Positions 1 through 64,000 of a stretch of 64,000 bases of DNA are shown here, in pieces. Each line of letters starts with the position of its first letter. The first letter of the stretch is position 1. The notes below the pieces were generated by a model. That model ran no database searches, was not told the origin of the DNA, and saw nothing but the letters and a program-made list of their open reading frames with translations. This DNA comes from Planctomycetota bacterium (GTDB taxonomy: Bacteria > Planctomycetota > Planctomycetia > Planctomycetales > Planctomycetaceae): the NCBI GenBank assembly GCA_018242525.1, contig JAFEBS010000008.1, positions 1 to 64,000 on the forward strand, written 5' to 3'. Made by a program: the position numbers and the translations under genes.

Positions 1-112
1 CACGGTCTGACCGTCTTCGGGAAGGCCGTGCAAGTGCTCAATCGGCACGGCCGTGTCGAGGACTCCATAACCGTGACACCCGATTCCCAATTTGAAATAG
101 GCGATGGCCCTG
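1..112. repeat. Dispersed hairpin repeat, copy A (cut by window edge)
   Basis: This segment repeats, with few differences, the element at 61161-61265. Shared blocks are the CACGGTCTGACCG start, the GTGCTCAATCGGCACGGCC centre and the CACCCGATTCCCAATTTGAAA tail written here in parts. GGCCGTGC and GCACGGCC form an inner stem. The left outer arm would lie before position 1. It precedes the first gene by about 85 bp. It is probably a non-coding mobile or structured repeat; its function is unknown. Confidence 0.7.
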
Positions 113-197
113 AGGACACGTCCTGACGCGTGGCGAAAGCACGCGCGGCGTGGTACAAACAGGGTGTCGTCCGCACCAAGGTTTCCGGAGCTTCACC

Positions 198-569
198 ATG
201 GGCCTGTTCAGTTCAAAAGACTGGAACGTCATCGCGATTATTTTTGAACGTCGCGAGATGTACCGGGTTAACGGTCAGCGCTGCAAAGGAGGAGAAGCCA
301 CCAAGGTCCGTGACAACGTCAAGACGTTTGAACGGACCATCTTCTGGGCCGTCTTTGATCAGAAGCGGTCGTTCCTGGAAGGGGAGTCCGGTCGCGGTGA
401 AAAGATGGTGACGAACGACATCGTCCAGCGGCTCAAGAAGGAACTTCACACCAACCCGACCGTCCAGCAGATCCTGGGAATCCTGGAGCGGGGTGAACTG
501 GACAAGGCCGCCAAACCGCTGCTGTGGGGTGGCTATCCCAAATCAGAACAACAGCCGATGGACGAGTAG
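198..569 (+). CDS. Small conserved-looking cytosolic protein of unknown function
   Basis: This 123-residue protein starts MGLFSSKDWN. The ATG at 198 was chosen because GGAG lies 8 bp upstream; an in-frame GTG at 150 has no such site. There is no signal peptide or membrane segment. The chain is rich in charged residues and has an aromatic stretch (TIFWAVFDQK) near residue 50 and an amphipathic helical C-terminal half. I do not recognise the family and assign no function. It lies 79 bp upstream of the coproheme decarboxylase gene on the same strand, so co-transcription is possible. Its codon use looks like that of its neighbours. Confidence 0.7.
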   Translation: MGLFSSKDWNVIAIIFERREMYRVNGQRCKGGEATKVRDNVKTFERTIFWAVFDQKRSFLEGESGRGEKMVTNDIVQRLKKELHTNPTVQQILGILERGELDKAAKPLLWGGYPKSEQQPMDE

Positions 570-648
570 ACAGCCCGGATTTTCGGAACCCGACATCCAA
601 CGTTGGGCGACATCACCAGTCAGACACGCTTTCGATGGGACTCCCGTA

Positions 649-1491
649 GTGAACCGACCGACTCATGCACCACAAGCCCTGCCTGAACCAACCACCAAGC
701 TGGCAGAAGGCTGGCATTGCCTGCACTTGTATTACCAGATTGATCAGGTTGCCTTGCGACAATTGACCCCGGAGCAACTCGCCGAAGGACGCGAAGTCGT
801 CGCCCACCTGCTGGATCCGACCCGTCCCGGTGCTCCGGTTCGATTGCAGACGTCAGTGGTTTCAGGCCACAAGGCCGAACTGGGCCTGATGATCATGGAT
901 CAGGATCCGCTGCTGATTGACGGGGTTCGTCAGGCCCTGCGGTCCAGTCCACTGGGGACCGCGTTGCGTCCGGTCTATTCGTTCGTGTCCATCACCGAAA
1001 TCTCTGAATACGTGCCGACGATTGAGCAGTATGCGGAACGCCTGCAGCACGAGGGCGTTTCGCCCGACGATCCTGCGTATGCTGCCAAGGTCAATGCCTA
1101 CTCCCAACGATTGCCCATGATGAATCGGCAGCGGTTGTGCCCGGACTTTCCCGCGTGGCCCGTCACCTGCTTTTATCCGATGAACAAGGCCCGTCACCCG
1201 CTCGCGAACTGGTTTACCGAGCCGTTCAGCGTTCGTTCCGCACTGATGGCTGAGCATGCCACCAGCGGGATCAAGTTCGCGGGCCGGGTTTCACAACTGA
1301 TCACCGCTTCCACCGGCCTGGATGATTGGGAATGGGGAGTCACCCTGTGGGGGCGCAATCCAGAATCGATCAAGGACATCGTCTATACCATGCGATTTGA
1401 CAGGGCTTCAGCCCGCTACGCGGAATTCGGCCCGTTTTATGTCAGCTATCTAATGTCACCGGTCGATGCCCTGGAACATCTGCAGGTTTGA
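649..1491 (+). CDS. hemQ: Coproheme decarboxylase (HemQ/ChdC)
   Basis: The 280-residue product matches the chlorite-dismutase-like HemQ family. That family converts coproheme to heme b by two H2O2-dependent decarboxylations, the last step of the coproporphyrin pathway of Gram-positives and several other phyla. Visible signatures are FYPMNKAR..NWF, whose tyrosine (Y176) aligns with the radical-forming Tyr, and EHATSGIKFAGRV, whose H203 aligns with the proximal heme ligand. WGVTLW and the RFDRASARYAEFGPFYV block follow. The GTG start at 649 was chosen because it follows a GGGA site and leaves a normal-length N-terminus. The reading frame is open further upstream, but that part overlaps the previous gene. 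No other heme-biosynthesis gene is adjacent. Confidence 0.93.
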   Translation: MNRPTHAPQALPEPTTKLAEGWHCLHLYYQIDQVALRQLTPEQLAEGREVVAHLLDPTRPGAPVRLQTSVVSGHKAELGLMIMDQDPLLIDGVRQALRSSPLGTALRPVYSFVSITEISEYVPTIEQYAERLQHEGVSPDDPAYAAKVNAYSQRLPMMNRQRLCPDFPAWPVTCFYPMNKARHPLANWFTEPFSVRSALMAEHATSGIKFAGRVSQLITASTGLDDWEWGVTLWGRNPESIKDIVYTMRFDRASARYAEFGPFYVSYLMSPVDALEHLQV

Positions 1492-2702
1492 TGGGGAACA
1501 TCGGGCAGGACGACATCCGTCGTTTTCGGATGAACCAGGCAGGGGTGCTCGCGATGTGACTCGATGCAACCCCCGCCGGTTGTTCCCAGCGGCGACTGCA
1601 GTCGCAGGGTTTCGATCAGTATCGGTTCGATGGCACCCGGCGTCTGGCAGGCCGATTCCGTCAAAGCCTCAACTTTTGCTTCATCGATTTGCAGGTCGCC
1701 GTGGCTGTCGTAATACGTGCTGTTGCGCCAGTGGTAAATGCAGGCGAGCTTGGATTCGAGAGTGAAGACTCGACCGGGCCGCCAGAAATCGGCGAACTGG
1801 CCATTTCCGAGGTAAATGGTCCAACTTCCTTCATAGCCGGTGACATCGGCCGAGACCGGATCAATGTTGCGAAACCAGGTTCGATCACCGGGCACAAAAA
1901 AACGCACCGGAAATGCCTGGCTGGTGGAACCGATGGTGCGGACAAATGTCCGTTCAAATTCCCCGCCCTTCAACGCCCGGGTTTCCGCCTGCCGATGCAA
2001 CTGCTCGAACAATTGGGGATTGCTCACCCGGGCTTCTTGGGCCAGTCCCAACAGCACCAGGTATTCCGTGGCACGCCGGCACGAAAACGTGTACAGCGTG
2101 TTTGAATCACCAGGATTGGTCGCCCGTTCCAACGCAGCAATCAACGGCTTCGCCGGTTGTAACAGGAAACCGCGATCTTCGTCATAATACCAGTAGTCCG
2201 CGGGGCGTTCCGCTTCCGTGGTGGCAAACGCCAGCGTCGTTCGCCGCGCCGCCTGCACAATCGCACTGCGAATGCGAATGGCTGAAGTTAGCTCATGATG
2301 ACTGGGAAAGTCGAACTGCACTGGCGACATCAGCATTGCCAGCAGAATCTCCAATTCCAGATCCAGATTGCTGCTGGCAGAATCCAGCTCCAGTACGCGG
2401 CAGAGAGTGCTGGTGTCTCCGTCAGGAGCCAATCGGGTAGCCGTCTCTTCGGAAAGCCACAACCGCAGATGTGGTCCAGTGGACTCTTCCACAACCCTGC
2501 TCTGAAGCGCTGTCAGCTGACGGGTCGCCAGTCGTTCCAATACCCAATCGCGGGTGGAGTCAGATTGTAAACAATTATTCAGTAGTACTTTAAGTCCGAG
2601 AACTCGTGTTGAGTGCGGACAGGCTGCCACAACCATTCGCGCCTTCCTGACTGACGAACTGTCGATCGCTCTTGTGAATCTGACGTGCGTCGTCGCCGCC
2701 AC
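1446..2702 (-). CDS. Tgl-like protein-glutamine gamma-glutamyltransferase homologue
   Basis: This protein has up to 418 residues. Residues about 120-308 resemble the Bacillus spore-coat transglutaminase Tgl as I remember it. SPVQFDF (126-132) matches the TPVQFDY block. TFSCRRA (205-211) matches FECATA around the catalytic Cys, making C208 the candidate nucleophile. FVPGDRTWFRN (269-279) and GYEGSWTIYLGNG (289-301) match the later strands. E291 may match the catalytic Glu. The Tgl catalytic His position is not a His here (QFADFW), although H324 lies nearby. There is no signal peptide. The start is uncertain: GTG at 2702 or ATG at 2636. The C-terminus runs 46 bp into the convergent hemQ 3' end. 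It may be an active enzyme or only a fold relative. Confidence 0.6.
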   Translation of the reverse strand: MAATTHVRFTRAIDSSSVRKARMVVAACPHSTRVLGLKVLLNNCLQSDSTRDWVLERLATRQLTALQSRVVEESTGPHLRLWLSEETATRLAPDGDTSTLCRVLELDSASSNLDLELEILLAMLMSPVQFDFPSHHELTSAIRIRSAIVQAARRTTLAFATTEAERPADYWYYDEDRGFLLQPAKPLIAALERATNPGDSNTLYTFSCRRATEYLVLLGLAQEARVSNPQLFEQLHRQAETRALKGGEFERTFVRTIGSTSQAFPVRFFVPGDRTWFRNIDPVSADVTGYEGSWTIYLGNGQFADFWRPGRVFTLESKLACIYHWRNSTYYDSHGDLQIDEAKVEALTESACQTPGAIEPILIETLRLQSPLGTTGGGCIESHREHPCLVHPKTTDVVLPDVPHQTCRCSRASTGDIR

Positions 2703-2914
2703 AACGCATCATCATTTGTAGTTGCGTTTATTCTATCTGGCTTGGCATCATTGTTACCAGCCCGACTGAAATGTGGTTACAGGATCGTAACGGATCGGAG
2801 ATGAGACTTATCCGTCCGACGAATGGACAAATCTCGTTTCTCGTCGGGGATGATTGTTAAGATCAGTCGGCGCTTGGTGATGCATCGAACCACCGTGAAT
2901 GAGGTCCACGAAGT

Positions 2915-3925
2915 ATGTCGAAGAGCAAGGTATTCAACCGAAACTGTGTGTGGATCACTTCGGTGTACGGACTGGTTGCCACGCTGGCAGGTCTGGCAAT
3001 GGCGGCGGAGCCGATTCTTATAGCTGGGACCAAACCTGAATTGTTACAGGAACACGGTGCCGGTGAGGGGCCGGCTTGGCATCCGGAACTTGGGCTGTTG
3101 ACCAGTGGTGAAGGAAACACCAATCGTCGCGACAAGCAGGGCAAGATCTCGATCTACCGTCAGGGGACTGGATCCAATGGCCTGATGTTTGATCGACAAG
3201 GGCGGCTGGTGATGTGTGAAGCGGTCCGACGCCGGGTGACTCGCGTTGAGCCCGATGGGACCGTCACGGTGCTGGCTGATTCCTATGAGGGGAAAAAGTT
3301 TAATCAGCCCAACGATTTGACGATGGACGCGCGGAACCGCATTTACTTTTCCGACCCGAGGTATGGTGATCGAACAGACATGGAAATCGTTGATCCTCAA
3401 GGCCGGAAGGTCGAGGGGGTCTACCGGATCGATCCAAGTGGAAACGTGACACGAATCATCACTCATGAAGTTGACCGGCCAAACGGTCTGGTTGTCACGC
3501 ACGACGACAAGTATCTGTTCGTGGCGGACAATAACAACGATACGGTTGGCGGTGCCCGCAAGTTGTGGCGATTCGAGTTGAATCCGGAAGGGACGGTCGA
3601 CTTTGGCAGCCAGAAACTGATCCACGACTGGAAGTCGACTCGCGGCCCTGACGGCATGAAACTGGACGCCGCGGGCCGCCTGTATGTGGCGGGTGGCTTG
3701 AACAAGCCGAACCTGCCGTACGAAACCGCCGAAACTCCGACAGCGGGGATTTACGTATTCTCTCCGGCGGGAGAATTGCTGGAATTCGTCGCGATTCCGA
3801 GGGATGAAACCACGAATTGCAGTTTCGGCGATGACGACCTGAAGACTCTGTTCGTCACGTCGGGTGGATCGCTGTGGAGTCTGCGTACGACGATGCCGGG
3901 CAAACCCGTCTGGCCGGCCAAATAA
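2915..3925 (+). CDS. Secreted SMP-30/gluconolactonase-family protein
   Basis: This 336-residue protein has a Sec signal peptide (hydrophobic 12-30, cleavage after AMA). A six-bladed propeller of the SMP-30/gluconolactonase/LRE type follows. These enzymes are Ca/Zn-dependent lactone hydrolases of sugar catabolism. Expected metal ligands are visible: Glu in GEGPAWHPE (E51), Asn in NQPNDL (N133), Asn in DRPNGL (N190), and Asp in RGPDGM. Blade motifs such as GRLYVAGG and NRIYFSDPRYG recur. The upstream 210 bp hold no other gene. The substrate cannot be read from sequence; many planctomycete copies act beside polysaccharide-degradation genes, but none adjoins here. Confidence 0.9.
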   Translation: MSKSKVFNRNCVWITSVYGLVATLAGLAMAAEPILIAGTKPELLQEHGAGEGPAWHPELGLLTSGEGNTNRRDKQGKISIYRQGTGSNGLMFDRQGRLVMCEAVRRRVTRVEPDGTVTVLADSYEGKKFNQPNDLTMDARNRIYFSDPRYGDRTDMEIVDPQGRKVEGVYRIDPSGNVTRIITHEVDRPNGLVVTHDDKYLFVADNNNDTVGGARKLWRFELNPEGTVDFGSQKLIHDWKSTRGPDGMKLDAAGRLYVAGGLNKPNLPYETAETPTAGIYVFSPAGELLEFVAIPRDETTNCSFGDDDLKTLFVTSGGSLWSLRTTMPGKPVWPAK

Positions 3926-3939
3926 GGTTCACGACCGGT

Positions 3940-4356
3940 TCAAGGCCCTTCGATTGCTTCCACCGGCGGATCATTCCCCAATCCGAACAGGACTTTGACC
4001 GTGTAACTTCGAACCATTCCCTTCCAGACATACGTATTTGTCGTCACGGCAGCGACGGTGTTCGCTTCTGCCTTGCCGGATGTCATGGATGGTTTCCCCT
4101 GGACTGTGATCCTGTCGAATTCCGATTTCACCAAATCCGCGTTTTCGGACTTGGACCTGAGTGCCTCCCGCCATGCTGCGGCGGTCCCGGATGCCGCCTG
4201 TTTGATCCCGAATTCCTGCAGAGCCAGCACCAGCGGGATCACGAGCACCACGGCCACCGCACCTCGAATCGACCAGTCGCGTACCTGTGTGTTCGACGCC
4301 GATTTCTTGCTGCTTTTCTGACCGGACTTTTTGAAACCGTTTTCAGAGCGACTCAT
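3940..4356 (-). CDS. Single-pass membrane protein of unknown function
   Basis: This 138-residue protein has a basic, Lys/Ser-rich N-terminus (residues 1-28), one transmembrane helix (about 30-48, AVAVVLVIPLVLALQ) and a 90-residue extracytoplasmic tail. The tail is TVQGKPSMTSGKAEANTV followed by short beta-like strands and a Val-rich end. It starts 18 bp after the antiporter stop on the same strand, so it is probably the second gene of that transcript. I do not recognise the family. It could be an accessory subunit of the transporter, but only the arrangement suggests this. Confidence 0.7.
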   Translation of the reverse strand: MSRSENGFKKSGQKSSKKSASNTQVRDWSIRGAVAVVLVIPLVLALQEFGIKQAASGTAAAWREALRSKSENADLVKSEFDRITVQGKPSMTSGKAEANTVAAVTTNTYVWKGMVRSYTVKVLFGLGNDPPVEAIEGP

Positions 4357-4374
4357 ACGGCGGCATCTTTACAG

Positions 4375-5847
4375 TTAGCGGAAAAAAATCACTGTCACGA
4401 CCAGCAGGATCGGGACCAGGATCGCACCCGAATAGACCATGTATCCGAAAAAGCCGGGCATGCGAACGTTATTCTCTTCTGCAATCGCCTTTACCATGAA
4501 GTTGGGACCATTTCCGATGTACGTGTTGGCCCCCATGAAGACCGAACCGCACGAAATCGCCGCCAGGATATGCGCCGCCCCCGACGCCGCAGGGAGTTTC
4601 AGGAACTCCGCCAGGTAATGTCCTTCATCACTCACCCCGTGGATGCCGCAGGCAGTGACCGCAAACGTCAGGTAAGTAGGAGCGTTATCCAGGAAGCTGG
4701 ACAGAATCCCCGAGGCCCAGAAGAACTGGGCGGGAGTCTCAATCCCCAAGTTTTTCCCCTGGACATTCAGGATCGCCAGCGCCGGAATCATCGTGGCGAA
4801 AATCCCTGCAAACAGGACCGCGACCTCGATGATCGGGCCAAACCCGAATCGATTCTTCTCGCGAATCTCGCGCGTGGTCATCCAGTAACAGATCATCGAG
4901 ATCGCCAGCATCAACCCTTCGGGGACTCCAAACGACCATTTGTACTGGCCGGAACAATAGATCACGGCCACAATCCCGCCGAGTCCCAGGAAATTGTGCA
5001 GGCCGCTGAGCCCGAATTTTTCCGGAGAAACCGGAGTTTCCAGGGCTTCTTCCTCTTCGGGTGTATGGGCTTCGCGATGGATGGCCATTGTATCCCAGAC
5101 ATAGAACACCGCCAGCAGCAGTCCGTTGACCGTGAGCCAGTGTGGCCACAGCCGAAGAGTCCATTCAAACGGCACGCCCTTCAAAAAGCCCAGGAACAGC
5201 GGTGGATCACCCAGCGGCGTCAGCAGGCCACCGCAGTTCGATACGATGAAAATGAAAAACACGACGACATGCGCCACGCGTTTCCTCTTTTCATTGGCGC
5301 GCAGCAGCGGCCGGATCAGCAACATTGATGCTCCGGTGGTGCCGACGAAACTGGCAACAGCACCCCCCAGCCCCAGGAAGATCGAATTCACCAGCGGCGA
5401 GCCCTTGAGTGATCCGTGCACATAAACACCACCGCTGATCACAAACAATGATCCCAGCAGCAGCAGGAATGAAATGTACTCCTTCCCGGCATGCTCCAGC
5501 GCGTGCAGACCCACGTTGCCGAACGTCATCAGGTAGAAGACAACCGGAACCCCCAGGGCTGCGGCAATGTATCCCTTGTTCTGGTTGTGTTCCCACCAGT
5601 GCGGGTTCGCCAGGGGGAACAGCGCGATGCACAACAGGAGCACTGCAAACGGAGCCAATGAAGTGGGATGGACCAACTCTCCCAGCTTGGGCCCGTGTCC
5701 TGCAGCATGTGGGTCATGCTCGACGTGAACGTCGGCAGCAGCCGCCTTCGTTTGGGGATCGTGATCTTCGGCCGCCGCTGGAAATCCATACGTCGCCAGA
5801 CACGCCGACAGCACCACTGCTGCCAGCAACATGGAGAATCTGTTCAC
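4375..5847 (-). CDS. NhaD/CitMHS-type sodium:proton antiporter or anion transporter
   Basis: This 490-residue polytopic protein of the ion-transporter superfamily has an N-terminal signal-like segment and a His/Asp-rich loop (about residues 27-55). About a dozen membrane helices follow. Signature stretches are NCGGLLTPLGDPPLFLG, SSFLDNAPTYLTF and FMGANTYIGNGPNFMVKA, typical of the CitMHS_2/NhaD group. Members exchange Na+ for H+ or carry carboxylates; the ion cannot be decided here. The GTG start at 5847 was chosen because AAGGAA lies 8 bp upstream and gives a clean signal sequence MNRFSMLLAAVV. An ATG 45 bp further out (5892) has no such site. The 3940-4356 gene follows at 18 bp. Confidence 0.88.
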   Translation of the reverse strand: MNRFSMLLAAVVLSACLATYGFPAAAEDHDPQTKAAAADVHVEHDPHAAGHGPKLGELVHPTSLAPFAVLLLCIALFPLANPHWWEHNQNKGYIAAALGVPVVFYLMTFGNVGLHALEHAGKEYISFLLLLGSLFVISGGVYVHGSLKGSPLVNSIFLGLGGAVASFVGTTGASMLLIRPLLRANEKRKRVAHVVVFFIFIVSNCGGLLTPLGDPPLFLGFLKGVPFEWTLRLWPHWLTVNGLLLAVFYVWDTMAIHREAHTPEEEEALETPVSPEKFGLSGLHNFLGLGGIVAVIYCSGQYKWSFGVPEGLMLAISMICYWMTTREIREKNRFGFGPIIEVAVLFAGIFATMIPALAILNVQGKNLGIETPAQFFWASGILSSFLDNAPTYLTFAVTACGIHGVSDEGHYLAEFLKLPAASGAAHILAAISCGSVFMGANTYIGNGPNFMVKAIAEENNVRMPGFFGYMVYSGAILVPILLVVTVIFFR

Positions 5848-5855
5848 TAAACTGG

Positions 5856-5861
5856 TTCCTT
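5856..5861 (-). promoter_or_regulatory. Ribosome binding site fixing the antiporter start
   Basis: The minus strand reads AAGGAA, 8 bp before the GTG at 5847. It supports that start over the longer ATG at 5892. Confidence 0.65.
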
Positions 5862-6039
5862 GAAAATCGACGTCAATCGCGAGCATCGTCATTCAAGCCG
5901 ATGTTGCCGCCGATGTCGAGTCCGGGGGACAGGACAATCGCCGACACTCGGAACAGGTTCAGCGACTCCGATCTTCAAGAACCAATCCGAAGCCGAGTAA
6001 GACCTTCCAAACAGGCTGCTGATCCGAACGCACCGAGAT

Positions 6040-6729
6040 TCAGCGAGCAGGCAGCGAGCCATTGGCAAGCAGGCTCTCCCACGCCTTCGGCGGCGCTGAC
6101 GAAACGGTGAGTTGTTCGCGGGAAACCGGATGCTGAAATGTCAGCGACGCGGCGTGCAGGGCAATGAAGCCATCCACGTGGATCCGGGAGCCATATTTCC
6201 GATCACCGACGATTGGCCAGCCACGGGAAGAAAGCTGAACGCGGATCTGGTGGCTCCGTCCTGTTTCCGGACGGATCTCCAACAGAGTGAATCGTCCCCG
6301 GTTTCGCAGTCGACGATAGGCCAGAACGCAGTCCTGTCCGTCGTCATCTTCGTCGACGACCGAAACCACGTTTCGGTCGCGATTTTTGGCCAGTCGGTCA
6401 ATCAGGACTCCTTCCGCAGGACTGACATGCCCCTCGACCAGCGCCGTGTACGTCTTTCCCACGCTGCGAACGCGAAACTGTTCGGAAAGCCGACTGGCGG
6501 CTTTGCTCGTCCTTGCCAGCAGCACAACCCCGGATACGGGTCGATCCAGGCGGTGGACCACGCCGACGAATACGTTGCCGGGTTTATTGTACTTCTGTCG
6601 CAGATAATCACGCGCGACATCCACCAGAGATGGCTCGCCGGTGTGATCTCCCATCGTCAGCAACCCGGCAGGCTTGTCGACGGCCAGACAATGGTTGTCT
6701 TCAAACAGTACGTGCAGCGAAGCAGCCAT
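6040..6729 (-). CDS. RluA-family RNA pseudouridine synthase
   Basis: The 229-residue protein is a compact RluA-type pseudouridine synthase without an S4 domain. These enzymes isomerise uridine to pseudouridine in rRNA or tRNA. The catalytic motif HRLDRPVSG is at 59-67, with D62 the nucleophile. Motif I (AVDKPAGLLT, 16-25) and the late ETGRSHQIRVQL and GDRKYGS blocks are intact. The length is typical of RluA/RluC-like stand-alone catalytic domains. The target uridine is not predictable. It starts 24 bp downstream of the EF-hand/LCCL gene on the same strand and may share its transcript. Confidence 0.92.
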   Translation of the reverse strand: MAASLHVLFEDNHCLAVDKPAGLLTMGDHTGEPSLVDVARDYLRQKYNKPGNVFVGVVHRLDRPVSGVVLLARTSKAASRLSEQFRVRSVGKTYTALVEGHVSPAEGVLIDRLAKNRDRNVVSVVDEDDDGQDCVLAYRRLRNRGRFTLLEIRPETGRSHQIRVQLSSRGWPIVGDRKYGSRIHVDGFIALHAASLTFQHPVSREQLTVSSAPPKAWESLLANGSLPAR

Positions 6730-6753
6730 TCGTCTCGGATTCTTCAGGACCGT

Positions 6754-7545
6754 TTATCGAACGGTATACGCGGCCGGGTACTGTCCCCAGGCCGAGCTTG
6801 TCACTCCGTTGGCTGAGGACGCAGTAAATTCGGCGGGAGGTGCAACGATGGTCACCTGGACAACACCCGTCTGACCCTCTTTCAGAACCCCCGCATGGAC
6901 AGCAACGGCGGCCAGGGAACTGTCGGTTGTGTAGGTCCCGGTGCCATAAACCGATCCGGTGGTTTGACCGGTGACGTTGAAACTGAACGATTCGCCGATC
7001 TTTAGACCATAGGCCACCAGGTTCCCGGGGTTCGGCAGGGGTTCCTGTGTCTTCAAGCCGATGACGGTGGCGCGCTTGCCCAACAGTTCCGCCGGTGTCA
7101 GAAAGCCATCACCATTCTTGTCGAGTTTGATGAATTCCGCGTATTTCGAGCGTTCCCACTCGTACATGCCGATCTGGCCGTCCCGATTCTTGTCTTTGGC
7201 CTCAAATTCCACGGGAAGGGTCGGCACCACCCTCGCCCGATTACCGCGACGACCAGGCACTTGACCGGGTATCACGGGCACGACAGGAACGGGGACAGTT
7301 CCGGGAGCAACGCCCGGGACCTCGGGGACAAGGCCCGGGACTGGAATCGAACCTTCAGTACTCAGAACCGCAGGTGTCGATCCTGGAATAATCAGGGTCT
7401 GGCCTTGAATCGTCGGTTGGACGTAACCCTGATCCGTGCTGAGCGGAAATTCCTGACCTGGCTGAACAGAAAGAACCTGTTCCTGGGCGATGCAGGTACT
7501 GGCCAGCAATCCGAACACCAGCCATTTCAAATCGAATCTGGTCAT
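6754..7545 (-). CDS. Secreted EF-hand and LCCL-domain protein
   Basis: This 263-residue exported protein has a signal peptide at 1-20 (cleavage after CIA) and a Pro/Val/Gly-rich linker at about 50-100. Two EF-hand loops follow: DKNRDGQIGMYE (118-129) and DKNGDGFLTPAE (142-153), both with Asp at positions 1, 3 and 5. The C-terminal part (about 180-260) carries the LCCL pattern: SVYGTGTYTTDSSLAAVAVHAG is the characteristic core, followed by GVVQVTI and NGVTSSAWGQYP. LCCL modules are known mostly from eukaryotic extracellular proteins and are thought to bind ligands; planctomycetes also use them. The role is probably calcium-dependent surface binding, which is an inference. Confidence 0.88.
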   Translation of the reverse strand: MTRFDLKWLVFGLLASTCIAQEQVLSVQPGQEFPLSTDQGYVQPTIQGQTLIIPGSTPAVLSTEGSIPVPGLVPEVPGVAPGTVPVPVVPVIPGQVPGRRGNRARVVPTLPVEFEAKDKNRDGQIGMYEWERSKYAEFIKLDKNGDGFLTPAELLGKRATVIGLKTQEPLPNPGNLVAYGLKIGESFSFNVTGQTTGSVYGTGTYTTDSSLAAVAVHAGVLKEGQTGVVQVTIVAPPAEFTASSANGVTSSAWGQYPAAYTVR

Positions 7546-7707
7546 GAGATTGGACTCCAGTTTCCCTGAACCACGACGACGAAACCGAAACGACGAGGTT
7601 GGAGAATCGCGATCGTCAAATACCGTCCCGGAATTCTATCGATCCTTCCGCCCGAACGGTAGGACTTTTTGGGTTGTGCGTGCTACCGTCGTCTTCCCTG
7701 ACAGCCC

Positions 7708-7726
7708 CCCGTTGACCACGGGCTAC
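7708..7726 (-). repeat. REP-like hairpin with GTAG head
   Basis: Read on the minus strand it is GTAG, then CCCGT, a 5-nt loop GGTCA, then ACGGG. It lies between the divergent EF-hand/LCCL gene and the histidine kinase gene. It belongs with the other GTAG-headed hairpins listed in this window. The stem is the shortest of the set, so this is one of the weaker members. A related but imperfect copy with the shared block CCACGGGCTACTAT lies at about 36864-36877. Confidence 0.5.
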
Positions 7727-7770
7727 TATGGCAATCGGTGTTTCACTCCTTGCGTCTTGAATTTGACCCA

Positions 7771-9168
7771 ATGCGTCGGCCGATTCAACAACAGTTACTG
7801 ATTCCAATGCTCATCGTCGTCCTGACGGGTGTTGCTGTCGCCAGCATCGCCGGGGCCTGGATCGGGGCTCGATTTGCCCGTGAACAGGAACAGGACAACC
7901 TGCGGCGACTGGCCGGAACACTGGCTGACGCCGGATTTCCGCTCAGTCAAAACGTATTGCGCAAAATGGCGGGTCTGTCCGGTGCCGATTTCGTCGTGCT
8001 CGGACAGGAAGGGCAGGTCCTGGAAGCCACCATCAAGATGTCGGATGGGGAAACGGAAGAACTGCGTCGGCTGGATCGGGCCGGGCCGTCCACCGGATCA
8101 CTGCCCGACCTGACACTGGTACTGTCGGCCGGGCGTTATCGGGCGGCTCGGCTCCCCGTACGAATTGCCCCGCCGGGAAATGAATTTCAATCATTATACG
8201 TGTTATATCCGGAAGAGCATTGGAATCGGGTTGCTCGACGGGCCACCTGGCCACCGCTCGTGGCCGGGCTCGTCGCCGCGTCCATCGCGATTACGCTCAC
8301 AACATTTGTCTCCCGGCGGTTTACGGCGCGAGTGCGGCAGCTCAGTGCGCAGGCCGCCACTGTGGCTGCCGGATCGTTCACCGCGACACCGTTGCCACCC
8401 ACCGACGACGAATTGCGGGATCTCGCAGTGGCCTTGAACCGCATGTCTGAACAACTGGGTCACTACGAAGAACACGTGCGGCGCAGTGAACGGATGAAAA
8501 CCCTCGGGCAACTGGGAGCCGGGATCGCTCATCAATTGCGGAATTCCGCCACCGGAGCCCTGATGGCCCTGGAGTTTCACCAGGCAGAACTGCCTCCGGG
8601 GACAGATCGAGAATCATTGGACGTGGTGCACCGCCAACTGCAGTTGATGGAAACCTCGTTGAAGCGATTCCTGCGATTGGGGCGTGGCGAGCAATTCCCC
8701 ACTCAGTCGGTGGACCTGGCCAAACTGGTGGAAGAGACGTTGCCACTCGTCGAGCCTGCCTGTCGTCATGCCAACATCCAGTTACAGTGGTCCCGTCCGG
8801 AATCCGCTGTGGTGGTGACTGGTGAAACCGACTTACTGCAGCAACTGTTACTGAATCTGCTCGTCAATGCGATCGAAGCGGCGACCGATGCGACCGGCAA
8901 GCCGGGAACGGTCCGTGTGGAACTGCATTCCGCATCGCCACTGTCTGCGAGTGAAGCCAAGAGCATTGAGCTGTGTGTGCTCGACAGCGGCCCCGGCCCC
9001 GACAGCGCAATAGCACCGCGCCTGTTCGAGCCATTCGCCACAAACAAGCCGGACGGCACGGGACTCGGGTTATCCGTGGCCCGTGAAATCGCCGATGCTC
9101 ATTCGGCAACGTTGCGATGGTACCGAGTTCAGGTGATGACCTGTTTCGAGGTCCGCTTCAAGGTCTGA
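7771..9168 (+). CDS. Membrane sensor histidine kinase, orphan
   Basis: This 465-residue sensor kinase has TM1 at about 9-33, a periplasmic sensor of about 125 residues, TM2 at about 161-180 and a HAMP linker. The dimerisation/phosphoacceptor helix contains H254 in AGIAHQLRNS, and the ATPase domain has an N-box LLLNLLVNAIEAA (N366), G1 DSGPG and G2 GTGLGLSVARE. The H-box reads HQLRN rather than the usual HELRNPL, so the usual acidic residue next to His is Gln. No response regulator is adjacent, so the partner is elsewhere. ATG 7771 was chosen; a GTG at 7738 is possible but adds residues with no clear ribosome binding site. Confidence 0.9.
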   Translation: MRRPIQQQLLIPMLIVVLTGVAVASIAGAWIGARFAREQEQDNLRRLAGTLADAGFPLSQNVLRKMAGLSGADFVVLGQEGQVLEATIKMSDGETEELRRLDRAGPSTGSLPDLTLVLSAGRYRAARLPVRIAPPGNEFQSLYVLYPEEHWNRVARRATWPPLVAGLVAASIAITLTTFVSRRFTARVRQLSAQAATVAAGSFTATPLPPTDDELRDLAVALNRMSEQLGHYEEHVRRSERMKTLGQLGAGIAHQLRNSATGALMALEFHQAELPPGTDRESLDVVHRQLQLMETSLKRFLRLGRGEQFPTQSVDLAKLVEETLPLVEPACRHANIQLQWSRPESAVVVTGETDLLQQLLLNLLVNAIEAATDATGKPGTVRVELHSASPLSASEAKSIELCVLDSGPGPDSAIAPRLFEPFATNKPDGTGLGLSVAREIADAHSATLRWYRVQVMTCFEVRFKV

Positions 9169-9541
9169 CCCCTGATTTCACCGGGGGGCCCGATTTGAAT
9201 CATTTTGACCGCTGGAGCATCCTTCTTTGTGTTTGAAGCTCACACGAGGAACGCCGCGATGACTGATGCGGACTTGATCGTATTGCGAACTGCTTGTGCT
9301 CCGCTGCCAGCGGCGGGATGCCGGCGCAGCCGACGAGTTGGTGAATCTATTTGAGAAGCCACTGCTGAGCAAGACGCTCGTCGCCATGGCATGGGCCGTG
9401 CGTTCTGGCTATCTGCTCGTTTCCGGGGTGATTCTATGGAACCGACCAACTGATGAACAGGACGCGAACGGATCAGGCCAGCTTAGAGAGAAACGCTTGT
9501 GGATACGATCCGTCGAACAACGTGCCAAAGAGGTTGCAAAA
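9169..9541. other. Intergenic stretch, one possible sigma-factor remnant
   Basis: There is no intact gene between the kinase and the tRNA. Positions 9259-9288 read MTDADLIVLR in one frame. From 9296 another frame reads VLRCQRRDAG..ADELVNLFEKPLL. Together these resemble the first 35 residues of planctomycete ECF sigma factors (pattern D-L-I-V-L-R-C-Q-x-x-D). Both frames soon lose any similarity. It could be a decayed sigma gene or chance. Confidence 0.35.
9259..9370 (+). pseudogene. Possible ECF sigma factor remnant (N-terminal part, frameshifted)
   Basis: ATG at 9259 opens TDADLIVLR, then a frame change leads to LRCQRRDAGAADELVNLFEKP. That matches what I remember as the start of region 2 of planctomycete ECF sigma factors. 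The core region 2 continuation (LL-x-Y-L-R-R-L-L) and regions 3-4 are absent. VLR is read twice, which would fit a short duplication at the frame change. Confidence is low because only about 35 residues support it. Confidence 0.3.
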
Positions 9542-9615
9542 TGGACGATAGAGGACTCGAACCTCTGACCTCCACGATGTCAACGTGGCGCTCTAACCAA
9601 CTGAGCTAATCGTCC
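9542..9615 (-). tRNA. tRNA-Val (anticodon GAC)
   Basis: The minus strand folds as a full cloverleaf. The acceptor GGACGAT pairs with ATCGTCC, the D-arm is GCTC/GAGC, and the anticodon stem CCACG/CGTGG encloses TTGACAT (anticodon GAC). The variable loop is AGGTC, the T-arm AGAGG/CCTCT has loop TTCGAGT, and the discriminator is A. The 3' CCA is not encoded. Confidence 0.95.
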
Positions 9616-9836
9616 AGACCTTTGACGTCGAAACGTCATCGGCAGGAGCGGAAACGATAAGTCGGCCTCACGTCCGGGTCAAGTGAACGGTCGCGATTCG
9701 TTTTGAGGGAACTCGAAAGTGACTCAGCCTGAGCCAAACGTGATCGATTTGACGGCTGCAACGACCGAAATCAGACCCGGAAAGACACAGCAGTCCGATC
9801 GTAAGGTGTTTTTGGGAAAATTGTTGCGTCGCCGAG

Positions 9837-10232
9837 TCAGCAGGTTTCGAACATGACGATGTCGCCCCGCGTGGAATTGATGATTGCCAGGATTTCCTGT
9901 CGCTCGGGGGTGGGGACTCCGAATTTGTCGAAGGTTTGTTGCAGGTCGTCGAGAAACGCGGTCCATTCACCGGCTGTGATGTTCAGATGACTGTGCGAAT
10001 CGCGCATCGAGCGGCCTGTGTACTTCTGTGGGCCGCCAGCCGCCCAGCAGAGTTGTTCCGTCACCAGGTACTTGAACCCCGCTCGTGACACCCGGTGATG
10101 AGCTTCGTCGACCTTCGGATTTGCATTCAATCGTGGATCGTCCATGATTCGATCAATGAAGTCATCGATGACGGCGGCGATGGAGTACACGCCGCCCAGA
10201 CGGTCGTACAGACTGATCGATGGCTCGCTCAT
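9837..10232 (-). CDS. Group-1 truncated hemoglobin
   Basis: The 131-residue protein has the 2-on-2 truncated globin pattern: SLYDRLGGVYSIAAVIDDF at the N-terminus, FKYLVTEQLCWAAGGPQKYTGRSM in the middle, and the proximal heme ligand H80 in DSHSHLNIT. Such globins bind O2 and NO and commonly detoxify NO or serve redox sensing. It is cytosolic. It lies 24 bp downstream of the SixA-type phosphatase gene on the same strand, so the two are probably co-transcribed. Nothing in the sequence links their functions. Confidence 0.93.
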   Translation of the reverse strand: MSEPSISLYDRLGGVYSIAAVIDDFIDRIMDDPRLNANPKVDEAHHRVSRAGFKYLVTEQLCWAAGGPQKYTGRSMRDSHSHLNITAGEWTAFLDDLQQTFDKFGVPTPERQEILAIINSTRGDIVMFETC

Positions 10233-10256
10233 GTTGAGATTCCTTGTCTCGGTGAA

Positions 10257-10757
10257 TTACTCGGTCTTGTCCAGTTCGCGGGGCCGCCACAGGTTTAACA
10301 ACTGCCCACGACTCGATTCGTCAAACTGCGACCAGTCTGACAAATCGAACGACAACTGCACCAGGGCGGCTGTCGGCAATTCTTCGGCGCGTCCTGTCAC
10401 CTGACTCAGGAACTCTTCCAGGCCCGGGTTGTGTCCGACGATCATCACCACGGTCTTCGAGTTATCGACCGCACGCAGGACGCTCGCGAATCCCGCCGAA
10501 TCACAGTGAAATAGCTGGCCCGTGTATTCAATGGCCGTGTCGATCCCGGCCGCTTCCAGAGCCAGTCGGAGTGTCTCGTGCGCCCGCAGTGCTGTGGAAC
10601 AGAGAATCAGATCGGGATGCAGGCCCTGATCGCGCAGCAAAACTCCCATGCGCCGCGCCGCCTTGATTCCTCGAGGTTTCAGGGGGCGATCATGATCCGC
10701 CAACGTCGGATCGCTCCAACTGGATTTGCCATGGCGAAACAACAGCAGGGTTTTCAT
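10257..10757 (-). CDS. sixA: SixA-type phosphohistidine phosphatase
   Basis: This 166-residue member of the histidine phosphatase superfamily has a short SixA layout. The RHG motif (FRHGKSSW, H9), R33/R58-region arginines (LCSTALRAHET) and the second catalytic His in VGHNPGLEEF (H109) are all present. SixA proteins remove phosphate from phosphohistidine, for example on HPt or PTS proteins. It is cytosolic, with no targeting sequence. It is followed at 24 bp by the truncated globin gene. The length and motif order fit SixA better than phosphoglycerate mutase. Confidence 0.9.
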   Translation of the reverse strand: MKTLLLFRHGKSSWSDPTLADHDRPLKPRGIKAARRMGVLLRDQGLHPDLILCSTALRAHETLRLALEAAGIDTAIEYTGQLFHCDSAGFASVLRAVDNSKTVVMIVGHNPGLEEFLSQVTGRAEELPTAALVQLSFDLSDWSQFDESSRGQLLNLWRPRELDKTE

Positions 10758-10836
10758 GCGGGTACTTCACGCAGATGGGACGTGCGGACGACGGGCTTGG
10801 TTTACCATAAATCGGGGGAATTCGGTAATCACTTCT

Positions 10837-10884
10837 CGTTCCCAAGCTCCCGCTTGGGAACGCCCGTCTTCGAAGCTCCGCTTC
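10837..10884 (+). repeat. Inverted repeat, left copy
   Basis: It begins with the near-perfect palindrome CGTTCCCAAGC, TCCC, GCTTGGGAACG and continues GAAGCTCCGCTTC. The same 48 bp recur in reverse orientation at 11098-11145 with few mismatches. The palindromic core makes each copy able to form a hairpin. Confidence 0.85.
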
Positions 10885-11097
10885 GCCGGTCAATATTCGG
10901 CAGGAGATCACTCAAAGACGCTCCAGAGCGACGAAAGGATGTGGCTGTCATTGGAAGGTACGCACAACAATCCGGTTGCACGCAGCGATGTCGACGATCC
11001 GGTGCATTGGAGATACTCCAGCGGCCGCAACTGTGCTCGCCAACCTGGACTGGTCGACGTGGTGACTGACTGGATGTAGGGGTGTGCTTGGGACCGT

Positions 11098-11145
11098 GAA
11101 GCGGAGCTTCAAAGACGAGCGTTCCCAAGCGGGAGCTTGGGAACG
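11098..11145 (-). repeat. Inverted repeat, right copy
   Basis: This is the reverse complement of 10837-10884 apart from about four differences in the middle. The pair encloses 213 bp that show no coding potential. Confidence 0.85.
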
Positions 11146-11324
11146 ATGAAAAGACGATGAAATCTGTGGTTTGTCGCGTTGGATTTCCGTGCGGTGGATG
11201 ACCGACGCTGGCAGCGTCGGGTACGGTGCCGTCAAGCGTTTGCCGCATGGCGGGATCGATGGTATTGTCCGTGAAATCAAATCTGACGCGAGCAGCCTCT
11301 GTTACGTTGCATGGAGACCTCATC

Positions 11325-12815
11325 ATGAACTCTCGAATTCGCTCATTGGTAATACTGGCGGTGGCGTCGCTGGGTTCGAGCCTGGTGGCTGCGGAGCCAT
11401 CCACTCGGCCGAATGTCCTGTTCGTTCTGTGCGACGATTTGCGGTGGGACTCGATGGGGTGTGCCGGGCATCCTTATTTGAAGACACCCCATGTGGATCG
11501 GCTCGCAAAGGAAGGGATTCTGTTTGAAAACACGTTCTGCACGACGTCGCTGTGTTCACCCAGCCGGGCCTCGATCCTGAGTGGCCTGTATGCGCACACG
11601 CATGGAGTGACCAGTAACTTCACCGAATTCCCCACCGACATGGCCAGCTTTCCCCGGTTGCTGCAGGATGCCGGGTACGAAACGGCCTACATCGGCAAGT
11701 GGCACATGGGAGAGAACAACGACGAGAAGCGGCCCGGGTTCGATTACTTTGTGACGCACAAGGGGCAGGGAAAGTACTTCGATACCGAATTCAACATCGA
11801 TGGCCAGCGGCGGGAAGTCGTTCCGGGATATTACACGACAGTCGTCACCGACATGGTTGTCGACTGGCTCAAGCGGCCCCGATCAAAACCGTGGCTGATG
11901 ATGCTCGGTCACAAGGCCCCCCACAGCTTCTATCTGGCCGAAGAAAAGTACCAGCACACGTTCGATACGGTGGACATCAAGTATCCTGACACCGCGTTTC
12001 ACCTGGAATCTCAGCCGAAATGGATCCAGGAACGATTGTCGACCTGGCACGGAATCTATGGTCCGTTGTTTGAATGGCGCAAGAAGTTCCCCGATGCCCG
12101 CCCCGAAGCCGTGTCGGATTTCGCGAACATGATTCGCGCGTATTGGGGGACCATTCTGTCCGTCGACGACAGCATGGGGCGACTGGTTGCGTGGCTGGAA
12201 CAGACGCATCAACTGGACAACACGATCATCGTCTTCATGGGGGACAACGGCCTGTTAAACGGCGAGCATGGCATGGTCGACAAGCGAACCATGCACGAAC
12301 CGAGCATCCGCATTCCGCTGGTCGTGCGTTATCCCGGGCTGACCGGAGCCAAAGTCCCCAGGCGGATTCCTCAGATGGTCCTGACGGAAGACATGGCGCC
12401 CAGTCTGCTGGAACTGTGCGGTGCGAAGATCCCCCCCAAATTGCATGGACGTTCCTGGAAGAAGCTGGTTGAATCCGGGGACCCGTCGTGGAGAAAGTCG
12501 TTTCTGTATCACTACAACTACGAGAAGCAGTTTCCTTACACACCAAACATCCGCGGCGTAAGGACCGACGATTTCATGTACGCTCATTATCCGCACGGCG
12601 ACGGGAAGCCGGATCGGCACATGGCGGAACTGTACGACTTGAAGAACGACCCGGAAGAGCGTCACAATCTGATTGCCGATCCGAAGTACGCGGGCAAGCT
12701 GAAAGAGTTGCAGGGGGAACTGATCCGGGTGATGTCCGAAGTCGGGATCACCGACGACAAGATGCCGCTGGATGAAGGGATCAAGCAGCAGCTGCCCGAC
12801 AAGAAGATTCGATGA
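11325..12815 (+). CDS. Secreted type I sulfatase
   Basis: This 496-residue sulfatase has a Sec signal (residues 1-23, cleavage near VAA). C77 in [13 protein letters not shown] is the C-x-P-S-R cysteine that is oxidised to formylglycine. Metal ligands D37/D38 (LCDDLRWDS) and the late [11 protein letters not shown] motif are present. Such enzymes hydrolyse sulfate esters, often of algal or animal polysaccharides, and planctomycetes have many. ATG 11325 is preceded by GGAGA; the frame is open upstream but without a signal sequence. No anaerobic maturase or FGE gene is nearby. The exact substrate is unknown. Confidence 0.94.
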
Positions 12816-12839
12816 AATTCAGAGTTTGTCATTCGATGT

Positions 12840-12863
12840 CCGATCTCTCACGAGATCGGCTAC
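12840..12863 (-). repeat. REP-like hairpin with GTAG head
   Basis: Minus strand: GTAG, stem CCGATCTC, loop GTGA, stem GAGATCGG (8 perfect pairs). It sits 25 bp after the sulfatase stop, so it may also act as a 3' end structure. It has the same head and loop as the hairpin at 13445-13468 but a different stem. Confidence 0.75.
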
Positions 12864-12914
12864 GCCGGGAAATGCGGGCCATATCCGTATCCACTTTTCT
12901 GAAAGTCGCTTCCG

Positions 12915-13406
12915 ATGAACGCCAAAGATGCCATCCGCGGAACCATGGACCTGAGCAACCATATTCTGAAGGCCTATTTCGATGACCTGACGGACGCCGA
13001 ACTAATGCAGCGTCCCGGACCGGGCTGCAATCCCCTGGCATGGCAGTTGGGACATCTGATTTCCTCGGAAGCCAGCTTGCTCAATCAAGTCAGTCCCGGA
13101 ACCGCCCCTGAATTGCCTGCTGGATTTGTGGAACAGCACAGCAAGGCGACCGCGGGGTTTGATGATGCCAGCAAATTTGGCACGAAGCAGCAATACCTGG
13201 ACCTGCTCGACCAGGTTCGGGCCGCAACATTGTCAGCGCTCGACAAGCTGCCAGAGGCCGATCTGGACAAGCCCGGTCCTGAGGGAATGCGCAAGATGTG
13301 TCCGACGGTGGGTTCATTCTTCAATTTGATTGCGAGCCATCCATTGATGCACGCCGGGCAATTTGTTCCGGTTCGACGTGCGCTGGGCAAGCCGATCAAG
13401 ATCTGA
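12915..13406 (+). CDS. DinB-like four-helix metal-binding protein
   Basis: This 163-residue protein has the DinB/YfiT-like four-helix bundle pattern. Expected metal-binding histidines are H47 (WQLGHLISSE) and H142/H146 (ASHPLMHAGQF). In this superfamily the triad of His residues binds a divalent metal; some members are thiol-dependent transferases, many are uncharacterised. It is cytosolic and lies between two GTAG-headed hairpins. It is not clearly in an operon with the sulfatase. The function is unassigned beyond the fold. Confidence 0.85.
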   Translation: MNAKDAIRGTMDLSNHILKAYFDDLTDAELMQRPGPGCNPLAWQLGHLISSEASLLNQVSPGTAPELPAGFVEQHSKATAGFDDASKFGTKQQYLDLLDQVRAATLSALDKLPEADLDKPGPEGMRKMCPTVGSFFNLIASHPLMHAGQFVPVRRALGKPIKI

Positions 13407-13444
13407 TCACCGCGAATTCACGGTACACGAAAAGCGTGTAGCCT

Positions 13445-13468
13445 GTAGCCGAAGTCGTGAGACTTCGG
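13445..13468 (+). repeat. REP-like hairpin with GTAG head
   Basis: Plus strand: GTAG, stem CCGAAGTC, loop GTGA, stem GACTTCGG (8 perfect pairs), 38 bp after the DinB stop. Relative to the hairpin at 12840-12863 the stem bases differ on both sides so that pairing is kept. No T-run follows, which argues against a simple terminator. Confidence 0.75.
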
Positions 13469-13704
13469 TCGTCGGGGGGTAACACAGTCGATTCTCTCAG
13501 CGAGGAATTTGCCCGCAACTCATTCGGAGTGCGAGCAAAGTTGCAACCACTCAGTCCGGATGACGGTCTTCTGTTGTTTTGGATTCTCTCTGTGTCGTCC
13601 GCGTTTTCCGTGTCCCAATCTTTTTTGCAGAAAGTCCTGCCGTGCCTGCGACATTTCCTGATGCAAAGTGTCGGGCCGTGAATGACAACCCGAGAGGGTA
13701 TGCC

Positions 13705-16700
13705 ATGCGTGCGGGTTTTCTGCCAAGTCTGGGAGTCGTCTCACTGCTGGTGTTGTTGTGCTGCCGGGTCGACGCCCAGTCGACACCGGCAGCGGGACTG
13801 GATCGACTCAAATACAACCATCCCGGCCTGGTCGTGGACCTGGGGGTCGGCTTGTGGGCATGGCCTGTCCCCGTTGACGCAGATGCCGATGGGGATACCG
13901 ACCTGATCGTCAGTTGCCCTGACAAGCCGTACAACGGCACTTATCTGTTTATCAATCCGTTAAACCGTGGCGATCGCCGCAGCGGCCACGATCATCACCT
14001 GCCGGTCTTCAAGGCGGCGCGTCGGCTGAGCCCGGGGGCCTTCAACGTCACTCCGTCATATGTCGGCGCGGGCGACGTTCGCGTGACGACACCGGGTCGA
14101 CAATACCCCAGTTTCGTGCTGTTCGGACTGACATCGCCCGAGAAGTTGTCGTTGCCCGCGGATCCGATCGGCCGGAATCCGGAATTCGTTCATCCTCACT
14201 TGCCCGGGGTCTACAAGACCCGGCACAACCAGTGGAAGTTTGTCGACTTCGATGGCGATCAGAAACTGGATCTCGTCGTCGCCCTGGAACTGTGGTCTGC
14301 CTACGGATGGGACGATGCCTGGAATAAAAACGGAGAGTGGCAGCAGGGGCCGCTGCACGGATTGCTGTATCTGTTCCGGAACACCCGGTCGACGGACGAT
14401 CCCGCCTATGCGGAACCGATCCTGATTCAGGCCGATTCCAGGCCGCTCAGCACATTTGGACTCGCTTCTCCCAACTTCGAAGATTTCGATGGAGATGGCG
14501 ATCTGGATCTCATCTGTGGCGAATTCCTCGACGGGTTTACTTACTTCGAGAACACGGGGACTCGAACCGAACCCCGCTATGCGGCGGGCCGACGGTTAAT
14601 GCATGGCGACCAACCGCTCACAATGGACCTGCAGATGATCGTGCCCGTGGCCTATGATTGGGACGGGGACGGCGACAAGGATTTGATTGTCGGCGATGAA
14701 GACGGCCGGGTCGCCTTCGTGGAAAACACCGGAATGCGGGTGAATGGCCTGCCGCAGTTCGAGCAACCTCGGTATTTCCGCCAGGAAGCGGACGACGTGA
14801 AATTCGGAGCTCTCGCCACGGCCTGTGGCTTCGATTGGGATGGAGACGGCGACGATGACATTATCGCCGGGAACACCGCTGGCTATGTCGGATTCATCGA
14901 AAATCTGAGCGGCCCGGGGATCGAAGCGCCCCGCTGGGCCGAACCGCAAAAGCTGAAAGCTGCGGGTGAAACGATCCGGATTCAGGCGGGACCGAACGGT
15001 TCGATCCAGGGTCCGGCCGAAGCCAAGTGGGGCTATACGACTCAGACCGTTGCGGACTGGGATCACGACGGGTTGCCAGATCTGATCGTGAATTCGATCT
15101 GGGGCCGCGTCCAATGGTACCGCAACATCGGGACGCGAACCGCTCCCGAATTGGCGAAAGCTCAACCGATCGAAGTCGACTGGCCGGGTGAGACTCCCAA
15201 GCCCGCCTGGACCTGGTGGCAACCGCAGGGGAAGGAACTGGTGACTCAATGGCGCACAACGCCGGTGGCAATCGACTTTAACCGCGATGGTTTGACGGAT
15301 CTGGTGATGCTCGACCACGAAGGGTACCTGACGTTTTTTGAACGTCGTGCCAGATCCGCGACAACGGATCCATCCCGTCCGCACACCGCCACGGTCTTGC
15401 TGCCAGGACAGCGACGGTTCGTCAATTCGAACGGAGAACCGCTGCGATTGAATGACAAGCGAGCCGGGGGGAGCGGACGGCGCAAGCTGTGCGTCGTCGA
15501 TTGGGACGGCGATGGCAAACTGGACGTGTTGCTGAACGGGTCCAATGCCAACCTGCTGCAACAGTCCGAGCAGCGGGACGGCAATTGGTACTTTGTCGAC
15601 AAGGGGCCACTCGATACGCGAAAGATCGAGGGGCACGACACCAGCCCGACCACGGTCGACTGGAACAAGGACGGCATTCCTGACCTGCTGGTGGGTGCCG
15701 AAGATGGTCGGTTCTATTACCTGCGCAACCCCCGAGCCCACAAAACCGCCGTGGCCGCCGGAGATACACAACTGGCTCAGAAGCCAGCCGACGATGGCAA
15801 GGCTGTCGTTCCCAACCCAGTGCTCAAACGCGAATTCATTTACGAGACCGCCCCGTTCCCTGCGTGCCATGCGTCGACAATTGTCGAGACGAAACACGGT
15901 CTGGTCACTGCCTGGTTTGGCGGGACCGCGGAAAAGAATCCCGATGTTGGCATCTGGGTGTCTCGACGGGTCAACGACACATGGACGGCACCGGTTGAAG
16001 TCGCCAACGGCGTGGAATCCCACGAGAAACGGTATCCCTGCTGGAATCCCGTCCTGTTCCAGCCCAAACAAGGGCCGTTGCTGTTGTTCTACAAGGTCGG
16101 TCCCAATCCCGATGCCTGGTGGGGCATGTTGATCACCAGTGATGACGGAGGCCAGACTTGGTCCCAGCCACGCCGACTGGCCGACGGGATCCTGGGTCCG
16201 ATCAAGAACAAGCCGATTCAACTTCCGAACGGGGACCTGTTGAGCGGCACCAGCACCGAACACGACGGCTGGCGGGTTCATTTCGAGCGCTCGACAGATC
16301 TTGGCAAGACATGGCAGGCGACAGGCCCGGTCAACGACGGCAAACAGATCGGAGCAATCCAGCCAAGTTTCCTGGTTCACAAGAACGGTCGCCTGCAGGC
16401 CGTCGGCAGAACTCAACAGAACCGGGTGTTTGAAGTCTCGTCGTCGGATGGCGGCAAAACGTGGGGACCACTTACGCTGACAACACTGCCGAACCCGAAC
16501 GCTGGTACAGACGCTGTAACGCTGGCGGACGGGCGACACCTGATCGTGTACAACCACACCTCCAAGGGCCGGTCACCCTTGAACGTCGCCGTCTCGACCG
16601 ACGGCAAGGACTGGCAGGCCGCTGTCGTCCTCGAACGCGAGCCAGGCGAGTATTCCTATCCGGCCGTCATCCAGACCAGTGACGGACTGGTTCACATCAC

Positions 16701-16803
16701 TTACACCTGGAAGCGACAAAAGGTCCGCCATGTGGTGGTTGATCCCAAACAACTGGTAACGGCACCAATGGCTGACGGACAATGGCCGCAGCAAATTAAA
16801 TAG
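13705..16803 (+). CDS. Secreted VCBS/FG-GAP repeat and sialidase-like fusion protein
   Basis: The product has 1032 residues and a Sec signal (1-24, cleavage near VDA). Residues about 40-700 hold at least eight Ca-binding DxDxDG-type motifs spaced along the chain, such as DFDGDGDLDLICG, DWDGDGDKDLIVG, DWDGDGDDDIIAG and DWNKDGIPDLLVG. These mark an FG-GAP/VCBS propeller. Residues about 720-1030 form a BNR/exo-alpha-sialidase-like domain with Asp boxes SDDGGQTWS, STDLGKTWQ and SSDGGKTWG. The likely role is extracellular glycan binding and cleavage; catalytic sialidase residues cannot be confirmed by eye. ATG 13705 follows GAGAGGG. It is convergent with the DUF1501 gene at 16899. Confidence 0.88.
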   Translation: MRAGFLPSLGVVSLLVLLCCRVDAQSTPAAGLDRLKYNHPGLVVDLGVGLWAWPVPVDADADGDTDLIVSCPDKPYNGTYLFINPLNRGDRRSGHDHHLPVFKAARRLSPGAFNVTPSYVGAGDVRVTTPGRQYPSFVLFGLTSPEKLSLPADPIGRNPEFVHPHLPGVYKTRHNQWKFVDFDGDQKLDLVVALELWSAYGWDDAWNKNGEWQQGPLHGLLYLFRNTRSTDDPAYAEPILIQADSRPLSTFGLASPNFEDFDGDGDLDLICGEFLDGFTYFENTGTRTEPRYAAGRRLMHGDQPLTMDLQMIVPVAYDWDGDGDKDLIVGDEDGRVAFVENTGMRVNGLPQFEQPRYFRQEADDVKFGALATACGFDWDGDGDDDIIAGNTAGYVGFIENLSGPGIEAPRWAEPQKLKAAGETIRIQAGPNGSIQGPAEAKWGYTTQTVADWDHDGLPDLIVNSIWGRVQWYRNIGTRTAPELAKAQPIEVDWPGETPKPAWTWWQPQGKELVTQWRTTPVAIDFNRDGLTDLVMLDHEGYLTFFERRARSATTDPSRPHTATVLLPGQRRFVNSNGEPLRLNDKRAGGSGRRKLCVVDWDGDGKLDVLLNGSNANLLQQSEQRDGNWYFVDKGPLDTRKIEGHDTSPTTVDWNKDGIPDLLVGAEDGRFYYLRNPRAHKTAVAAGDTQLAQKPADDGKAVVPNPVLKREFIYETAPFPACHASTIVETKHGLVTAWFGGTAEKNPDVGIWVSRRVNDTWTAPVEVANGVESHEKRYPCWNPVLFQPKQGPLLLFYKVGPNPDAWWGMLITSDDGGQTWSQPRRLADGILGPIKNKPIQLPNGDLLSGTSTEHDGWRVHFERSTDLGKTWQATGPVNDGKQIGAIQPSFLVHKNGRLQAVGRTQQNRVFEVSSSDGGKTWGPLTLTTLPNPNAGTDAVTLADGRHLIVYNHTSKGRSPLNVAVSTDGKDWQAAVVLEREPGEYSYPAVIQTSDGLVHITYTWKRQKVRHVVVDPKQLVTAPMADGQWPQQIK

Positions 16804-16898
16804 ATTTCACCGGCGAACAGGAACCCGAACGTTTGAACCAGACCTGTCGAGGACGCCGAATCCACCACGTCCGTGGGAGCCTGGATCCCTCATCAATG

Positions 16899-18380
16899 CT
16901 ACGACAGGATCTCTTTCAGGACATGACCGTGGACGTCCGTCAAACGGCGTTCGATACCGTTGTGATAGACGCTCAGGCGTTCGTGATCCAGGCCCAGCAG
17001 GTGCAGGATTGTGGCGTGCAGATCGTAAATCGTGGCCACCCTGTCAACGGCCATGTGTCCGAAGTCGTCGGTGGCGCCGTACGAAAAGGCCCGTTTGACA
17101 CCCGCTCCTGCCATCCACGCGGTGAACCCCTTGGGGTTGTGATCGCGCCCGCTGGCTCCCTTTTGAAACGTCGGCATGCGACCGAATTCCGTGACCCAGA
17201 CGACCAGGGTGTCGTCCAGGAGTCCGGTTCGCTTCAGGTCGCGAATCAAGGCAGCGGCAGGCTGGTCCAGGATTGGGCCGTGGACGCTGTATTGCGTCTT
17301 CAACGTCTTGTGACCGTCCCAGTTGCCGACTCCTTCGCCCATCGCATACGCGCCGTTGAACAACTGAACAAACCGCACGCCCCGCTCCAGCAGTCGGCGG
17401 GCGAGCAGGCAATTGCGGCCGAAGCCGGCCTTGGTCGAGTTCGCGTCGTGCAACCCGTACTGCGTCTGCGTATCCAGGCTTTCGCCACTCAAGTCCGAGA
17501 CTTCGGCCGCCCGCAGTTGCAGTTTGGCAGCCAGTTCATAACTGGCGATTCGCGCCGCCAGATCGGTGTCACCCGGATGGGTTTTCAGGTGCCGCTCGTT
17601 CAATCGCTTCAGGAAGTCTCGCGTGGCGATATCGGTGGACGCTGGAATCTCAGGGGGACGGTTCAGGTTGGCGATCGGCTTGTCGGCGTTGAACGGAGTC
17701 CCCTGGAACACGGCCGGCAGAAACGCGCTGTTCCAGTTATTGGAGGCGGCCTGAGGAACCCCGCGTGGATCCGGGATCGCCACGAACGCGGGCAGATCGG
17801 TCGCTTCACTCCCCAGGGCGTAACTGACCCAGGCTCCGACGCTGGGAAAGCCGTCCAGCGTGTAACCGGTACTCATCTGGTTTTCGGCCGGTCCATGCGT
17901 GTTGCTCTTGGCGGTCATCGAATGGATAAAGCAGATGTCATCGGCGAGTTCTGCCAGGTTCGGCAACAGGTCCGAAATCATCTTGCCACTTTCCCCGCGC
18001 GGCTTGAATTGCCATTGCGGGGCGACGAGATTCCCATTTTCACCCTGAAACGTCACCAGTTTGTCGACCCCGGGCAACGGCTGTCCGTCACGCTTGACCA
18101 GTTCGGGCTTATAGTCGAAGGTGTCGACGTGACTGACTGCCCCGGAGCAGAAGATCATCAGGACGCGAGACGCCCTGGGAGTGAACTGGGCGGGCCTGGC
18201 CGCCAGCGGTGCTTCCGGGCGCACCAGAGGTCGGAGAGGAGACTTTGATTCGTCCGACCCCAGCAACCGTTCCTGTTGCAATAGCGACGCCAGTGCGATG
18301 CCCCCCATCCCCATCGCCGCGTCAAACAGAAAATCCCGGCGGGCGAGGATGCGTTGACCCATCAGAGAGAGAACGGACAT
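16899..18380 (-). CDS. DUF1501 protein, Tat-exported
   Basis: This 493-residue DUF1501 protein is of the sulfatase-like alkaline phosphatase superfamily. The twin-arginine stretch [11 protein letters not shown] lies at 14-24. DUF1501 hallmarks follow: [88 protein letters not shown] and [18 protein letters not shown]-like. DUF1501 genes usually pair with PSD1 (DUF1549/1553) genes in planctomycetes. Here the upstream neighbour on the same strand is instead the PVC-type dehydrogenase, 233 bp away across a cluster of hairpin repeats. The substrate is unknown. Confidence 0.92.
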
Positions 18381-18434
18381 TGGCCAGACTTTCTAATTCG
18401 ACGCGTTGAACGCCTCTGTGAGGGAATTATCACT

Positions 18435-18594
18435 GTAGGACGGACAATCCTGTCCGTCTTCCTCGTCATTTCCCGGTTCGGACGGACAGGATTGACGATT
18501 CCTACAACAGTCCCAAAACAGCAAATGGCAGCATGTAGGTCCCTGATTTCCGAAAAGGTGACTTTTTCAGGACGGACAGGATTGTCCGTCCTAC
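18435..18594. repeat. Cluster of three REP-like hairpins with GTAG heads (BIME-like)
   Basis: Three copies sit in one intergenic space. Copy 1 (18435-18458, plus) is GTAG, GACGGACA, ATCC, TGTCCGTC. Copy 3 (18569-18594, minus) is the same unit reversed, with the stem extended to 10 pairs without the head. Copy 2 (18481-18505, minus) is a degenerate relative ending TCCTGTCCGTC. Inverted REPs in a cluster are the layout called BIME in enterobacteria. The cluster lies between two co-directional genes and may affect mRNA processing. Confidence 0.8.
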
Positions 18595-18613
18595 TTCGAA
18601 GTGAAATCGACCG

Positions 18614-21600
18614 CTATTGCGGCAATGCGACCTGTTCCGTGGACATCAGGTATCCCATCAAATCCCGGATCTGAACAGCGGTCATGTTTTGCAGCAGGCC
18701 GTCGGGCATCACGGACAATGAGGTCTGCTTGATTTCGTCGATTTCACGGCGGTCGAGTGTCAGCGGTTCCTGGGCGGTCTGCAATGTCAAAGTCCGTTCA
18801 TTCTGTTCACTCACCACGCCGGTGAGCACGCGGCCGCTGTTCAGGACGACGGTGATCGCCCGGAAGTCGGCCCCCACGCTGGCACTGGGGTCGAGAATGT
18901 TTTCCAGCAGGTAGTCGATGTTCTTGCGATTCGAGCCGGTGATGTCCGGGCCCAGCTTGCGGCCGACACCGTACAACACGTGGCAGTTCGCACAGGTCTT
19001 GTGAAACATCGCCCGCCCGGCACTCAGGTTGGCTTCGGCCAGGGACTGCGACGTCAGTTCCGTCTTCATGTGCTCGATCAGGGTTCGCTTTTCTGCGGCC
19101 GTCACACGGACGTCGCCCCACAGTTCGGTCAGGTCCTTCGTCAGGGCGTCATTCTCGAACGAGCGAATCTGGCGGGCGTGATAGGCGGTGATTTCACCAG
19201 TGCTGATGCGCTTGTTTCGCAGCGCTTCCAGCAACGCCTTGGCGTAGGCAGGCCGGGACACCAGCGTGTTGATCATCTCGGCCCGTTCGGGCAGGCCGAA
19301 AATGCCGGATCGATTGAGCAGTTGATTCGGAGTTTCCGCATGATCGTATTGGGCCAGACCCCGGATCGCTTCGAGGTTGATGGCTCGATCGCCCAGCAGA
19401 TTGAACAGCGTCGGGACATAGTCCGCGGGCTTACTGACCAGCAGCGCCCTGAGTGCCTGACGTCGTGATTCCGGTTCGGCACCGCCGTCCGTGACCAGTT
19501 TTCGCAGTTCATCGACGGCCCGGCCGTCACCGAACACAACACTCAATCCCTGCAGATTGCGTTTGATGTCCGCCGAGTCCATCTTGTTGAACGTTTCGGC
19601 CGCCTGGGACCATCCGGCAGGAGCCTTTGCCTTCTGCCAGCCGTTCAATGCCAGGGCCATCCCGGCGATAATCGACGACCGCCGGACTTCGTCCTGAACG
19701 GCCAGTTCCACCAGTTTGTCGACGGTTGCCGGGTCACGTTCGATTTCGTGCGTCAGGCGTCGGGCGATGCACTCTGTTATCAACGGGATCTGCGAACTCT
19801 TCGCCAGTGCCACCGCGCGGGCTGGATTGCGGGCGATCGACGGTTCGATCCCGTACCAGATCATCAATGGCAGCATGCGGTCGTTGGCAAAGTCAGACTT
19901 CGCCGCCAGAGCTTCGGCGATCGGCCAGCGCTTGTCCGATGGCAACTTCTGCATGGCGGAGGCGAGATACAATTGCACCAGCCCTGACGGGTCCGATTGA
20001 GCAGCCTTGGTCAACGATTGCTCCAGCGCTTCCTGGCTGCGGGCGGGTTCCGTTTGATCGGTGTAGTCATCGATCATCAATCGCAGTCGGGCGGCACGTT
20101 CAACATCCGGGTTTGTTTCAGACGGAGGGAGTGAGCTGGCGTCTCCACCCAGGGCATGAAACGCTTCCATCAGCCGGATTCGCTGTTTGACGCTGATTTC
20201 CTTTTGACGCAGCGTGCTGATGATCGCATCGCGACCTTCCACAACAGCGGGTTCGCTGCGCCCCCGCGCGGCACGTTCGGCCAGGATTCGGCGAGCCTGC
20301 CGTGGCCACCAGGTGTTGATTTCCAGCAGTTTCGAGACCAGTTCACTCGACTTCATCGTCGCCAGATCAAACGGCGGAATCTTCTTCGGACTCCCGTGCG
20401 TCAACTTGTAGATTCGACCGCTGGTGCGGTGAACGCCGTCATGATCGTGGCATTCCCCCGTGTCACTCCAGTCGGCAATGAACACGCCGCCATCGGGGCC
20501 GGTAATCAGGTCCATGCCGCGAAACCAGTTGTCCTTCAAGAAACACAGGTCCGGACCATGCTTGGCGGTATAACCGGCTCCATCGCGGACCAGTGTGTCG
20601 CTGTTAATGCGGATGCCGTGCAGGTTCAGCGTGTAGACCTTGTTCCGATATTCCATCGGCCAATTGTCCCCCTGATAAATCATCAATCCAATGTGAGCGT
20701 GTCCGCCACCAGCCGCACTGGTCTTGTCCGTCACTCCTTTGCGGACGTCGCCCCAGGATTCACCGGTATCCCAATGGACGTGATCGGCGGCTTGTTCGAT
20801 CAGCTTGTATGTGTACGGATCCAGATCGGTCCCGTACATGCGTCGCGTATGAGCCCCCTGGACCACGTGCCACAAATGGCCGATGACCGTATTGATGACG
20901 AACTGCTCTCCATGCTGATCGAAGTCGTACCCCCAGGAATTTGTCATGCCGTGCATCACGGTTTCGACGGTGCCGCGCGTGGGATGGTAGCGCCAGACGC
21001 CGGTGTTGATCTTGATTCGCTGAGATTCCCCGGAGCCGGGTTTGCCGATGCTGCTGGTGGCTTGAATCCCGTGCCGGGCATACAGCCAGCCATCGGGGCC
21101 CCACTTCAAACCGTTCGCAGGGGTGTGTCCGACCACACCTTCGTTGAGGCCATCCAGCACAATTTGTGGGGCGCTGTCGGGGACGTCATCGCGGTTCGCG
21201 TCGGGAATGAACAGCAGGTTGGGCAGGCAGATGGCCCAGACACCGCCGAACCCGACTTCCACGCTGGTCAGCTTGCGGGCCGAATCCCAGAACACGGTCC
21301 GCTTGTCGTGCTTGCCATCCCCATCCGAATCTTCGAGGACAACAATGCGGTCCCGTTGTTCGGGATCGAAGCCGCCGGCACCGCCCCCCGCCCAACTGTA
21401 GTTCTCGGCCACCCACAATCGGCCCCGTTCATCGGTGGTGATGGCGATCGGATTCTGGACATCGGGTTCCGCGGCAAACACCGACAGCTCGAAGCCAGGC
21501 GGAAGCTTGGCCGTCTTGACGACTTCATCGGGCGCCATCGGCGACGTGGTCGACTTTTCCGTATTCTTCGGAGTCGGAAAATCATCCGCTCGCAAGGTGC

Positions 21601-21664
21601 TGCCGGGAATCAGGCCGAGGACCGGCGATAGAAGGAGCAAAGACAACAGCGAAGCGCGGCGCAT
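18614..21664 (-). CDS. PVC-type membrane-bound dehydrogenase with cytochrome c domain
   Basis: The protein has 1016 residues. A signal segment MRRASLLSLLLLSPVLGL precedes a PQQ/glucose-dehydrogenase-like propeller (about 40-400, KLPPGFELSVFAAEPDVQNP, GLKWGPDGWLYARHG, GMDLITGPDGGVFIADW, EC-HDHDGVHRTSGRIY). An alpha-helical HEAT-like region follows (about 430-820), then a C-terminal cytochrome c module with heme motif CANCH (891-895) and LGPDITGSNRKN. This is the planctomycete family found with DUF1501 and isomerase genes. It is thought to oxidise a sugar or other substrate with heme electron transfer; the substrate is unknown. The ATG at 21664 was chosen because it starts the signal sequence. 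Confidence 0.92.
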   Translation of the reverse strand: MRRASLLSLLLLSPVLGLIPGSTLRADDFPTPKNTEKSTTSPMAPDEVVKTAKLPPGFELSVFAAEPDVQNPIAITTDERGRLWVAENYSWAGGGAGGFDPEQRDRIVVLEDSDGDGKHDKRTVFWDSARKLTSVEVGFGGVWAICLPNLLFIPDANRDDVPDSAPQIVLDGLNEGVVGHTPANGLKWGPDGWLYARHGIQATSSIGKPGSGESQRIKINTGVWRYHPTRGTVETVMHGMTNSWGYDFDQHGEQFVINTVIGHLWHVVQGAHTRRMYGTDLDPYTYKLIEQAADHVHWDTGESWGDVRKGVTDKTSAAGGGHAHIGLMIYQGDNWPMEYRNKVYTLNLHGIRINSDTLVRDGAGYTAKHGPDLCFLKDNWFRGMDLITGPDGGVFIADWSDTGECHDHDGVHRTSGRIYKLTHGSPKKIPPFDLATMKSSELVSKLLEINTWWPRQARRILAERAARGRSEPAVVEGRDAIISTLRQKEISVKQRIRLMEAFHALGGDASSLPPSETNPDVERAARLRLMIDDYTDQTEPARSQEALEQSLTKAAQSDPSGLVQLYLASAMQKLPSDKRWPIAEALAAKSDFANDRMLPLMIWYGIEPSIARNPARAVALAKSSQIPLITECIARRLTHEIERDPATVDKLVELAVQDEVRRSSIIAGMALALNGWQKAKAPAGWSQAAETFNKMDSADIKRNLQGLSVVFGDGRAVDELRKLVTDGGAEPESRRQALRALLVSKPADYVPTLFNLLGDRAINLEAIRGLAQYDHAETPNQLLNRSGIFGLPERAEMINTLVSRPAYAKALLEALRNKRISTGEITAYHARQIRSFENDALTKDLTELWGDVRVTAAEKRTLIEHMKTELTSQSLAEANLSAGRAMFHKTCANCHVLYGVGRKLGPDITGSNRKNIDYLLENILDPSASVGADFRAITVVLNSGRVLTGVVSEQNERTLTLQTAQEPLTLDRREIDEIKQTSLSVMPDGLLQNMTAVQIRDLMGYLMSTEQVALPQ

Positions 21665-21923
21665 AGGTACAGTTCCGTGAAAATCCCTGAGGCGTTGACC
21701 AGCGAAATGCACAACTCCAGAAGCGAAAGCATAGCAACTCCCGCCGACTTCGGCCAATTCGGTGAGCGTCTCCCGAGTCTGCCCGGGTACGGTGGCTAAC
21801 TGGTCTTCAGCTGGCCATGCTTGGTTGACCGCGCTCAGCGACCCGGACGAATTGCCGCGCGAATCCGGGGTGAGTAGGATGCGCGGTACGACTTCCCCGC
21901 GTATCCTGCCCCTGGAGTTCAGC

Positions 21924-22955
21924 ATGTCGGATCTGCCTGTCGAACACGCATCGGATGGTTTCTCGCGTCGAGCGGTCTTGGGTTCGGCACTGGCGGCGGC
22001 GGGAACCGTCGCGGCATTGCATGGCCCATTCGGGTTGGCTCGGCCCGCCGTCGCTGCCGTCGCTGCCGATGCTGCCAGGCCGGGCAAACGCTATGCGATG
22101 AAGAAGTCGATCAATCAGTGGGCATTCCCGTATCCCGACAAGATGTCGATCGAACAGTGCCTGAAACTCGCCAAGGCCGCCGGGTTTGATGCGATCGAAC
22201 TGAACTACGATCTGGACAATGATCTGTCCCCCAAGTCGGATACGAAGGAGTACACCGCGATCCGGCAGATGGCCGACAAGATCGGCATCCAGATCAGCGG
22301 CATCTGCTCGTTCCTGTTCTGGCCCTATCCCTTCACCAGCCATGATCCCGCCAAGCGGGCTCGGGCGCTGGAACTGGCCGGCCTGATCGCGCGGGCCGCT
22401 CATGACCTGGGGACCGAAAACGTCCTGGTCGTTCCCGGGGCCGTGCATATTCCGTGGCGTACGGACTATGAACCCGTCGCCAACGACCTGTGCCTGTCCC
22501 GTGCCAAAGAGGCGATCGGCAAGCTGATTCCCGCCGCGGAAAAGCTGAAGGTGAATCTGAACATGGAGAACATCTTCTTCAACGGCTTCCTGATGACCCC
22601 GATGGAAATGAACGAGTTTGTCGACAGCTTCCACAGCGATCGAATTCATGTCCATTTCGACACGGGGAATATCATGCAGTACCAGTTCCCCGAGCATTGG
22701 ATTCCGATCCTGGGCAAACGGATCAAGAACGTGCATCTGAAGGAATTCACCAAAAAGGGGACTGATTCGTCGCTGGAATCCTTCCGTCCATTACTGGATG
22801 GAACCACCAACTGGCCGGCCGTTCTGGAGGCATTCGAGAAGATCGACTATCGCGGCTACCTGACGTTTGAATACTTCCACCCGTACCAGCATTGGCCGGA
22901 AGCACTGGTTTATCAGACTGCCGATTCACTCGACCGGATGCTCGGAATCAAGTAG
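21924..22955 (+). CDS. Tat-exported sugar phosphate isomerase/epimerase (TIM barrel)
   Basis: The 343-residue protein has a twin-arginine signal (SRRAVLGSALAAAG, RR at 15-16) and an AP-endonuclease-2/xylose-isomerase-like barrel. Candidate metal ligands are E215 (NMENIFF), D246 (HFDTGN), H271 (NVHLKEF) and E316 (TFEYFHP). Such proteins isomerise or epimerise sugars or hydroxypyruvate-like compounds. Export fits periplasmic sugar processing next to the divergent PVC dehydrogenase gene (260 bp apart). ATG 21924 was chosen because GGAG precedes it and the Tat signal starts there. Confidence 0.9.
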   Translation: MSDLPVEHASDGFSRRAVLGSALAAAGTVAALHGPFGLARPAVAAVAADAARPGKRYAMKKSINQWAFPYPDKMSIEQCLKLAKAAGFDAIELNYDLDNDLSPKSDTKEYTAIRQMADKIGIQISGICSFLFWPYPFTSHDPAKRARALELAGLIARAAHDLGTENVLVVPGAVHIPWRTDYEPVANDLCLSRAKEAIGKLIPAAEKLKVNLNMENIFFNGFLMTPMEMNEFVDSFHSDRIHVHFDTGNIMQYQFPEHWIPILGKRIKNVHLKEFTKKGTDSSLESFRPLLDGTTNWPAVLEAFEKIDYRGYLTFEYFHPYQHWPEALVYQTADSLDRMLGIK

Positions 22956-23071
22956 ACCAAGCCGCGACAAATCTCGTTGAGCCCGGAGCCAGCGGCACCG
23001 CAAACAGCATTTGTTCTGAACCACTTGGGCTCGTCCGGAGCATCGGGACAGATTCTGTCCGCCCGATCTGG

Positions 23072-23130
23072 CGTTATTTTTTTAACGAATAAGACTTGCC
23101 GTCTCGCAGATGAGCGTTAAAATATTAACG
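23072..23130. promoter_or_regulatory. Two matching palindromes upstream of blaI (candidate BlaI operators)
   Basis: Site 1 (23072-23087) is CGTTA, six T, TAACG. Site 2 (23115-23130) is CGTTAA, AATA, TTAACG. Both are 16 bp with the same outer half-sites, and their centres are 43 bp apart, about four helical turns. They lie 116-174 bp before the blaI start. BlaI-type repressors bind dyads upstream of their own operon, so autoregulation is likely; the exact protein-DNA match is inference. Confidence 0.6.
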
Positions 23131-23245
23131 ACACTGGCGGGGACAATCGCTTCGCGTGAAGCAGGCCGCGTTCATGTGAAAAGTTGCGGCCGGTTGCACG
23201 GGGGCCGCATCCACCACGGAAAACCTGTGATTTCTGGAGTGAATC

Positions 23246-23629
23246 ATGCCGGAGCCCTCGGAGCTCAGTCGGCGCGAGCGGCAGATTATGGATGCCGTGT
23301 TTGCACTGGGGGAAGCGACCGTGAATCAGGTCGTCGAGGCGATTCCGTCGCCCCCCACGGCGATGGCCGTGCGCAGGACGATGCATATCCTGGAAGAAAA
23401 GGGGCATCTGCGACGGCGTGAAAGTGGCCGGGAAGTGGTCTACCTTCCGCGCCAGGCCAAGGGAAAAGCCGGTCGGCAGGCCTTTGAACAGGTTCTGGAA
23501 ACGTTTTTTGGCGGCTCATTGGAAGAAGCACTTGCCGCCCATTTGCATTCACGCAAGGATCAAGTTTCGGCTGAGGAACGCGCACGGCTGATCGCTCTCA
23601 TCGAACAAGCCCAGCAGGAGGGCCGCTGA
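23246..23629 (+). CDS. blaI: BlaI/MecI-family repressor
   Basis: This 127-residue protein has a winged helix at about 6-75: SELSRRERQIMDAVFALGEAT, the recognition-helix region AMAVRRTMHILEEKGHLRR, and the wing ESGREVVYLPR. The C-terminal helical dimerisation half contains the FFGGSLEEALAAHL stretch typical of BlaI. It is a cytosolic dimer expected to repress this operon until released by proteolysis triggered by the M56 partner. The gene ends 1 bp before the M56 start, so the two are translationally coupled. In planctomycetes such pairs are common and are not limited to beta-lactam response. Confidence 0.93.
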   Translation: MPEPSELSRRERQIMDAVFALGEATVNQVVEAIPSPPTAMAVRRTMHILEEKGHLRRRESGREVVYLPRQAKGKAGRQAFEQVLETFFGGSLEEALAAHLHSRKDQVSAEERARLIALIEQAQQEGR

Positions 23630-23630
23630 C

Positions 23631-26600
23631 ATGCTTCGCACAACTCTGTTCCTGGCAGTTCTGTTGAGTGCATCGGGTTTGTTGATGGCAGATGCCAGCC
23701 TCAAGGGGTCTGCGTTGCTGTTGCTGGCGGTCATCACGACCGTGATTCTGCGACGCGATTCGGCGGCGACCCGCCACCTGATCTGGATGCTCGCCATCGT
23801 GGCAATGCTGGTCTTGCCGTTCCTGTCGGCGACGTTGCCGCAATGGCGAGTCCTGCCAGATTGGGCCAGCCTTGCATCGCGGAATCCCGCAACAACAGCG
23901 ACAGGTCCAGTGGTTTCCGTACCCGTCGTCAACGGGATTGAAACGAATTCAACACCGATCTCCATTGACGCCGGAACGACGCCGGTCATGGATGATCAAC
24001 ACGTCAACGCAGTGGTGAAACAACCAGCAGCCGCGACACCGCAGTTCCATCCACCCTCGACCGCGGCAAGCAGTGCGTGGATCCCCGTTGTGTCGATCAT
24101 CTGGGGACTGGGTTGTTGCGGTCTTGTGCTGCGACTGCTGGCCGCCCGAATGCTGCTCTGGAACAGCGAGCGACATTCGACCGTGATCGCTCTGACAGCA
24201 CAAGCAGCTGGAGTCGCCGATCGTCTGGCTGTGGCCGTCGAAGCCGCATGTTTGCATCTCGGAATTCGCCACTCCATAACTCTGTTGGTCCACGCCGACA
24301 AGTCGATCCCCGTGGTCTGGGGACTATGGCGACATCGATTACTGCTTCCTGCGGCGGCACGAGATTGGAGCGACGAACAACTGCGATCCGTGTTGCTGCA
24401 TGAACTGGCTCACATCAAACGACGTGATGTGGCTGTTCAGTTGATGTCTCAAGTCGCGTGTGCCCTGCACTGGTTTAACCCGCTCGTCTGGTTCGCTGAC
24501 TGGCGAATATCCGTCGAGCGTGAGCGTGCGTGCGACGATCTGGTCCTGGCCAGTGGCGTGCGCCCGTCCATTTACGCCGGGCATTTGTTGCAGGTTGTCA
24601 CGGATCTTTCACCGGCGCGATGGACGCAATCCTGTGGACTGGCCATGGCCCGCCGCTCGTCGATTGAAAGTCGACTCGTCGCCGTCTTGAGCGGAAATCT
24701 GAATCGTCGTGGCGTGTCAGTCGCCCTCGCTGTGCTGGCAGGATTGGTTGGGATCGGCATCGCCGTCCCGATCGCCATGTTACGGGCGGCTGATTCAAAG
24801 CCGAAGGAAGCAATCGGTCCAGCGGCGTCCGCAGTGAAACCCAAACAGATCGACGATCAGAAGCTGTATGCCGAGTGGCGGGCGAATTCTCGAGTGAACG
24901 GAAACATCCCGGGCGGCAGACTCGTCCCACTGGCCCGCGTGCTGGCGAACTTCGTCGAAATGCATCCCAAGCACGATAAAGCCGCTGCCCTCGCAACACT
25001 CCTCAAACGGATCAATCCATCACGCGACTGGAAACCCGCAGACGCGGCCACACTTCTAGACGATTTGACCGCGATCGATCCCGAGTGGCGGCATTGGATG
25101 GAGTTTGAGGTGCGGGAGTCCCCGAGCGGGCCGATTCGGGTGCGCAAGTCGCCTCCGGCGGGTAGCCCGATCAAGGTCCGTAAGCCACTCCCCGCCGAAT
25201 TGGCCAACGTTGCCTGGGGGCCACCGGTGAAGAACGGCTTGCGGGCCGGGTGGCGCCGGGATCCGTCCAAAAACCAATACCCACTTGGTACGGCGCTGAA
25301 AGCATCGGTTGTGATTCAGAATACGGGCACGCAAACCATCGTGTTCCGTACGCCGGAATGGCATCAAGGCGGAAATCCGTCGGCGCACGATGCGAACGGG
25401 GATGATATCACCGTAACCGCCGGAGAAACGATGACGCTGATTCAACCGGTGACTCTCCGACTGGCTCCAGGTGAATCTGCCGATTTGGAAGGTCATGGCA
25501 TCGCCATCGGGACTCTCAGTCCTGATGATCCCGCTTGGGAAAAGCTGCGGATTGGTGCGGAGATCGAGGCAAATGCCGGAGATCAGGTTGTCTTTCAGCC
25601 GGCAGACGTGGTGGCGAGCGAAGAACAGTGGACACCCGACCGCAGAACGGTCGCAGAAATGTGGCAGGCGATCGTGCGTGTGCGAATTGACCTCGATCGC
25701 CCATTGCCTTCCGGCGCTGCGGACCGCGAGGCGCTGGTCCGCCGGGTAATTCTGGACCTGATTGGCGTGCCAGCAACGCCTGAAGAAATCAAAACGTTTG
25801 TCGCCGACAACTCTCCCGACCCGCTTGCCGCGCTCGGTCAGCGACTGATTCCTCGCGTCACTCCGTTTGACGGGAAGTTACCCGCCGGTGAACTCAAATT
25901 CCGCGTAACGGAGGCTGAACCAAACACTGCTAAACGCCAAGGGAACGCCGGTGGCGCTGACAATCAGAAGGCCCCACCGAAGGATCATCCCATCAAGCTG
26001 GACCCAGGCAGCGCTGCCGGACTGAAGTGGGGTGAAGCCGTCAATGGTCTGAGGGCGGCCGTCGCTTTTCGGTACTCCTCGCCGCAGCCGAAGGCTGGAG
26101 AATTGCCGGAGCTCTATATCGCGGTGCAGAACATTTCCAAGGGAGCGATCCGACTGAATGACTCGCTGGCGGAAACGCAGCCTCGAATGCTGTACATCAA
26201 GATTGACGGACGAACTGTCGCAGGAATCGGAGCCAAAGAACCCCGATTGGGCGATGTCACACTGCTATCCAACGAAGTTGCGTTGGTCCTGATGTATGCG
26301 GCAGAACCAATGGTCGACGGTCACTCGATCGGATCTGTCATGGCCCGGGATGTTCTCAATGACCCGCATCAGACACTGGTCGCCCATCTACAGATTGAGC
26401 AGGCACCTGCCGGGGCTTGGACTGGCAAACTTGTCACAAGTGAAACCAGCGGATCAATTGCGGTGGGCCAGCCACAGCCGAATGACAAGGAGGCGCAATC
26501 ACTCTACAGGGTATGGCAGCAGAATGCCCGGAAGAACGGCAGCATTCCCGGTGGCTTCATCGGCCAACTCCGCGAGACAATCAAGCGATTCATTCAACTG

Positions 26601-27944
26601 AATGCCACGGATATTGCCGGCGCCCCGTATGCAAAGAAAATGGAGGTATTGGTACCGCGTTTTGAGGCCTCGCACGACTGGACGCTGGCGGATGCAGTCC
26701 GTCTGTTGAATGACATTGCTGCGATTACCTCAGCCCCGCTGTCGATGGCTTTGGATGAAGTCAATTCCATCACGCTTGTTCGCGGTGCTCCCCTGCCACC
26801 AGAACTGGCGAATGCCCCGTGGGGGCAGCCGCAGCAAAGTGGATTGCGTCTGGCACTGATGATGGAGCCAGTTGCGAAGGAATATCGACTGGGAACGCCG
26901 CTCAAATCACGTCTGCTGATCCACAACTCAGGTCAAAATGTCGTTGTGTTCCGAACGCGGATGTGGCATCAACCTGGGCTCACTGCGACGGATGCCAAAG
27001 ATGCTGACATTACTGTGAACTCCGTTTCCCATTTGACGCGAGGACGCTTCCTGCCGATTCGACTCTGGCCCGGTGAATTCATCGAGTTGCGTTCGCCTGG
27101 CATCGGTGTCGGTTCGATGAAGAACCCTGTCGATTGGGAGAACGCTGGAATCGGTTCCTGGATTGAGGCGGCAGTGGGGGATGAAGTCACGGTGACCGCG
27201 GGTCCGGTGCCGCTGCACGACTGGAACGAGACCGCGGATCCCGAGTCTCGTTGGTGGGCGGAACTCATTAAGGCACGGCTCGAACTCGAATTGCCGTTTC
27301 CCGCCGATGCGGAAGAACGAAAGCATCTGGTCTATCGAGCCGGGATGGATTGCTTTGGCACTCCCATTTCCAGCAGCGAAATTGAAGCGTTTGTCACGGA
27401 CACCGGCCCGGATGCTCTGGAATCACTGGCCCGGCGGTTTGCTCAACATCCACGAGCCATACCAGCCGCCGGTTCGCTGACTTCAGGGACAACAACGTTT
27501 CGCGTTCTTCCCCCGGATCCGGATGCCGCCAAAAAGCCGCGGACCGCGAGCAATCCAGGTCGCTACACGCTCAGCGGCAAAGCGGTTCTCGCAGTCACAC
27601 GCCGGCCCGATGGAGAGCGGATTGTCAACGAAGCGTCCATTCAGCTTTCTGCGCCCGAGACAGCCCGGCCTTATGCAATCAAACTCGCCGACGGATACAA
27701 CACCTGGGCCGCAGCCTGGGTGCGGGAGACAGGAATCCTTTGGGTTCGGCAGCAGGGAATCATTCGGCAGTATGATTTCACGGATCCTCAAGCGGTCAAG
27801 GAATTGAGACTGGACGAAGCACAACACCTCGACCAGATCCCACAGCCCGTTCTGGATGCACTCCGCTCGGCAACCATGGAACCAGGTGCATCTCCACAAC
27901 GAGGGGCACCGGCTGCAAGCAGCGCTCCTGCGAAGCCATCTTGA
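23631..27944 (+). CDS. BlaR1-type M56 sensor protease with long duplicated extension
   Basis: This protein has 1437 residues. The N-terminal M56 part (1-390) has four membrane helices (about 5-20, 28-40, 50-68, 151-172), zinc motif HELAH (257-261), ERERACDD (296-303) and a helix at about 362-384. BlaR1 partners pass an external signal by cleaving BlaI. The remaining thousand residues form an extracytoplasmic region with a long tandem duplication. Unit A (about 412-740) opens LYAEWRANSRVNGNIPGG; unit B (about 958-1271) opens LYRVWQQNARKNGSIPGG. Both carry a beta module ending VVFRT-x-x-WHQ and a late segment resembling DUF1549 of PSD1 proteins (698-743 strong, 1228-1270 weak). No penicillin-binding sensor domain is seen, so the ligand is unknown. 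Confidence 0.88.
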   Translation: MLRTTLFLAVLLSASGLLMADASLKGSALLLLAVITTVILRRDSAATRHLIWMLAIVAMLVLPFLSATLPQWRVLPDWASLASRNPATTATGPVVSVPVVNGIETNSTPISIDAGTTPVMDDQHVNAVVKQPAAATPQFHPPSTAASSAWIPVVSIIWGLGCCGLVLRLLAARMLLWNSERHSTVIALTAQAAGVADRLAVAVEAACLHLGIRHSITLLVHADKSIPVVWGLWRHRLLLPAAARDWSDEQLRSVLLHELAHIKRRDVAVQLMSQVACALHWFNPLVWFADWRISVERERACDDLVLASGVRPSIYAGHLLQVVTDLSPARWTQSCGLAMARRSSIESRLVAVLSGNLNRRGVSVALAVLAGLVGIGIAVPIAMLRAADSKPKEAIGPAASAVKPKQIDDQKLYAEWRANSRVNGNIPGGRLVPLARVLANFVEMHPKHDKAAALATLLKRINPSRDWKPADAATLLDDLTAIDPEWRHWMEFEVRESPSGPIRVRKSPPAGSPIKVRKPLPAELANVAWGPPVKNGLRAGWRRDPSKNQYPLGTALKASVVIQNTGTQTIVFRTPEWHQGGNPSAHDANGDDITVTAGETMTLIQPVTLRLAPGESADLEGHGIAIGTLSPDDPAWEKLRIGAEIEANAGDQVVFQPADVVASEEQWTPDRRTVAEMWQAIVRVRIDLDRPLPSGAADREALVRRVILDLIGVPATPEEIKTFVADNSPDPLAALGQRLIPRVTPFDGKLPAGELKFRVTEAEPNTAKRQGNAGGADNQKAPPKDHPIKLDPGSAAGLKWGEAVNGLRAAVAFRYSSPQPKAGELPELYIAVQNISKGAIRLNDSLAETQPRMLYIKIDGRTVAGIGAKEPRLGDVTLLSNEVALVLMYAAEPMVDGHSIGSVMARDVLNDPHQTLVAHLQIEQAPAGAWTGKLVTSETSGSIAVGQPQPNDKEAQSLYRVWQQNARKNGSIPGGFIGQLRETIKRFIQLNATDIAGAPYAKKMEVLVPRFEASHDWTLADAVRLLNDIAAITSAPLSMALDEVNSITLVRGAPLPPELANAPWGQPQQSGLRLALMMEPVAKEYRLGTPLKSRLLIHNSGQNVVVFRTRMWHQPGLTATDAKDADITVNSVSHLTRGRFLPIRLWPGEFIELRSPGIGVGSMKNPVDWENAGIGSWIEAAVGDEVTVTAGPVPLHDWNETADPESRWWAELIKARLELELPFPADAEERKHLVYRAGMDCFGTPISSSEIEAFVTDTGPDALESLARRFAQHPRAIPAAGSLTSGTTTFRVLPPDPDAAKKPRTASNPGRYTLSGKAVLAVTRRPDGERIVNEASIQLSAPETARPYAIKLADGYNTWAAAWVRETGILWVRQQGIIRQYDFTDPQAVKELRLDEAQHLDQIPQPVLDALRSATMEPGASPQRGAPAASSAPAKPS

Positions 27945-28272
27945 TTTTGACTTGCAATCTCGCATGTTCCATCAAGCCGCGGCGGGAAAAAATGGCGCTG
28001 ATTGAAATTTCGGATTTCCGACGTGCGGCTCATCAGGGACTCACCATCGAAATCGTAACTTCCAGATTGCCAACGGTTGCGACCGATACCTGAGTGTTAC
28101 GGGTTCGGTCACTCGCAAATCCTCTCATTGACATCAGTCCTGGCAACTGCTTAAATCGCCTGCAACGCATCAGCTGACATCGATGAGCTCGTGACAGCCG
28201 CTGCCTGCTGCCTGCTGCCCGCCGTCCGCTCGCTCCCCGCTCAGTCACAGCCGATCGGTCAGGAAGATTGCG
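27945..28272. other. Intergenic stretch between M56 and DUF1501 genes
   Basis: It has no gene. It contains a good promoter candidate (28128-28156) and a short CTGC-rich run (CTGCCTGCTGCCTGCTGCC near 28201-28219). A purine-rich site AGGAAG lies 10 bp before the ATG at 28273. Confidence 0.6.
28128..28156 (+). promoter_or_regulatory. Sigma-70-like promoter candidate
   Basis: TTGACA (28128-28133), 17-bp spacer, TTAAAT (28151-28156). It lies 116 bp before the DUF1501 start. The -35 box is a perfect consensus; the -10 box matches 4 of 6. Confidence 0.4.
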
Positions 28273-29613
28273 ATGATGAATCAAGCTTCTCGACGACGGT
28301 TTCTGACCGCATCAGGATTTGGTGGGATCGGCTTGTTCTGGCAGCAGACAATCGGACGCATTGCGGCCGGAGCCGATTCGAACGGCACCGCCAAGTCCGT
28401 CATCCTGATCTTCAACTGTGGTGCCCCCAGTCACATCGATCTGTGGGACCTGAAGCCGCAGGCGACGGACACAGTCCGCGGTCCCTACAAACCGATTTCC
28501 ACGTCGGCTGCGGGAATTCAGATATCGGAATTGATTCCTGGATTGGCCCGGCATGCCCACCGGTTTTCCATCGTTCGCAGCGTCCATCATGCACATGCCA
28601 GCCACAATGCCGGAATGTACTGGTCCATCGTCGGTCGGCCCTACCCGATGGACAGCACGCTGATTAACCCCAGTCGCAACGACATGCCCAGCTTCGGCAC
28701 CCTGGCCGGTTGGCTGGCACAGCGGGACGGATACAGTGGCTCACTGCCGCCATACGTGATTACACCCGCTCCACACTGTGACAGCACTGTTTATCTCACC
28801 CCGGGTCAGTACGGTGGCAGCCTGGGACCGGCCTTCGATCCCCTGGTCCTGAATGCAGATCCGAATTCACCGAGTTTCTCCGTTCCCAATCTAGGGCCCG
28901 TCGAGGGGATTTCCACACAGCGGCAGGAACAGCGCCAGTCCCTGCTGGGGCAATTGGGGAATCGCGTGATCCCAGTCTCAGCGGCCGGAACCGACGATTT
29001 CGAGATCAATCGATCCAAAGCTTTGTCACTGATGGGATCGACCGCCGCACGTGAGGCCTTTGACTTGTCTCAGGAATCCCCCTCCCTTCGCGACCGTTAT
29101 GGTCGACACACCTGGGGTCAGTCTCATCTGCTGGCTCGTCGGCTGGTCGAAGCGGGTGTCAGGTTCGTCACGACAGTGAACGGACAAAGCATTATCTGGG
29201 ATACTCACCAGGACAATTTTGGACGACTGGAAAAGACCCTGGTTCCACCAATGGAGCGCGCGTTTTCGACATTGCTGGATGATCTTGTCGAGCGGGGACT
29301 GCTGGACTCCACGCTGGTCATCTGGATGGGTGATTTCGGCCGCACCCCGAAAATCAATGCTAATGCCGGCCGGGATCACTGGCCACAGTGTTACTCGATG
29401 GTTCTGGCCGGAGGTGGGATTCAGGGCGGGCAGGTCGTCGGTGAATCAGACAGTACGGGGGCCATTCCGAAATCGCGGCCGGTGAGTCCGGCCGACATTC
29501 ACGCCACCGTTTTCAGCGCACTGGGGTATGATCCTCGCGGGATTTCATATCATCTGGCAGATGGCCGACCCTTCCAGCTTTCAGACGGCGAAGTGATTCG
29601 CGAACTGCTGTAG
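28273..29613 (+). CDS. DUF1501 protein, Tat-exported
   Basis: This 446-residue DUF1501 protein carries a twin-arginine signal (SRRRFLTASGFGGIG, 6-20). Family blocks are IFNCGAPSHIDLWDLKP, IVRSVHHAHASHNAGMYW, HLLARRLVEAGVRFVTT, WDTHQDNF, LVIWMGDFGRTPKIN, GRDHWPQCYSMVLAGGGIQGG and DIHATVFSALGYDP. It is shorter than the other two copies here. No PSD1 gene is adjacent. It is followed after 154 bp by the TlpA lipoprotein gene on the same strand. The catalytic role is not established for the family. Confidence 0.92.
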   Translation: MMNQASRRRFLTASGFGGIGLFWQQTIGRIAAGADSNGTAKSVILIFNCGAPSHIDLWDLKPQATDTVRGPYKPISTSAAGIQISELIPGLARHAHRFSIVRSVHHAHASHNAGMYWSIVGRPYPMDSTLINPSRNDMPSFGTLAGWLAQRDGYSGSLPPYVITPAPHCDSTVYLTPGQYGGSLGPAFDPLVLNADPNSPSFSVPNLGPVEGISTQRQEQRQSLLGQLGNRVIPVSAAGTDDFEINRSKALSLMGSTAAREAFDLSQESPSLRDRYGRHTWGQSHLLARRLVEAGVRFVTTVNGQSIIWDTHQDNFGRLEKTLVPPMERAFSTLLDDLVERGLLDSTLVIWMGDFGRTPKINANAGRDHWPQCYSMVLAGGGIQGGQVVGESDSTGAIPKSRPVSPADIHATVFSALGYDPRGISYHLADGRPFQLSDGEVIRELL

Positions 29614-29767
29614 GCACGCAGTCTGGGCCAAGGGACGTTGTTGGAACCGGCCGCTCATGAGGTGGCCTATAGCCGTGCCGCCGCTGATTCCATACACTTG
29701 CTGATTCAAACGGACATGCGGATCAATGAACGCAATCCGGTAGATCCGATACCTCAAAGGAGAGCCC

Positions 29768-30841
29768 ATGCGCATCGCGGTGTTCGGTAGCATTCTGTTG
29801 TTGTCTGCGGTCGTCGGATGCGGCAAGGCCAACAATCAGGTCCCGCCGTCGAATCAAGCTGCCACGGGGACTCAGGCTGGGCAGGCAAGTGCGACGATGG
29901 AGGATTCGGCAGAGAGTTATGCCGATGAATTCGATCCTGCCAGGCGAGAACAGGAACTGCTGACAAAGCTGGAGCAGTCCCCCAAAGATACGACGGTGCT
30001 GCTGGCATTGGCGAATCTGACCCAGACCCTGGCCAGAACGACTGATGATGAATACGCCGCGTTCAAGAAATCGGCCGGGTATGTACATCAAGCAATGGAG
30101 GCCAACCCTGAGATTGCCAAGACGGACGAGTTCCTTCAGATCGCGGGCGAAGCCTTCTATAACGAAGCCTGCGCCTTCTCCCGTGAGAACCAGATTGAAC
30201 AGAGTTTGAAATCGCTGACGCTGGCGGTTGACCATGGCTGGACGAACCTGAGTCACTTGAGCAATGACCCTGATCTGGAGCATGTCCGGCAAAGCCCGCT
30301 CTACGCAGCATTCGACGAAGCATTGCAGGACAAGCGACGGGCACACGTTGAGGCCACGGTCGAGGCCCTGTTCGCTCAGACTTACGACTTCGCAGTCGAT
30401 TTCGACTTGAAAGACTGTGACGGTCAACCGGTGAAGATGAAGGACTTCGCCGGCAAGGTCCTGCTGGTCAACGTCTGGGGAACCTGGTGTCCCCCGTGTC
30501 GGCGCGAATTGCCCGACCTGGCGGCCGCCGCCGAGAAGTACAAATCGCAGGGATTTGAAATCGTCGGACTCAACACCGAATCGGAGACGGGTGACGAGGC
30601 CAACGAATTGATTCGGAAACGCAAAAAGGAATTCGGGATCAATTACCCCTGCGCTCTCGTCAGCGAAGAGACTCTGTCGCAGATCCCGAATCTGAACGGT
30701 GTCCCGACGTCGATCTTCTTCAACCGAGAGGGCAAGATCCTTGCCCGGGTCGTCGGCATGATCGACAAAATGACGCTGGAAATGATCATCGAACGGCTGC
30801 TTAAGGAATCTCCCGCCGCCACGGACGGTGCCAAGAACTGA
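29768..30841 (+). CDS. TlpA-like thioredoxin lipoprotein with TPR-like middle
   Basis: The 357-residue protein starts with a lipoprotein signal; lipobox LSAVVGC puts the lipidated Cys at 18. A helical TPR-like region (about 55-200) ends with NDPDLEHVRQSPLYAAFDEAL. It precedes a TlpA/ResA-type thioredoxin domain (about 205-345) with redox motif WGTWCPPCRRE (C241, C244) and the cis-Pro region GVPTSIFFN. Such domains reduce disulfides of exported proteins, including apocytochromes. Being lipid-anchored, it would act at the membrane surface. This suits a cell with many exported c-type cytochromes, but no maturation genes are adjacent. Confidence 0.92.
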   Translation: MRIAVFGSILLLSAVVGCGKANNQVPPSNQAATGTQAGQASATMEDSAESYADEFDPARREQELLTKLEQSPKDTTVLLALANLTQTLARTTDDEYAAFKKSAGYVHQAMEANPEIAKTDEFLQIAGEAFYNEACAFSRENQIEQSLKSLTLAVDHGWTNLSHLSNDPDLEHVRQSPLYAAFDEALQDKRRAHVEATVEALFAQTYDFAVDFDLKDCDGQPVKMKDFAGKVLLVNVWGTWCPPCRRELPDLAAAAEKYKSQGFEIVGLNTESETGDEANELIRKRKKEFGINYPCALVSEETLSQIPNLNGVPTSIFFNREGKILARVVGMIDKMTLEMIIERLLKESPAATDGAKN

Positions 30842-30850
30842 CATCACCGC

Positions 30851-30878
30851 GGCACCTGATTCCCAATTTGAAAAGGCG
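30851..30878. repeat. Dispersed repeat, partial copy B
   Basis: GGCACCTGATTCCCAATTTG followed by AAAAGGCG matches the right arm of the element at 61161-61265 with one or two changes. Only this arm is present, between tlpA and the FtsX gene. Confidence 0.65.
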
Positions 30879-30975
30879 TCGGACCTGCCAATCCACGTAC
30901 GGTACCTGACAAGTTGGGAATGCGGATGGTATGCTGGCGGTGTCTCGGATACGTTGCCGCGCGAGTGTTTGTTTC

Positions 30976-32274
30976 ATGTTTCGATTTGCCGCTCAGAATC
31001 TGCTCAGCCGGCCCGTTCGGTCTCTATTGGCACTGCTGGGGTTGACGGTCGCCATCATGGGGATGGTGGGGCTGTTCTCGATCGCCGTGGGGATCGACGA
31101 TACTTTGAATCGGTCCTTCAACCGCATTCCGGGCCTGGCGGCCATGCAACCAGGGGCGCCCATCCCGCTCTTTTCGCGCATCCCCACTTCCTGGGCGGCA
31201 GAGATCGCCACCGTGAAGGGGGTTCGAATTGTCCGGCCCGAAGTCTGGGCGCGCGCCCAACTGGTTGATGGCAAGCCGACCTTCAGCCCTCCTCGACTGC
31301 TATTTGGAACCGACATCGAACCGACACTGGCACTCAAGAAGGCCGTCTATCGCGACGACATCGTCGCCGGCCGGTTTCTGGAAATGCAGGACATCGGCAA
31401 GATGAGTTGCGTGATCAGCCAGTCGATCGCCGACGCCTTTCATAAGAAAGTCGGCGATGGTCTGCGGGTCGATACGTACGACCTGACCATCGTGGGAATT
31501 TACAAGTGCGATTCCCTGCTGCTGGACGTGGCGATTGTCATGGACAGTGCCGCCGTTCGCCAAATCGCGAAGATCGAAGACAAGTACATCACGTCGGTCT
31601 ACTTCGAGCAGGATGGAACGGTCCCCGATGCGGAGTTGATTGAATCCATTCAGGCGAAGTTTCGCGGTCGAAACGTGGGCGCTTCCAGCGGAATGAACTT
31701 GCTCTCCAGCGGCGATCCCGTCAACAGTCTGGTCAATGCCGCCGCAACCATGTTTCAGGCCCAGTCAACGCCACCGGCACAGAAGTCCGAGTCTGAATCC
31801 GATACGCCGCCGCCGCCCGAGGACGCGCTCGACATCCGCTCGGCCAACGACTGGGGAAAGAAGATCCAGGAATTGAGCAGCGACCTGGATATCTTCCTGT
31901 ACCTGATGACCGGAATCGGCGTGGTGATCGCCCTGCTGAGCATCCTGAACACCATGCTGATGAGTGTTGCCGAACGGATGATTGAGTTTGGCGTTCTGAA
32001 AGCCAACGGCTGGTCGGCGTGGGACATCCTGCGGCTGATCACCTGGGAAAGTGCCCTGTTGGGAATACTGGGAGGTGCCTCGGGGTGTGGACTGGGCTGG
32101 ATTGCCGTGCAGATCGGCAACTGGAGCCTGCCCGACAAATTGCACCTGTATGCCAGCCCCGCGCTGCTGTTGTTCAGCCTGGGATTCAGCACCGTCCTCG
32201 GCATGCTCGGAGGGCTCTATCCGGCATGGTGGGCCGTGAGAATGTCGCCGATGGATGCCATTCGCAGGGGATAG
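30976..32274 (+). CDS. FtsX/MacB-type ABC transporter permease
   Basis: This 432-residue permease has one N-terminal helix (about 14-38), a large MacB-type periplasmic domain and three C-terminal helices (about 300-325, 350-375, 395-418). The last includes TGIGVVIALLSILNTMLMSVAERMIEFGVLKANGWS and ends VRMSPMDAIRRG, typical of FtsX-like permeases. These export lipoproteins or peptides or transmit conformational signals. No ATP-binding subunit is adjacent, so the partner is encoded elsewhere. The start ATG 30976 was chosen over an in-frame upstream codon because it begins directly with the amphipathic pre-helix FRFAAQNLL. Confidence 0.88.
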   Translation: MFRFAAQNLLSRPVRSLLALLGLTVAIMGMVGLFSIAVGIDDTLNRSFNRIPGLAAMQPGAPIPLFSRIPTSWAAEIATVKGVRIVRPEVWARAQLVDGKPTFSPPRLLFGTDIEPTLALKKAVYRDDIVAGRFLEMQDIGKMSCVISQSIADAFHKKVGDGLRVDTYDLTIVGIYKCDSLLLDVAIVMDSAAVRQIAKIEDKYITSVYFEQDGTVPDAELIESIQAKFRGRNVGASSGMNLLSSGDPVNSLVNAAATMFQAQSTPPAQKSESESDTPPPPEDALDIRSANDWGKKIQELSSDLDIFLYLMTGIGVVIALLSILNTMLMSVAERMIEFGVLKANGWSAWDILRLITWESALLGILGGASGCGLGWIAVQIGNWSLPDKLHLYASPALLLFSLGFSTVLGMLGGLYPAWWAVRMSPMDAIRRG

Positions 32275-32293
32275 CCCGGGACTCCGTCCAAGG

Positions 32294-34801
32294 CTACTGA
32301 ACAACTCGGTCGGCCTTGGCCGTTCGATTCAGCGGCCAGCGCCAGGCCTTGGCTTGCTGGTCGCGCAGGGACTGGTCGATCTTCAGCTTCAGTCGCTGGC
32401 ATTCCAGATCTCCCTTGTTTTGCAGCAACGCGGCGTTGATCTGCTGCTTCGCCTTGAGCAGGTTCCCCTGTTCGTAGTACTCACAGGCGCGGTCATAATG
32501 AGCCCGCGTCAGGCTGGTGCGATTGACCACGCTCAGGTTGTCACGGAAGTGGGCGGCACGCTCTTCGGTTTCAAACTGCAAACGTTCCCCTTCGATCGCC
32601 GCCTCGGGTTCTGTGACGATGCGCGGAGTGATCAGTACGATCAGTTCATTCCGCTGCGTCGAAGCCGTCTTGTTCCGGAACGCCGCCCCCACCAGCGGGA
32701 GTGATCCCAGGACCGGAACCCGATCGATCGATTCGGTCACTTCTTCCGAGATCAAGCCCCCCAGTACGACGGTCGTGCCATCTCGCACCATGACGTTCGT
32801 GGTGACTTCGGTTGTTTCCGAGTTCGGCAAGCCGGTTGTTTGATTGATGGTGGCCTTGCTGCGTTCGGGGTGAACTTCGAGCCGGACCAGCCCATCGGGC
32901 GAGATGAATGGTCGGAAGATCAGCTTGGTCCCGGCATCCAGGAACTGGACGTTTTCGACCGTCTGGGTTCCGTTGAAGGCGAGCGTCTTGTAGCTGAGCC
33001 GTTCGCCGATGATCATTTCCGCTTTCTGCTTGTTCAGCACTCGCAGTTGCGGAGCGGCGACCAGCGTGGTGTCGGCGATCGTTTCCAGGGCTTTGATAAA
33101 TCCGGTCACATCTCCCTGAATGAACCCGTATTTCAAACCCGCCGTGTTGGCAATGAAGTCGCCGGCGGCCGGGACCAGGCTGCCCGCCGAGGGGAACCCG
33201 ACCGCCCCGTTCAGCGTCGAACCGTTGCCGGACAGCACTTGATTGTTCTTGGCTCCGTTCAGCATGGCGAAGTTCACTCCGAACGCCATTGAGTCTGACA
33301 GTGCCACGCTGAGGATCTTGGCTTCAATCATGACCTGCAGCGGCGGTACATCAATTTCAATGATCACCTTGTCCACTTCAGCAATGACCTCGGGGTAGTC
33401 CTGAACCAGCAGCGTGTCGCGCTGCGACAGCCCGTCGCCACCGGAATTTGTCTGCGAAGGAGCGATACCGATGAGTGCTGGTGACGTGACGGCATGACGG
33501 CCCACGCCTTTCGTCAGAACCGGATCAATCAACTTCTGTACTTCATTTCCGTTAATGTAGTGCAGTTGATAGACCTTGGTGATCAGCTTGCGATTCGCGA
33601 GTTTTATGGCCGCGTCTTCCGCAGCCGTTCGAACATACACGATGTCGCCATCGCGTTCGTGGACGAAACCTTGTGACTTGAGGATTGCATCCAAGGCCCG
33701 ATCCACCGTGACATCCTGCAGGTTCAGCGAGATGCGTCCCTGGACTTCACGGCTCGCCAGCACGTTGAACCCGGCCAATTGTCCGAGCATTTCCAGGACT
33801 TCCGTCAAATTGGCCTTCTGCACCTGGATGGTAAACCGTTCGTCGTTGTCCCCCATCTCTCCCTGGATGATCTTGATCGACGGCTCGCTTCCAGTTCCCC
33901 CATTCGTGGCGTTCCCGGACGTGGCCGCGGGATCGAACTGTGGTGCCGGTGGATTGGGGACGTTTGCTCCCGAATAGCCTTGAGGCGCGGGGGGATTGAA
34001 TGGACGTGGTCCCTGCTGGAACTGTGGGCTGCCCCCCTGCGGGTACTTCTGGACTGGCATTTGTTGCTGCTGTTGTTGTAGTTGTTGTTCTTCGGCCTGG
34101 CTCAACTGGTTCATCGCCCGATCCAGATCCGTGATCTGGCGTTCGACCTGAGCCTGTGCCAACTGTTCCAGACGCCGTTGCATGCCAGCCAGGCGGGCTT
34201 CGAGACGGCTGTTGATGGAATCGACGGGAGCGTTCGTGTCATCCAAAGTGCGAAATTCGATCCTGGGCTTCGTGGTGACCCGAGGGGCAACCGGTTGAAC
34301 AGGTTCAACTTCCACGTCGTCGGGCATCGGGACCGGTTTTGCAACGCTGTCCGGAGCCTGCTCCAGTTCCAGGGTTTGTGGCGGAGTTGCTTGCGCGACT
34401 TGCACGGGAGTTCGCGCGGTACTTTGGGTCGGTCGGGGGCGCTGAACGGGAATGGTAACCGTGGATGATGGCGTCGTCGGAGACTCCGCTGGCAGACTGC
34501 TGGCGACTGATCCCGTCATCCCCTGGGATTGACTGACGGGTTTGACCGCCAAACGACTGGAATTGGCGGTGCCAGATTCATCGGGCTTCGACGGCTGTTC
34601 AACGTTCGTCCGGGTCTGTGGCTTCGATTTCTCGGCCACCTGAGCACTGTTGACTTCCCTGAACTTTGCCCAGCGGGGATTGGCCTTTGACTGCAATTGA
34701 CGCTGTCGCACCTGAGCGGCCACGAAGACCAGAAACGGCAGCGCAATCGCCAGTGCCAGTGAAACCAAGGCAACTCGGAAAAGGGGGGCATGTCGATTCA
34801 T
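32294..34801 (-). CDS. Type II/IV pilus secretin-like outer membrane protein (PilQ/GspD family)
   Basis: The protein has 835 residues. An N-terminal membrane helix (8-30) is followed by a long Pro/Gln-rich disordered region (about 35-310, with a polyglutamine run at 239-247). An STN/N0-like domain (about 325-395) contains VQGRISLNLQDVTVDRALDAILKSQGF. A secretin_N-like segment (about 405-485) and the secretin barrel (about 488-740) end VPVLGSLPLVGAAFRN and NELIVLITPRIV. A TPR-like tail (about 765-815) closes the protein. Secretins form gated outer membrane channels for pili or type II secretion. The PilP-like gene lies 50 bp upstream on the same strand. No pilM, pilN, pilO, ATPase or prepilin gene is in the window. 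Confidence 0.9.
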   Translation of the reverse strand: MNRHAPLFRVALVSLALAIALPFLVFVAAQVRQRQLQSKANPRWAKFREVNSAQVAEKSKPQTRTNVEQPSKPDESGTANSSRLAVKPVSQSQGMTGSVASSLPAESPTTPSSTVTIPVQRPRPTQSTARTPVQVAQATPPQTLELEQAPDSVAKPVPMPDDVEVEPVQPVAPRVTTKPRIEFRTLDDTNAPVDSINSRLEARLAGMQRRLEQLAQAQVERQITDLDRAMNQLSQAEEQQLQQQQQQMPVQKYPQGGSPQFQQGPRPFNPPAPQGYSGANVPNPPAPQFDPAATSGNATNGGTGSEPSIKIIQGEMGDNDERFTIQVQKANLTEVLEMLGQLAGFNVLASREVQGRISLNLQDVTVDRALDAILKSQGFVHERDGDIVYVRTAAEDAAIKLANRKLITKVYQLHYINGNEVQKLIDPVLTKGVGRHAVTSPALIGIAPSQTNSGGDGLSQRDTLLVQDYPEVIAEVDKVIIEIDVPPLQVMIEAKILSVALSDSMAFGVNFAMLNGAKNNQVLSGNGSTLNGAVGFPSAGSLVPAAGDFIANTAGLKYGFIQGDVTGFIKALETIADTTLVAAPQLRVLNKQKAEMIIGERLSYKTLAFNGTQTVENVQFLDAGTKLIFRPFISPDGLVRLEVHPERSKATINQTTGLPNSETTEVTTNVMVRDGTTVVLGGLISEEVTESIDRVPVLGSLPLVGAAFRNKTASTQRNELIVLITPRIVTEPEAAIEGERLQFETEERAAHFRDNLSVVNRTSLTRAHYDRACEYYEQGNLLKAKQQINAALLQNKGDLECQRLKLKIDQSLRDQQAKAWRWPLNRTAKADRVVQ

Positions 34802-34851
34802 GGGTCATCCGTGACCGCAAGGCTGCCGGTTGGGCAACCAGCGTGCAATAA

Positions 34852-35514
34852 CTACTGATTCGCAGGGGCTGCTGACATTGAGCCGTTTTCGACTCGTCGT
34901 TCCAAAACGTCACTCAACTGAGTCCGGGCGAGTGTCAGTTCCAGCATTTCCTCGCCGTCCTGCAGTTGGACTCGATTTGATTCGATTTTGCTCACGACAT
35001 ACGACCGACCATTGGCCTCGAACTTTCGGCCCAACTGATAAAGCTGGCCATTGATCAATGCGGCTCGGCGAGCACGACCAATGACGGTGCTGGTCAACTC
35101 CAACGTGACGGCGACATCCTCAGCGTTTTCGTCGACTTTCGGCGAGGGTTGTTCGACAATCATTTCCCGGGCCGTCGGGTGGTTCTCAGCCAGAAACGGA
35201 TCGCGGTTCATGCCTTGGACATCGGCTGACTGGAACATCGAGTCTTCGGCCAGCGCTCTGGACAGGTTCGCCCAGAACTTCTCCTGATCAGCCGCAGTCG
35301 GTGCGGTCGCCGAAGGAAGCTGGTTGGCGACGGGAGTCGTCAGTGCTGGATTTGCAATGTGAGCCGCGGCCGCGGCCTTTTTCGGACCGACTGCCCGGGC
35401 CACCATGGGAACCCAGAAACAGCAGCCGAACAGGAACAGGCCGGCCAACAAGCCCGCCTTCTGGCGATTGGCTTTCACTTCACGCTGCAGGCGCTGCCAC
35501 AGATCAAGCATCAT
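34852..35514 (-). CDS. PilP/GspC-like inner-membrane protein partner of the secretin
   Basis: This 220-residue protein has a single N-terminal helix (about 22-42), an Ala/Pro-rich spacer, and a beta-rich C-terminal domain (about 130-205). There ELTSTVIGRARRAALINGQLYQLG and ESNRVQLQDGEEMLELTLA resemble the HR/PilP fold that docks onto secretin N-domains. Position directly before the secretin gene supports the assignment; sequence alone is weak. It probably bridges the inner membrane and the secretin. Two ATG codons are adjacent at the start (35514 and 35511). The tandem repeat array begins about 200 bp upstream, so the usual pilMNO genes are missing. Confidence 0.68.
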   Translation of the reverse strand: MMLDLWQRLQREVKANRQKAGLLAGLFLFGCCFWVPMVARAVGPKKAAAAAHIANPALTTPVANQLPSATAPTAADQEKFWANLSRALAEDSMFQSADVQGMNRDPFLAENHPTAREMIVEQPSPKVDENAEDVAVTLELTSTVIGRARRAALINGQLYQLGRKFEANGRSYVVSKIESNRVQLQDGEEMLELTLARTQLSDVLERRVENGSMSAAPANQ

Positions 35515-35710
35515 GACCGCTCATTCAAGGACGTGGACATCGGCAATATCTGCCGTTCTAAAGTGTGGCTCACGAATTCAGGATCCGTGGAAGACCTTGC
35601 GGACTAAATCAGTTATCGGACGGCACCGGAGGGCGACTGCTGGTATTTTCGGTAACTTTGGTAGAATCTGCGTGCCCGGAATAATTGATCAAGATTCTGA
35701 GCGACCGCAA

Positions 35711-36000
35711 TATCAGCATCGCGTTCACAGTTCTCCACCGACCCCCGCGTCGGTGGAAGCAGCGACGGGGCAGCTACAGCGACACCAGCATCGCATTCTC
35801 ATGCTCTCCACCGACCCCGTGTCGGTGGAAGCAGCGACTGGCCAGCTACAGCGACACCAGCATCGCATTCTCATGCACTCCACCGACCCCGTGTCGGTGG
35901 AAGCAGCGACGGGGCAGCTACAGCGACACCAGCATCGCATTCTCATGCTCTCCACCGACCCCGTGTCGGTGGAAGCAGCGACTGGCCAGCTACAGCGACC
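35711..36000 (+). repeat. Tandem array 1, 72-bp unit, about four copies
   Basis: Units start at 35734, 35807, 35879 and 35951 (period 72-73) with a partial leader from 35711. Each unit contains the hairpin TCCACCGAC, CCCGT, GTCGGTGGA. AAGCAGCGAC follows, then GGCCAGCTAC or GGGCAGCTAC, then a segment CAGCATCGCATTCTCATG. Copies differ at a few bases, including alternation of CTGGCC and GGGGC. No spacers are present. The array is related in inverted orientation to array 2. Apparent reading frames through it are artefacts of the 3-divisible period. Confidence 0.9.
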
Positions 36001-36211
36001 TGGCTTCGTTCAGCCGTAACGGTTGGCACCGAGCATGTACGACAAGAGGATTGTCAAACGGGATGGTTGTTGGGAAAACGCAGCGGTATTGCCTGATGAA
36101 TTGCCGGACCCGAGATTCCGCGGGTCGGCTCGGAAAATGGTCAGCAACAGATTCAGTGGGAGTGACCAGAGCTCAACAATGGTTGGGCTCCGGTCTGGTC
36201 CTCGCGTGAAA

Positions 36212-36604
36212 TCACGCCTTTTCGCGTTTGGCTTCCCAATCCCGGCTTTGAGTCTGTCCGTTCCGTTCGCTTTCAGTCTTCCCCTTGATCGTATCCCCTT
36301 CCAGCTTACCGGTGTATTTGGTTGTGAACTTGTTGTTGTTGCGTTCGCGGGTCACAGAAAACTTGATCTCACCGTCCTTAAACGTGGCGTCTTCGATGTT
36401 GGTTTCGGTGTTGTTGCGACCGGGCATGCTCCCCGTCAACTTGTCTCCGTCGAGTTTCAACTTCAGAGTGAATTCGCGATCCTGATCGTTGAATTTCACC
36501 GACCATTTCCACGTGCCGGTTGGATCGGGCTTGTCTGCCGCCTGAACCTGGCTGACCAATCCGAGCACTGCCAATCCGAGTATCAACAGTTGACGGCGTT
36601 GCAT
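36212..36604 (-). CDS. Small secreted beta-rich protein of unknown function
   Basis: This 130-residue protein has a Sec signal (MQRRQLLILGLAVLGLVSQ, cleavage after QAA). The mature part contains GTWKWSVKFNDQDREFTLKL, LTGSMPGRNNTETNIEDATF, GEIKFSVTRERNNNKFTTKY and GKLEGDTIKGKTE, alternating strands like a small lipocalin-type barrel. I recall similar proteins in many planctomycetes, without known function. The ATG at 36604 was chosen because AAGGAA precedes it by 5 bp and the signal starts there; the frame runs on upstream without sense. The gene is isolated between the two inverted tandem arrays. Confidence 0.85.
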   Translation of the reverse strand: MQRRQLLILGLAVLGLVSQVQAADKPDPTGTWKWSVKFNDQDREFTLKLKLDGDKLTGSMPGRNNTETNIEDATFKDGEIKFSVTRERNNNKFTTKYTGKLEGDTIKGKTESERNGQTQSRDWEAKREKA

Positions 36605-36882
36605 GTTGCTTCCTTCGTATTCAATGATCATTCGACTGCACATTCGACACAGAATGGCAACAAACTTTGCTTGTACTGCTCCGATGGCACCGATGCAATC
36701 TTCAGCCTGAATACCACCTGAAGCTTGCGGATCGCGCTTTTGAATCCAGAATCCTCGCAATTCGGGAATCTATCCGTCCGTCGTAAGAGGGGCGGACCCA
36801 TGGGAGGACAATCGGTACACTTTGAAAACCACACGACCGAAGGACCAGATGGTCTGCCCCTGTTCCACGGGCTACTATTGCA

Positions 36883-37238
36883 GCAGAGAATACGATGCTG
36901 ACGACACCGTAGCTGGCCAGTCGTTGCTTCCACCGACGCGGGGTCGGTGGAGAGCAGAGAATACGACGCTGACGACACCGTAGCTGACCAGTCGTTGCTT
37001 CCACCGACGCGGGGTCGGTGGAGAGCAGAGAATACGATGCTGACGTCACCGTAGCGGACCAGTCGTTGCTTCCACCGACGCGGGGTCGGTGGAGAGCAGA
37101 GAATACGACGCTGACGACACCGTAGCTGGCCAGTCGTTGCTTCCACCGACGCGGGGTCGGTGGAGAGCTGAGAATACGATGCTGACGACACCGTAGCTGG
37201 TCAGTCGTTGCTTCCACCGACGAGGGGTCGGTGGAGAG
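36883..37238 (-). repeat. Tandem array 2, 71-bp unit, five copies
   Basis: Units start at 36883, 36954, 37025, 37096 and 37167, exactly 71 bp apart. Each reads GAGAATACGATGCTGACG, ACACCGTAGC, TGGCCAGTCGTTGCT, then the hairpin TCCACCGAC, GCGG, GGTCGGTGGA. The reverse complement of a unit aligns along its length with the units of array 1, so the two arrays are inverted copies of one family. The 71-bp period shifts frame every copy, so the array is not coding. Confidence 0.9.
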
Positions 37239-37737
37239 CTGTCACCAATGCCTGAACGCCAGCTTTTGGCCAGACGCCAGGACATGGCCACTCGATAACC
37301 CCTGCCTATGCACTTGTACGCATTGATTTCCGGCGATTTTGCCCGGGAACCAGTCAGGTGCCCGCGTCACACCTTCGGGAAGTCGCATCAGGCCGCAGGC
37401 TCAGAAACGGCGCACTTCCGCGTCTGAGAATCAATTTGAAACGTACGGGCCGAAGAGACTGGCAATACCGCAACAACAGGCACGCCGATGATTACATCCG
37501 CGTGAGACGCCAGGCGTGTGGCATGATTCTTTCAACCGGGTGCGGCGACGATCGGTCATGAGCCGGCGACTGCTCAATGACGACGTCGCATAGAGGACAG
37601 TCAATGTTATCGAGTTGTAAGACAACACGATTGATTCACTCACACTCTTCACCTACTGTTCCGCACCCCAACTCGCTATAGACGGTGTATAACGTTATAT
37701 GGCGATAAATAGTGTATTTATTGACAGGGAGAAATTG
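37239..37737. other. Gene-free leader of the efflux operon with a 12-bp palindrome
   Basis: There is no gene. Just before the adaptor gene the sequence becomes AT-rich. It contains the perfect palindrome TATAACGTTATA (37688-37699), 39 bp before the ATG at 37738. This is a candidate operator or core promoter of the RND operon; the regulator is not in the window. Confidence 0.55.
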
Positions 37738-39174
37738 ATGGGCGATTTACAGCAACCTGCAACGGAATCAACTCGCAAGCCGGCGGTAGCCCACCGTTGG
37801 CGCCTGGTCATCCGCTTCGCAGTGCTCGCGGCGATTGTCGTGGCGGGCGGACCGCTGATCTGGACGGGTGGAACAATTGGAACTGATGTCGTTGCCGGCC
37901 ATGATTCGAAGACTGCAGAGTCGCATCCGCGCGATGCTGCAAGTCGAAATCGCGTGGAAGTTGTGCAACCGGTCGCGGGCGGACATGAACGTGTGGTGGT
38001 TCTTCCCGGTACAGTGCGCGCATTTGATTCTGCTCAGCTTTACGCCAGGGCTTCGGGATTCCTCAAGGCATTGAACGTCGATATTGGCGACCACGTCACC
38101 AAGGGGCAGGTCCTGGCCGAACTGGATGTTCCGGAGCTTGTAGAAAGTCTGCAGCGACATCGAGCGCAACTAGTGTTGGCGGAAGCCCAGGTAAAGCAGA
38201 GCGCGTCGGCGATTCAAGCGGCCGTTGCCGAGGCGGAAGTCGCCAGCACGATGGTGCAACAGGCCGAGGCCGAGATGGGGCGTGCGACAGCGGCCAAGTC
38301 GCTGCGTGAAAAACAACACGCCCGGCTGAGGGAATTGAATACTCTGAAAGCCATTGATGCGCGCCTGGTTGACGAAAAGCAGGATGAACACGAGGCAGCG
38401 ATTTCCGCGGAAGATGCAGCAAGAGCAAAGATTGCGACGGCGAAATCACAAGTGGTTGCCGCCGGCGCCAGGGTGGAACAGGCGAAGGCCAACCTGCTGG
38501 AGGCACAAGCGATGGTCACCGTGGCCCAGGCAGATGTCCAGAAAGCCGAAGTCCTGTTGCAGTTCTCAAAAATCGTCTCTCCGTATGAAGGTGTGATCAC
38601 GGAAAGAAACTTCCATGTCGGGGATTTCATCCAGTCCGCGGACCAGGGCGGGGGAAAGCCGATCCTGCAGGTTCAAAAGATCGACGTGATGCGGTTAGTG
38701 GTCCAGGTTCCCGACCGGGACGTCGCCTTCGTGGATGCAGGTGACCCGGCCGAGTTTCAGGTCGATGGGCTGGTGGGAGTGAATCTGGAGGGGAAAGTCT
38801 CTCGATTCTCCAATTCGGAAGATGAGCGGACACGCTGTATGCGCACCGAGATCGACCTGCCGAATCCCGGGGGGCGTCTGCGGGATGGCATGTACGGACA
38901 AGTACGCATTCATCTGCAGGAACCCAGTGTCGAAGCGGTTCATGTCCCCTCGGCGTGCCTGATCGGATCGGTGAAAAAGGGGAATACAAAAGTGTATGTC
39001 TGCAAGGCGGGCAAGCTGGAACTGACACCCGTGCGTGTCGGCTTCGACGATGGCGTCAAGGTGGAAGTTGTCGAAGGGCTCAGCGTGGATTCACAGGTGG
39101 TGTTCGCGCCCGGTGGCGATCTGACACATGGCTCAACCGTGGAGCCGATCCGGAAGGGATCGGCAGCACACTGA
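37738..39174 (+). CDS. RND efflux periplasmic adaptor (HlyD/MFP family)
   Basis: This 478-residue membrane fusion protein has an N-terminal anchor helix (about 24-42) and a lipoyl half-motif RASGFLKALNVDIGDHVTKGQVLAELDVPEL (shown as split by the hairpin). A long alpha-helical coiled coil (about 130-275) is rich in Ala, Gln and Glu. The second lipoyl half is SKIVSPYEGVITERNFHVGD. Beta-barrel and membrane-proximal domains follow, ending VPSACLIGS. The ATG at 37738 has GGGAGA 6 bp upstream. It links an inner membrane RND pump to an outer membrane channel. The pump gene follows at 57 bp. Confidence 0.92.
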   Translation: MGDLQQPATESTRKPAVAHRWRLVIRFAVLAAIVVAGGPLIWTGGTIGTDVVAGHDSKTAESHPRDAASRNRVEVVQPVAGGHERVVVLPGTVRAFDSAQLYARASGFLKALNVDIGDHVTKGQVLAELDVPELVESLQRHRAQLVLAEAQVKQSASAIQAAVAEAEVASTMVQQAEAEMGRATAAKSLREKQHARLRELNTLKAIDARLVDEKQDEHEAAISAEDAARAKIATAKSQVVAAGARVEQAKANLLEAQAMVTVAQADVQKAEVLLQFSKIVSPYEGVITERNFHVGDFIQSADQGGGKPILQVQKIDVMRLVVQVPDRDVAFVDAGDPAEFQVDGLVGVNLEGKVSRFSNSEDERTRCMRTEIDLPNPGGRLRDGMYGQVRIHLQEPSVEAVHVPSACLIGSVKKGNTKVYVCKAGKLELTPVRVGFDDGVKVEVVEGLSVDSQVVFAPGGDLTHGSTVEPIRKGSAAH

Positions 39175-39231
39175 CTGCCGCGCCGTGGCCATTACGCCCG
39201 TTCTTACCGTATCTGACAAGGCTTCAGGCTC

Positions 39232-42200
39232 ATGAATGGAATGATCCAGGGTTCTCTCAGGAACCCCTACGCCGTAACCGTGGCCAGTTTGACTGTGCTC
39301 ATTCTTGGCGTACTGGCGGTGTTTCGTATACCGATTGACATTCTGCCGGTGTTTAAAAGTCCGGCAGTGCAGGTATTAACGTTTTACGGGGGGATGCCAG
39401 CCAAAGGGATCGAGAAGGGGATCACCAATCGCATGGAGCGGTGGGTTGGCCAGAGCAACGGCATGGCGCGGCAGGAATCGCGTTCCATCGTGGGTGCCAG
39501 CATTGTCCGCAACTACTTTCAGTCCGGCGTGGATCCAAACGGCGCTTTAACTCAGGTCAATTCACTGGCCCTGGCGGCCGTGCCGAATCTTCCGCCCGGC
39601 ACTTTGCCGCCAGTGGTGCTGCCGTATGACCCCACCAGCACGGTGCCGGTGGGTCTTGTGGCCCTGGACAGCAAGACAGAACCGGAATCGATCCTGTATG
39701 ACGTCGGGCGCTATGAAGTTCGGAACATGATCATGAGCCAACCGGGAGCGGTGGCACCGGTCGTGTATGGCGGCAAGATTCGAGCGGTCATGCTGTACAT
39801 GGACCGGATCCGAATGCAGGCCCGGGGACTGGCCCCCACGGATGTCATGGACGCGATGGACAACTCCAACATTTTTCTCCCCAACGGTAGCGTCAAGATG
39901 GGGGAATACGATTACGCCATCGCGTCCAATTCCATGTTTGACATGGTGGACGCGATGCGGGAAATGCCGCTGCGGAGTGAAACCGGGAACTCGTCGTATG
40001 TGAAGGACGTCGCCGATCCCAAGGATGCTTCGTTCATCCAGACCAATGTTGTTCACGTGAACGGTCGGCGTCAGGTGTACATTCCGGTCTATCGTCAACT
40101 GGGCGCCAGCACGCTGAACGTGGTGAGTGCCATCCGCGATTCACTGGCCAGCATGCAATCCCGCCTGTCTCGCTCGGATATCGGACTGAAGTTGGTGATG
40201 GATCAGTCGGTCTACGTCAAGTCAGCGATCCAGGCACTGGTCCAGGAAGGGGTCCTGGGTGCGGTCCTGTGCTCACTGGTCATCCTGATCTTCCTGGGAC
40301 AATGGCGAATGACAATGATCGCCATTTTGACAATCCCGCTGTCGGTTCTCGGCGCCATCGTCTGCCTGTATGCGACCGGCAACACAATCAACGTGATGAC
40401 TCTGGCGGGACTGGCCCTGGCAATCGGGCCGCTGACAGACAGTGCGATTATCTGTCTCGAAAACACGCACCGTCACCTGGGACTGGGCAAGTCTGCGGAA
40501 GAAGCGGCTTACCTGGGAGCCAGTGAAGTCGCCATGCCGGAACTCGTTTCCACCCTCTGCACTTTTCTCGTGCTGGCACCACTGGCGCTGATGCCGGGCA
40601 TGGGCCAGTTCCTGTTTCAACCGATGGCGCTGGCCGTCGCATTTGCAATGATTGCCGCATACCTATTGTCCCGGTCGCTGGTGCCGGCACTCAGTTCCCT
40701 GTGGCTCAAACCGCATGACCATCATGCGCACGATGCTCCCAAAGGGCCACTGCAACGTGCGTTTGAAGCTTGGGAACGATTGATCGACCGGGGGATCGCG
40801 GTTTACGTTTCGATCCTGGACGTGGTGTTGAGCCATCGACTGATGACCGTGTTTGGGGCCGGTGCCGCCCTGGTGGGAACGATCGTCGTCTTCGGCGGGC
40901 CGCTGCGCAAGGAGTTCTTCCCTGAAGTGGATGCGGGGGCCTTTGAAATTGCCGTCCGTGCCCCGAGTGGAACTCGCATTGAAAACACCGAGCGCTACAT
41001 CAGCGATGTCGAAGAGTTCATCCGCGAAACGATCGATGAACATGACCTGGAGTTGATTGTATCGGAGATGGGGGTCACCCCGGACTGGTCGGCCGCCTAC
41101 ACACCCAACGCGGGGCCGATGGATGGGATGGTGAAAGTTCAGTTGAAGCTGCATCACAGCCGGACAGCTCAGCAATATGTCGACCTGCTGCGGAATCGCT
41201 TCGCCGCCGAGAAACGATTCCAGAACCTGGAATTCTCGTTCGATTCGGGCGGAATGGTGCGGGGCGCCCTGAACGAAGGGAAGTCAACGCCCATCAACGT
41301 CCGGATTACCGGCAAGAATCAGCAGGTGGCGTATGAAATCGCGGAATCAATCAAGCGGGAAGTCCAGCAGATCCCTGGAGTCGTCGATGCCCGTGTGATT
41401 CAACGCATGAATTATCCGCAGTTCACGATCAATGTCGACCGCCAGAAGGCGGCCGACCTCGGGCTGACACAGTCGGACATCATGCGAAACGTCGTCGCAG
41501 CAGCCAACTCCAGCATTTCCTTTAACAAGCGCAACTTCTGGATCGATCCGATCACCTTTAACCAGTATTACGTGGGCGTCTCCTATCCCGAAGAAGACAT
41601 TCACTCGCTCGACACATTGCTGGACATCCCCATCACCAGTCCGCGGCAGCCTGCGCCGGTGCCGTTGCGAACGGTTGCCACTATCACCCGGGCGACCGTG
41701 CCCACCGAGGTGTCTCACGTCGACATCCAGCCATCGATCGATTTGACGATGGGTGTGAGCGAACGTGACCTGGGACATGTGTCTCAGGACGTCACCAAGG
41801 TTTTGAACAAGTTTGGGGCTCCGCAGGCAGATGGGACCTGGGCACCGTTCACTCCCGGTTCCGCCGACAGGGAACCACTGGCAGGAGCGAAGATTATTCT
41901 CAGCGGGGAATATGCCCGGATGCAGGATACGTTCAAAAACCTCAGCGTCGGTCTCGTGCTCGCCGCGCTGCTGATGTACTTCCTGATGGTGGCCCTGGAC
42001 AAATCCTGGATTGTTCCGCTGACCGTGATGTTGACCGTTCCGGTGTCACTGGCTGGCGTCCTGCCGTTCCTGTACTTCACAAACACCGCTTTGAATGTGC
42101 AGTCGCTGCTGGGCATCATTTTCATCGTGGGAATCAAGGTGGCGAACACCGTGCTGATGAGCGACTACGCCCAGGAACTGCGTCGCCATGAAGGACTGAC

Positions 42201-42498
42201 GCCGACGGCAGCCATTCGCAAGGCCGCCAGCGTGCGCGTGCGACCGGTCACCATGACCGCGCTGGCCGCCTTCTTCGCGATGATCCCGGCCGCCCTGGCC
42301 ATGGAGCACGGCAGTGAAGCGAATGCGCCGCTGGCGCGAGCCATCCTGGGGGGACTGATGGCAGGCGAACCTGCCACCCTGTTCGTTTTGCCCGCCATCT
42401 ACTCGCTGCTCGTCCGGGATAAATCGTCCCCCGGGGGTGGTCCGTCGCACGATCACCATCCTGCGACGCCAGCGGATCCGGTGCCCGCCGTCAGTTGA
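39232..42498 (+). CDS. RND family efflux pump (AcrB/CusA type)
   Basis: The 1088-residue inner membrane pump has twelve predicted helices in two halves. TM1 is at about 13-31. The first TM cluster (about 340-500) includes LVILIFLGQWRMTMIAILTIPLSVLGAI, the second cluster is at about 900-1065, and two large periplasmic loops lie between. TM4 reads GLALAIGPLTDSAIICLENTHRH; canonical pumps have two adjacent Asp residues there, but this one has T402-D403. The substrate is not evident; no Met-rich metal site is obvious by eye. It is co-transcribed with the adaptor. No outer membrane factor gene follows; the next gene is convergent yraN. Confidence 0.93.
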   Translation: MNGMIQGSLRNPYAVTVASLTVLILGVLAVFRIPIDILPVFKSPAVQVLTFYGGMPAKGIEKGITNRMERWVGQSNGMARQESRSIVGASIVRNYFQSGVDPNGALTQVNSLALAAVPNLPPGTLPPVVLPYDPTSTVPVGLVALDSKTEPESILYDVGRYEVRNMIMSQPGAVAPVVYGGKIRAVMLYMDRIRMQARGLAPTDVMDAMDNSNIFLPNGSVKMGEYDYAIASNSMFDMVDAMREMPLRSETGNSSYVKDVADPKDASFIQTNVVHVNGRRQVYIPVYRQLGASTLNVVSAIRDSLASMQSRLSRSDIGLKLVMDQSVYVKSAIQALVQEGVLGAVLCSLVILIFLGQWRMTMIAILTIPLSVLGAIVCLYATGNTINVMTLAGLALAIGPLTDSAIICLENTHRHLGLGKSAEEAAYLGASEVAMPELVSTLCTFLVLAPLALMPGMGQFLFQPMALAVAFAMIAAYLLSRSLVPALSSLWLKPHDHHAHDAPKGPLQRAFEAWERLIDRGIAVYVSILDVVLSHRLMTVFGAGAALVGTIVVFGGPLRKEFFPEVDAGAFEIAVRAPSGTRIENTERYISDVEEFIRETIDEHDLELIVSEMGVTPDWSAAYTPNAGPMDGMVKVQLKLHHSRTAQQYVDLLRNRFAAEKRFQNLEFSFDSGGMVRGALNEGKSTPINVRITGKNQQVAYEIAESIKREVQQIPGVVDARVIQRMNYPQFTINVDRQKAADLGLTQSDIMRNVVAAANSSISFNKRNFWIDPITFNQYYVGVSYPEEDIHSLDTLLDIPITSPRQPAPVPLRTVATITRATVPTEVSHVDIQPSIDLTMGVSERDLGHVSQDVTKVLNKFGAPQADGTWAPFTPGSADREPLAGAKIILSGEYARMQDTFKNLSVGLVLAALLMYFLMVALDKSWIVPLTVMLTVPVSLAGVLPFLYFTNTALNVQSLLGIIFIVGIKVANTVLMSDYAQELRRHEGLTPTAAIRKAASVRVRPVTMTALAAFFAMIPAALAMEHGSEANAPLARAILGGLMAGEPATLFVLPAIYSLLVRDKSSPGGGPSHDHHPATPADPVPAVS

Positions 42499-42526
42499 GA
42501 TCCCCAGCCAGTTCGCCTGCAAATCT

Positions 42527-42955
42527 TCAGGAATACATCTGCCCGAACCCCGTGGCATCGAACGCCGCGGGGTAATGGTGGAGTTCCGGTCCATCGCTCC
42601 CCTGCCACAGGATGGACACCACGTCGAATCGACAGCGGCGCTGCAGCCAGCCGCGGCGTTTCAAATAGACCAGGGCCGACTGAGTGATCTTCTTCTGCTT
42701 CGACCGGGTGACCGCTTCCGTCGGATCGCCTGCCACGTTGGTTGCTCGAGTCTTAACTTCGATGAACACCACGGTGTCCGTGTCCAGCGCGACCAGGTCC
42801 AGTTCGCCATAAGGGCCACGCAGTTGGCGTTCGAGGATCGTGAATCCACGACGTTCCAGGAATTGCGCCGCCAGTGTTTCTCCGCGGTTTCCCAGTGTGA
42901 CTGTCGCGGCCGCAGGTGACCACCAGCGCATCAGCCAATTCCACAGCTTCAACAT
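42527..42955 (-). CDS. yraN: YraN/UPF0102 family nuclease-like protein
   Basis: The 142-residue protein has the UPF0102 restriction-endonuclease-like core. GNRGETLAAQFLERRGFTILERQLRG, GELDLVALD and VVFIEVKTR give the ELD...EVK nuclease signature, and KKITQSALVYLKRRG and RFDVVSI follow. The N-terminal 20 residues are Trp-rich (LKLWNWLMRWWSP), an unusual extension. ATG 42955 has AGGGG 9 bp upstream; a GTG at 42985 is also possible. The cellular role of YraN is not settled in general. The gene is convergent with the RND pump gene (28 bp apart) and divergent from the next permease. Confidence 0.9.
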   Translation of the reverse strand: MLKLWNWLMRWWSPAAATVTLGNRGETLAAQFLERRGFTILERQLRGPYGELDLVALDTDTVVFIEVKTRATNVAGDPTEAVTRSKQKKITQSALVYLKRRGWLQRRCRFDVVSILWQGSDGPELHHYPAAFDATGFGQMYS

Positions 42956-43081
42956 CGTTCGTGACCCCTGACGTGGGTTTGGCACGGCGTCGCCGGGCGA
43001 CTATCGTAGAGTCTCTGGATTTGATCTGTTCGCCGCCAAAGTCACAAGGCTGTCCGATTCACTCGGCGGCCGGAGTTCACC

Positions 43082-46000
43082 ATGAATCGCCATCGCCTGA
43101 TTGTTCGCAGCCTGCTTCACCACTGGCGAACGAACCTGGCTGTCCTGCTGGGTGTCGTCGCTGGAACGGCGGTGATCGGCGGAGCGCTGATTGTTGGCGA
43201 TTCCGTGCGCGGCAGCCTGCGACAAATGACACTCGATCGACTGGGGCAGATCGATTTCGTCGTCAGCGGACCACGGTTCTTCCGTGAGGAACTGGCCGAT
43301 GACCTGGAAAGCAAGATCCCCGGCGCGGCACCGGCCATCCTGATGCAGGCCGCCATGCAGGCCAAATCCGCTGGGACATCGCACCGCGCCGGACAGGTCA
43401 ATATCTACGGATTCGGCAGCGGAGCATGGACCCTGGTGAACACGGAGGGGACTCCGCCGCCGCAGGAGGCCGAAGTGGTCCTGAATGCGCAGGTCGCCCA
43501 GGCACTGCACGCGAAGGTCGGCGACGAAGTCACCTTGTGGATCGAATTGCCGACGGCCGTTCCCCGCGACACCCTGCTCGGTCACAAGGACAACGATTCG
43601 AAGGAAATCGTGCTGAAAGTCAGCGCGATCGCGACGGAGCAATCCGGCCTGTCGCGCCTGGGGCTGAATCCGACCCAGGCCCTGCCGCGGAACGCCTTTG
43701 TCGATCTGCGGTTCCTGCAGGAGCGGTTGGACCAGGAGGAACTTCGCCCAACGCGCCGTGATCCGACCCACAGGCCCGCACGGATCAATGCACTGCTCGC
43801 CCCCAGTCCTCCAGGGGCCGACCCGTCACGGGCCGGGAAGCTGACCGACCAATACAACGCCGCCCTGCGCGAGTCGATCCAGTTGGAAGACCTGAATCTG
43901 CGACTGGTGCATGACGCCATGCTGAACTGCGAAGTGCTGGAATCCGAGCAGATGATCCTGGAAGACAAGCTGGCCGCCGCGGCGACCACGGCGGCCGAAG
44001 AACTGAAGCTGGAAACATCTCCCGTCATGGTCTACCTCGCCAACAAGCTGGTCAATCCGCGTCTGGGAGCGGCCGACCTGCTCGCCCGGGCACTGAAGGG
44101 AGACCGGCAGGCACTGACGACCCTGAAAGATCAGGCCGGCACCGAACCGGGGTATTCGATGTATTCAACGATGGCAGGCTTGGACATCCTCGCCTTGAAC
44201 GGGACACCGTTTGGTGGCTTCGAATTCATCGGTGACAAACCGACGGTCCTGCGTTCAAACGATGTGATCATTAATGAATGGCTGGCTGCCGATTTGAAGT
44301 TGAAGGTGGGTGACCCGATCCGGTTTGCCTTCCACGTGGTTGGTTCCCGCGGCGAATTGCCCGAGGAAGATCGGACCGGTCAGGTGCGCGGAATCGTCAG
44401 GATGAAGGGGCCCGCCATCGATCGCAGCCTGACGCCGCAGGTCAAGGGGATCACCGATGTGGATTCCCTGGCGAACTGGGAACAGCCGTTCACAATGAAT
44501 CTGGATGCGGTCACATCCCGCGACGATGCGTACTGGGAGGAATACCGCGCGACTCCGAAAATGTTCCTGCCGCTCCAGTCTGCCCAGATCATGTTCCCCA
44601 GCCGGTATGGCACGCTGACATCCGTGCGATTCGGGAGCAAGAACTGGAAGCCGCCCAAAAAACTGTCCAGCGAACGCACCGAGGAGGATTCTGTCATCAT
44701 CAGCCGTCACGGCGAATTGTCGACGGCAATCCTGAAGCACGTGAACCCGGCCGAACTGGGGCTGGCGTTTGTTCCCGTCAAAGCGATCGGCCTGATGGCC
44801 GCCAACGGATCGACGGATTTCTCGGGACTATTCGTCGGATTCAGCCTGTTTCTGATTGTCGCGGCGATGATCCTGATCGGACTGCTGTTCCGCCTGGGGA
44901 TCGAGCAACGTGTCAGGGACCTGGGATTGCTGGGGGCCATTGGTTTCACGCCACGCCAGGTCCGGCAGCAGATGCTGCAGGAAGGGTTGATCGTTGTCGT
45001 CGCGGGAGGATTCCTGGGGCTGCTGGCGGCCATCGGCTATGCCGAATTGATGATTTACGGCCTGACTCACTGGTGGGTCGGTGCGATTGGGACGCGGAAT
45101 CTGATTCTCTGCATCAGCACATTCAGCCTGCCCCTGGCATTCGTGATTTCCATCGTGGCCGCTCTGGCATCCATCTGGTGGGCGCTGCGACAACTGAATG
45201 GTCTGAGCCTGCGGGAGCAACTGGCCGGTGTCACGGAAAAGGAAGTCGACTTGACGATGCAAGCCCGGCGATCCCACAAGGCACGCCGCCGGGCCATGAT
45301 TTCTGCCGGACTGGCACTCCTGCTGACAGTCGGACTGGTGGTCGGTCTGATCCCGGCCGCAGGAGCGTTCTTCGGTGTCGGCATTCTTTCGCTGGTGGCG
45401 ACGTTGTCATACCTGTCGGCATGGTTGAACGGCGCGGAGACGGCCTCGTCTCTGCGAGGCCACGGTACGGCGGCCCTGGGTCGACTTGGTTTGCGGAATG
45501 CGTCCCGCCAGCGACTGCGCAGCGTGATGACCGCCGGCATGATTGCCACCGCCACCTTTCTGATTGTGACGGTGGCAGCCTTTCGCCGCGATCCGACCGG
45601 TGAACTGCCTGACAAGGCCTCTGGAAACGGCGGGTTCACGCTCGTCGCCGAATCCAGCACTCCCGTGTTGTACGACCTGAACACCCCCGAAGGGCGCAAG
45701 CAGCTGCAACTGACCGCGCCGCCCGATTCCCTCGCCGCCCAGGCGCTGGCAGCCATGCGCGTCGTCCCGTTCCGGGTCAAACCGGGCGAAGATGCCAGTT
45801 GCCTGAACCTGTATCAAACCCGCATCCCCACCATCTTGGGAATTCCGCAGACACTGGTTGATGAACGCCGATTTGCCTTCGCGATGGGCTCATGGCAGGG
45901 ACTGGCTCCGCAGGACACGACGAAATCCGATGACAAGCCGTCGATCCCGGTCCTCGGTGACATGAACACGCTGATGTTTTCGATGCACAAGTCCGTCGGC

Positions 46001-46657
46001 CAGACAATCGCGATCCCGAATGACGAACATCCCCAGCATCAACTAAAAATTGCCGGTATGTTTCAGGACAGTATCTTCCAGGGAGTGCTGGTGATGAACG
46101 AGGGGGACTTCGTCAAGCTGTACCCCGAACAGAAGGGATTCCGCTATTTTCTGATTGAAGTTCCCCCGGAACTGGCCGATGCGGCCTCGTCGTTGTTGGA
46201 AACAGAACTCGCCGAATACGGCTTCGATGCGGAGCCGGTCGCCGAACGGCTGACTCGATTTCTCTCCGTTCAGAACACTTATCTCTCGACATTCCAGACC
46301 CTGGGGGGCCTGGGCCTGTTACTCGGAACACTCGGTCTGGCCACCGTGATGTTACGAAACGTGCTGGAACGACAGGCGGAACTCGCCCTGCTGCGTGCCG
46401 TCGGCTTCCGGGCCGCGGCCGTCGGCACACTTGTGCTGCTGGAAAACGCATTCGTTCTGTCCTGGGGACTGCTGGCAGGCTCCATATCAGCTTTGCTGGC
46501 AGTCGCGCCGAACCTGACGTCCCGGGGCGGCGATGTCCCACTGGGCTCGTTGTTGATCCTGCTGGCAATCGTCTTCGCCACCGGTATGCTGGCAGCGGCA
46601 TTTGCCGTACGAACAGCGGTTCATCTGCCAATCGTGGCTACGTTGCGAGGCGAATAA
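43082..46657 (+). CDS. Large FtsX-type ABC permease with two permease halves
   Basis: The protein has 1191 residues. One N-terminal helix (about 18-40) is followed by a large periplasmic domain. Three helices (about 578-605, 640-668, 676-703) and a further hydrophobic pair (about 738-782) follow. A second start-like helix (about 815-834) precedes another periplasmic domain and three C-terminal helices (about 1070-1180). The second half ends LLRAVGFRAAAVGTLVLLENAF and VATLRGE. This is the double FtsX layout seen in lipoprotein-release and antimicrobial-peptide-type exporters. No ATPase is adjacent. It starts 126 bp from the divergent yraN gene. Confidence 0.9.
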   Translation: MNRHRLIVRSLLHHWRTNLAVLLGVVAGTAVIGGALIVGDSVRGSLRQMTLDRLGQIDFVVSGPRFFREELADDLESKIPGAAPAILMQAAMQAKSAGTSHRAGQVNIYGFGSGAWTLVNTEGTPPPQEAEVVLNAQVAQALHAKVGDEVTLWIELPTAVPRDTLLGHKDNDSKEIVLKVSAIATEQSGLSRLGLNPTQALPRNAFVDLRFLQERLDQEELRPTRRDPTHRPARINALLAPSPPGADPSRAGKLTDQYNAALRESIQLEDLNLRLVHDAMLNCEVLESEQMILEDKLAAAATTAAEELKLETSPVMVYLANKLVNPRLGAADLLARALKGDRQALTTLKDQAGTEPGYSMYSTMAGLDILALNGTPFGGFEFIGDKPTVLRSNDVIINEWLAADLKLKVGDPIRFAFHVVGSRGELPEEDRTGQVRGIVRMKGPAIDRSLTPQVKGITDVDSLANWEQPFTMNLDAVTSRDDAYWEEYRATPKMFLPLQSAQIMFPSRYGTLTSVRFGSKNWKPPKKLSSERTEEDSVIISRHGELSTAILKHVNPAELGLAFVPVKAIGLMAANGSTDFSGLFVGFSLFLIVAAMILIGLLFRLGIEQRVRDLGLLGAIGFTPRQVRQQMLQEGLIVVVAGGFLGLLAAIGYAELMIYGLTHWWVGAIGTRNLILCISTFSLPLAFVISIVAALASIWWALRQLNGLSLREQLAGVTEKEVDLTMQARRSHKARRRAMISAGLALLLTVGLVVGLIPAAGAFFGVGILSLVATLSYLSAWLNGAETASSLRGHGTAALGRLGLRNASRQRLRSVMTAGMIATATFLIVTVAAFRRDPTGELPDKASGNGGFTLVAESSTPVLYDLNTPEGRKQLQLTAPPDSLAAQALAAMRVVPFRVKPGEDASCLNLYQTRIPTILGIPQTLVDERRFAFAMGSWQGLAPQDTTKSDDKPSIPVLGDMNTLMFSMHKSVGQTIAIPNDEHPQHQLKIAGMFQDSIFQGVLVMNEGDFVKLYPEQKGFRYFLIEVPPELADAASSLLETELAEYGFDAEPVAERLTRFLSVQNTYLSTFQTLGGLGLLLGTLGLATVMLRNVLERQAELALLRAVGFRAAAVGTLVLLENAFVLSWGLLAGSISALLAVAPNLTSRGGDVPLGSLLILLAIVFATGMLAAAFAVRTAVHLPIVATLRGE

Positions 46658-46708
46658 ATCGGAGATCACAATTCACTTCAGGTGTGGCTCCAGGATCTGC
46701 AGCCACTG

Positions 46709-48172
46709 CTATGCGAGCAACTCTTTAACGACATGGCACGGTTCGACCCCGGTCAACCGTTGGTCCAGCCCTTGAAACTTGTAGGTCAATCGCTCGTGGT
46801 CGAAGCCCAGCAGATGCAGGACGGTGGCGTGGAAGTCGTGGATGTGGACGGGATCCTTCACGATATTGTAGCTGAAGTCGTCCGTCTCGCCGTGGATCGT
46901 GCCTCCCTTGGTGCCACCACCTGCCATCCACATGGTGAAACACCGCGGATGATGATCGCGGCCGTAGTTTTCCTTCGATAGACCTCCCTGCGAGTAAATC
47001 GTGCGGCCGAATTCGCCCCCCCAGATGATCAATGTGTCGTCGAACATCCCCCGCTGTTTCAGATCCTGGATCAGCGCGTAGCAGGGTTGGTCGACGTCGC
47101 GGCACTGGCTGGGCAGGCGACCGGCCACGTTGGCGTGCGTATCCCAGTTGTTGATGTACAACTGCACGAAACGCACTCCCCGTTCCACCAGCCGCCGGGC
47201 CAGCAGAACGCTGTTGGCAAACGTTCCGGGCTTCTTCACTTCGTCGCCGTACATGGCCATCGTGGCCTCGGTTTCCTGGCTCAGGTCCGTCAGTTCCGGC
47301 ACACTGGTTTGCATCCGGTAGGCCAGTTCATACTGTTCAATTCGCGTCCGTGTTTCCGGGTCGCCAAGCTGGTTGAAGGTCAGTTCGTTCAACTGCTTCA
47401 GGCCATCCAGGGTGCGGCGACGGATTTCGCTGGGAACTCCGGCCGGGTTGTTGATGTACAGGATCGGGTCGCCGGCACTGCGGAACGAAACGGCCGAATG
47501 TTCCCCGGGCAGGTAGCCCGACTGCCACAGCCGGGCAGAAATCGCCTGGACTTGTTCGGTGTTGGTGGGGCGAGCCACCATCACGACAAACGTGGGAAGA
47601 TCGTTGTTCAGCGATCCCAGGCCATACGACGTCCAGGCTCCCAGGCAGGGGCGACCGGTCAACTGATTGCCGGTCTGCATGTAGGTGATGGCGGGCTCGT
47701 GATTGATCGCCTCGGTGTGCATGCTGCGGATGAAGCACATGTCATCGACGACCTTTTTCGTCCATGGCAGCAGTTCCGTGACCCACATCCCGCACTTCCC
47801 GGCCTGTTCAAACTTGAATTTCGACGGGGCGATGGGGAACCGCGCCTGGCCGGATGTCATCGTCGTCAGGCGCTGGCCCTGGCGGACGGAATCCGGCAGG
47901 TCCTTGTCGTACCAGTCATTCATCACCGGCTTGTAGTCGTACAGGTCCATCTGAGGGGGACCACCAACCATGTGCAGGTAAATGACATGCTTGGCCTTGG
48001 GGGCATGGTGCGTCATCACGGGATGCAATGGAGCCCCCGGAGCGGCACCGGCAGCATTCGCGGTTGAATGGCCCAACAACGACGCCAGGGCCGCGCCGCC
48101 GAGGACGTTGGATCCCTGGGTGAAGAAATGACGGCGGGTCATGTTCTGCAGGTATTCTTGAACGGGATTCAT
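46709..48172 (-). CDS. DUF1501 protein paired with PSD1
   Basis: This 487-residue DUF1501 protein has a twin-arginine signal (MTRRHFFTQGSNVLGG). Family blocks are [100 protein letters not shown] and HDFHATVLHLLGFDHERL. It is the second member of the classic PSD1-DUF1501 pair, 133 bp after the PSD1 stop. The start ATG at 48172 follows GGAGAC; sequence further out in frame does not resemble the family. The pair may process an unknown polymer in the periplasm. Confidence 0.94.
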   Translation of the reverse strand: MNPVQEYLQNMTRRHFFTQGSNVLGGAALASLLGHSTANAAGAAPGAPLHPVMTHHAPKAKHVIYLHMVGGPPQMDLYDYKPVMNDWYDKDLPDSVRQGQRLTTMTSGQARFPIAPSKFKFEQAGKCGMWVTELLPWTKKVVDDMCFIRSMHTEAINHEPAITYMQTGNQLTGRPCLGAWTSYGLGSLNNDLPTFVVMVARPTNTEQVQAISARLWQSGYLPGEHSAVSFRSAGDPILYINNPAGVPSEIRRRTLDGLKQLNELTFNQLGDPETRTRIEQYELAYRMQTSVPELTDLSQETEATMAMYGDEVKKPGTFANSVLLARRLVERGVRFVQLYINNWDTHANVAGRLPSQCRDVDQPCYALIQDLKQRGMFDDTLIIWGGEFGRTIYSQGGLSKENYGRDHHPRCFTMWMAGGGTKGGTIHGETDDFSYNIVKDPVHIHDFHATVLHLLGFDHERLTYKFQGLDQRLTGVEPCHVVKELLA

Positions 48173-48305
48173 GGTGGCTTGTCTCCGTTGGGAGGCTCCA
48201 GCGATGGAGACTCGAATTGGACATCCGTCGACCGGCCCCTCGCTCGCACGTCGGGCTGGTATTTCGAATGACAGGCGGGGCACGTCCCCGCACAGTCACG
48301 GAAAA

Positions 48306-51300
48306 CTACTTGTTCAACACTTCGTCCAGATTCATCAGTTCGTTGGTCAGCATGGTCCAGGCGGCCAGGGTCGCGGGATCCAGGGTGGCATCGGCCTTGG
48401 ATTCTCCTTCGGCGATCAGCTTCTTGGCGTCGTCTGCGTGGGCCTGATAGTACGTCAGCAATTCTTTCAGCGAATTCTGGACGATGGTCAGTTCGTCGGC
48501 GCGCAGCGGGCGAGCCAGCAGGCGTTTGGCCAACAGGTTCAAACGGTCGGCCTCAGAGGCTTCGGGACTCTTCAGAATCGATTGAGCCAGGAAGCGGGCC
48601 GCTTCCACGAATTGCACGTCGTTCAATGTGACCAGGGCCTGCAGCGGCGTATCTGTCCGTTCGCGGCGGACCGTACAGGTTTCGCGGGCCGGCGCATTGA
48701 AGATCTCCATCGACGCAGGCGGTGCCGATCGCTTGATAAACGTGTACATGCTGCGACGATACAGGTTGTCACCCGTGTCACGTCGATAGTCGCGGGTGTT
48801 GCTGCCGATCATCGCGACCGCCTCCCATACCCCTTCCGGTTGATACGGTTTGACACTCGGCCCACCAATCTTCGGCACCAGCAGTCCACTGGCTGCGAGT
48901 GCGTAGTCACGAATCATTTCGGCGTCCATGCGGAACCGCGGTCCGCGTGAAATCAGCCGGTTTTGCGGATCTTTTTCCAGCTTCTCTTTAGTCACCACGG
49001 CCGACTGGCGGTAGGTCGCGGACGACACGAGCAGCTTGTAGAACTTTTTGATGTCCCAGCCCGATTCGCGGAATTCGACCGCCATCCAGTCGAGCAGTTC
49101 CTGATCGCTGGGCAATTCACCGGCAATGCCGAAGTCACCCGATGTGCGGACGATGCCCGCTCCAAACAATTCCTGCCAGAACCGATTCACGGTGACGCGC
49201 GCCGTGAGGGGATGATCCGACCTGAGCAGCCATTGGGCCAATCCCAGCCGGTTCTTGGGCGCGTCGTCCGGGAATGCCGGCAGCGAGGCGGGAGTCATCG
49301 GCTTCACCGGGTCACGCCGCTTGTCGTATTCACCTCGAAACAGAATATAGGCCATGGCTTCTTCGTTCTTTTCCTGCATCACGTGGGCGATCGTGCCGCG
49401 GGCCTTGATCGCATTCAGTTCCCCTTCCAGGGCCGCGACTTTGGCGGTTCGTTCCTGGAAAGTGGTGTCCGTGTCGGCCAGCCACCAGGGATAGACTTCG
49501 TTCTTTTCGGCGTCGGTCCGCTGGTCGGGAGCCTTGGCAAGGATGGCGGTGAACCGCGTCGTCTTGGCCATCGATTCCACTTCGGACGGTGACAGGGCTC
49601 GCCTGAACAACCGCAGGTCCTGGATGCCGGCCCCACTGAGTGGCTCACCGGCCGTGCGCTGGCCGATCCGAAATGGAACCTTGGTCCGGATGGAGCTCTT
49701 CAATTGGTCATTTTCGACATTGGTCTTTTGCAATTGACCGTTGTAATAGACTTTGACACCGGCGGCCTTGGCGGAACCGTCGTACGTGACGGCGACATGC
49801 GTCCACTCGTTCCCCTTGATCTGGGCCTGGGCCACGACTTTCAACGCGTCTGCCGACCACGCATTGATCATGTGCATCCCGACTCGCCGTCCCTGGACCC
49901 AGAAGTCCCAACCCTGGTAACCTCCGGGCTTGTCCATGCGAGCCGCGATGGCTCCCTGGGAATCGTTCGGCTGTACGCGAATCCATGCGGAACAGGTGAA
50001 CGGCTGATCCTTCTCGAAGTCGCCGACGTCCGCCAGATCGCAGGCGGCACCCTGGACCTGCAGGGCCTTGGCCCCGACACCATCGATCCATTGAATCGAA
50101 TCGTTCAAGGCCACATCGCGGGACTGGCCATCAATGATCATCCTCGTGGACTTGCCCGAGCCCTCGTTGAGGGCCGCGTGCAGCACAAGATCTTTCGTCG
50201 CCACCGTACCCAACGATTCTGCAGTGGCCGAGGCGAGCCATTCGTCGAACGCGGGACGGGCTTCCCGGCGACGGGCCTCAACCTGCTGGCGGGCCGCAGC
50301 GATTTCGCCATCAAGTGCCGCAAATCGTGTGCGATCTTCGGCCAGCGGCACGGTGATGATCGGGGGCGTGTCCTTGACGTTACCGTCCATCGCGTTCTGG
50401 GTCGTGTTGTTAAAGAACGCCGCCAGCGAATAGAAGTCTTTCATGGTGATCGGATCGAACTTGTGGTCGTGGCAGACCGCGCATCCAACCGTCATTCCCA
50501 GCCAGACTTGCCCCAGGGTGTCCGTCCGATCGCGAGCATACAGGACGTAATACTCCTCGGGGATGGTCCCCCCTTCGCTGGTTGTGATGTTGCAGCGGTT
50601 GAACCCGGATTCGATCTGTTGATCCAGCGTCCGATTCGGGAGCAGGTCCCCTGCCAGTTGTTCGATGGTGAACTGGTCGAAGGGAGTGTTCCGGTTGAAC
50701 GCGGCAATTACGCTGTCGCGATAGGTCCACATTTCCCGAAAGTTGTCAAAATGAATCCCGTGCGTGTCAGCATACCGGGCGGCGTCGAGCCAGTAGCGGC
50801 CGCGATGCTCGCCCCAGTGCTTCGATTCCATCAGTTTGTCGACATACGCTTCGTAGGCATTCGGCGACTTGTCAGCGACAAACGCGTCGACCTGTTCCGG
50901 GGTGGGAGGGAGTCCGATCAGGTCGAGGCTCAGTCGACGGGCCAGTGTCCGACGATCCGCTTCCGGCGCCGGGGTCAGGCCAACCGCTTCGAGCCTGGCG
51001 AGCACAAATGCATCGATCGGATTCCGCACCCAGGCCGAGTTCTTCACCTGGGGGATGGCAGGCCGGGTCGGGGCAATGAACGACCAGTGCGGCTGGTATT
51101 CCGCGCCGCTGGCAATCCATTTGCGCAGCAGTTCCTTTTGCTGGTCGGTCAGCGCCTTTTTGGTCACCGGCGGAGGCATGACTTCATCGGGATCCTTGGA
51201 CAGGATGCGATGCATCATGCCGCTTTCGTCCGGCTTGCCGGCGATGATGGCCTTCATCGACGCGGCAGCATCCGCGCGGTCTAACCGCAGATCCGCCTTG

Positions 51301-51458
51301 CGCGACGCACTGTCCGGCCCGTGACAGGCAAAGCAGTTGTCAGCCAGGATCGGGCGGATGTCGCGATTGTAGACGATGGTGGTGTCTTGCGCGGACGCGA
51401 TGGCCGTCGAGGCGAGTGCCAGAACCGCCACCAGCGTGGGATGTCGAAGCAGCTTCAT
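48306..51458 (-). CDS. PSD1 protein: cytochrome c, DUF1549, LamG-like, DUF1553
   Basis: This 1050-residue exported protein has a signal at about 1-22 (ends ASAQ). A planctomycete cytochrome c segment carries CFACH (42-46) followed by KADLRLD. DUF1549 (about 145-350) contains LARRLSLDLIGLPPTPEQVD, WLDAARYADTHG and a second CAVCHDHKFDP (326-330). A LamG/concanavalin-like insert spans about 423-632 (PFTCSAWIR, GLDLVFRR-like LRLFRRALSPSEVE), then DUF1553 (about 720-1010) has LTARVTVNRFWQELFG, SSATYRQS and RERTDTPLQALVTLND. The enzymatic activity is unknown for the family. It lies between the GntR gene (61 bp upstream) and the DUF1501 gene. Confidence 0.95.
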   Translation of the reverse strand: MKLLRHPTLVAVLALASTAIASAQDTTIVYNRDIRPILADNCFACHGPDSASRKADLRLDRADAAASMKAIIAGKPDESGMMHRILSKDPDEVMPPPVTKKALTDQQKELLRKWIASGAEYQPHWSFIAPTRPAIPQVKNSAWVRNPIDAFVLARLEAVGLTPAPEADRRTLARRLSLDLIGLPPTPEQVDAFVADKSPNAYEAYVDKLMESKHWGEHRGRYWLDAARYADTHGIHFDNFREMWTYRDSVIAAFNRNTPFDQFTIEQLAGDLLPNRTLDQQIESGFNRCNITTSEGGTIPEEYYVLYARDRTDTLGQVWLGMTVGCAVCHDHKFDPITMKDFYSLAAFFNNTTQNAMDGNVKDTPPIITVPLAEDRTRFAALDGEIAAARQQVEARRREARPAFDEWLASATAESLGTVATKDLVLHAALNEGSGKSTRMIIDGQSRDVALNDSIQWIDGVGAKALQVQGAACDLADVGDFEKDQPFTCSAWIRVQPNDSQGAIAARMDKPGGYQGWDFWVQGRRVGMHMINAWSADALKVVAQAQIKGNEWTHVAVTYDGSAKAAGVKVYYNGQLQKTNVENDQLKSSIRTKVPFRIGQRTAGEPLSGAGIQDLRLFRRALSPSEVESMAKTTRFTAILAKAPDQRTDAEKNEVYPWWLADTDTTFQERTAKVAALEGELNAIKARGTIAHVMQEKNEEAMAYILFRGEYDKRRDPVKPMTPASLPAFPDDAPKNRLGLAQWLLRSDHPLTARVTVNRFWQELFGAGIVRTSGDFGIAGELPSDQELLDWMAVEFRESGWDIKKFYKLLVSSATYRQSAVVTKEKLEKDPQNRLISRGPRFRMDAEMIRDYALAASGLLVPKIGGPSVKPYQPEGVWEAVAMIGSNTRDYRRDTGDNLYRRSMYTFIKRSAPPASMEIFNAPARETCTVRRERTDTPLQALVTLNDVQFVEAARFLAQSILKSPEASEADRLNLLAKRLLARPLRADELTIVQNSLKELLTYYQAHADDAKKLIAEGESKADATLDPATLAAWTMLTNELMNLDEVLNK

Positions 51459-51494
51459 GGTTGTTTCATCCGTTGGTTGCTCTAGGAAACCAGA

Positions 51495-51517
51495 CCGACG
51501 CTGGCAGCGTCGGCTAC
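51495..51517 (-). repeat. REP-like hairpin with GTAG head
   Basis: Minus strand: GTAG, stem CCGACGC, loop TGCCA, stem GCGTCGG. It lies 2 bp after the GntR stop and 36 bp before the PSD1 start, so it may attenuate read-through. The 19-bp hairpin is identical to the one at 11202-11220. Confidence 0.7.
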
Positions 51518-51519
51518 GA

Positions 51520-52239
51520 TTACTTGGTCTGGGGATTGGTTGTGGATGCGGGCAGGGCCTTGCACCAGTGCCGGATCCCGGAACGGATGTGACGCGACAT
51601 TGCTCGCGCGGATTCCGTTCGGTTTTCGGCCAGCAGTGCGTCAACGATGGCCAGGTGCTCATGCGATTCTTCGGTCAGTCGGTGATAGTCCTGACGTTCA
51701 CTGTCGTGTTCCCACGACACATCGCGAAAGGTCCGAAACAGAATTTTCAACCGATTCAGTTCATTGGCCAGGAACGTATTGCCACAGGAACCCGCGATCA
51801 AGTCGTGCAGACGGCTGTCGACTTCGCGGGCCTTGGTGATGAATCGGGCACCGGTTCGTGAAGTAGGCGAAGTCAGTCGTTTCAGATCTTCGGCCAACCC
51901 CTGCAATATTGGGCGATCGATGCGACCGCAGGCCGTGCGTGTTGCTTCACACTCCAGCGCCTTGCGGACCTGGCAGATTTCCCGCACGTCGCGAGCCGAG
52001 ACGCGACGGACAATCGCGCCGCGATTCGGCTGCAGATCGATCACACCAATTCCGGCCAGCGTGATCAGCGCTTCGCGAATGGGAGTGTGACTGACCCCAA
52101 ATCGGTCGGCCAATTCCTGAGTCACCAGATGCTGTCCCGCCTGGATCTGTCCATGGAAGACATCCGTCAACAACGACTCGACAATCGTCCGTCGCCGTTG
52201 ACCGTGATCGCATTCCAGTTGGCGTGCAGGTCGGGGCAT
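51520..52239 (-). CDS. GntR/FadR-type (FCD) transcriptional regulator
   Basis: The 239-residue protein has an N-terminal winged helix (about 18-78) with LVTQELADRFGVSHTPIREALITLAGIGVIDLQPNRGAIVR, quoted here only as its key spans LADRFGVSHTPIREAL and NRGAIVR. The FCD ligand domain (about 90-225) contains a metal-type His pattern (LHDLIAGSCGN and RHIRSGIRHW). FCD regulators respond to organic acids or sugar acids and usually control adjacent catabolic genes. It is the first gene of the run GntR, PSD1, DUF1501. Two palindromes upstream (52335-52367) are likely operators. It is divergent from the TPR-CHAT gene. Confidence 0.92.
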   Translation of the reverse strand: MPRPARQLECDHGQRRRTIVESLLTDVFHGQIQAGQHLVTQELADRFGVSHTPIREALITLAGIGVIDLQPNRGAIVRRVSARDVREICQVRKALECEATRTACGRIDRPILQGLAEDLKRLTSPTSRTGARFITKAREVDSRLHDLIAGSCGNTFLANELNRLKILFRTFRDVSWEHDSERQDYHRLTEESHEHLAIVDALLAENRTESARAMSRHIRSGIRHWCKALPASTTNPQTK

Positions 52240-52334
52240 GAATGGGTCCGTGTCCGAATCAGGTGGGGATCAGTCGGGGGGGCTGGATTCCGGCGGCCTG
52301 CACCATACCAGCCGATCGACCGATTCGGCAAGCG

Positions 52335-52367
52335 GATTCTATAGAATCACTGTGGGATTCTGCAGAA
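52335..52367. promoter_or_regulatory. Pair of palindromes in the GntR/CHAT divergent region (candidate GntR operators)
   Basis: Site 1 is GATTCTATAGAATC (52335-52348), a perfect 14-bp dyad. Site 2 is TTCTGCAGAA (52358-52367), preceded by GA as in site 1. Both share the half-site GATTCT. Centres are 21 bp apart, two helical turns, which allows two dimers on one DNA face. They lie 96-128 bp before the GntR start and about 190 bp before the CHAT gene start. Confidence 0.6.
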
Positions 52368-52554
52368 AATGAAGAATCCGGCCGACATGCGATGAATCGT
52401 CCAAGCCAGATTGCTTGACGCAACATACCATTGAGGAATGAATTGCGTTCCTGACGGCCTGTGGGAGCGAAATGGCGGTTCAGTATGATAGTCTTTCGCC
52501 TTGCGGCTGGTATCCTGGCATTAATTCCATGGAATCTGCGGAGAGGAGATCGTG

Positions 52555-55500
52555 ATGCGATCGACAAAGGCCGACTACTGGATGAGCCGTTTGGCGTGGA
52601 TCACAACTCTTGGGATTTGTCTGACTGGACTTTCCCTGTGGACTCCGTCGACGGCCCAGGGACAGGCAATCCAGAAGAGTAAAGTCCCTTCAATCCCGGG
52701 CCGACCCACTGGCACGCCATACGATTTTACAGCGGCTCGCACCAGTATCAACAAGTTGGCAAACGACGGGAAACTTGCCGAAGCGATTGCCGAAGCGAAA
52801 AAAAACGCAGGGCGTCCTGGTGCCTCGGCGGACGACCGCGAATTGTTGCGCATGCTTGAGGAAGAGCAGAATCTGAGGGCCAGGGCGAATGCACTTCGTG
52901 ACGAAAACCGCATCGACGATGCCATAAAAACGGCAGACCAGGCTTTGACTCTGAGAGACAAGCGCAACCAGTATCGGTTACCACGAAGCATCCAGGATAC
53001 TCAGTGGGTCACCAACCTGAAGAACACGAAGACGTTGTCAGAATCAGGACTCAGCCCCCGGGACCTGCAGCAAATCCTGCTGATGGAGTATCAAGACAAA
53101 TGGTTCGATTACAAGTTGGAACTGCACGATGGCGGTGAGATGGCCGAAGCCATCGCCAAGTCCACGAAATCTCTGGCAGAAACCCGTGCTGACAAGGGGG
53201 CCGACCACCCCGACACACTGGCCGCAAAAGCCGTTCTGGAAAAACTGCAATCGGAACGGGCCAGGCTGCTGGAGGATCTTCGCAAGACGATGTCGTACCG
53301 CGACGAAATCTTTGCCAGGGGAGACTACCAGGAAGCCATCGGGGTGGAGGGAAGCTGCATCAAGCTGAAGCAACAAATCTATGGAATTGGAGACCTGACA
53401 GTTGCGATCTCGCTGGCTGAGCGAGCCCGCATGGAGCAGAAGGCAGGCAACTGGTCCATGGCAGAGCACTATTTCGGCGAGGCGCTCAAGGCCTTCACCG
53501 CGTTGTACGGGCCCGAGCATTGGCGAACCAGGGACGCCAAGGTGGCCGCACAAGAATCAGAAGCCGTGATGAACAACCTGGAGACGACCCGGAATCTCCT
53601 GCGAGATTCCCGCTGGCAGACATTCAAAGCCAGGAAGCTGCTCGAAAAGGGGTACTATTTTGAAGCTTTGAAACTGATGGATCAGGACGAACGGCAGATT
53701 CGTTTCCACAGCGGAGACCAATTCACGTATTATGCACTGAACCAACTGTGTCTCGCGGCTATTTATCGTGCCATGGGCCGTTTCAGCGAAGCCGAGATCC
53801 GACAGCGACGAGCTTTGGACATTCTGCAGAAATGCTACGGGGACAATCATCCGGAAGTGGTCAGTGCTCTCAACACTTTGTATCAGCTTTATCGAGATCT
53901 GGGAGACACATCCCTGGCTTTGACAACCGCCAGACGTTCCGTCGTCCTGACGGAACGTGTCTGGGGCAAGTTGCCCAGCGAGTTTGCAATCAGCCTGAAC
54001 AACCTGGGAGAAGCCGAGCTTGCACTCGGGCACGTGGATCAAGCCCGTCCGTTGTTTGTCCAGTCGCTGAAACTGTGCGAGCAGGACTTTGCGAAACTTG
54101 GACTGCAGTGGACGGCCAGTCTGCAGAATCTGGCCCAATGCCATCGAACGAAGGGCGAAACCGCCGAGTGTGCGCGGTTGCTGACCAATGTGGTCAAGAA
54201 CTTCACGTCCGGTTACGGGAAGGGCCACCCAAAAACAGTGGATGCCATGTTCGCTCTGGCGGAAGCCGAGACCGACTCCAGGAACTTCCCTGCTGCCGAA
54301 GCAGGCTTCAAAGCGGTGCTCGAAGCCTCGAGATTAGTGTACGGACCGAACCATCCGAAGCAGGCCGAATTCACCAGCGGGCAAGCCCGGATGTGGCGTG
54401 CCCGCGGAGAAGACGCCAAGGCTGAACCGATGCTTCGCGACAGCCTGGAGATTCTGCGAGCCAACATGGACTCGACCTTCGCAGTCCTGTCTGAACGCCG
54501 GCAATTGGCAATGACTCGCAACGCTCAGCGACTGCTGCATGAATACATCGACCTGGCCGTCGCCATCAAACTTCCCGGAGATGCTGCCTACGGCACGATC
54601 GTCTCCTGGAAGGGGGCTGTCCTGAACCAGCAGAAGCAATTGCGTCTTGGTCTGGATCAGCCGGAACTGGCGTCGCTGTACGGGCGCTATCAGGAGGCGT
54701 CTCGCGAGCTGGCAACACTCGCGCTGGCAACTCCCCTCCCCTCGGAGCACGACGTCGTCGCTTCGAAGATTGATGAGCTGTCTCAGTCAAAAGAGCGACT
54801 GGAAGGCGAATTGTCGCAAAAGAGCAATTCCTTTCGCACTTCGAGAGAACCGTTCACGGTTGAAACACTGAAGAAACTGCTGCCCCCTGACTCGGCGCTG
54901 GTTGACTTCGTCGAGTTTTCGGGTTCGGTGTCACAACCGGCGACTGCCGGTCCGCCGAAACAGCGTCTGGTCGCGTTCATTGTTTGTCCGGACAAGCCGG
55001 TGCAGCAAATCGATCTTGGCGACGCGGTCCCGATACGAACACTGTGCGATCTCTGGCGAGGTCAGATCATGCGCGGTCAGGGTGCAGTCGGCCGTGGATT
55101 GAAGGTTCTGCCGCCGAAGGACGCGACCCCCGACAAGTGGCCTCACGTGGAATTGCGGAAACGAATCTGGGAGCCGCTGGAAGCGCACCTGTCCGACACC
55201 AGTCTTGTCATGATATCGCCCGATGGAATCACCGCCCGGCTGCCGTTCGCCGCGATGCCCGGCCGCGATTCGTCCAGGTACCTGATCGAAGACATTTCGC
55301 TGGTCGTCGTACCATCACCATCGCAGCTCGCCAGCCTGCTCATCCCCCAATCAGCGGACAATTCGGATGCAATGTCGATGCTGGTGATGGGAGACGTCGA
55401 TTTTGGAGCGTCCGCCGGTTCCGCTGCGCCGTCGGAGCCGGGTGAAGCACTTGTCGCACAACGATCCGCGCCGCGCTTTGCGAACGCGGTTTTCAGTCCG

Positions 55501-56232
55501 CTCCCGGGAACGGGACGCGAGGTCAATTCGATCGCGGATCTGTTTCGCGAGCATTTTTCCAAGGGGGTCATCAGCGAACTGCAGGGGGCCGAAGCCACCG
55601 AAGGGAAGCTGCGGGAAGCGGGGCCGCGTCATCGTTATCTGCATCTGGCAACGCACGGCTTCTTCGTCCCGGAATTGGTGGCTGCCGGCGGGGCGAAGAC
55701 AACAGCAGCCGGCGCTGAAAAGATCACCGACCTGAATCCTGGACTGCTGTCCGGGATCGCCCTGGCAGGCGCCAATCCCAAACCGGGGAATTCCGCCCTG
55801 GGCAATGCTCAAATGGACGACGGAGTCATGACAGCGCTGGAGGTGGCTTCGCTGGATCTGAGTCATATCGACCTGGCAGTGCTCTCGGCCTGCGAAACGG
55901 GCCTGGGGTTGTCAGCGGGCGGCGAAGGGTTGTTGGGGCTGCAGCGCAGCTTTCAGGCGGCCGGTGCTCGTTCGACTGTTGCCAGCCTGTGGAAGGTCGA
56001 TGATTCGGCTACGCAAGTACTGATGATCGAATTCTACCGCAATATGTGGGACAAGAAGCTGGGAAAACTGGAGGCATTGCGCCAGGCGCAGCTCACGATG
56101 ATTCAACAATACGATTCTCGCGAGCAGAAGTTGACCGCGCGAGGATTAAAAGCGGTAGCCCCCGATTCCGAACCCGGACCGCTGGCACCTTACTACTGGG
56201 CCGCTTTCATGCTCAGCGGTGACTGGCGCTGA
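52555..56232 (+). CDS. Secreted TPR-CHAT (caspase-clan) protease
   Basis: The product has 1225 residues. A Sec signal (about 1-36, ending AQGQA) is followed by an alpha-helical region with repeated TPRs (about 240-660; for example RRALDILQKCYGDNHPEVVSAL split over units, LNNLGEAELALGHVDQARPLF, LQNLAQCHRTKGETAECARLL). A CHAT domain follows (about 770-1225). Candidate catalytic residues are H1034 in LHLATHGFF and C1113 in LSACETGLG; the tail has GEGLLGLQRSFQAAGARS and ASLWKVDDSAT. CHAT proteases are clan CD cysteine peptidases used in defence, development and signalling. Start ATG 52555 follows GAGAGGAG. It is convergent with the metacaspase gene, 11 bp between stops. Confidence 0.93.
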   Translation: MRSTKADYWMSRLAWITTLGICLTGLSLWTPSTAQGQAIQKSKVPSIPGRPTGTPYDFTAARTSINKLANDGKLAEAIAEAKKNAGRPGASADDRELLRMLEEEQNLRARANALRDENRIDDAIKTADQALTLRDKRNQYRLPRSIQDTQWVTNLKNTKTLSESGLSPRDLQQILLMEYQDKWFDYKLELHDGGEMAEAIAKSTKSLAETRADKGADHPDTLAAKAVLEKLQSERARLLEDLRKTMSYRDEIFARGDYQEAIGVEGSCIKLKQQIYGIGDLTVAISLAERARMEQKAGNWSMAEHYFGEALKAFTALYGPEHWRTRDAKVAAQESEAVMNNLETTRNLLRDSRWQTFKARKLLEKGYYFEALKLMDQDERQIRFHSGDQFTYYALNQLCLAAIYRAMGRFSEAEIRQRRALDILQKCYGDNHPEVVSALNTLYQLYRDLGDTSLALTTARRSVVLTERVWGKLPSEFAISLNNLGEAELALGHVDQARPLFVQSLKLCEQDFAKLGLQWTASLQNLAQCHRTKGETAECARLLTNVVKNFTSGYGKGHPKTVDAMFALAEAETDSRNFPAAEAGFKAVLEASRLVYGPNHPKQAEFTSGQARMWRARGEDAKAEPMLRDSLEILRANMDSTFAVLSERRQLAMTRNAQRLLHEYIDLAVAIKLPGDAAYGTIVSWKGAVLNQQKQLRLGLDQPELASLYGRYQEASRELATLALATPLPSEHDVVASKIDELSQSKERLEGELSQKSNSFRTSREPFTVETLKKLLPPDSALVDFVEFSGSVSQPATAGPPKQRLVAFIVCPDKPVQQIDLGDAVPIRTLCDLWRGQIMRGQGAVGRGLKVLPPKDATPDKWPHVELRKRIWEPLEAHLSDTSLVMISPDGITARLPFAAMPGRDSSRYLIEDISLVVVPSPSQLASLLIPQSADNSDAMSMLVMGDVDFGASAGSAAPSEPGEALVAQRSAPRFANAVFSPLPGTGREVNSIADLFREHFSKGVISELQGAEATEGKLREAGPRHRYLHLATHGFFVPELVAAGGAKTTAAGAEKITDLNPGLLSGIALAGANPKPGNSALGNAQMDDGVMTALEVASLDLSHIDLAVLSACETGLGLSAGGEGLLGLQRSFQAAGARSTVASLWKVDDSATQVLMIEFYRNMWDKKLGKLEALRQAQLTMIQQYDSREQKLTARGLKAVAPDSEPGPLAPYYWAAFMLSGDWR

Positions 56233-56243
56233 CGTCATTCGTG

Positions 56244-58532
56244 TTACGGTTTCGTTCGAGGCAACGATTGCCACGAAATCGCCTGGACGGCAACGCTGCC
56301 GGTGTTGGCGGCTTTCAAACCACGGGTTTGTCCGCTGCCAAAGAGCGCGTGCTGAAACAGCTTTCCCAGGGGATTCGCCGTCTCCAGCCCAAGATCGACG
56401 GCACGAGCCTGCTCGAGCGCTGGTTGAGAGAGCCAGGAAAAATCAACGGGCGTTCCTTCAGCCTTCACGCCAATCACCACCAGGTGTTCCAACCCGGTGG
56501 ACGTGGCATCGATCGCGAGCGGCCCGACGGTGAATGAAGCACCTGGAGCCAGTCGATTGTCGACCACAGTCTGTGAGTCGGGAAACACGGCATCGATCCC
56601 AAAGCTGCTGTCGACGAACAACACCGTAAAGTCGACCGCATGCTTGCTGGCATTGTGAATTCTCAGCGCGATGATCGAACCGTCTTCCAGGGACAGGCCC
56701 CCGCGCTGCCATTCCATCGGTTTGCCTTCGACATCGTCCTCCGATTTCAGGTCGCGCAACTCAACTCGCAAGTCGGTGCTGTCCTTGCCGAACAAGCTTG
56801 AGAGCAGCCCGCGTTGCCGCTCGCCCGTCATTTCGCCACTAATCTTGAGCAGGCTGGAAGCACGGGCAATTTTGCTCAATCGGTCCGTCAACCAGTCATC
56901 CAGCATGTCGTCGATCGGGGCCGGGCCAAACGTCGGAGTCTTGTCATCGCCGGGGCTCTGGACCCATCCTTCGGCAGGAAGCAGGACAACTTCATTCTGG
57001 TTGATCGTGCGGACAAGCCACTGCGCTCGCGCGGGGTCGTCCACCAGCTCGAAGACCGAACCATCCCTGGACGCTCGCTCGGTCAATTGCTGCCGCCATG
57101 TTGACTGAGTTGATTCCTCCGACTTTGGAACATCGATCGCGACGCGAAGACGCATGTCGCCATATTCGCGACGGGCAATCTCGCAGCGGCACCCGTTCGC
57201 GAATCCTTCGGAAGGAGGTTCCTTGTCGTCAAACGTTGCTGGCACCACCGTCGCATCCGTCATTCCGCTGCGTTTCACAGTCACGTATCCCAACGGCCCG
57301 GATGACTCTTTTCCTGCGGGCGGAAACACGGCCAGGATTGTTTGCGGTGTCAGGCCATGCAGGCGACCTGCATTCACTTTCAATCGCCCCGGCTTTTCAA
57401 CCTGCAGGATCAATCGAGACCGCTCGGGCCATTCGGTCGTTCCAAGTACTTCCCGATTGCGGTCGTTGCCTTCAACCAGGGGCACCGGCCCCAGTCGCCC
57501 CAGTGTCGTGACATATTCCTGATGAATTCGTTGAACGAGTTCCGTGTAAGTAATCGGGGTCTTGGAACTGGTCAGGACCTTTACCAGGTTATAGGTCAGC
57601 AGTCCTCGCCATTCGCCATTTTCCGCGTCAATCGGAAGCGGCAATTCGATCGTCGGCTCATGCGGCTGTGCGGCATAGATGGCAACGATTCCGCCCGCAT
57701 GTTCGTCGAAATCGAAGGCACTGCCGTCTGCAGAAACGCCACGTGTCGCTCGGTGAACCGGCTTCGCCTTTTCCAGGGCCTTGCGTGAAATCAGCATTTC
57801 GGTCGCGACTTGTCGTTTGACTTCGGTTCCTCGAATGGCCGTTCCCGAATGACACGCATCGATGATTGCCCAGATCGATGCCCCCTTCTTCTGGATGGCA
57901 TTCAACCAGACACGCAGTTCGTCGTCCGTAATTGCATTCGGAACGGTGGGCGAGTCGGAATCCTTGTCAGGCTTGATATCGGCCGGCAGCAGAAGTTCGT
58001 CCAGACCATCGGGTTCAGCATCGTCAGGGTCATCGGGGTTATCGTTGGGCTGCTGTGCCCCATGCCCCGAGAAATACACCACGACCTGTGAACCCGGCCT
58101 GGCAATCTCGGCCAACCGTTTCATCTCTCGTTCGATATTCGCTCGCAGCGGACGCAGTTCGTTCCTGCGGCCTGCTTCGGCCAGTGTGATCACATTGCCG
58201 GGCACAAACTGGAATCGCTGAGTCAGCAATTCCTTCATCATGACGACATCGTTCACCGGTCCACGAAGCTCCGCAGACTTCGGCAGGTGATCGTACCTGC
58301 TGCATCCGATCAACAGGGCGTGACGAGGATGATCGGGGTCGGCCGTCTCACCGGGTTCCGCCCTCTCTTCGGCAGGTGTCTCCTCAACGACTTCCGATTC
58401 CACGAGGCTGGGAGCCAATGGAATCCGGGGAGGTGCGGACGTAGCGCCTGTATTATCGGAGCCCTGACATCCAATCGCCGAACTGGCCATCAACGCCGCC
58501 ACCAGCACCTTCAAGCTGAGTTGCTGCAACAT
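56244..58532 (-). CDS. Lipoprotein metacaspase (peptidase C14) with DUF4384-like tail
   Basis: The product has 762 residues. A lipoprotein signal (lipobox SAIGC, C22) and an acidic linker (about 40-68) precede a caspase-like domain (69-320). It has HALLIGCSRYDHLP, catalytic H157 in VVYFSGHGAQ and C227 in IIDACHSGT. An Asp-rich loop NPDDPDDAEPDGLDE between them is typical of calcium-dependent metacaspases. A long middle region and a C-terminal beta domain (about 600-700, DGSIIALRIHNASKHAVDF, GIDAVFPDSQTVVDNRLAPG) resemble DUF4384. It is anchored outside the cytoplasmic membrane. The start at 58532 has GGAGA 9 bp upstream. A RAYT element begins 219 bp upstream. Confidence 0.92.
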   Translation of the reverse strand: MLQQLSLKVLVAALMASSAIGCQGSDNTGATSAPPRIPLAPSLVESEVVEETPAEERAEPGETADPDHPRHALLIGCSRYDHLPKSAELRGPVNDVVMMKELLTQRFQFVPGNVITLAEAGRRNELRPLRANIEREMKRLAEIARPGSQVVVYFSGHGAQQPNDNPDDPDDAEPDGLDELLLPADIKPDKDSDSPTVPNAITDDELRVWLNAIQKKGASIWAIIDACHSGTAIRGTEVKRQVATEMLISRKALEKAKPVHRATRGVSADGSAFDFDEHAGGIVAIYAAQPHEPTIELPLPIDAENGEWRGLLTYNLVKVLTSSKTPITYTELVQRIHQEYVTTLGRLGPVPLVEGNDRNREVLGTTEWPERSRLILQVEKPGRLKVNAGRLHGLTPQTILAVFPPAGKESSGPLGYVTVKRSGMTDATVVPATFDDKEPPSEGFANGCRCEIARREYGDMRLRVAIDVPKSEESTQSTWRQQLTERASRDGSVFELVDDPARAQWLVRTINQNEVVLLPAEGWVQSPGDDKTPTFGPAPIDDMLDDWLTDRLSKIARASSLLKISGEMTGERQRGLLSSLFGKDSTDLRVELRDLKSEDDVEGKPMEWQRGGLSLEDGSIIALRIHNASKHAVDFTVLFVDSSFGIDAVFPDSQTVVDNRLAPGASFTVGPLAIDATSTGLEHLVVIGVKAEGTPVDFSWLSQPALEQARAVDLGLETANPLGKLFQHALFGSGQTRGLKAANTGSVAVQAISWQSLPRTKP

Positions 58533-58750
58533 GAACAGGCTCTCCGCGATGAACAACTGGAAAATCTCAGGCCATCCTACAATGGCAATTACCTCCAGGC
58601 CAGTTGAGTGGGAATCCCTCTCATTTGGAGACCTCAATCGGTGCCACTGCAGCTTGCCTTTTTCGAGGCCGAAGGAATGCGGTTGCCGGAGGAGCAGGAC
58701 TGGTCTGACCACATTCGTGAGACAATGTCGCTCCGTGAAAAGCCGGCCAT

Positions 58751-59538
58751 GAAAAGGGGATAAGTCCAATTAAAACTTGACGTGCCGGTTCGGGGCGTTT
58801 ATTCTGGTTCACATGCCACGTACAGTACGCCACGCGCCGGGGGGAATGATCTTCCACGTTCTCAATCGTGGAAATGCCCGCGATCAGATTTTTGACAAGG
58901 CGGCGGATTACGCCGCCTTTGAAAAGGTCCTGGCGGAGACACAAGCCCAGGTTTCTCTGCGTATTCTCAGCTATTGTCTGATGCCAAACCATTGGCACCT
59001 GGTGCTGTGGCCGTTGCAGGACGGGGACTTGGGTCGATTCATGCAGCGCTTGACGACGACCCACGTGCGACGTTGGCACCTGCATCGTCAGACGGTCGGC
59101 ACCGGCCACCTTTATCAGGGAACGTACAAGTCGTTTCCGATCGAGGAAGGAGATCATCTTTACACGGTGCTGCGGTACGTGGAACGCAATCCGGTGCGGT
59201 CGACGCTGGTGGATCGCGCCGAGGACTGGCAGTGGAGCAGTCTCTGGCGCTGGGAGCATCCTGCCGAGCACGCCGACCGGCCGACGCTCTGTCCGTGGCC
59301 AATCCCGCGCCCCGCGGATTGGATCGCGCGGGTGAATCGAACCTTGACGAAAAAGGAACTCGAAGCGGTCCGGGTCTCGGTGGTTCGCGGCCGCCCTTTT
59401 GGCTCAGAGGCCTGGCAGGAGAGCACCGCAAAGCAACTCGGATTGGAGTCGACGTTTCGCTCGCGTGGCCGACCGAGAAAGGCCACCGAAAACGACCGCG
59501 CGTGACTCAATTGAGGTTATTGGACTTATCCCCTTTTC
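58751..59538 (+). mobile_element. RAYT-type element with perfect 20-bp inverted ends
   Basis: GAAAAGGGGATAAGTCCAAT at 58751-58770 is exactly reversed at 59519-59538. The ends enclose 748 bp that hold only the transposase gene. No obvious direct target duplication is visible. The element lies directly upstream of the metacaspase gene. Its right end lies inside an open frame on the minus strand (see 59539-59915). Confidence 0.8.
58813..59505 (+). CDS. REP-associated tyrosine transposase (RAYT, Y1_Tnp)
   Basis: This 230-residue single-stranded-DNA transposase of the IS200/RAYT group has the HUH metal motif in MPNHWHLVLWP (H60, H62) and the catalytic Tyr in YVERNPVRS (Y122). FHVLNRGNARDQIF near the N-terminus and a basic C-terminus (RGRPRKATENDRA) are also present. 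It is intact with no frameshift. RAYTs are domesticated enzymes that act on REP hairpins bearing a GTAG or GGAG tetranucleotide. ATG 58813 gives the usual MPR start; an upstream in-frame start would add 12 residues. See the GTAG-headed hairpins elsewhere in this window. Confidence 0.93.
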   Translation: MPRTVRHAPGGMIFHVLNRGNARDQIFDKAADYAAFEKVLAETQAQVSLRILSYCLMPNHWHLVLWPLQDGDLGRFMQRLTTTHVRRWHLHRQTVGTGHLYQGTYKSFPIEEGDHLYTVLRYVERNPVRSTLVDRAEDWQWSSLWRWEHPAEHADRPTLCPWPIPRPADWIARVNRTLTKKELEAVRVSVVRGRPFGSEAWQESTAKQLGLESTFRSRGRPRKATENDRA

Positions 59539-59915
59539 CTGTCCACATGGTACAATATCCTTTACGTTGCAGTGAGCCACATTAAAGTGTTCGATTCGAC
59601 CACAGACGACATCCACTATCGGAATTGGCGGCAAGACGGATAGCACCGTATTTGGAGTATATACAATTCCGTGGGGTAATGCTCCCGAAGTGAAGCGAGT
59701 GAGTGAAACCTTCCCAGTTGCAATGCTCGGCCACAGCTTCCAGACAATAATGGCAGACGAAGGTTCGATCGCACAAGAAGCGGCAAGTGCAACCAGCGAT
59801 AGTACTACGATCAAGCAGCGAGTTTTGTTCCGCACCAGGTATTTAACAGGAGAAAGCATTGGGGCGCTTTCGGGATATATCGTCACACCTGTCCTGACCC
59901 TTTGATTTTTCGAGA
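59539..59915. other. Unassigned region with a possible truncated lipoprotein frame
   Basis: There is no recognised gene. On the minus strand a frame from ATG 59859 starts MLSPVKYLVRNKTRCLIVV and has a lipobox-like LVALAASC. It runs on into the RAYT right end, where it loses meaning. On the plus strand, a start-less open frame (59576-59905) also looks protein-like (GGKTDSTVFGVYTIPWGNAPEVK). At most one is real. Base composition is lower in GC than the neighbours, which may mark decayed or foreign DNA. Confidence 0.35.
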
Positions 59916-60965
59916 TCACTTTGCAGTGAGAACCAACTGGTCGAAGAATGCGTCTGCGTCCCCGAAGCAGACGGCGGTAGCGGTGATCTGGGTCGCGTCG
60001 CCAGGAGGGTTCTCGTGGGTGTCGACGGTCATGGTCTGCCAATCTTTTGAATTAGTGGCATCAATTGTCCTGGACGCCAGCAGCTTGGTTCGGCTTTTGT
60101 CGTTGTAGTAATCGATGCGGATACTGGCCCGGCCCTTGGTGACGCGAACCTTGCCGGTCAGGGTATAGACCTTGCCCGGATCGTAGTCGACGGGATACAG
60201 CGTGGTGGTGGCCCATTCCGCGTCAGCTTTCATATGCAGGCAATACTGCCCGTTCGCAGGTCGCTGATCGTTCAGCGAGATCTCCACCGTTCCGCCAGGC
60301 GAAGCGGCCACCTTGTACACGGGGGGCAGTGCACTGTTGTAATGCGATTCAAAATCGCCCGCGACATGCGTCAAATCGTTCGGAGTCGCAGTGAGAGTGA
60401 AGACTTCCAGGTCGTCGACCAGAACATCGATCTTTCCATGGCACCGGATGATGAAGTCGGCGTTCGCGCCGGGGCGGGTGAATTCGGGATGCTCGATCAT
60501 GGCTGTCTGCGTCCAATCGGGCTTCGCTGCCGTGACTGCGCCGATTGTTGTTGAGTTCATGGGGTTGCCATTCGCGTCGACATAGAGGTGCATCAACGAG
60601 ACCGTTCCGGTGCCACCAGTGCACTTGATCCAACCACTGATGACCGACCGCTGCTCAGGACGCATTGGCAGGTGCTTGAGCTTGACATGAACTCGATCCC
60701 CCGCCCCACTGATCCGCAGACATTTCTTCCCGGTACGGCCGCCGTCGACCACTTCAACTTTGTAAGAGTTCTCTGGCTTTTGAGTCACTTCCCAACCGGC
60801 CGGCAGGGACGTGGTCGGATCCAGCTCTTCTTCCAATCCACCGTTTGTCAGCAAGTTCTTGACAGCGGGTTGTTCCGCGGCAAGGCACTGCGAAACGAAG
60901 GTTTCCACTGGAGATGTCGACAGCAACAACCACAAGGCAACCAGAGAAACGGGGCGCGATTTCAT
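59916..60965 (-). CDS. Secreted two-module galactose-binding-like protein
   Basis: The protein has 350 residues. A Sec signal (about 1-30, ending CLAAE) precedes two similar beta-sandwich halves. The first (about 40-185) holds NLLTNGGLEE, GWIKCTGGTGTVSLMHLYVDANG and ADFIIRCHGKIDVLVDDLEVF. The second (about 190-350) holds NGQYCLHMKADAEWAT, LTGKVRVTKGRASIRIDYYND and CFGDADAFFDQLVLTAK. Each half has the pattern of carbohydrate-binding (CBM-like) jelly-rolls ending in an Asp-Asp/Phe-Asp segment. There is no catalytic domain. Start 60965 follows AGGAG. It probably binds extracellular glycan. Confidence 0.75.
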   Translation of the reverse strand: MKSRPVSLVALWLLLSTSPVETFVSQCLAAEQPAVKNLLTNGGLEEELDPTTSLPAGWEVTQKPENSYKVEVVDGGRTGKKCLRISGAGDRVHVKLKHLPMRPEQRSVISGWIKCTGGTGTVSLMHLYVDANGNPMNSTTIGAVTAAKPDWTQTAMIEHPEFTRPGANADFIIRCHGKIDVLVDDLEVFTLTATPNDLTHVAGDFESHYNSALPPVYKVAASPGGTVEISLNDQRPANGQYCLHMKADAEWATTTLYPVDYDPGKVYTLTGKVRVTKGRASIRIDYYNDKSRTKLLASRTIDATNSKDWQTMTVDTHENPPGDATQITATAVCFGDADAFFDQLVLTAK

Positions 60966-61413
60966 GGACAAGCTCCTGGTTCGGGGGGGGGGAATGTCGC
61001 TGAAGATCCTTGTCGACCAGTCCACAGCCGGTCACCGACTACAATCGAGAGGACGTCGACATCACCGGGTCATGATCAGTCCCTGAACGCCAAGCCCAAC
61101 ACAATAATAGACATTGCGTCTCTTCCGTGCAACAGGGTGGCACGATGACTGCAGGACGATCGCCCTTTTTCAAATTGGGGTGCCACGGTCTGACCGAAGG
61201 CCGTGCGAGTGCTCAATCGGCACGGCCGTGTCGCGTGGCACCCGATTCCCAATTTGAAAAAGGCGAAGGCCCCGATGATGACCGAGTCACCATTGGAGTT
61301 CGCTCCTGAAAATGAAACGAAGGATGCCAGAGAACCACTCGAACGCTACCGGTCGATCAAGCCCGATCGAGTGGCAAAGTGGCACTTGGCGTAGCGGCGC
61401 GGCCGATCAGCCT
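60966..61413. other. Intergenic region with hairpin repeat
   Basis: There is no gene. It holds a run of ten G at 60983-60992 and the full-length dispersed repeat (61161-61265). Nothing else is recognised. Confidence 0.6.
61161..61265. repeat. Dispersed hairpin repeat, full-length copy C
   Basis: The outer arms CGCCCTTTTTCAAATTGGGG and CCCAATTTGAAAAAGGCG are inverted. TGCCACG and CGTGGCA pair inside them, and GGCCGTGC (61199-61206) pairs with GCACGGCC (61220-61227). The 105-bp element can thus fold into one long stepped hairpin. Copies occur at 1-112 (cut) and 30851-30878 (right arm only). Confidence 0.8.
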
Positions 61414-64000
61414 TCAGCGGTCGCCGAGGGGGGCGGCGTCGGAGGCGTTTTTCGAGTCCGCGGGTTTGTCGTTCGGGTCCGGTTGTGCTGGCTTCTCGGC
61501 TGGGTTGTCGACGACGTTGCTGTCGATCGCTTTCCGCAGTTCACGGACAGTTTCCTTCGGCAGTTCGAGTTTCCAGCTCTTTTCGTCGGTCGTCACGGTG
61601 TGCGATAACCAATCGCCGTTCTCCTTCGGCCACACAGACTCGACGATAGAAGCCACACCGGATTCGACGCGTTGCAACTTCGCTTCGAACCGGTACTTCA
61701 GCCGGCCTGCCAGGAGGAACACAGACCGGTCATCGGCCGATGCGTCTTTTAAATCAAAAGACTGTCCATTCCCATTCTGGATAAGGGTTGCCTGCCCGGT
61801 ATTGGGATCGAATGTGAGTTCTTGCGAATTCGATGAGCCGGGCCACCAGTGTTTTCCATCGAGGACGGTTTCCCCGCTGTCGAACCGGCATTTGATCACG
61901 ATCTTCGCGGTCCGCAAATCTTCGGGCAACGGCGGCATCGTGATCAGCACCGGCACTTTTTTCCGTGGACCGGGGCAAATCACCGTGATCTCCCGCGGCT
62001 TTTCATCGCGGATCAGAATCGATTGCGTACAGACCTGATCGTTGGCGGTCACGGTCAATTCGTACCGATCCGGTGACAGCGATTGAAAACAGAACCGGCG
62101 CTTGTCCCGCGGTCCTGCCGAATCGGCGACTTCGGTGCTGCCGTTTCCATAGGCAATATAGACGTTGGCAACCTGTGCCGGCGGACCGTCGGCGGTTTCC
62201 TGGACGCATTTCACCGTCAAAGTCGGCGGGACCTTGTTTTCCATCGGCATCACTTCGGGAGAATTGCGAGTCTGTGCCGGTTTCCCCGCTGCCAACGATT
62301 CATCTTCCTGCAGCCGCTTTCGAATCTCAGCGATCAGCTCTTTCGGGAACTCGACATTCCACGTCTTTTGATCCTGTTTCAGGTTGACCACCAATGCTGA
62401 AGCGTCCGGCCAGGAAATTGACGTGAGCCACGTATCGACATCGACCCGGTATCGGATGGAAATTGGACCATTCGGCAGGAAGACGGTCCGGTCTTCCGCA
62501 GGCGTACTTTTCAAATTGACTTGATTTCGACCGTCGTAAAGGAGAGTCGCTTTTCCTGTTTGCGGGTCGAAACTGACCCGCTGCTCCTCGTCTGGCAGGG
62601 TCCATTCGCCGTCGGCAGTTTGCACCGGGCCAGGTACCAGATTCACCGAAACCTCGCAGCCCGCCCGCACCAGATCCTCAGGGAGCGGCGGAGCCGAGAT
62701 CAGCACGGGAATCCGTTTCCTCAACGGCGGGCACACGATGGTGATTTCCCGCGGCTGTTCATCGCGAATGGTGATGTACTGTTGGTGTTGTTGACGATCC
62801 GGCAGCCAGGCATTCAGTTCGTAGCGGTCCGGGTCCCACTTTTCTCGGGAAATCCAACGGCCATTGGAGGGTTCGACTTTCCAGAATCTGTTGTGGCGCG
62901 ATTTGCCCTGGGAATTCAAGAACGTGATCGCACCGACGTCGGCTGGCGGACCGTCGGACTTTTCTTGGATGAAATTCAGCGTGAGTGTCGGCGGATCGGC
63001 CGCTTTCGAGGTCGCTTGCTCATCGGCCGTGGGAACCGGCACCCGTTTCTGATTTGGGTCTTGGAGTTCGTTTTCCAGAGGGACACCAGGAACCTGCTGG
63101 CGGACAGCGTCAACCGTTTTTAATCTCTTCAAGCTTTGCCGCGCATTGTCGAGGAATTCTTCCGGCCAGGCAAATTCCCAGCGGTTTTCGCCGCGTTCTA
63201 CGGTTTTAATCAGTTTCTGGACGGAAGGCTGCGGGGAGGATTGCGCATCAGAGACGTACGCGCCGTCACCTTCTTCCGTCGGCACTTCGAGCGAGATGAG
63301 AAAGCGAACGCTGACCGGGCCCGTTTTCACGAACATCACGCAGTCTTCCGGTTTTGTGTCGCGCAAATCGATCGCAGGGGAAGGGATTCCTTTTGACGTC
63401 CAGAGAGAAATCGGTCGACCGGTCCTGGGATCCACCAGCAGATCATGTGTCGTTCGTTTTCTGGATGAGTCCGGGGCGAACGAGGGCATCAAATCATCCG
63501 GATGGTCATAAACAGGAACGGGAGTCGAACCGGGCGGATTTTGGGATGGCGATTCCCAGGCGATACCCTCCACGACGACCGGTTGCTCTTCGAGCATGCA
63601 GTCCACCCGGCTGGCCCACTCTTGGAGATCTGCCGGCAACGGGGGCAGCGTGACCAGCACCGTTGCCGTCTCTCTTGGCCCGGGGCAGATGATCGTCAGT
63701 TCCTGCGGTTTTTCATCGCGGATCAAGACCGGTCGCCGGCAATTCTGGCCGTCGGTGAGCGTGACATGGAACTCGTAACGGCCCGGTTGCAGTGATCGGA
63801 AGGAGATCTGATCCTTGACGTCTTCCATCACAATGGATTCTTCCGTACTGCCGTCCGGATGACGCACGGTCGCCGGGTGGGGCACTCGCCGCAGGTTGGA
63901 AGCGTGCTCAATGCTGGTGCCGTTGCTGTCCCTCAGAGACGCCTGTTGGGGATTGACCACCGGTCCGTCCGCTCTGCCCTGGACGAATTTCACGGTCAAA
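61414..64000 (-). CDS. Protein of three diverged tandem modules (5' end outside window)
   Basis: At least 862 codons are present and the frame is open at the window edge, so the start is missing. Three related modules are visible, numbered from the edge. They open VKFVQGRADGP (3), LNFIQEKSDGPPADV (341) and VKCVQETADGPPAQV (596). Each continues to a beta-strand pattern ending DRYEL or GRYEF, then IRDEKP or IRDEQP (94, 411, 663), CPGPR, and PLPADL or PLPEDL. Each closes with a Trp-start helix (WEFAWPEEFLDNAR, WNVEFPKELIAEIR, WKLELPKETVRELR). The first half of each module resembles a carboxypeptidase-regulatory-like fold. It is probably extracytoplasmic; function unknown. Confidence 0.8.
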   Translation of the reverse strand, partial: LTVKFVQGRADGPVVNPQQASLRDSNGTSIEHASNLRRVPHPATVRHPDGSTEESIVMEDVKDQISFRSLQPGRYEFHVTLTDGQNCRRPVLIRDEKPQELTIICPGPRETATVLVTLPPLPADLQEWASRVDCMLEEQPVVVEGIAWESPSQNPPGSTPVPVYDHPDDLMPSFAPDSSRKRTTHDLLVDPRTGRPISLWTSKGIPSPAIDLRDTKPEDCVMFVKTGPVSVRFLISLEVPTEEGDGAYVSDAQSSPQPSVQKLIKTVERGENRWEFAWPEEFLDNARQSLKRLKTVDAVRQQVPGVPLENELQDPNQKRVPVPTADEQATSKAADPPTLTLNFIQEKSDGPPADVGAITFLNSQGKSRHNRFWKVEPSNGRWISREKWDPDRYELNAWLPDRQQHQQYITIRDEQPREITIVCPPLRKRIPVLISAPPLPEDLVRAGCEVSVNLVPGPVQTADGEWTLPDEEQRVSFDPQTGKATLLYDGRNQVNLKSTPAEDRTVFLPNGPISIRYRVDVDTWLTSISWPDASALVVNLKQDQKTWNVEFPKELIAEIRKRLQEDESLAAGKPAQTRNSPEVMPMENKVPPTLTVKCVQETADGPPAQVANVYIAYGNGSTEVADSAGPRDKRRFCFQSLSPDRYELTVTANDQVCTQSILIRDEKPREITVICPGPRKKVPVLITMPPLPEDLRTAKIVIKCRFDSGETVLDGKHWWPGSSNSQELTFDPNTGQATLIQNGNGQSFDLKDASADDRSVFLLAGRLKYRFEAKLQRVESGVASIVESVWPKENGDWLSHTVTTDEKSWKLELPKETVRELRKAIDSNVVDNPAEKPAQPDPNDKPADSKNASDAAPLGDR

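Follow-up and report, generated by a model that had tools for sequence, protein, structure and literature searches.

What is a piece of PSCyt2 (DUF1549, PF07583), a domain of PSCyt1-PSCyt2-PSD1 proteins, doing within a putative regulatory membrane protease? The question is raised by the window, the whole stretch of 64,000 nucleotides of planctomycete DNA analysed here, in which an M56 protein and a PSD1 protein had been reported in a preliminary description to share a short segment, taken there as a mobile module. PSCyt2/PSD1 proteins belong to the most numerous planctomycete families, with 95 PF07583 matches in the source genome (two of them being the M56 modules), and their function is entirely unknown according to PMC5615132. 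The passages of one paper naming DUF1549, PF07583 or PSCyt2 make no mention of an M56 protein containing the N-terminal part of PSCyt2 (hereafter the PSCyt2-N module).

The BlaI-M56 gene pair

The M56 gene (23631..27944, forward strand) encodes a protein of 1437 amino acids, whose peptidase domain with membrane helices (23688..24683, forward strand; PF05569, 114.8 bits, residues 20-351) displays the HExxH motif as HELAH at residue 257. Its hydrophobic stretches are located at residues 6-40, 50-69, 153-171 and, as the last one, 364-382. The adjoining gene, ending at position 23629, encodes a BlaI/MecI-type repressor (Penicillinase_R; 23246..23629, forward strand; PF03965, 84.4 bits). The membrane-bound M56 protease with HExxH, the C-terminal part following the last membrane helix, the BlaI gene directly upstream and the dyads before the repressor gene are all features common to the BlaR1/MecR1 and BlaI/MecI systems. 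Unlike BlaR1/MecR1, the M56 protein carries two units made of a beta-sandwich and a PSCyt2-N module instead of the penicillin-binding domain. A Pfam scan of the protein retrieved no penicillin-binding sensor domain and its score with the NCBIfam BlaR1 model (69.7) is far below the cut-off of 400. Therefore, judging from its sequence, the M56 protein is BlaR1-like, and not BlaR1.

Two operator-like dyads are found upstream of the repressor gene. Dyad 1, GCGTTATTTTTTTAACGA (23071..23088, forward strand), shows two mismatches to GCGTTAA-N4-TTAACGC, and dyad 2, GCGTTAAAATATTAACGA (23114..23131, forward strand), located 43 bp after it, shows a single one. In the window alone, finding two matches with up to three mismatches is within chance expectation, as shown by 29 of 100 shuffles, and, therefore, the case for these dyads is based on their position and recurrence. 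Indeed, the two dyads are located upstream of the blaI-type gene, approximately 43-44 bp apart, and at least one dyad with up to two mismatches precedes it in 16 of the 18 loci compared from Planctomycetes and Verrucomicrobia, while a BlaI with 72-92% identity precedes most of the orthologous M56 genes. In the 8.45 Mb genome, dyads 1 and 2 are the only sites matching the pattern GCGTTAWNNNNWTAACGC with at most one mismatch, suggesting that the blaI-M56 pair is probably self-regulated. All genomic matches to GCGTTAWNNNNWTAACGC taken together number 21, fewer than the 74 obtained with the reversed pattern as a control. A BlaI regulon reaching the PSD1 genes was rejected, as no further site with at most one mismatch occurs genome-wide.

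Homology of the M56 segment to PSCyt2

The comparison protein is encoded by a PSD1 gene on the reverse strand (48306-51662), with a complete PSCyt2 domain at 50394..51023 (reverse strand; PF07583, 279 bits; supported by alignment A4 and an AF2 model). The ungapped match of 46 residues with 23 identities that had been reported between the two proteins exists and corresponds to their best 46-residue window (BLOSUM62 score 116). Its coordinates in the PSD1 gene (50823-50960) are correct, and its start in the M56 gene had been set one codon late at 25722, which is D698, since the initial "ADRE" begins at residue 697 (25719). Taken literally, 25722-25859 and 50823-50960 yield 2 identities, and the shift of one codon restores the pair aligned by BLASTP.

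The similarity extends beyond the segment first noted, with BLASTP aligning M56 residues 680-740 at 44% identity (E 2e-10). The search against PF07583 scored 53 bits with the whole M56 protein and 42.1 bits with a 90-residue piece containing the segment, the gathering cut-off being 29.8 bits, and a profile-profile comparison by hhalign, in which 12 aligned units were compared with 18 PSCyt2 domains, gave a probability of 98.8% and an E of 7.5e-17 over 69 columns (approximately M56 residues 677-743). Based on PF07583, hhalign and the four predicted helices, copy 1 of the module spans approximately residues 675-743 (25653..25859, forward strand). The idea that this likeness reflects chance or composition has a negligible probability: 60 shuffled M56 proteins peak at 15 identities and a score of 48, the same helices are predicted in both families, and the module recurs in about two dozen proteins. 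Together with the Pfam score above cut-off and the hhalign E-value, the shuffle control rules out a chance resemblance.

The weaker second copy that had been suspected is also real (BLASTP residues 1212-1272, 31% identity, E 8.6e-6) and extends over approximately residues 1206-1275 (27246..27455, forward strand). Scanned alone against PF07583, copy 2 reaches 23.3 bits, under the 29.8-bit cut-off, and it scores 102.6 bits with a segment profile that was built with this copy included.

The full-length PF07583 profile (209 positions) is not matched, as the M56 segment covers only positions ~5-67. The shared part consists of the first ~70 residues of PSCyt2, with four predicted helices and common R, P, R, R, D, G, F, D and P positions. 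In contrast to PSCyt2, the M56 copies sit within a beta-sandwich and stop short of the other ~140 residues. The CxxCH heme motif is located near the end of the PSCyt2 domain, and its invariant C181, C184 and H185 (numbering of alignment A4) lie outside the shared part. The M56 segment is thus a homologous fragment of PSCyt2, its N-terminal third, and not a PSCyt2 domain; a cytochrome role of the module is ruled out, as the shared part has no CxxCH. The PP pair and D4 of PSCyt2 are not kept in the M56 modules, perhaps because these residues contact the part of PSCyt2 that is missing there.

Two side observations concern PSCyt2 profiles. A cytochrome-like protein of 796 amino acids (L019 3665-6052; G000:C15:103287-103463) shows an N-terminal PF07583 match of 23.5 bits, below the cut-off. 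In addition, positions 30-96 of the profile of the window's PSCyt2 domain (50394-51023) give non-significant matches to the phycobilisome linker ApcE (E 0.16 and 0.24), which are at best a lead.

A composite unit with the module within its beta-sandwich

The module is part of a unit of ~360 residues, composed of a helical part, a beta-sandwich, the PSCyt2-N module and a closing strand, which occurs twice in the M56 protein. According to the MAFFT alignment of the units, unit 1 comprises residues 404-771 (24840..25943, forward strand) and unit 2 residues 949-1304 (26475..27542, forward strand), and they are 37% identical. A conserved C-terminal "tail" domain is located 3' of unit 2 (27462..27884, forward strand), scoring 175.8 bits with a tail profile that included this sequence.

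The AF2 model of unit 1 (pLDDT 83.1, pTM 0.77) displays strands flanking the module on both sides, and module helices at positions 271-284, 293-308, 314-321 and 328-339 of the unit. In the PSCyt2 model, of modest quality (pLDDT 72.8, pTM 0.53), the first helices are placed at 2-13, 24-36, 42-50 and 56-66. Once the hhalign offset of 272 is applied, both models agree within ~3 residues at the level of their predicted helix boundaries. The beta-sandwich of unit 1 lies 5' of the module (25179..25622, forward strand) and is supported by a profile match, the AF2 strands and the alignment with Ig-like folds. These Ig-like PDB folds align with approximately residues 131 to 357 of the unit over ~113 residues (Z 6-7), skipping the module helices and using the strand 3' of them. 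In its predicted overall fold, the unit resembles Ig-like and BsuPI-like beta-sandwiches (e.g., 3isy and 4kkp), at a Z of 6-7 that denotes a common fold only and is below the threshold separating relatives from common arrangements, and it differs from them by the helical insertion ahead of the last strand. Fold searches retrieved only common Ig-like folds for the unit and no convincing solved structure for PSCyt2.

In approximately 30 module-bearing copies, the distance between sandwich and tail is 79-123 residues and the module is always present. The best evidence for an insertion comes from beta-sandwiches devoid of it. One is found in locus L059 (genome G219), with a sandwich-to-tail gap of 24 residues, and another is the first of the three copies in the L100 protein (G325), with a gap of 9; the first copy in G224 is likewise insert-free, judged by eye. 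G325 and G224 thus combine insert-free and module-bearing copies within one protein, and the tail domain also directly follows insert-free beta-sandwiches. The sandwich, the module and the tail were each given a profile of their own because a plain alignment pushes scattered residues of the insert-free L059 protein into the module region. These profiles were built from module-bearing copies, whose own scores are consequently inflated, in contrast to those of L059, absent from all of them; the first L100 copy is absent from the sandwich and tail profiles. Given the insert-free copies, of which two share a protein with module-bearing ones, the module can be regarded as an insertion ahead of the last strand of the sandwich, a loss of the module in the insert-free copies being also possible. 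An M56 protein with two composite domains, in which a beta-sandwich is interrupted by a PSCyt2-N module, can be considered practically certain.

Distribution and history of the unit

The units are present in 19 of the 170 genomes from the family of the source organism, in a genome from another family of the same class (G159) and in Verrucomicrobia MAGs, one of which is labelled Akkermansia muciniphila, a doubtful label. All hosts whose gene start could be read are BlaR1-type M56 proteins. A contig search with the whole M56 protein found no match, and one with close units recovered nine loci. Some of the unit matches are pieces at contig edges or apparently broken (L096, L101, L102 and L103), and in-frame stops occur in unit-bearing frames of L110 (5965-5969) and L103 (7577-8095) in G256 and G324, possibly reflecting decay or assembly errors. 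Very long open frames were also observed: L055 (139-11961) encodes a unit-bearing protein of 3941 amino acids with several sandwich-like repeats, and the frame of a PSCyt2 protein in L058 (7690-18000) is open over at least 3437 amino acids (3997 in the genome search).

In a tree of 33 M56 and 18 PSCyt2 modules, based on few columns, both groups are located on opposite sides of one branch (support 100/98). This single branch fits one transfer, after which the module would have been duplicated together with the whole unit. The transfer likely proceeded from PSCyt2 to the M56 protein, given that the M56 form is rare and greatly outnumbered by PSCyt2. The branch between the two groups is, nevertheless, long (0.95 changes per column), which could also be expected if both families had independently drawn on an older and more widespread helical module. 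The weak PF07583 match in the cytochrome-like protein (C15:103287, 23.5 bits) and the non-significant phycobilisome linker matches to the PSCyt2 profile (E 0.16-0.24) would be compatible with such an ancestor. However, no third family with a significant module was found in the searches made, and the rarity of the M56 form beside the very common PSCyt2 also speaks against this origin, which we consider improbable.

The segment looks exchangeable, as a building block would be: its helices are its own, some copies of the host domain have it and others do not, and it is found apart from the remainder of PSCyt2. To this extent, the preliminary description holds. Nevertheless, the module belongs to a larger unit that is itself repeated, rather than being a free insertion, and there is no sign of repeated spread. 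The survey of M56 proteins showed it in only one of about 15 in the source genome, so that "mobile" applies only in the evolutionary sense of domain shuffling. Repeated mobility among M56 proteins is not supported, given this count and the single branch towards PSCyt2.

Possible role of the module

The M56 protein can be proposed as the BlaR1-like sensor of the BlaI-M56 pair, with a mechanism deduced from its family membership. By analogy with BlaR1, whose mechanism is described in PMC9834060, the module following the last hydrophobic stretch (364-382) would be on the extracytoplasmic side. A signal from outside would change the extension of the M56 protein, the changed extension would activate the protease, and the activated protease would inactivate the repressor, leading to the derepression of the operon. 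More speculatively, the module might be a surface of the sensor domain that is exposed for contacts, and its recruitment from PSCyt2 would be explained by an earlier use there in docking or packing within the cell envelope. As a whole, a BlaR1-like sensor with a recruited PSCyt2-N module in its sensor domain is the explanation that we favor by a narrow preference, the restriction of the predicted BlaI sites to its own operon in the whole genome counting against it.

The module is most likely part of the sensing surface, a passive structural role being the main rival. As a contact surface of the sensor domain, it is proposed here only tentatively. A binding element, as suggested in the preliminary description, would be plausible. 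The rival role, a passive spacer or a stabilizing addition to the beta-sandwich that itself has neither ligand nor partner, would agree with the structural appearance of the positions conserved across both families, with the insert-free copies of the same domain in open M56 genes, and with the dyads, which are kept with or without the module, as in L059. However, the conservation of the module about equals that of the sandwich (mean pairwise identities of 41% and 44%, respectively), and it is retained by the majority of carriers, frequently as two copies, an observation that constrains the fold and cannot tell packing from binding. This passive role seems less likely than not.

The module could also be a docking piece common to the envelope cytochrome (PSCyt/PSD1) proteins and the M56 sensor. 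The residues conserved across the two families have the appearance of a scaffold, and the PP pair of PSCyt2 is not kept in the M56 proteins; a common partner is therefore not indicated. The genomic context provides hints only: in G004 and G322 (L002 and L071/L099), the next gene downstream of the M56 gene encodes a PSD1 protein, followed by a DUF1501 gene in G322, and a DUF1501 gene is also found downstream of the M56 gene in the window (28273-29613). In the remaining loci, the neighbors of the M56 gene are unrelated or convergent, and a consistent PSD1 linkage was discarded, as only 2 of ~20 loci have PSD1 as the immediate downstream neighbor in the same orientation. Such docking is quite doubtful.

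The find itself is of the usual sort of domain shuffling. Nevertheless, the occurrence of the first four PSCyt2 helices alone in another protein delimits, in this abundant planctomycete family, a domain suited to expression and testing. The M56 protein is a BlaR1-like sensor without a recognized penicillin binder as its sensor part, and the predicted operator makes this sensor testable. If the module presented the same docking surface as the PSCyt2 proteins, the M56 sensor would compete for, and thus measure, their free partner, and the cell would read out the state of the PSCyt/PSD1 family.
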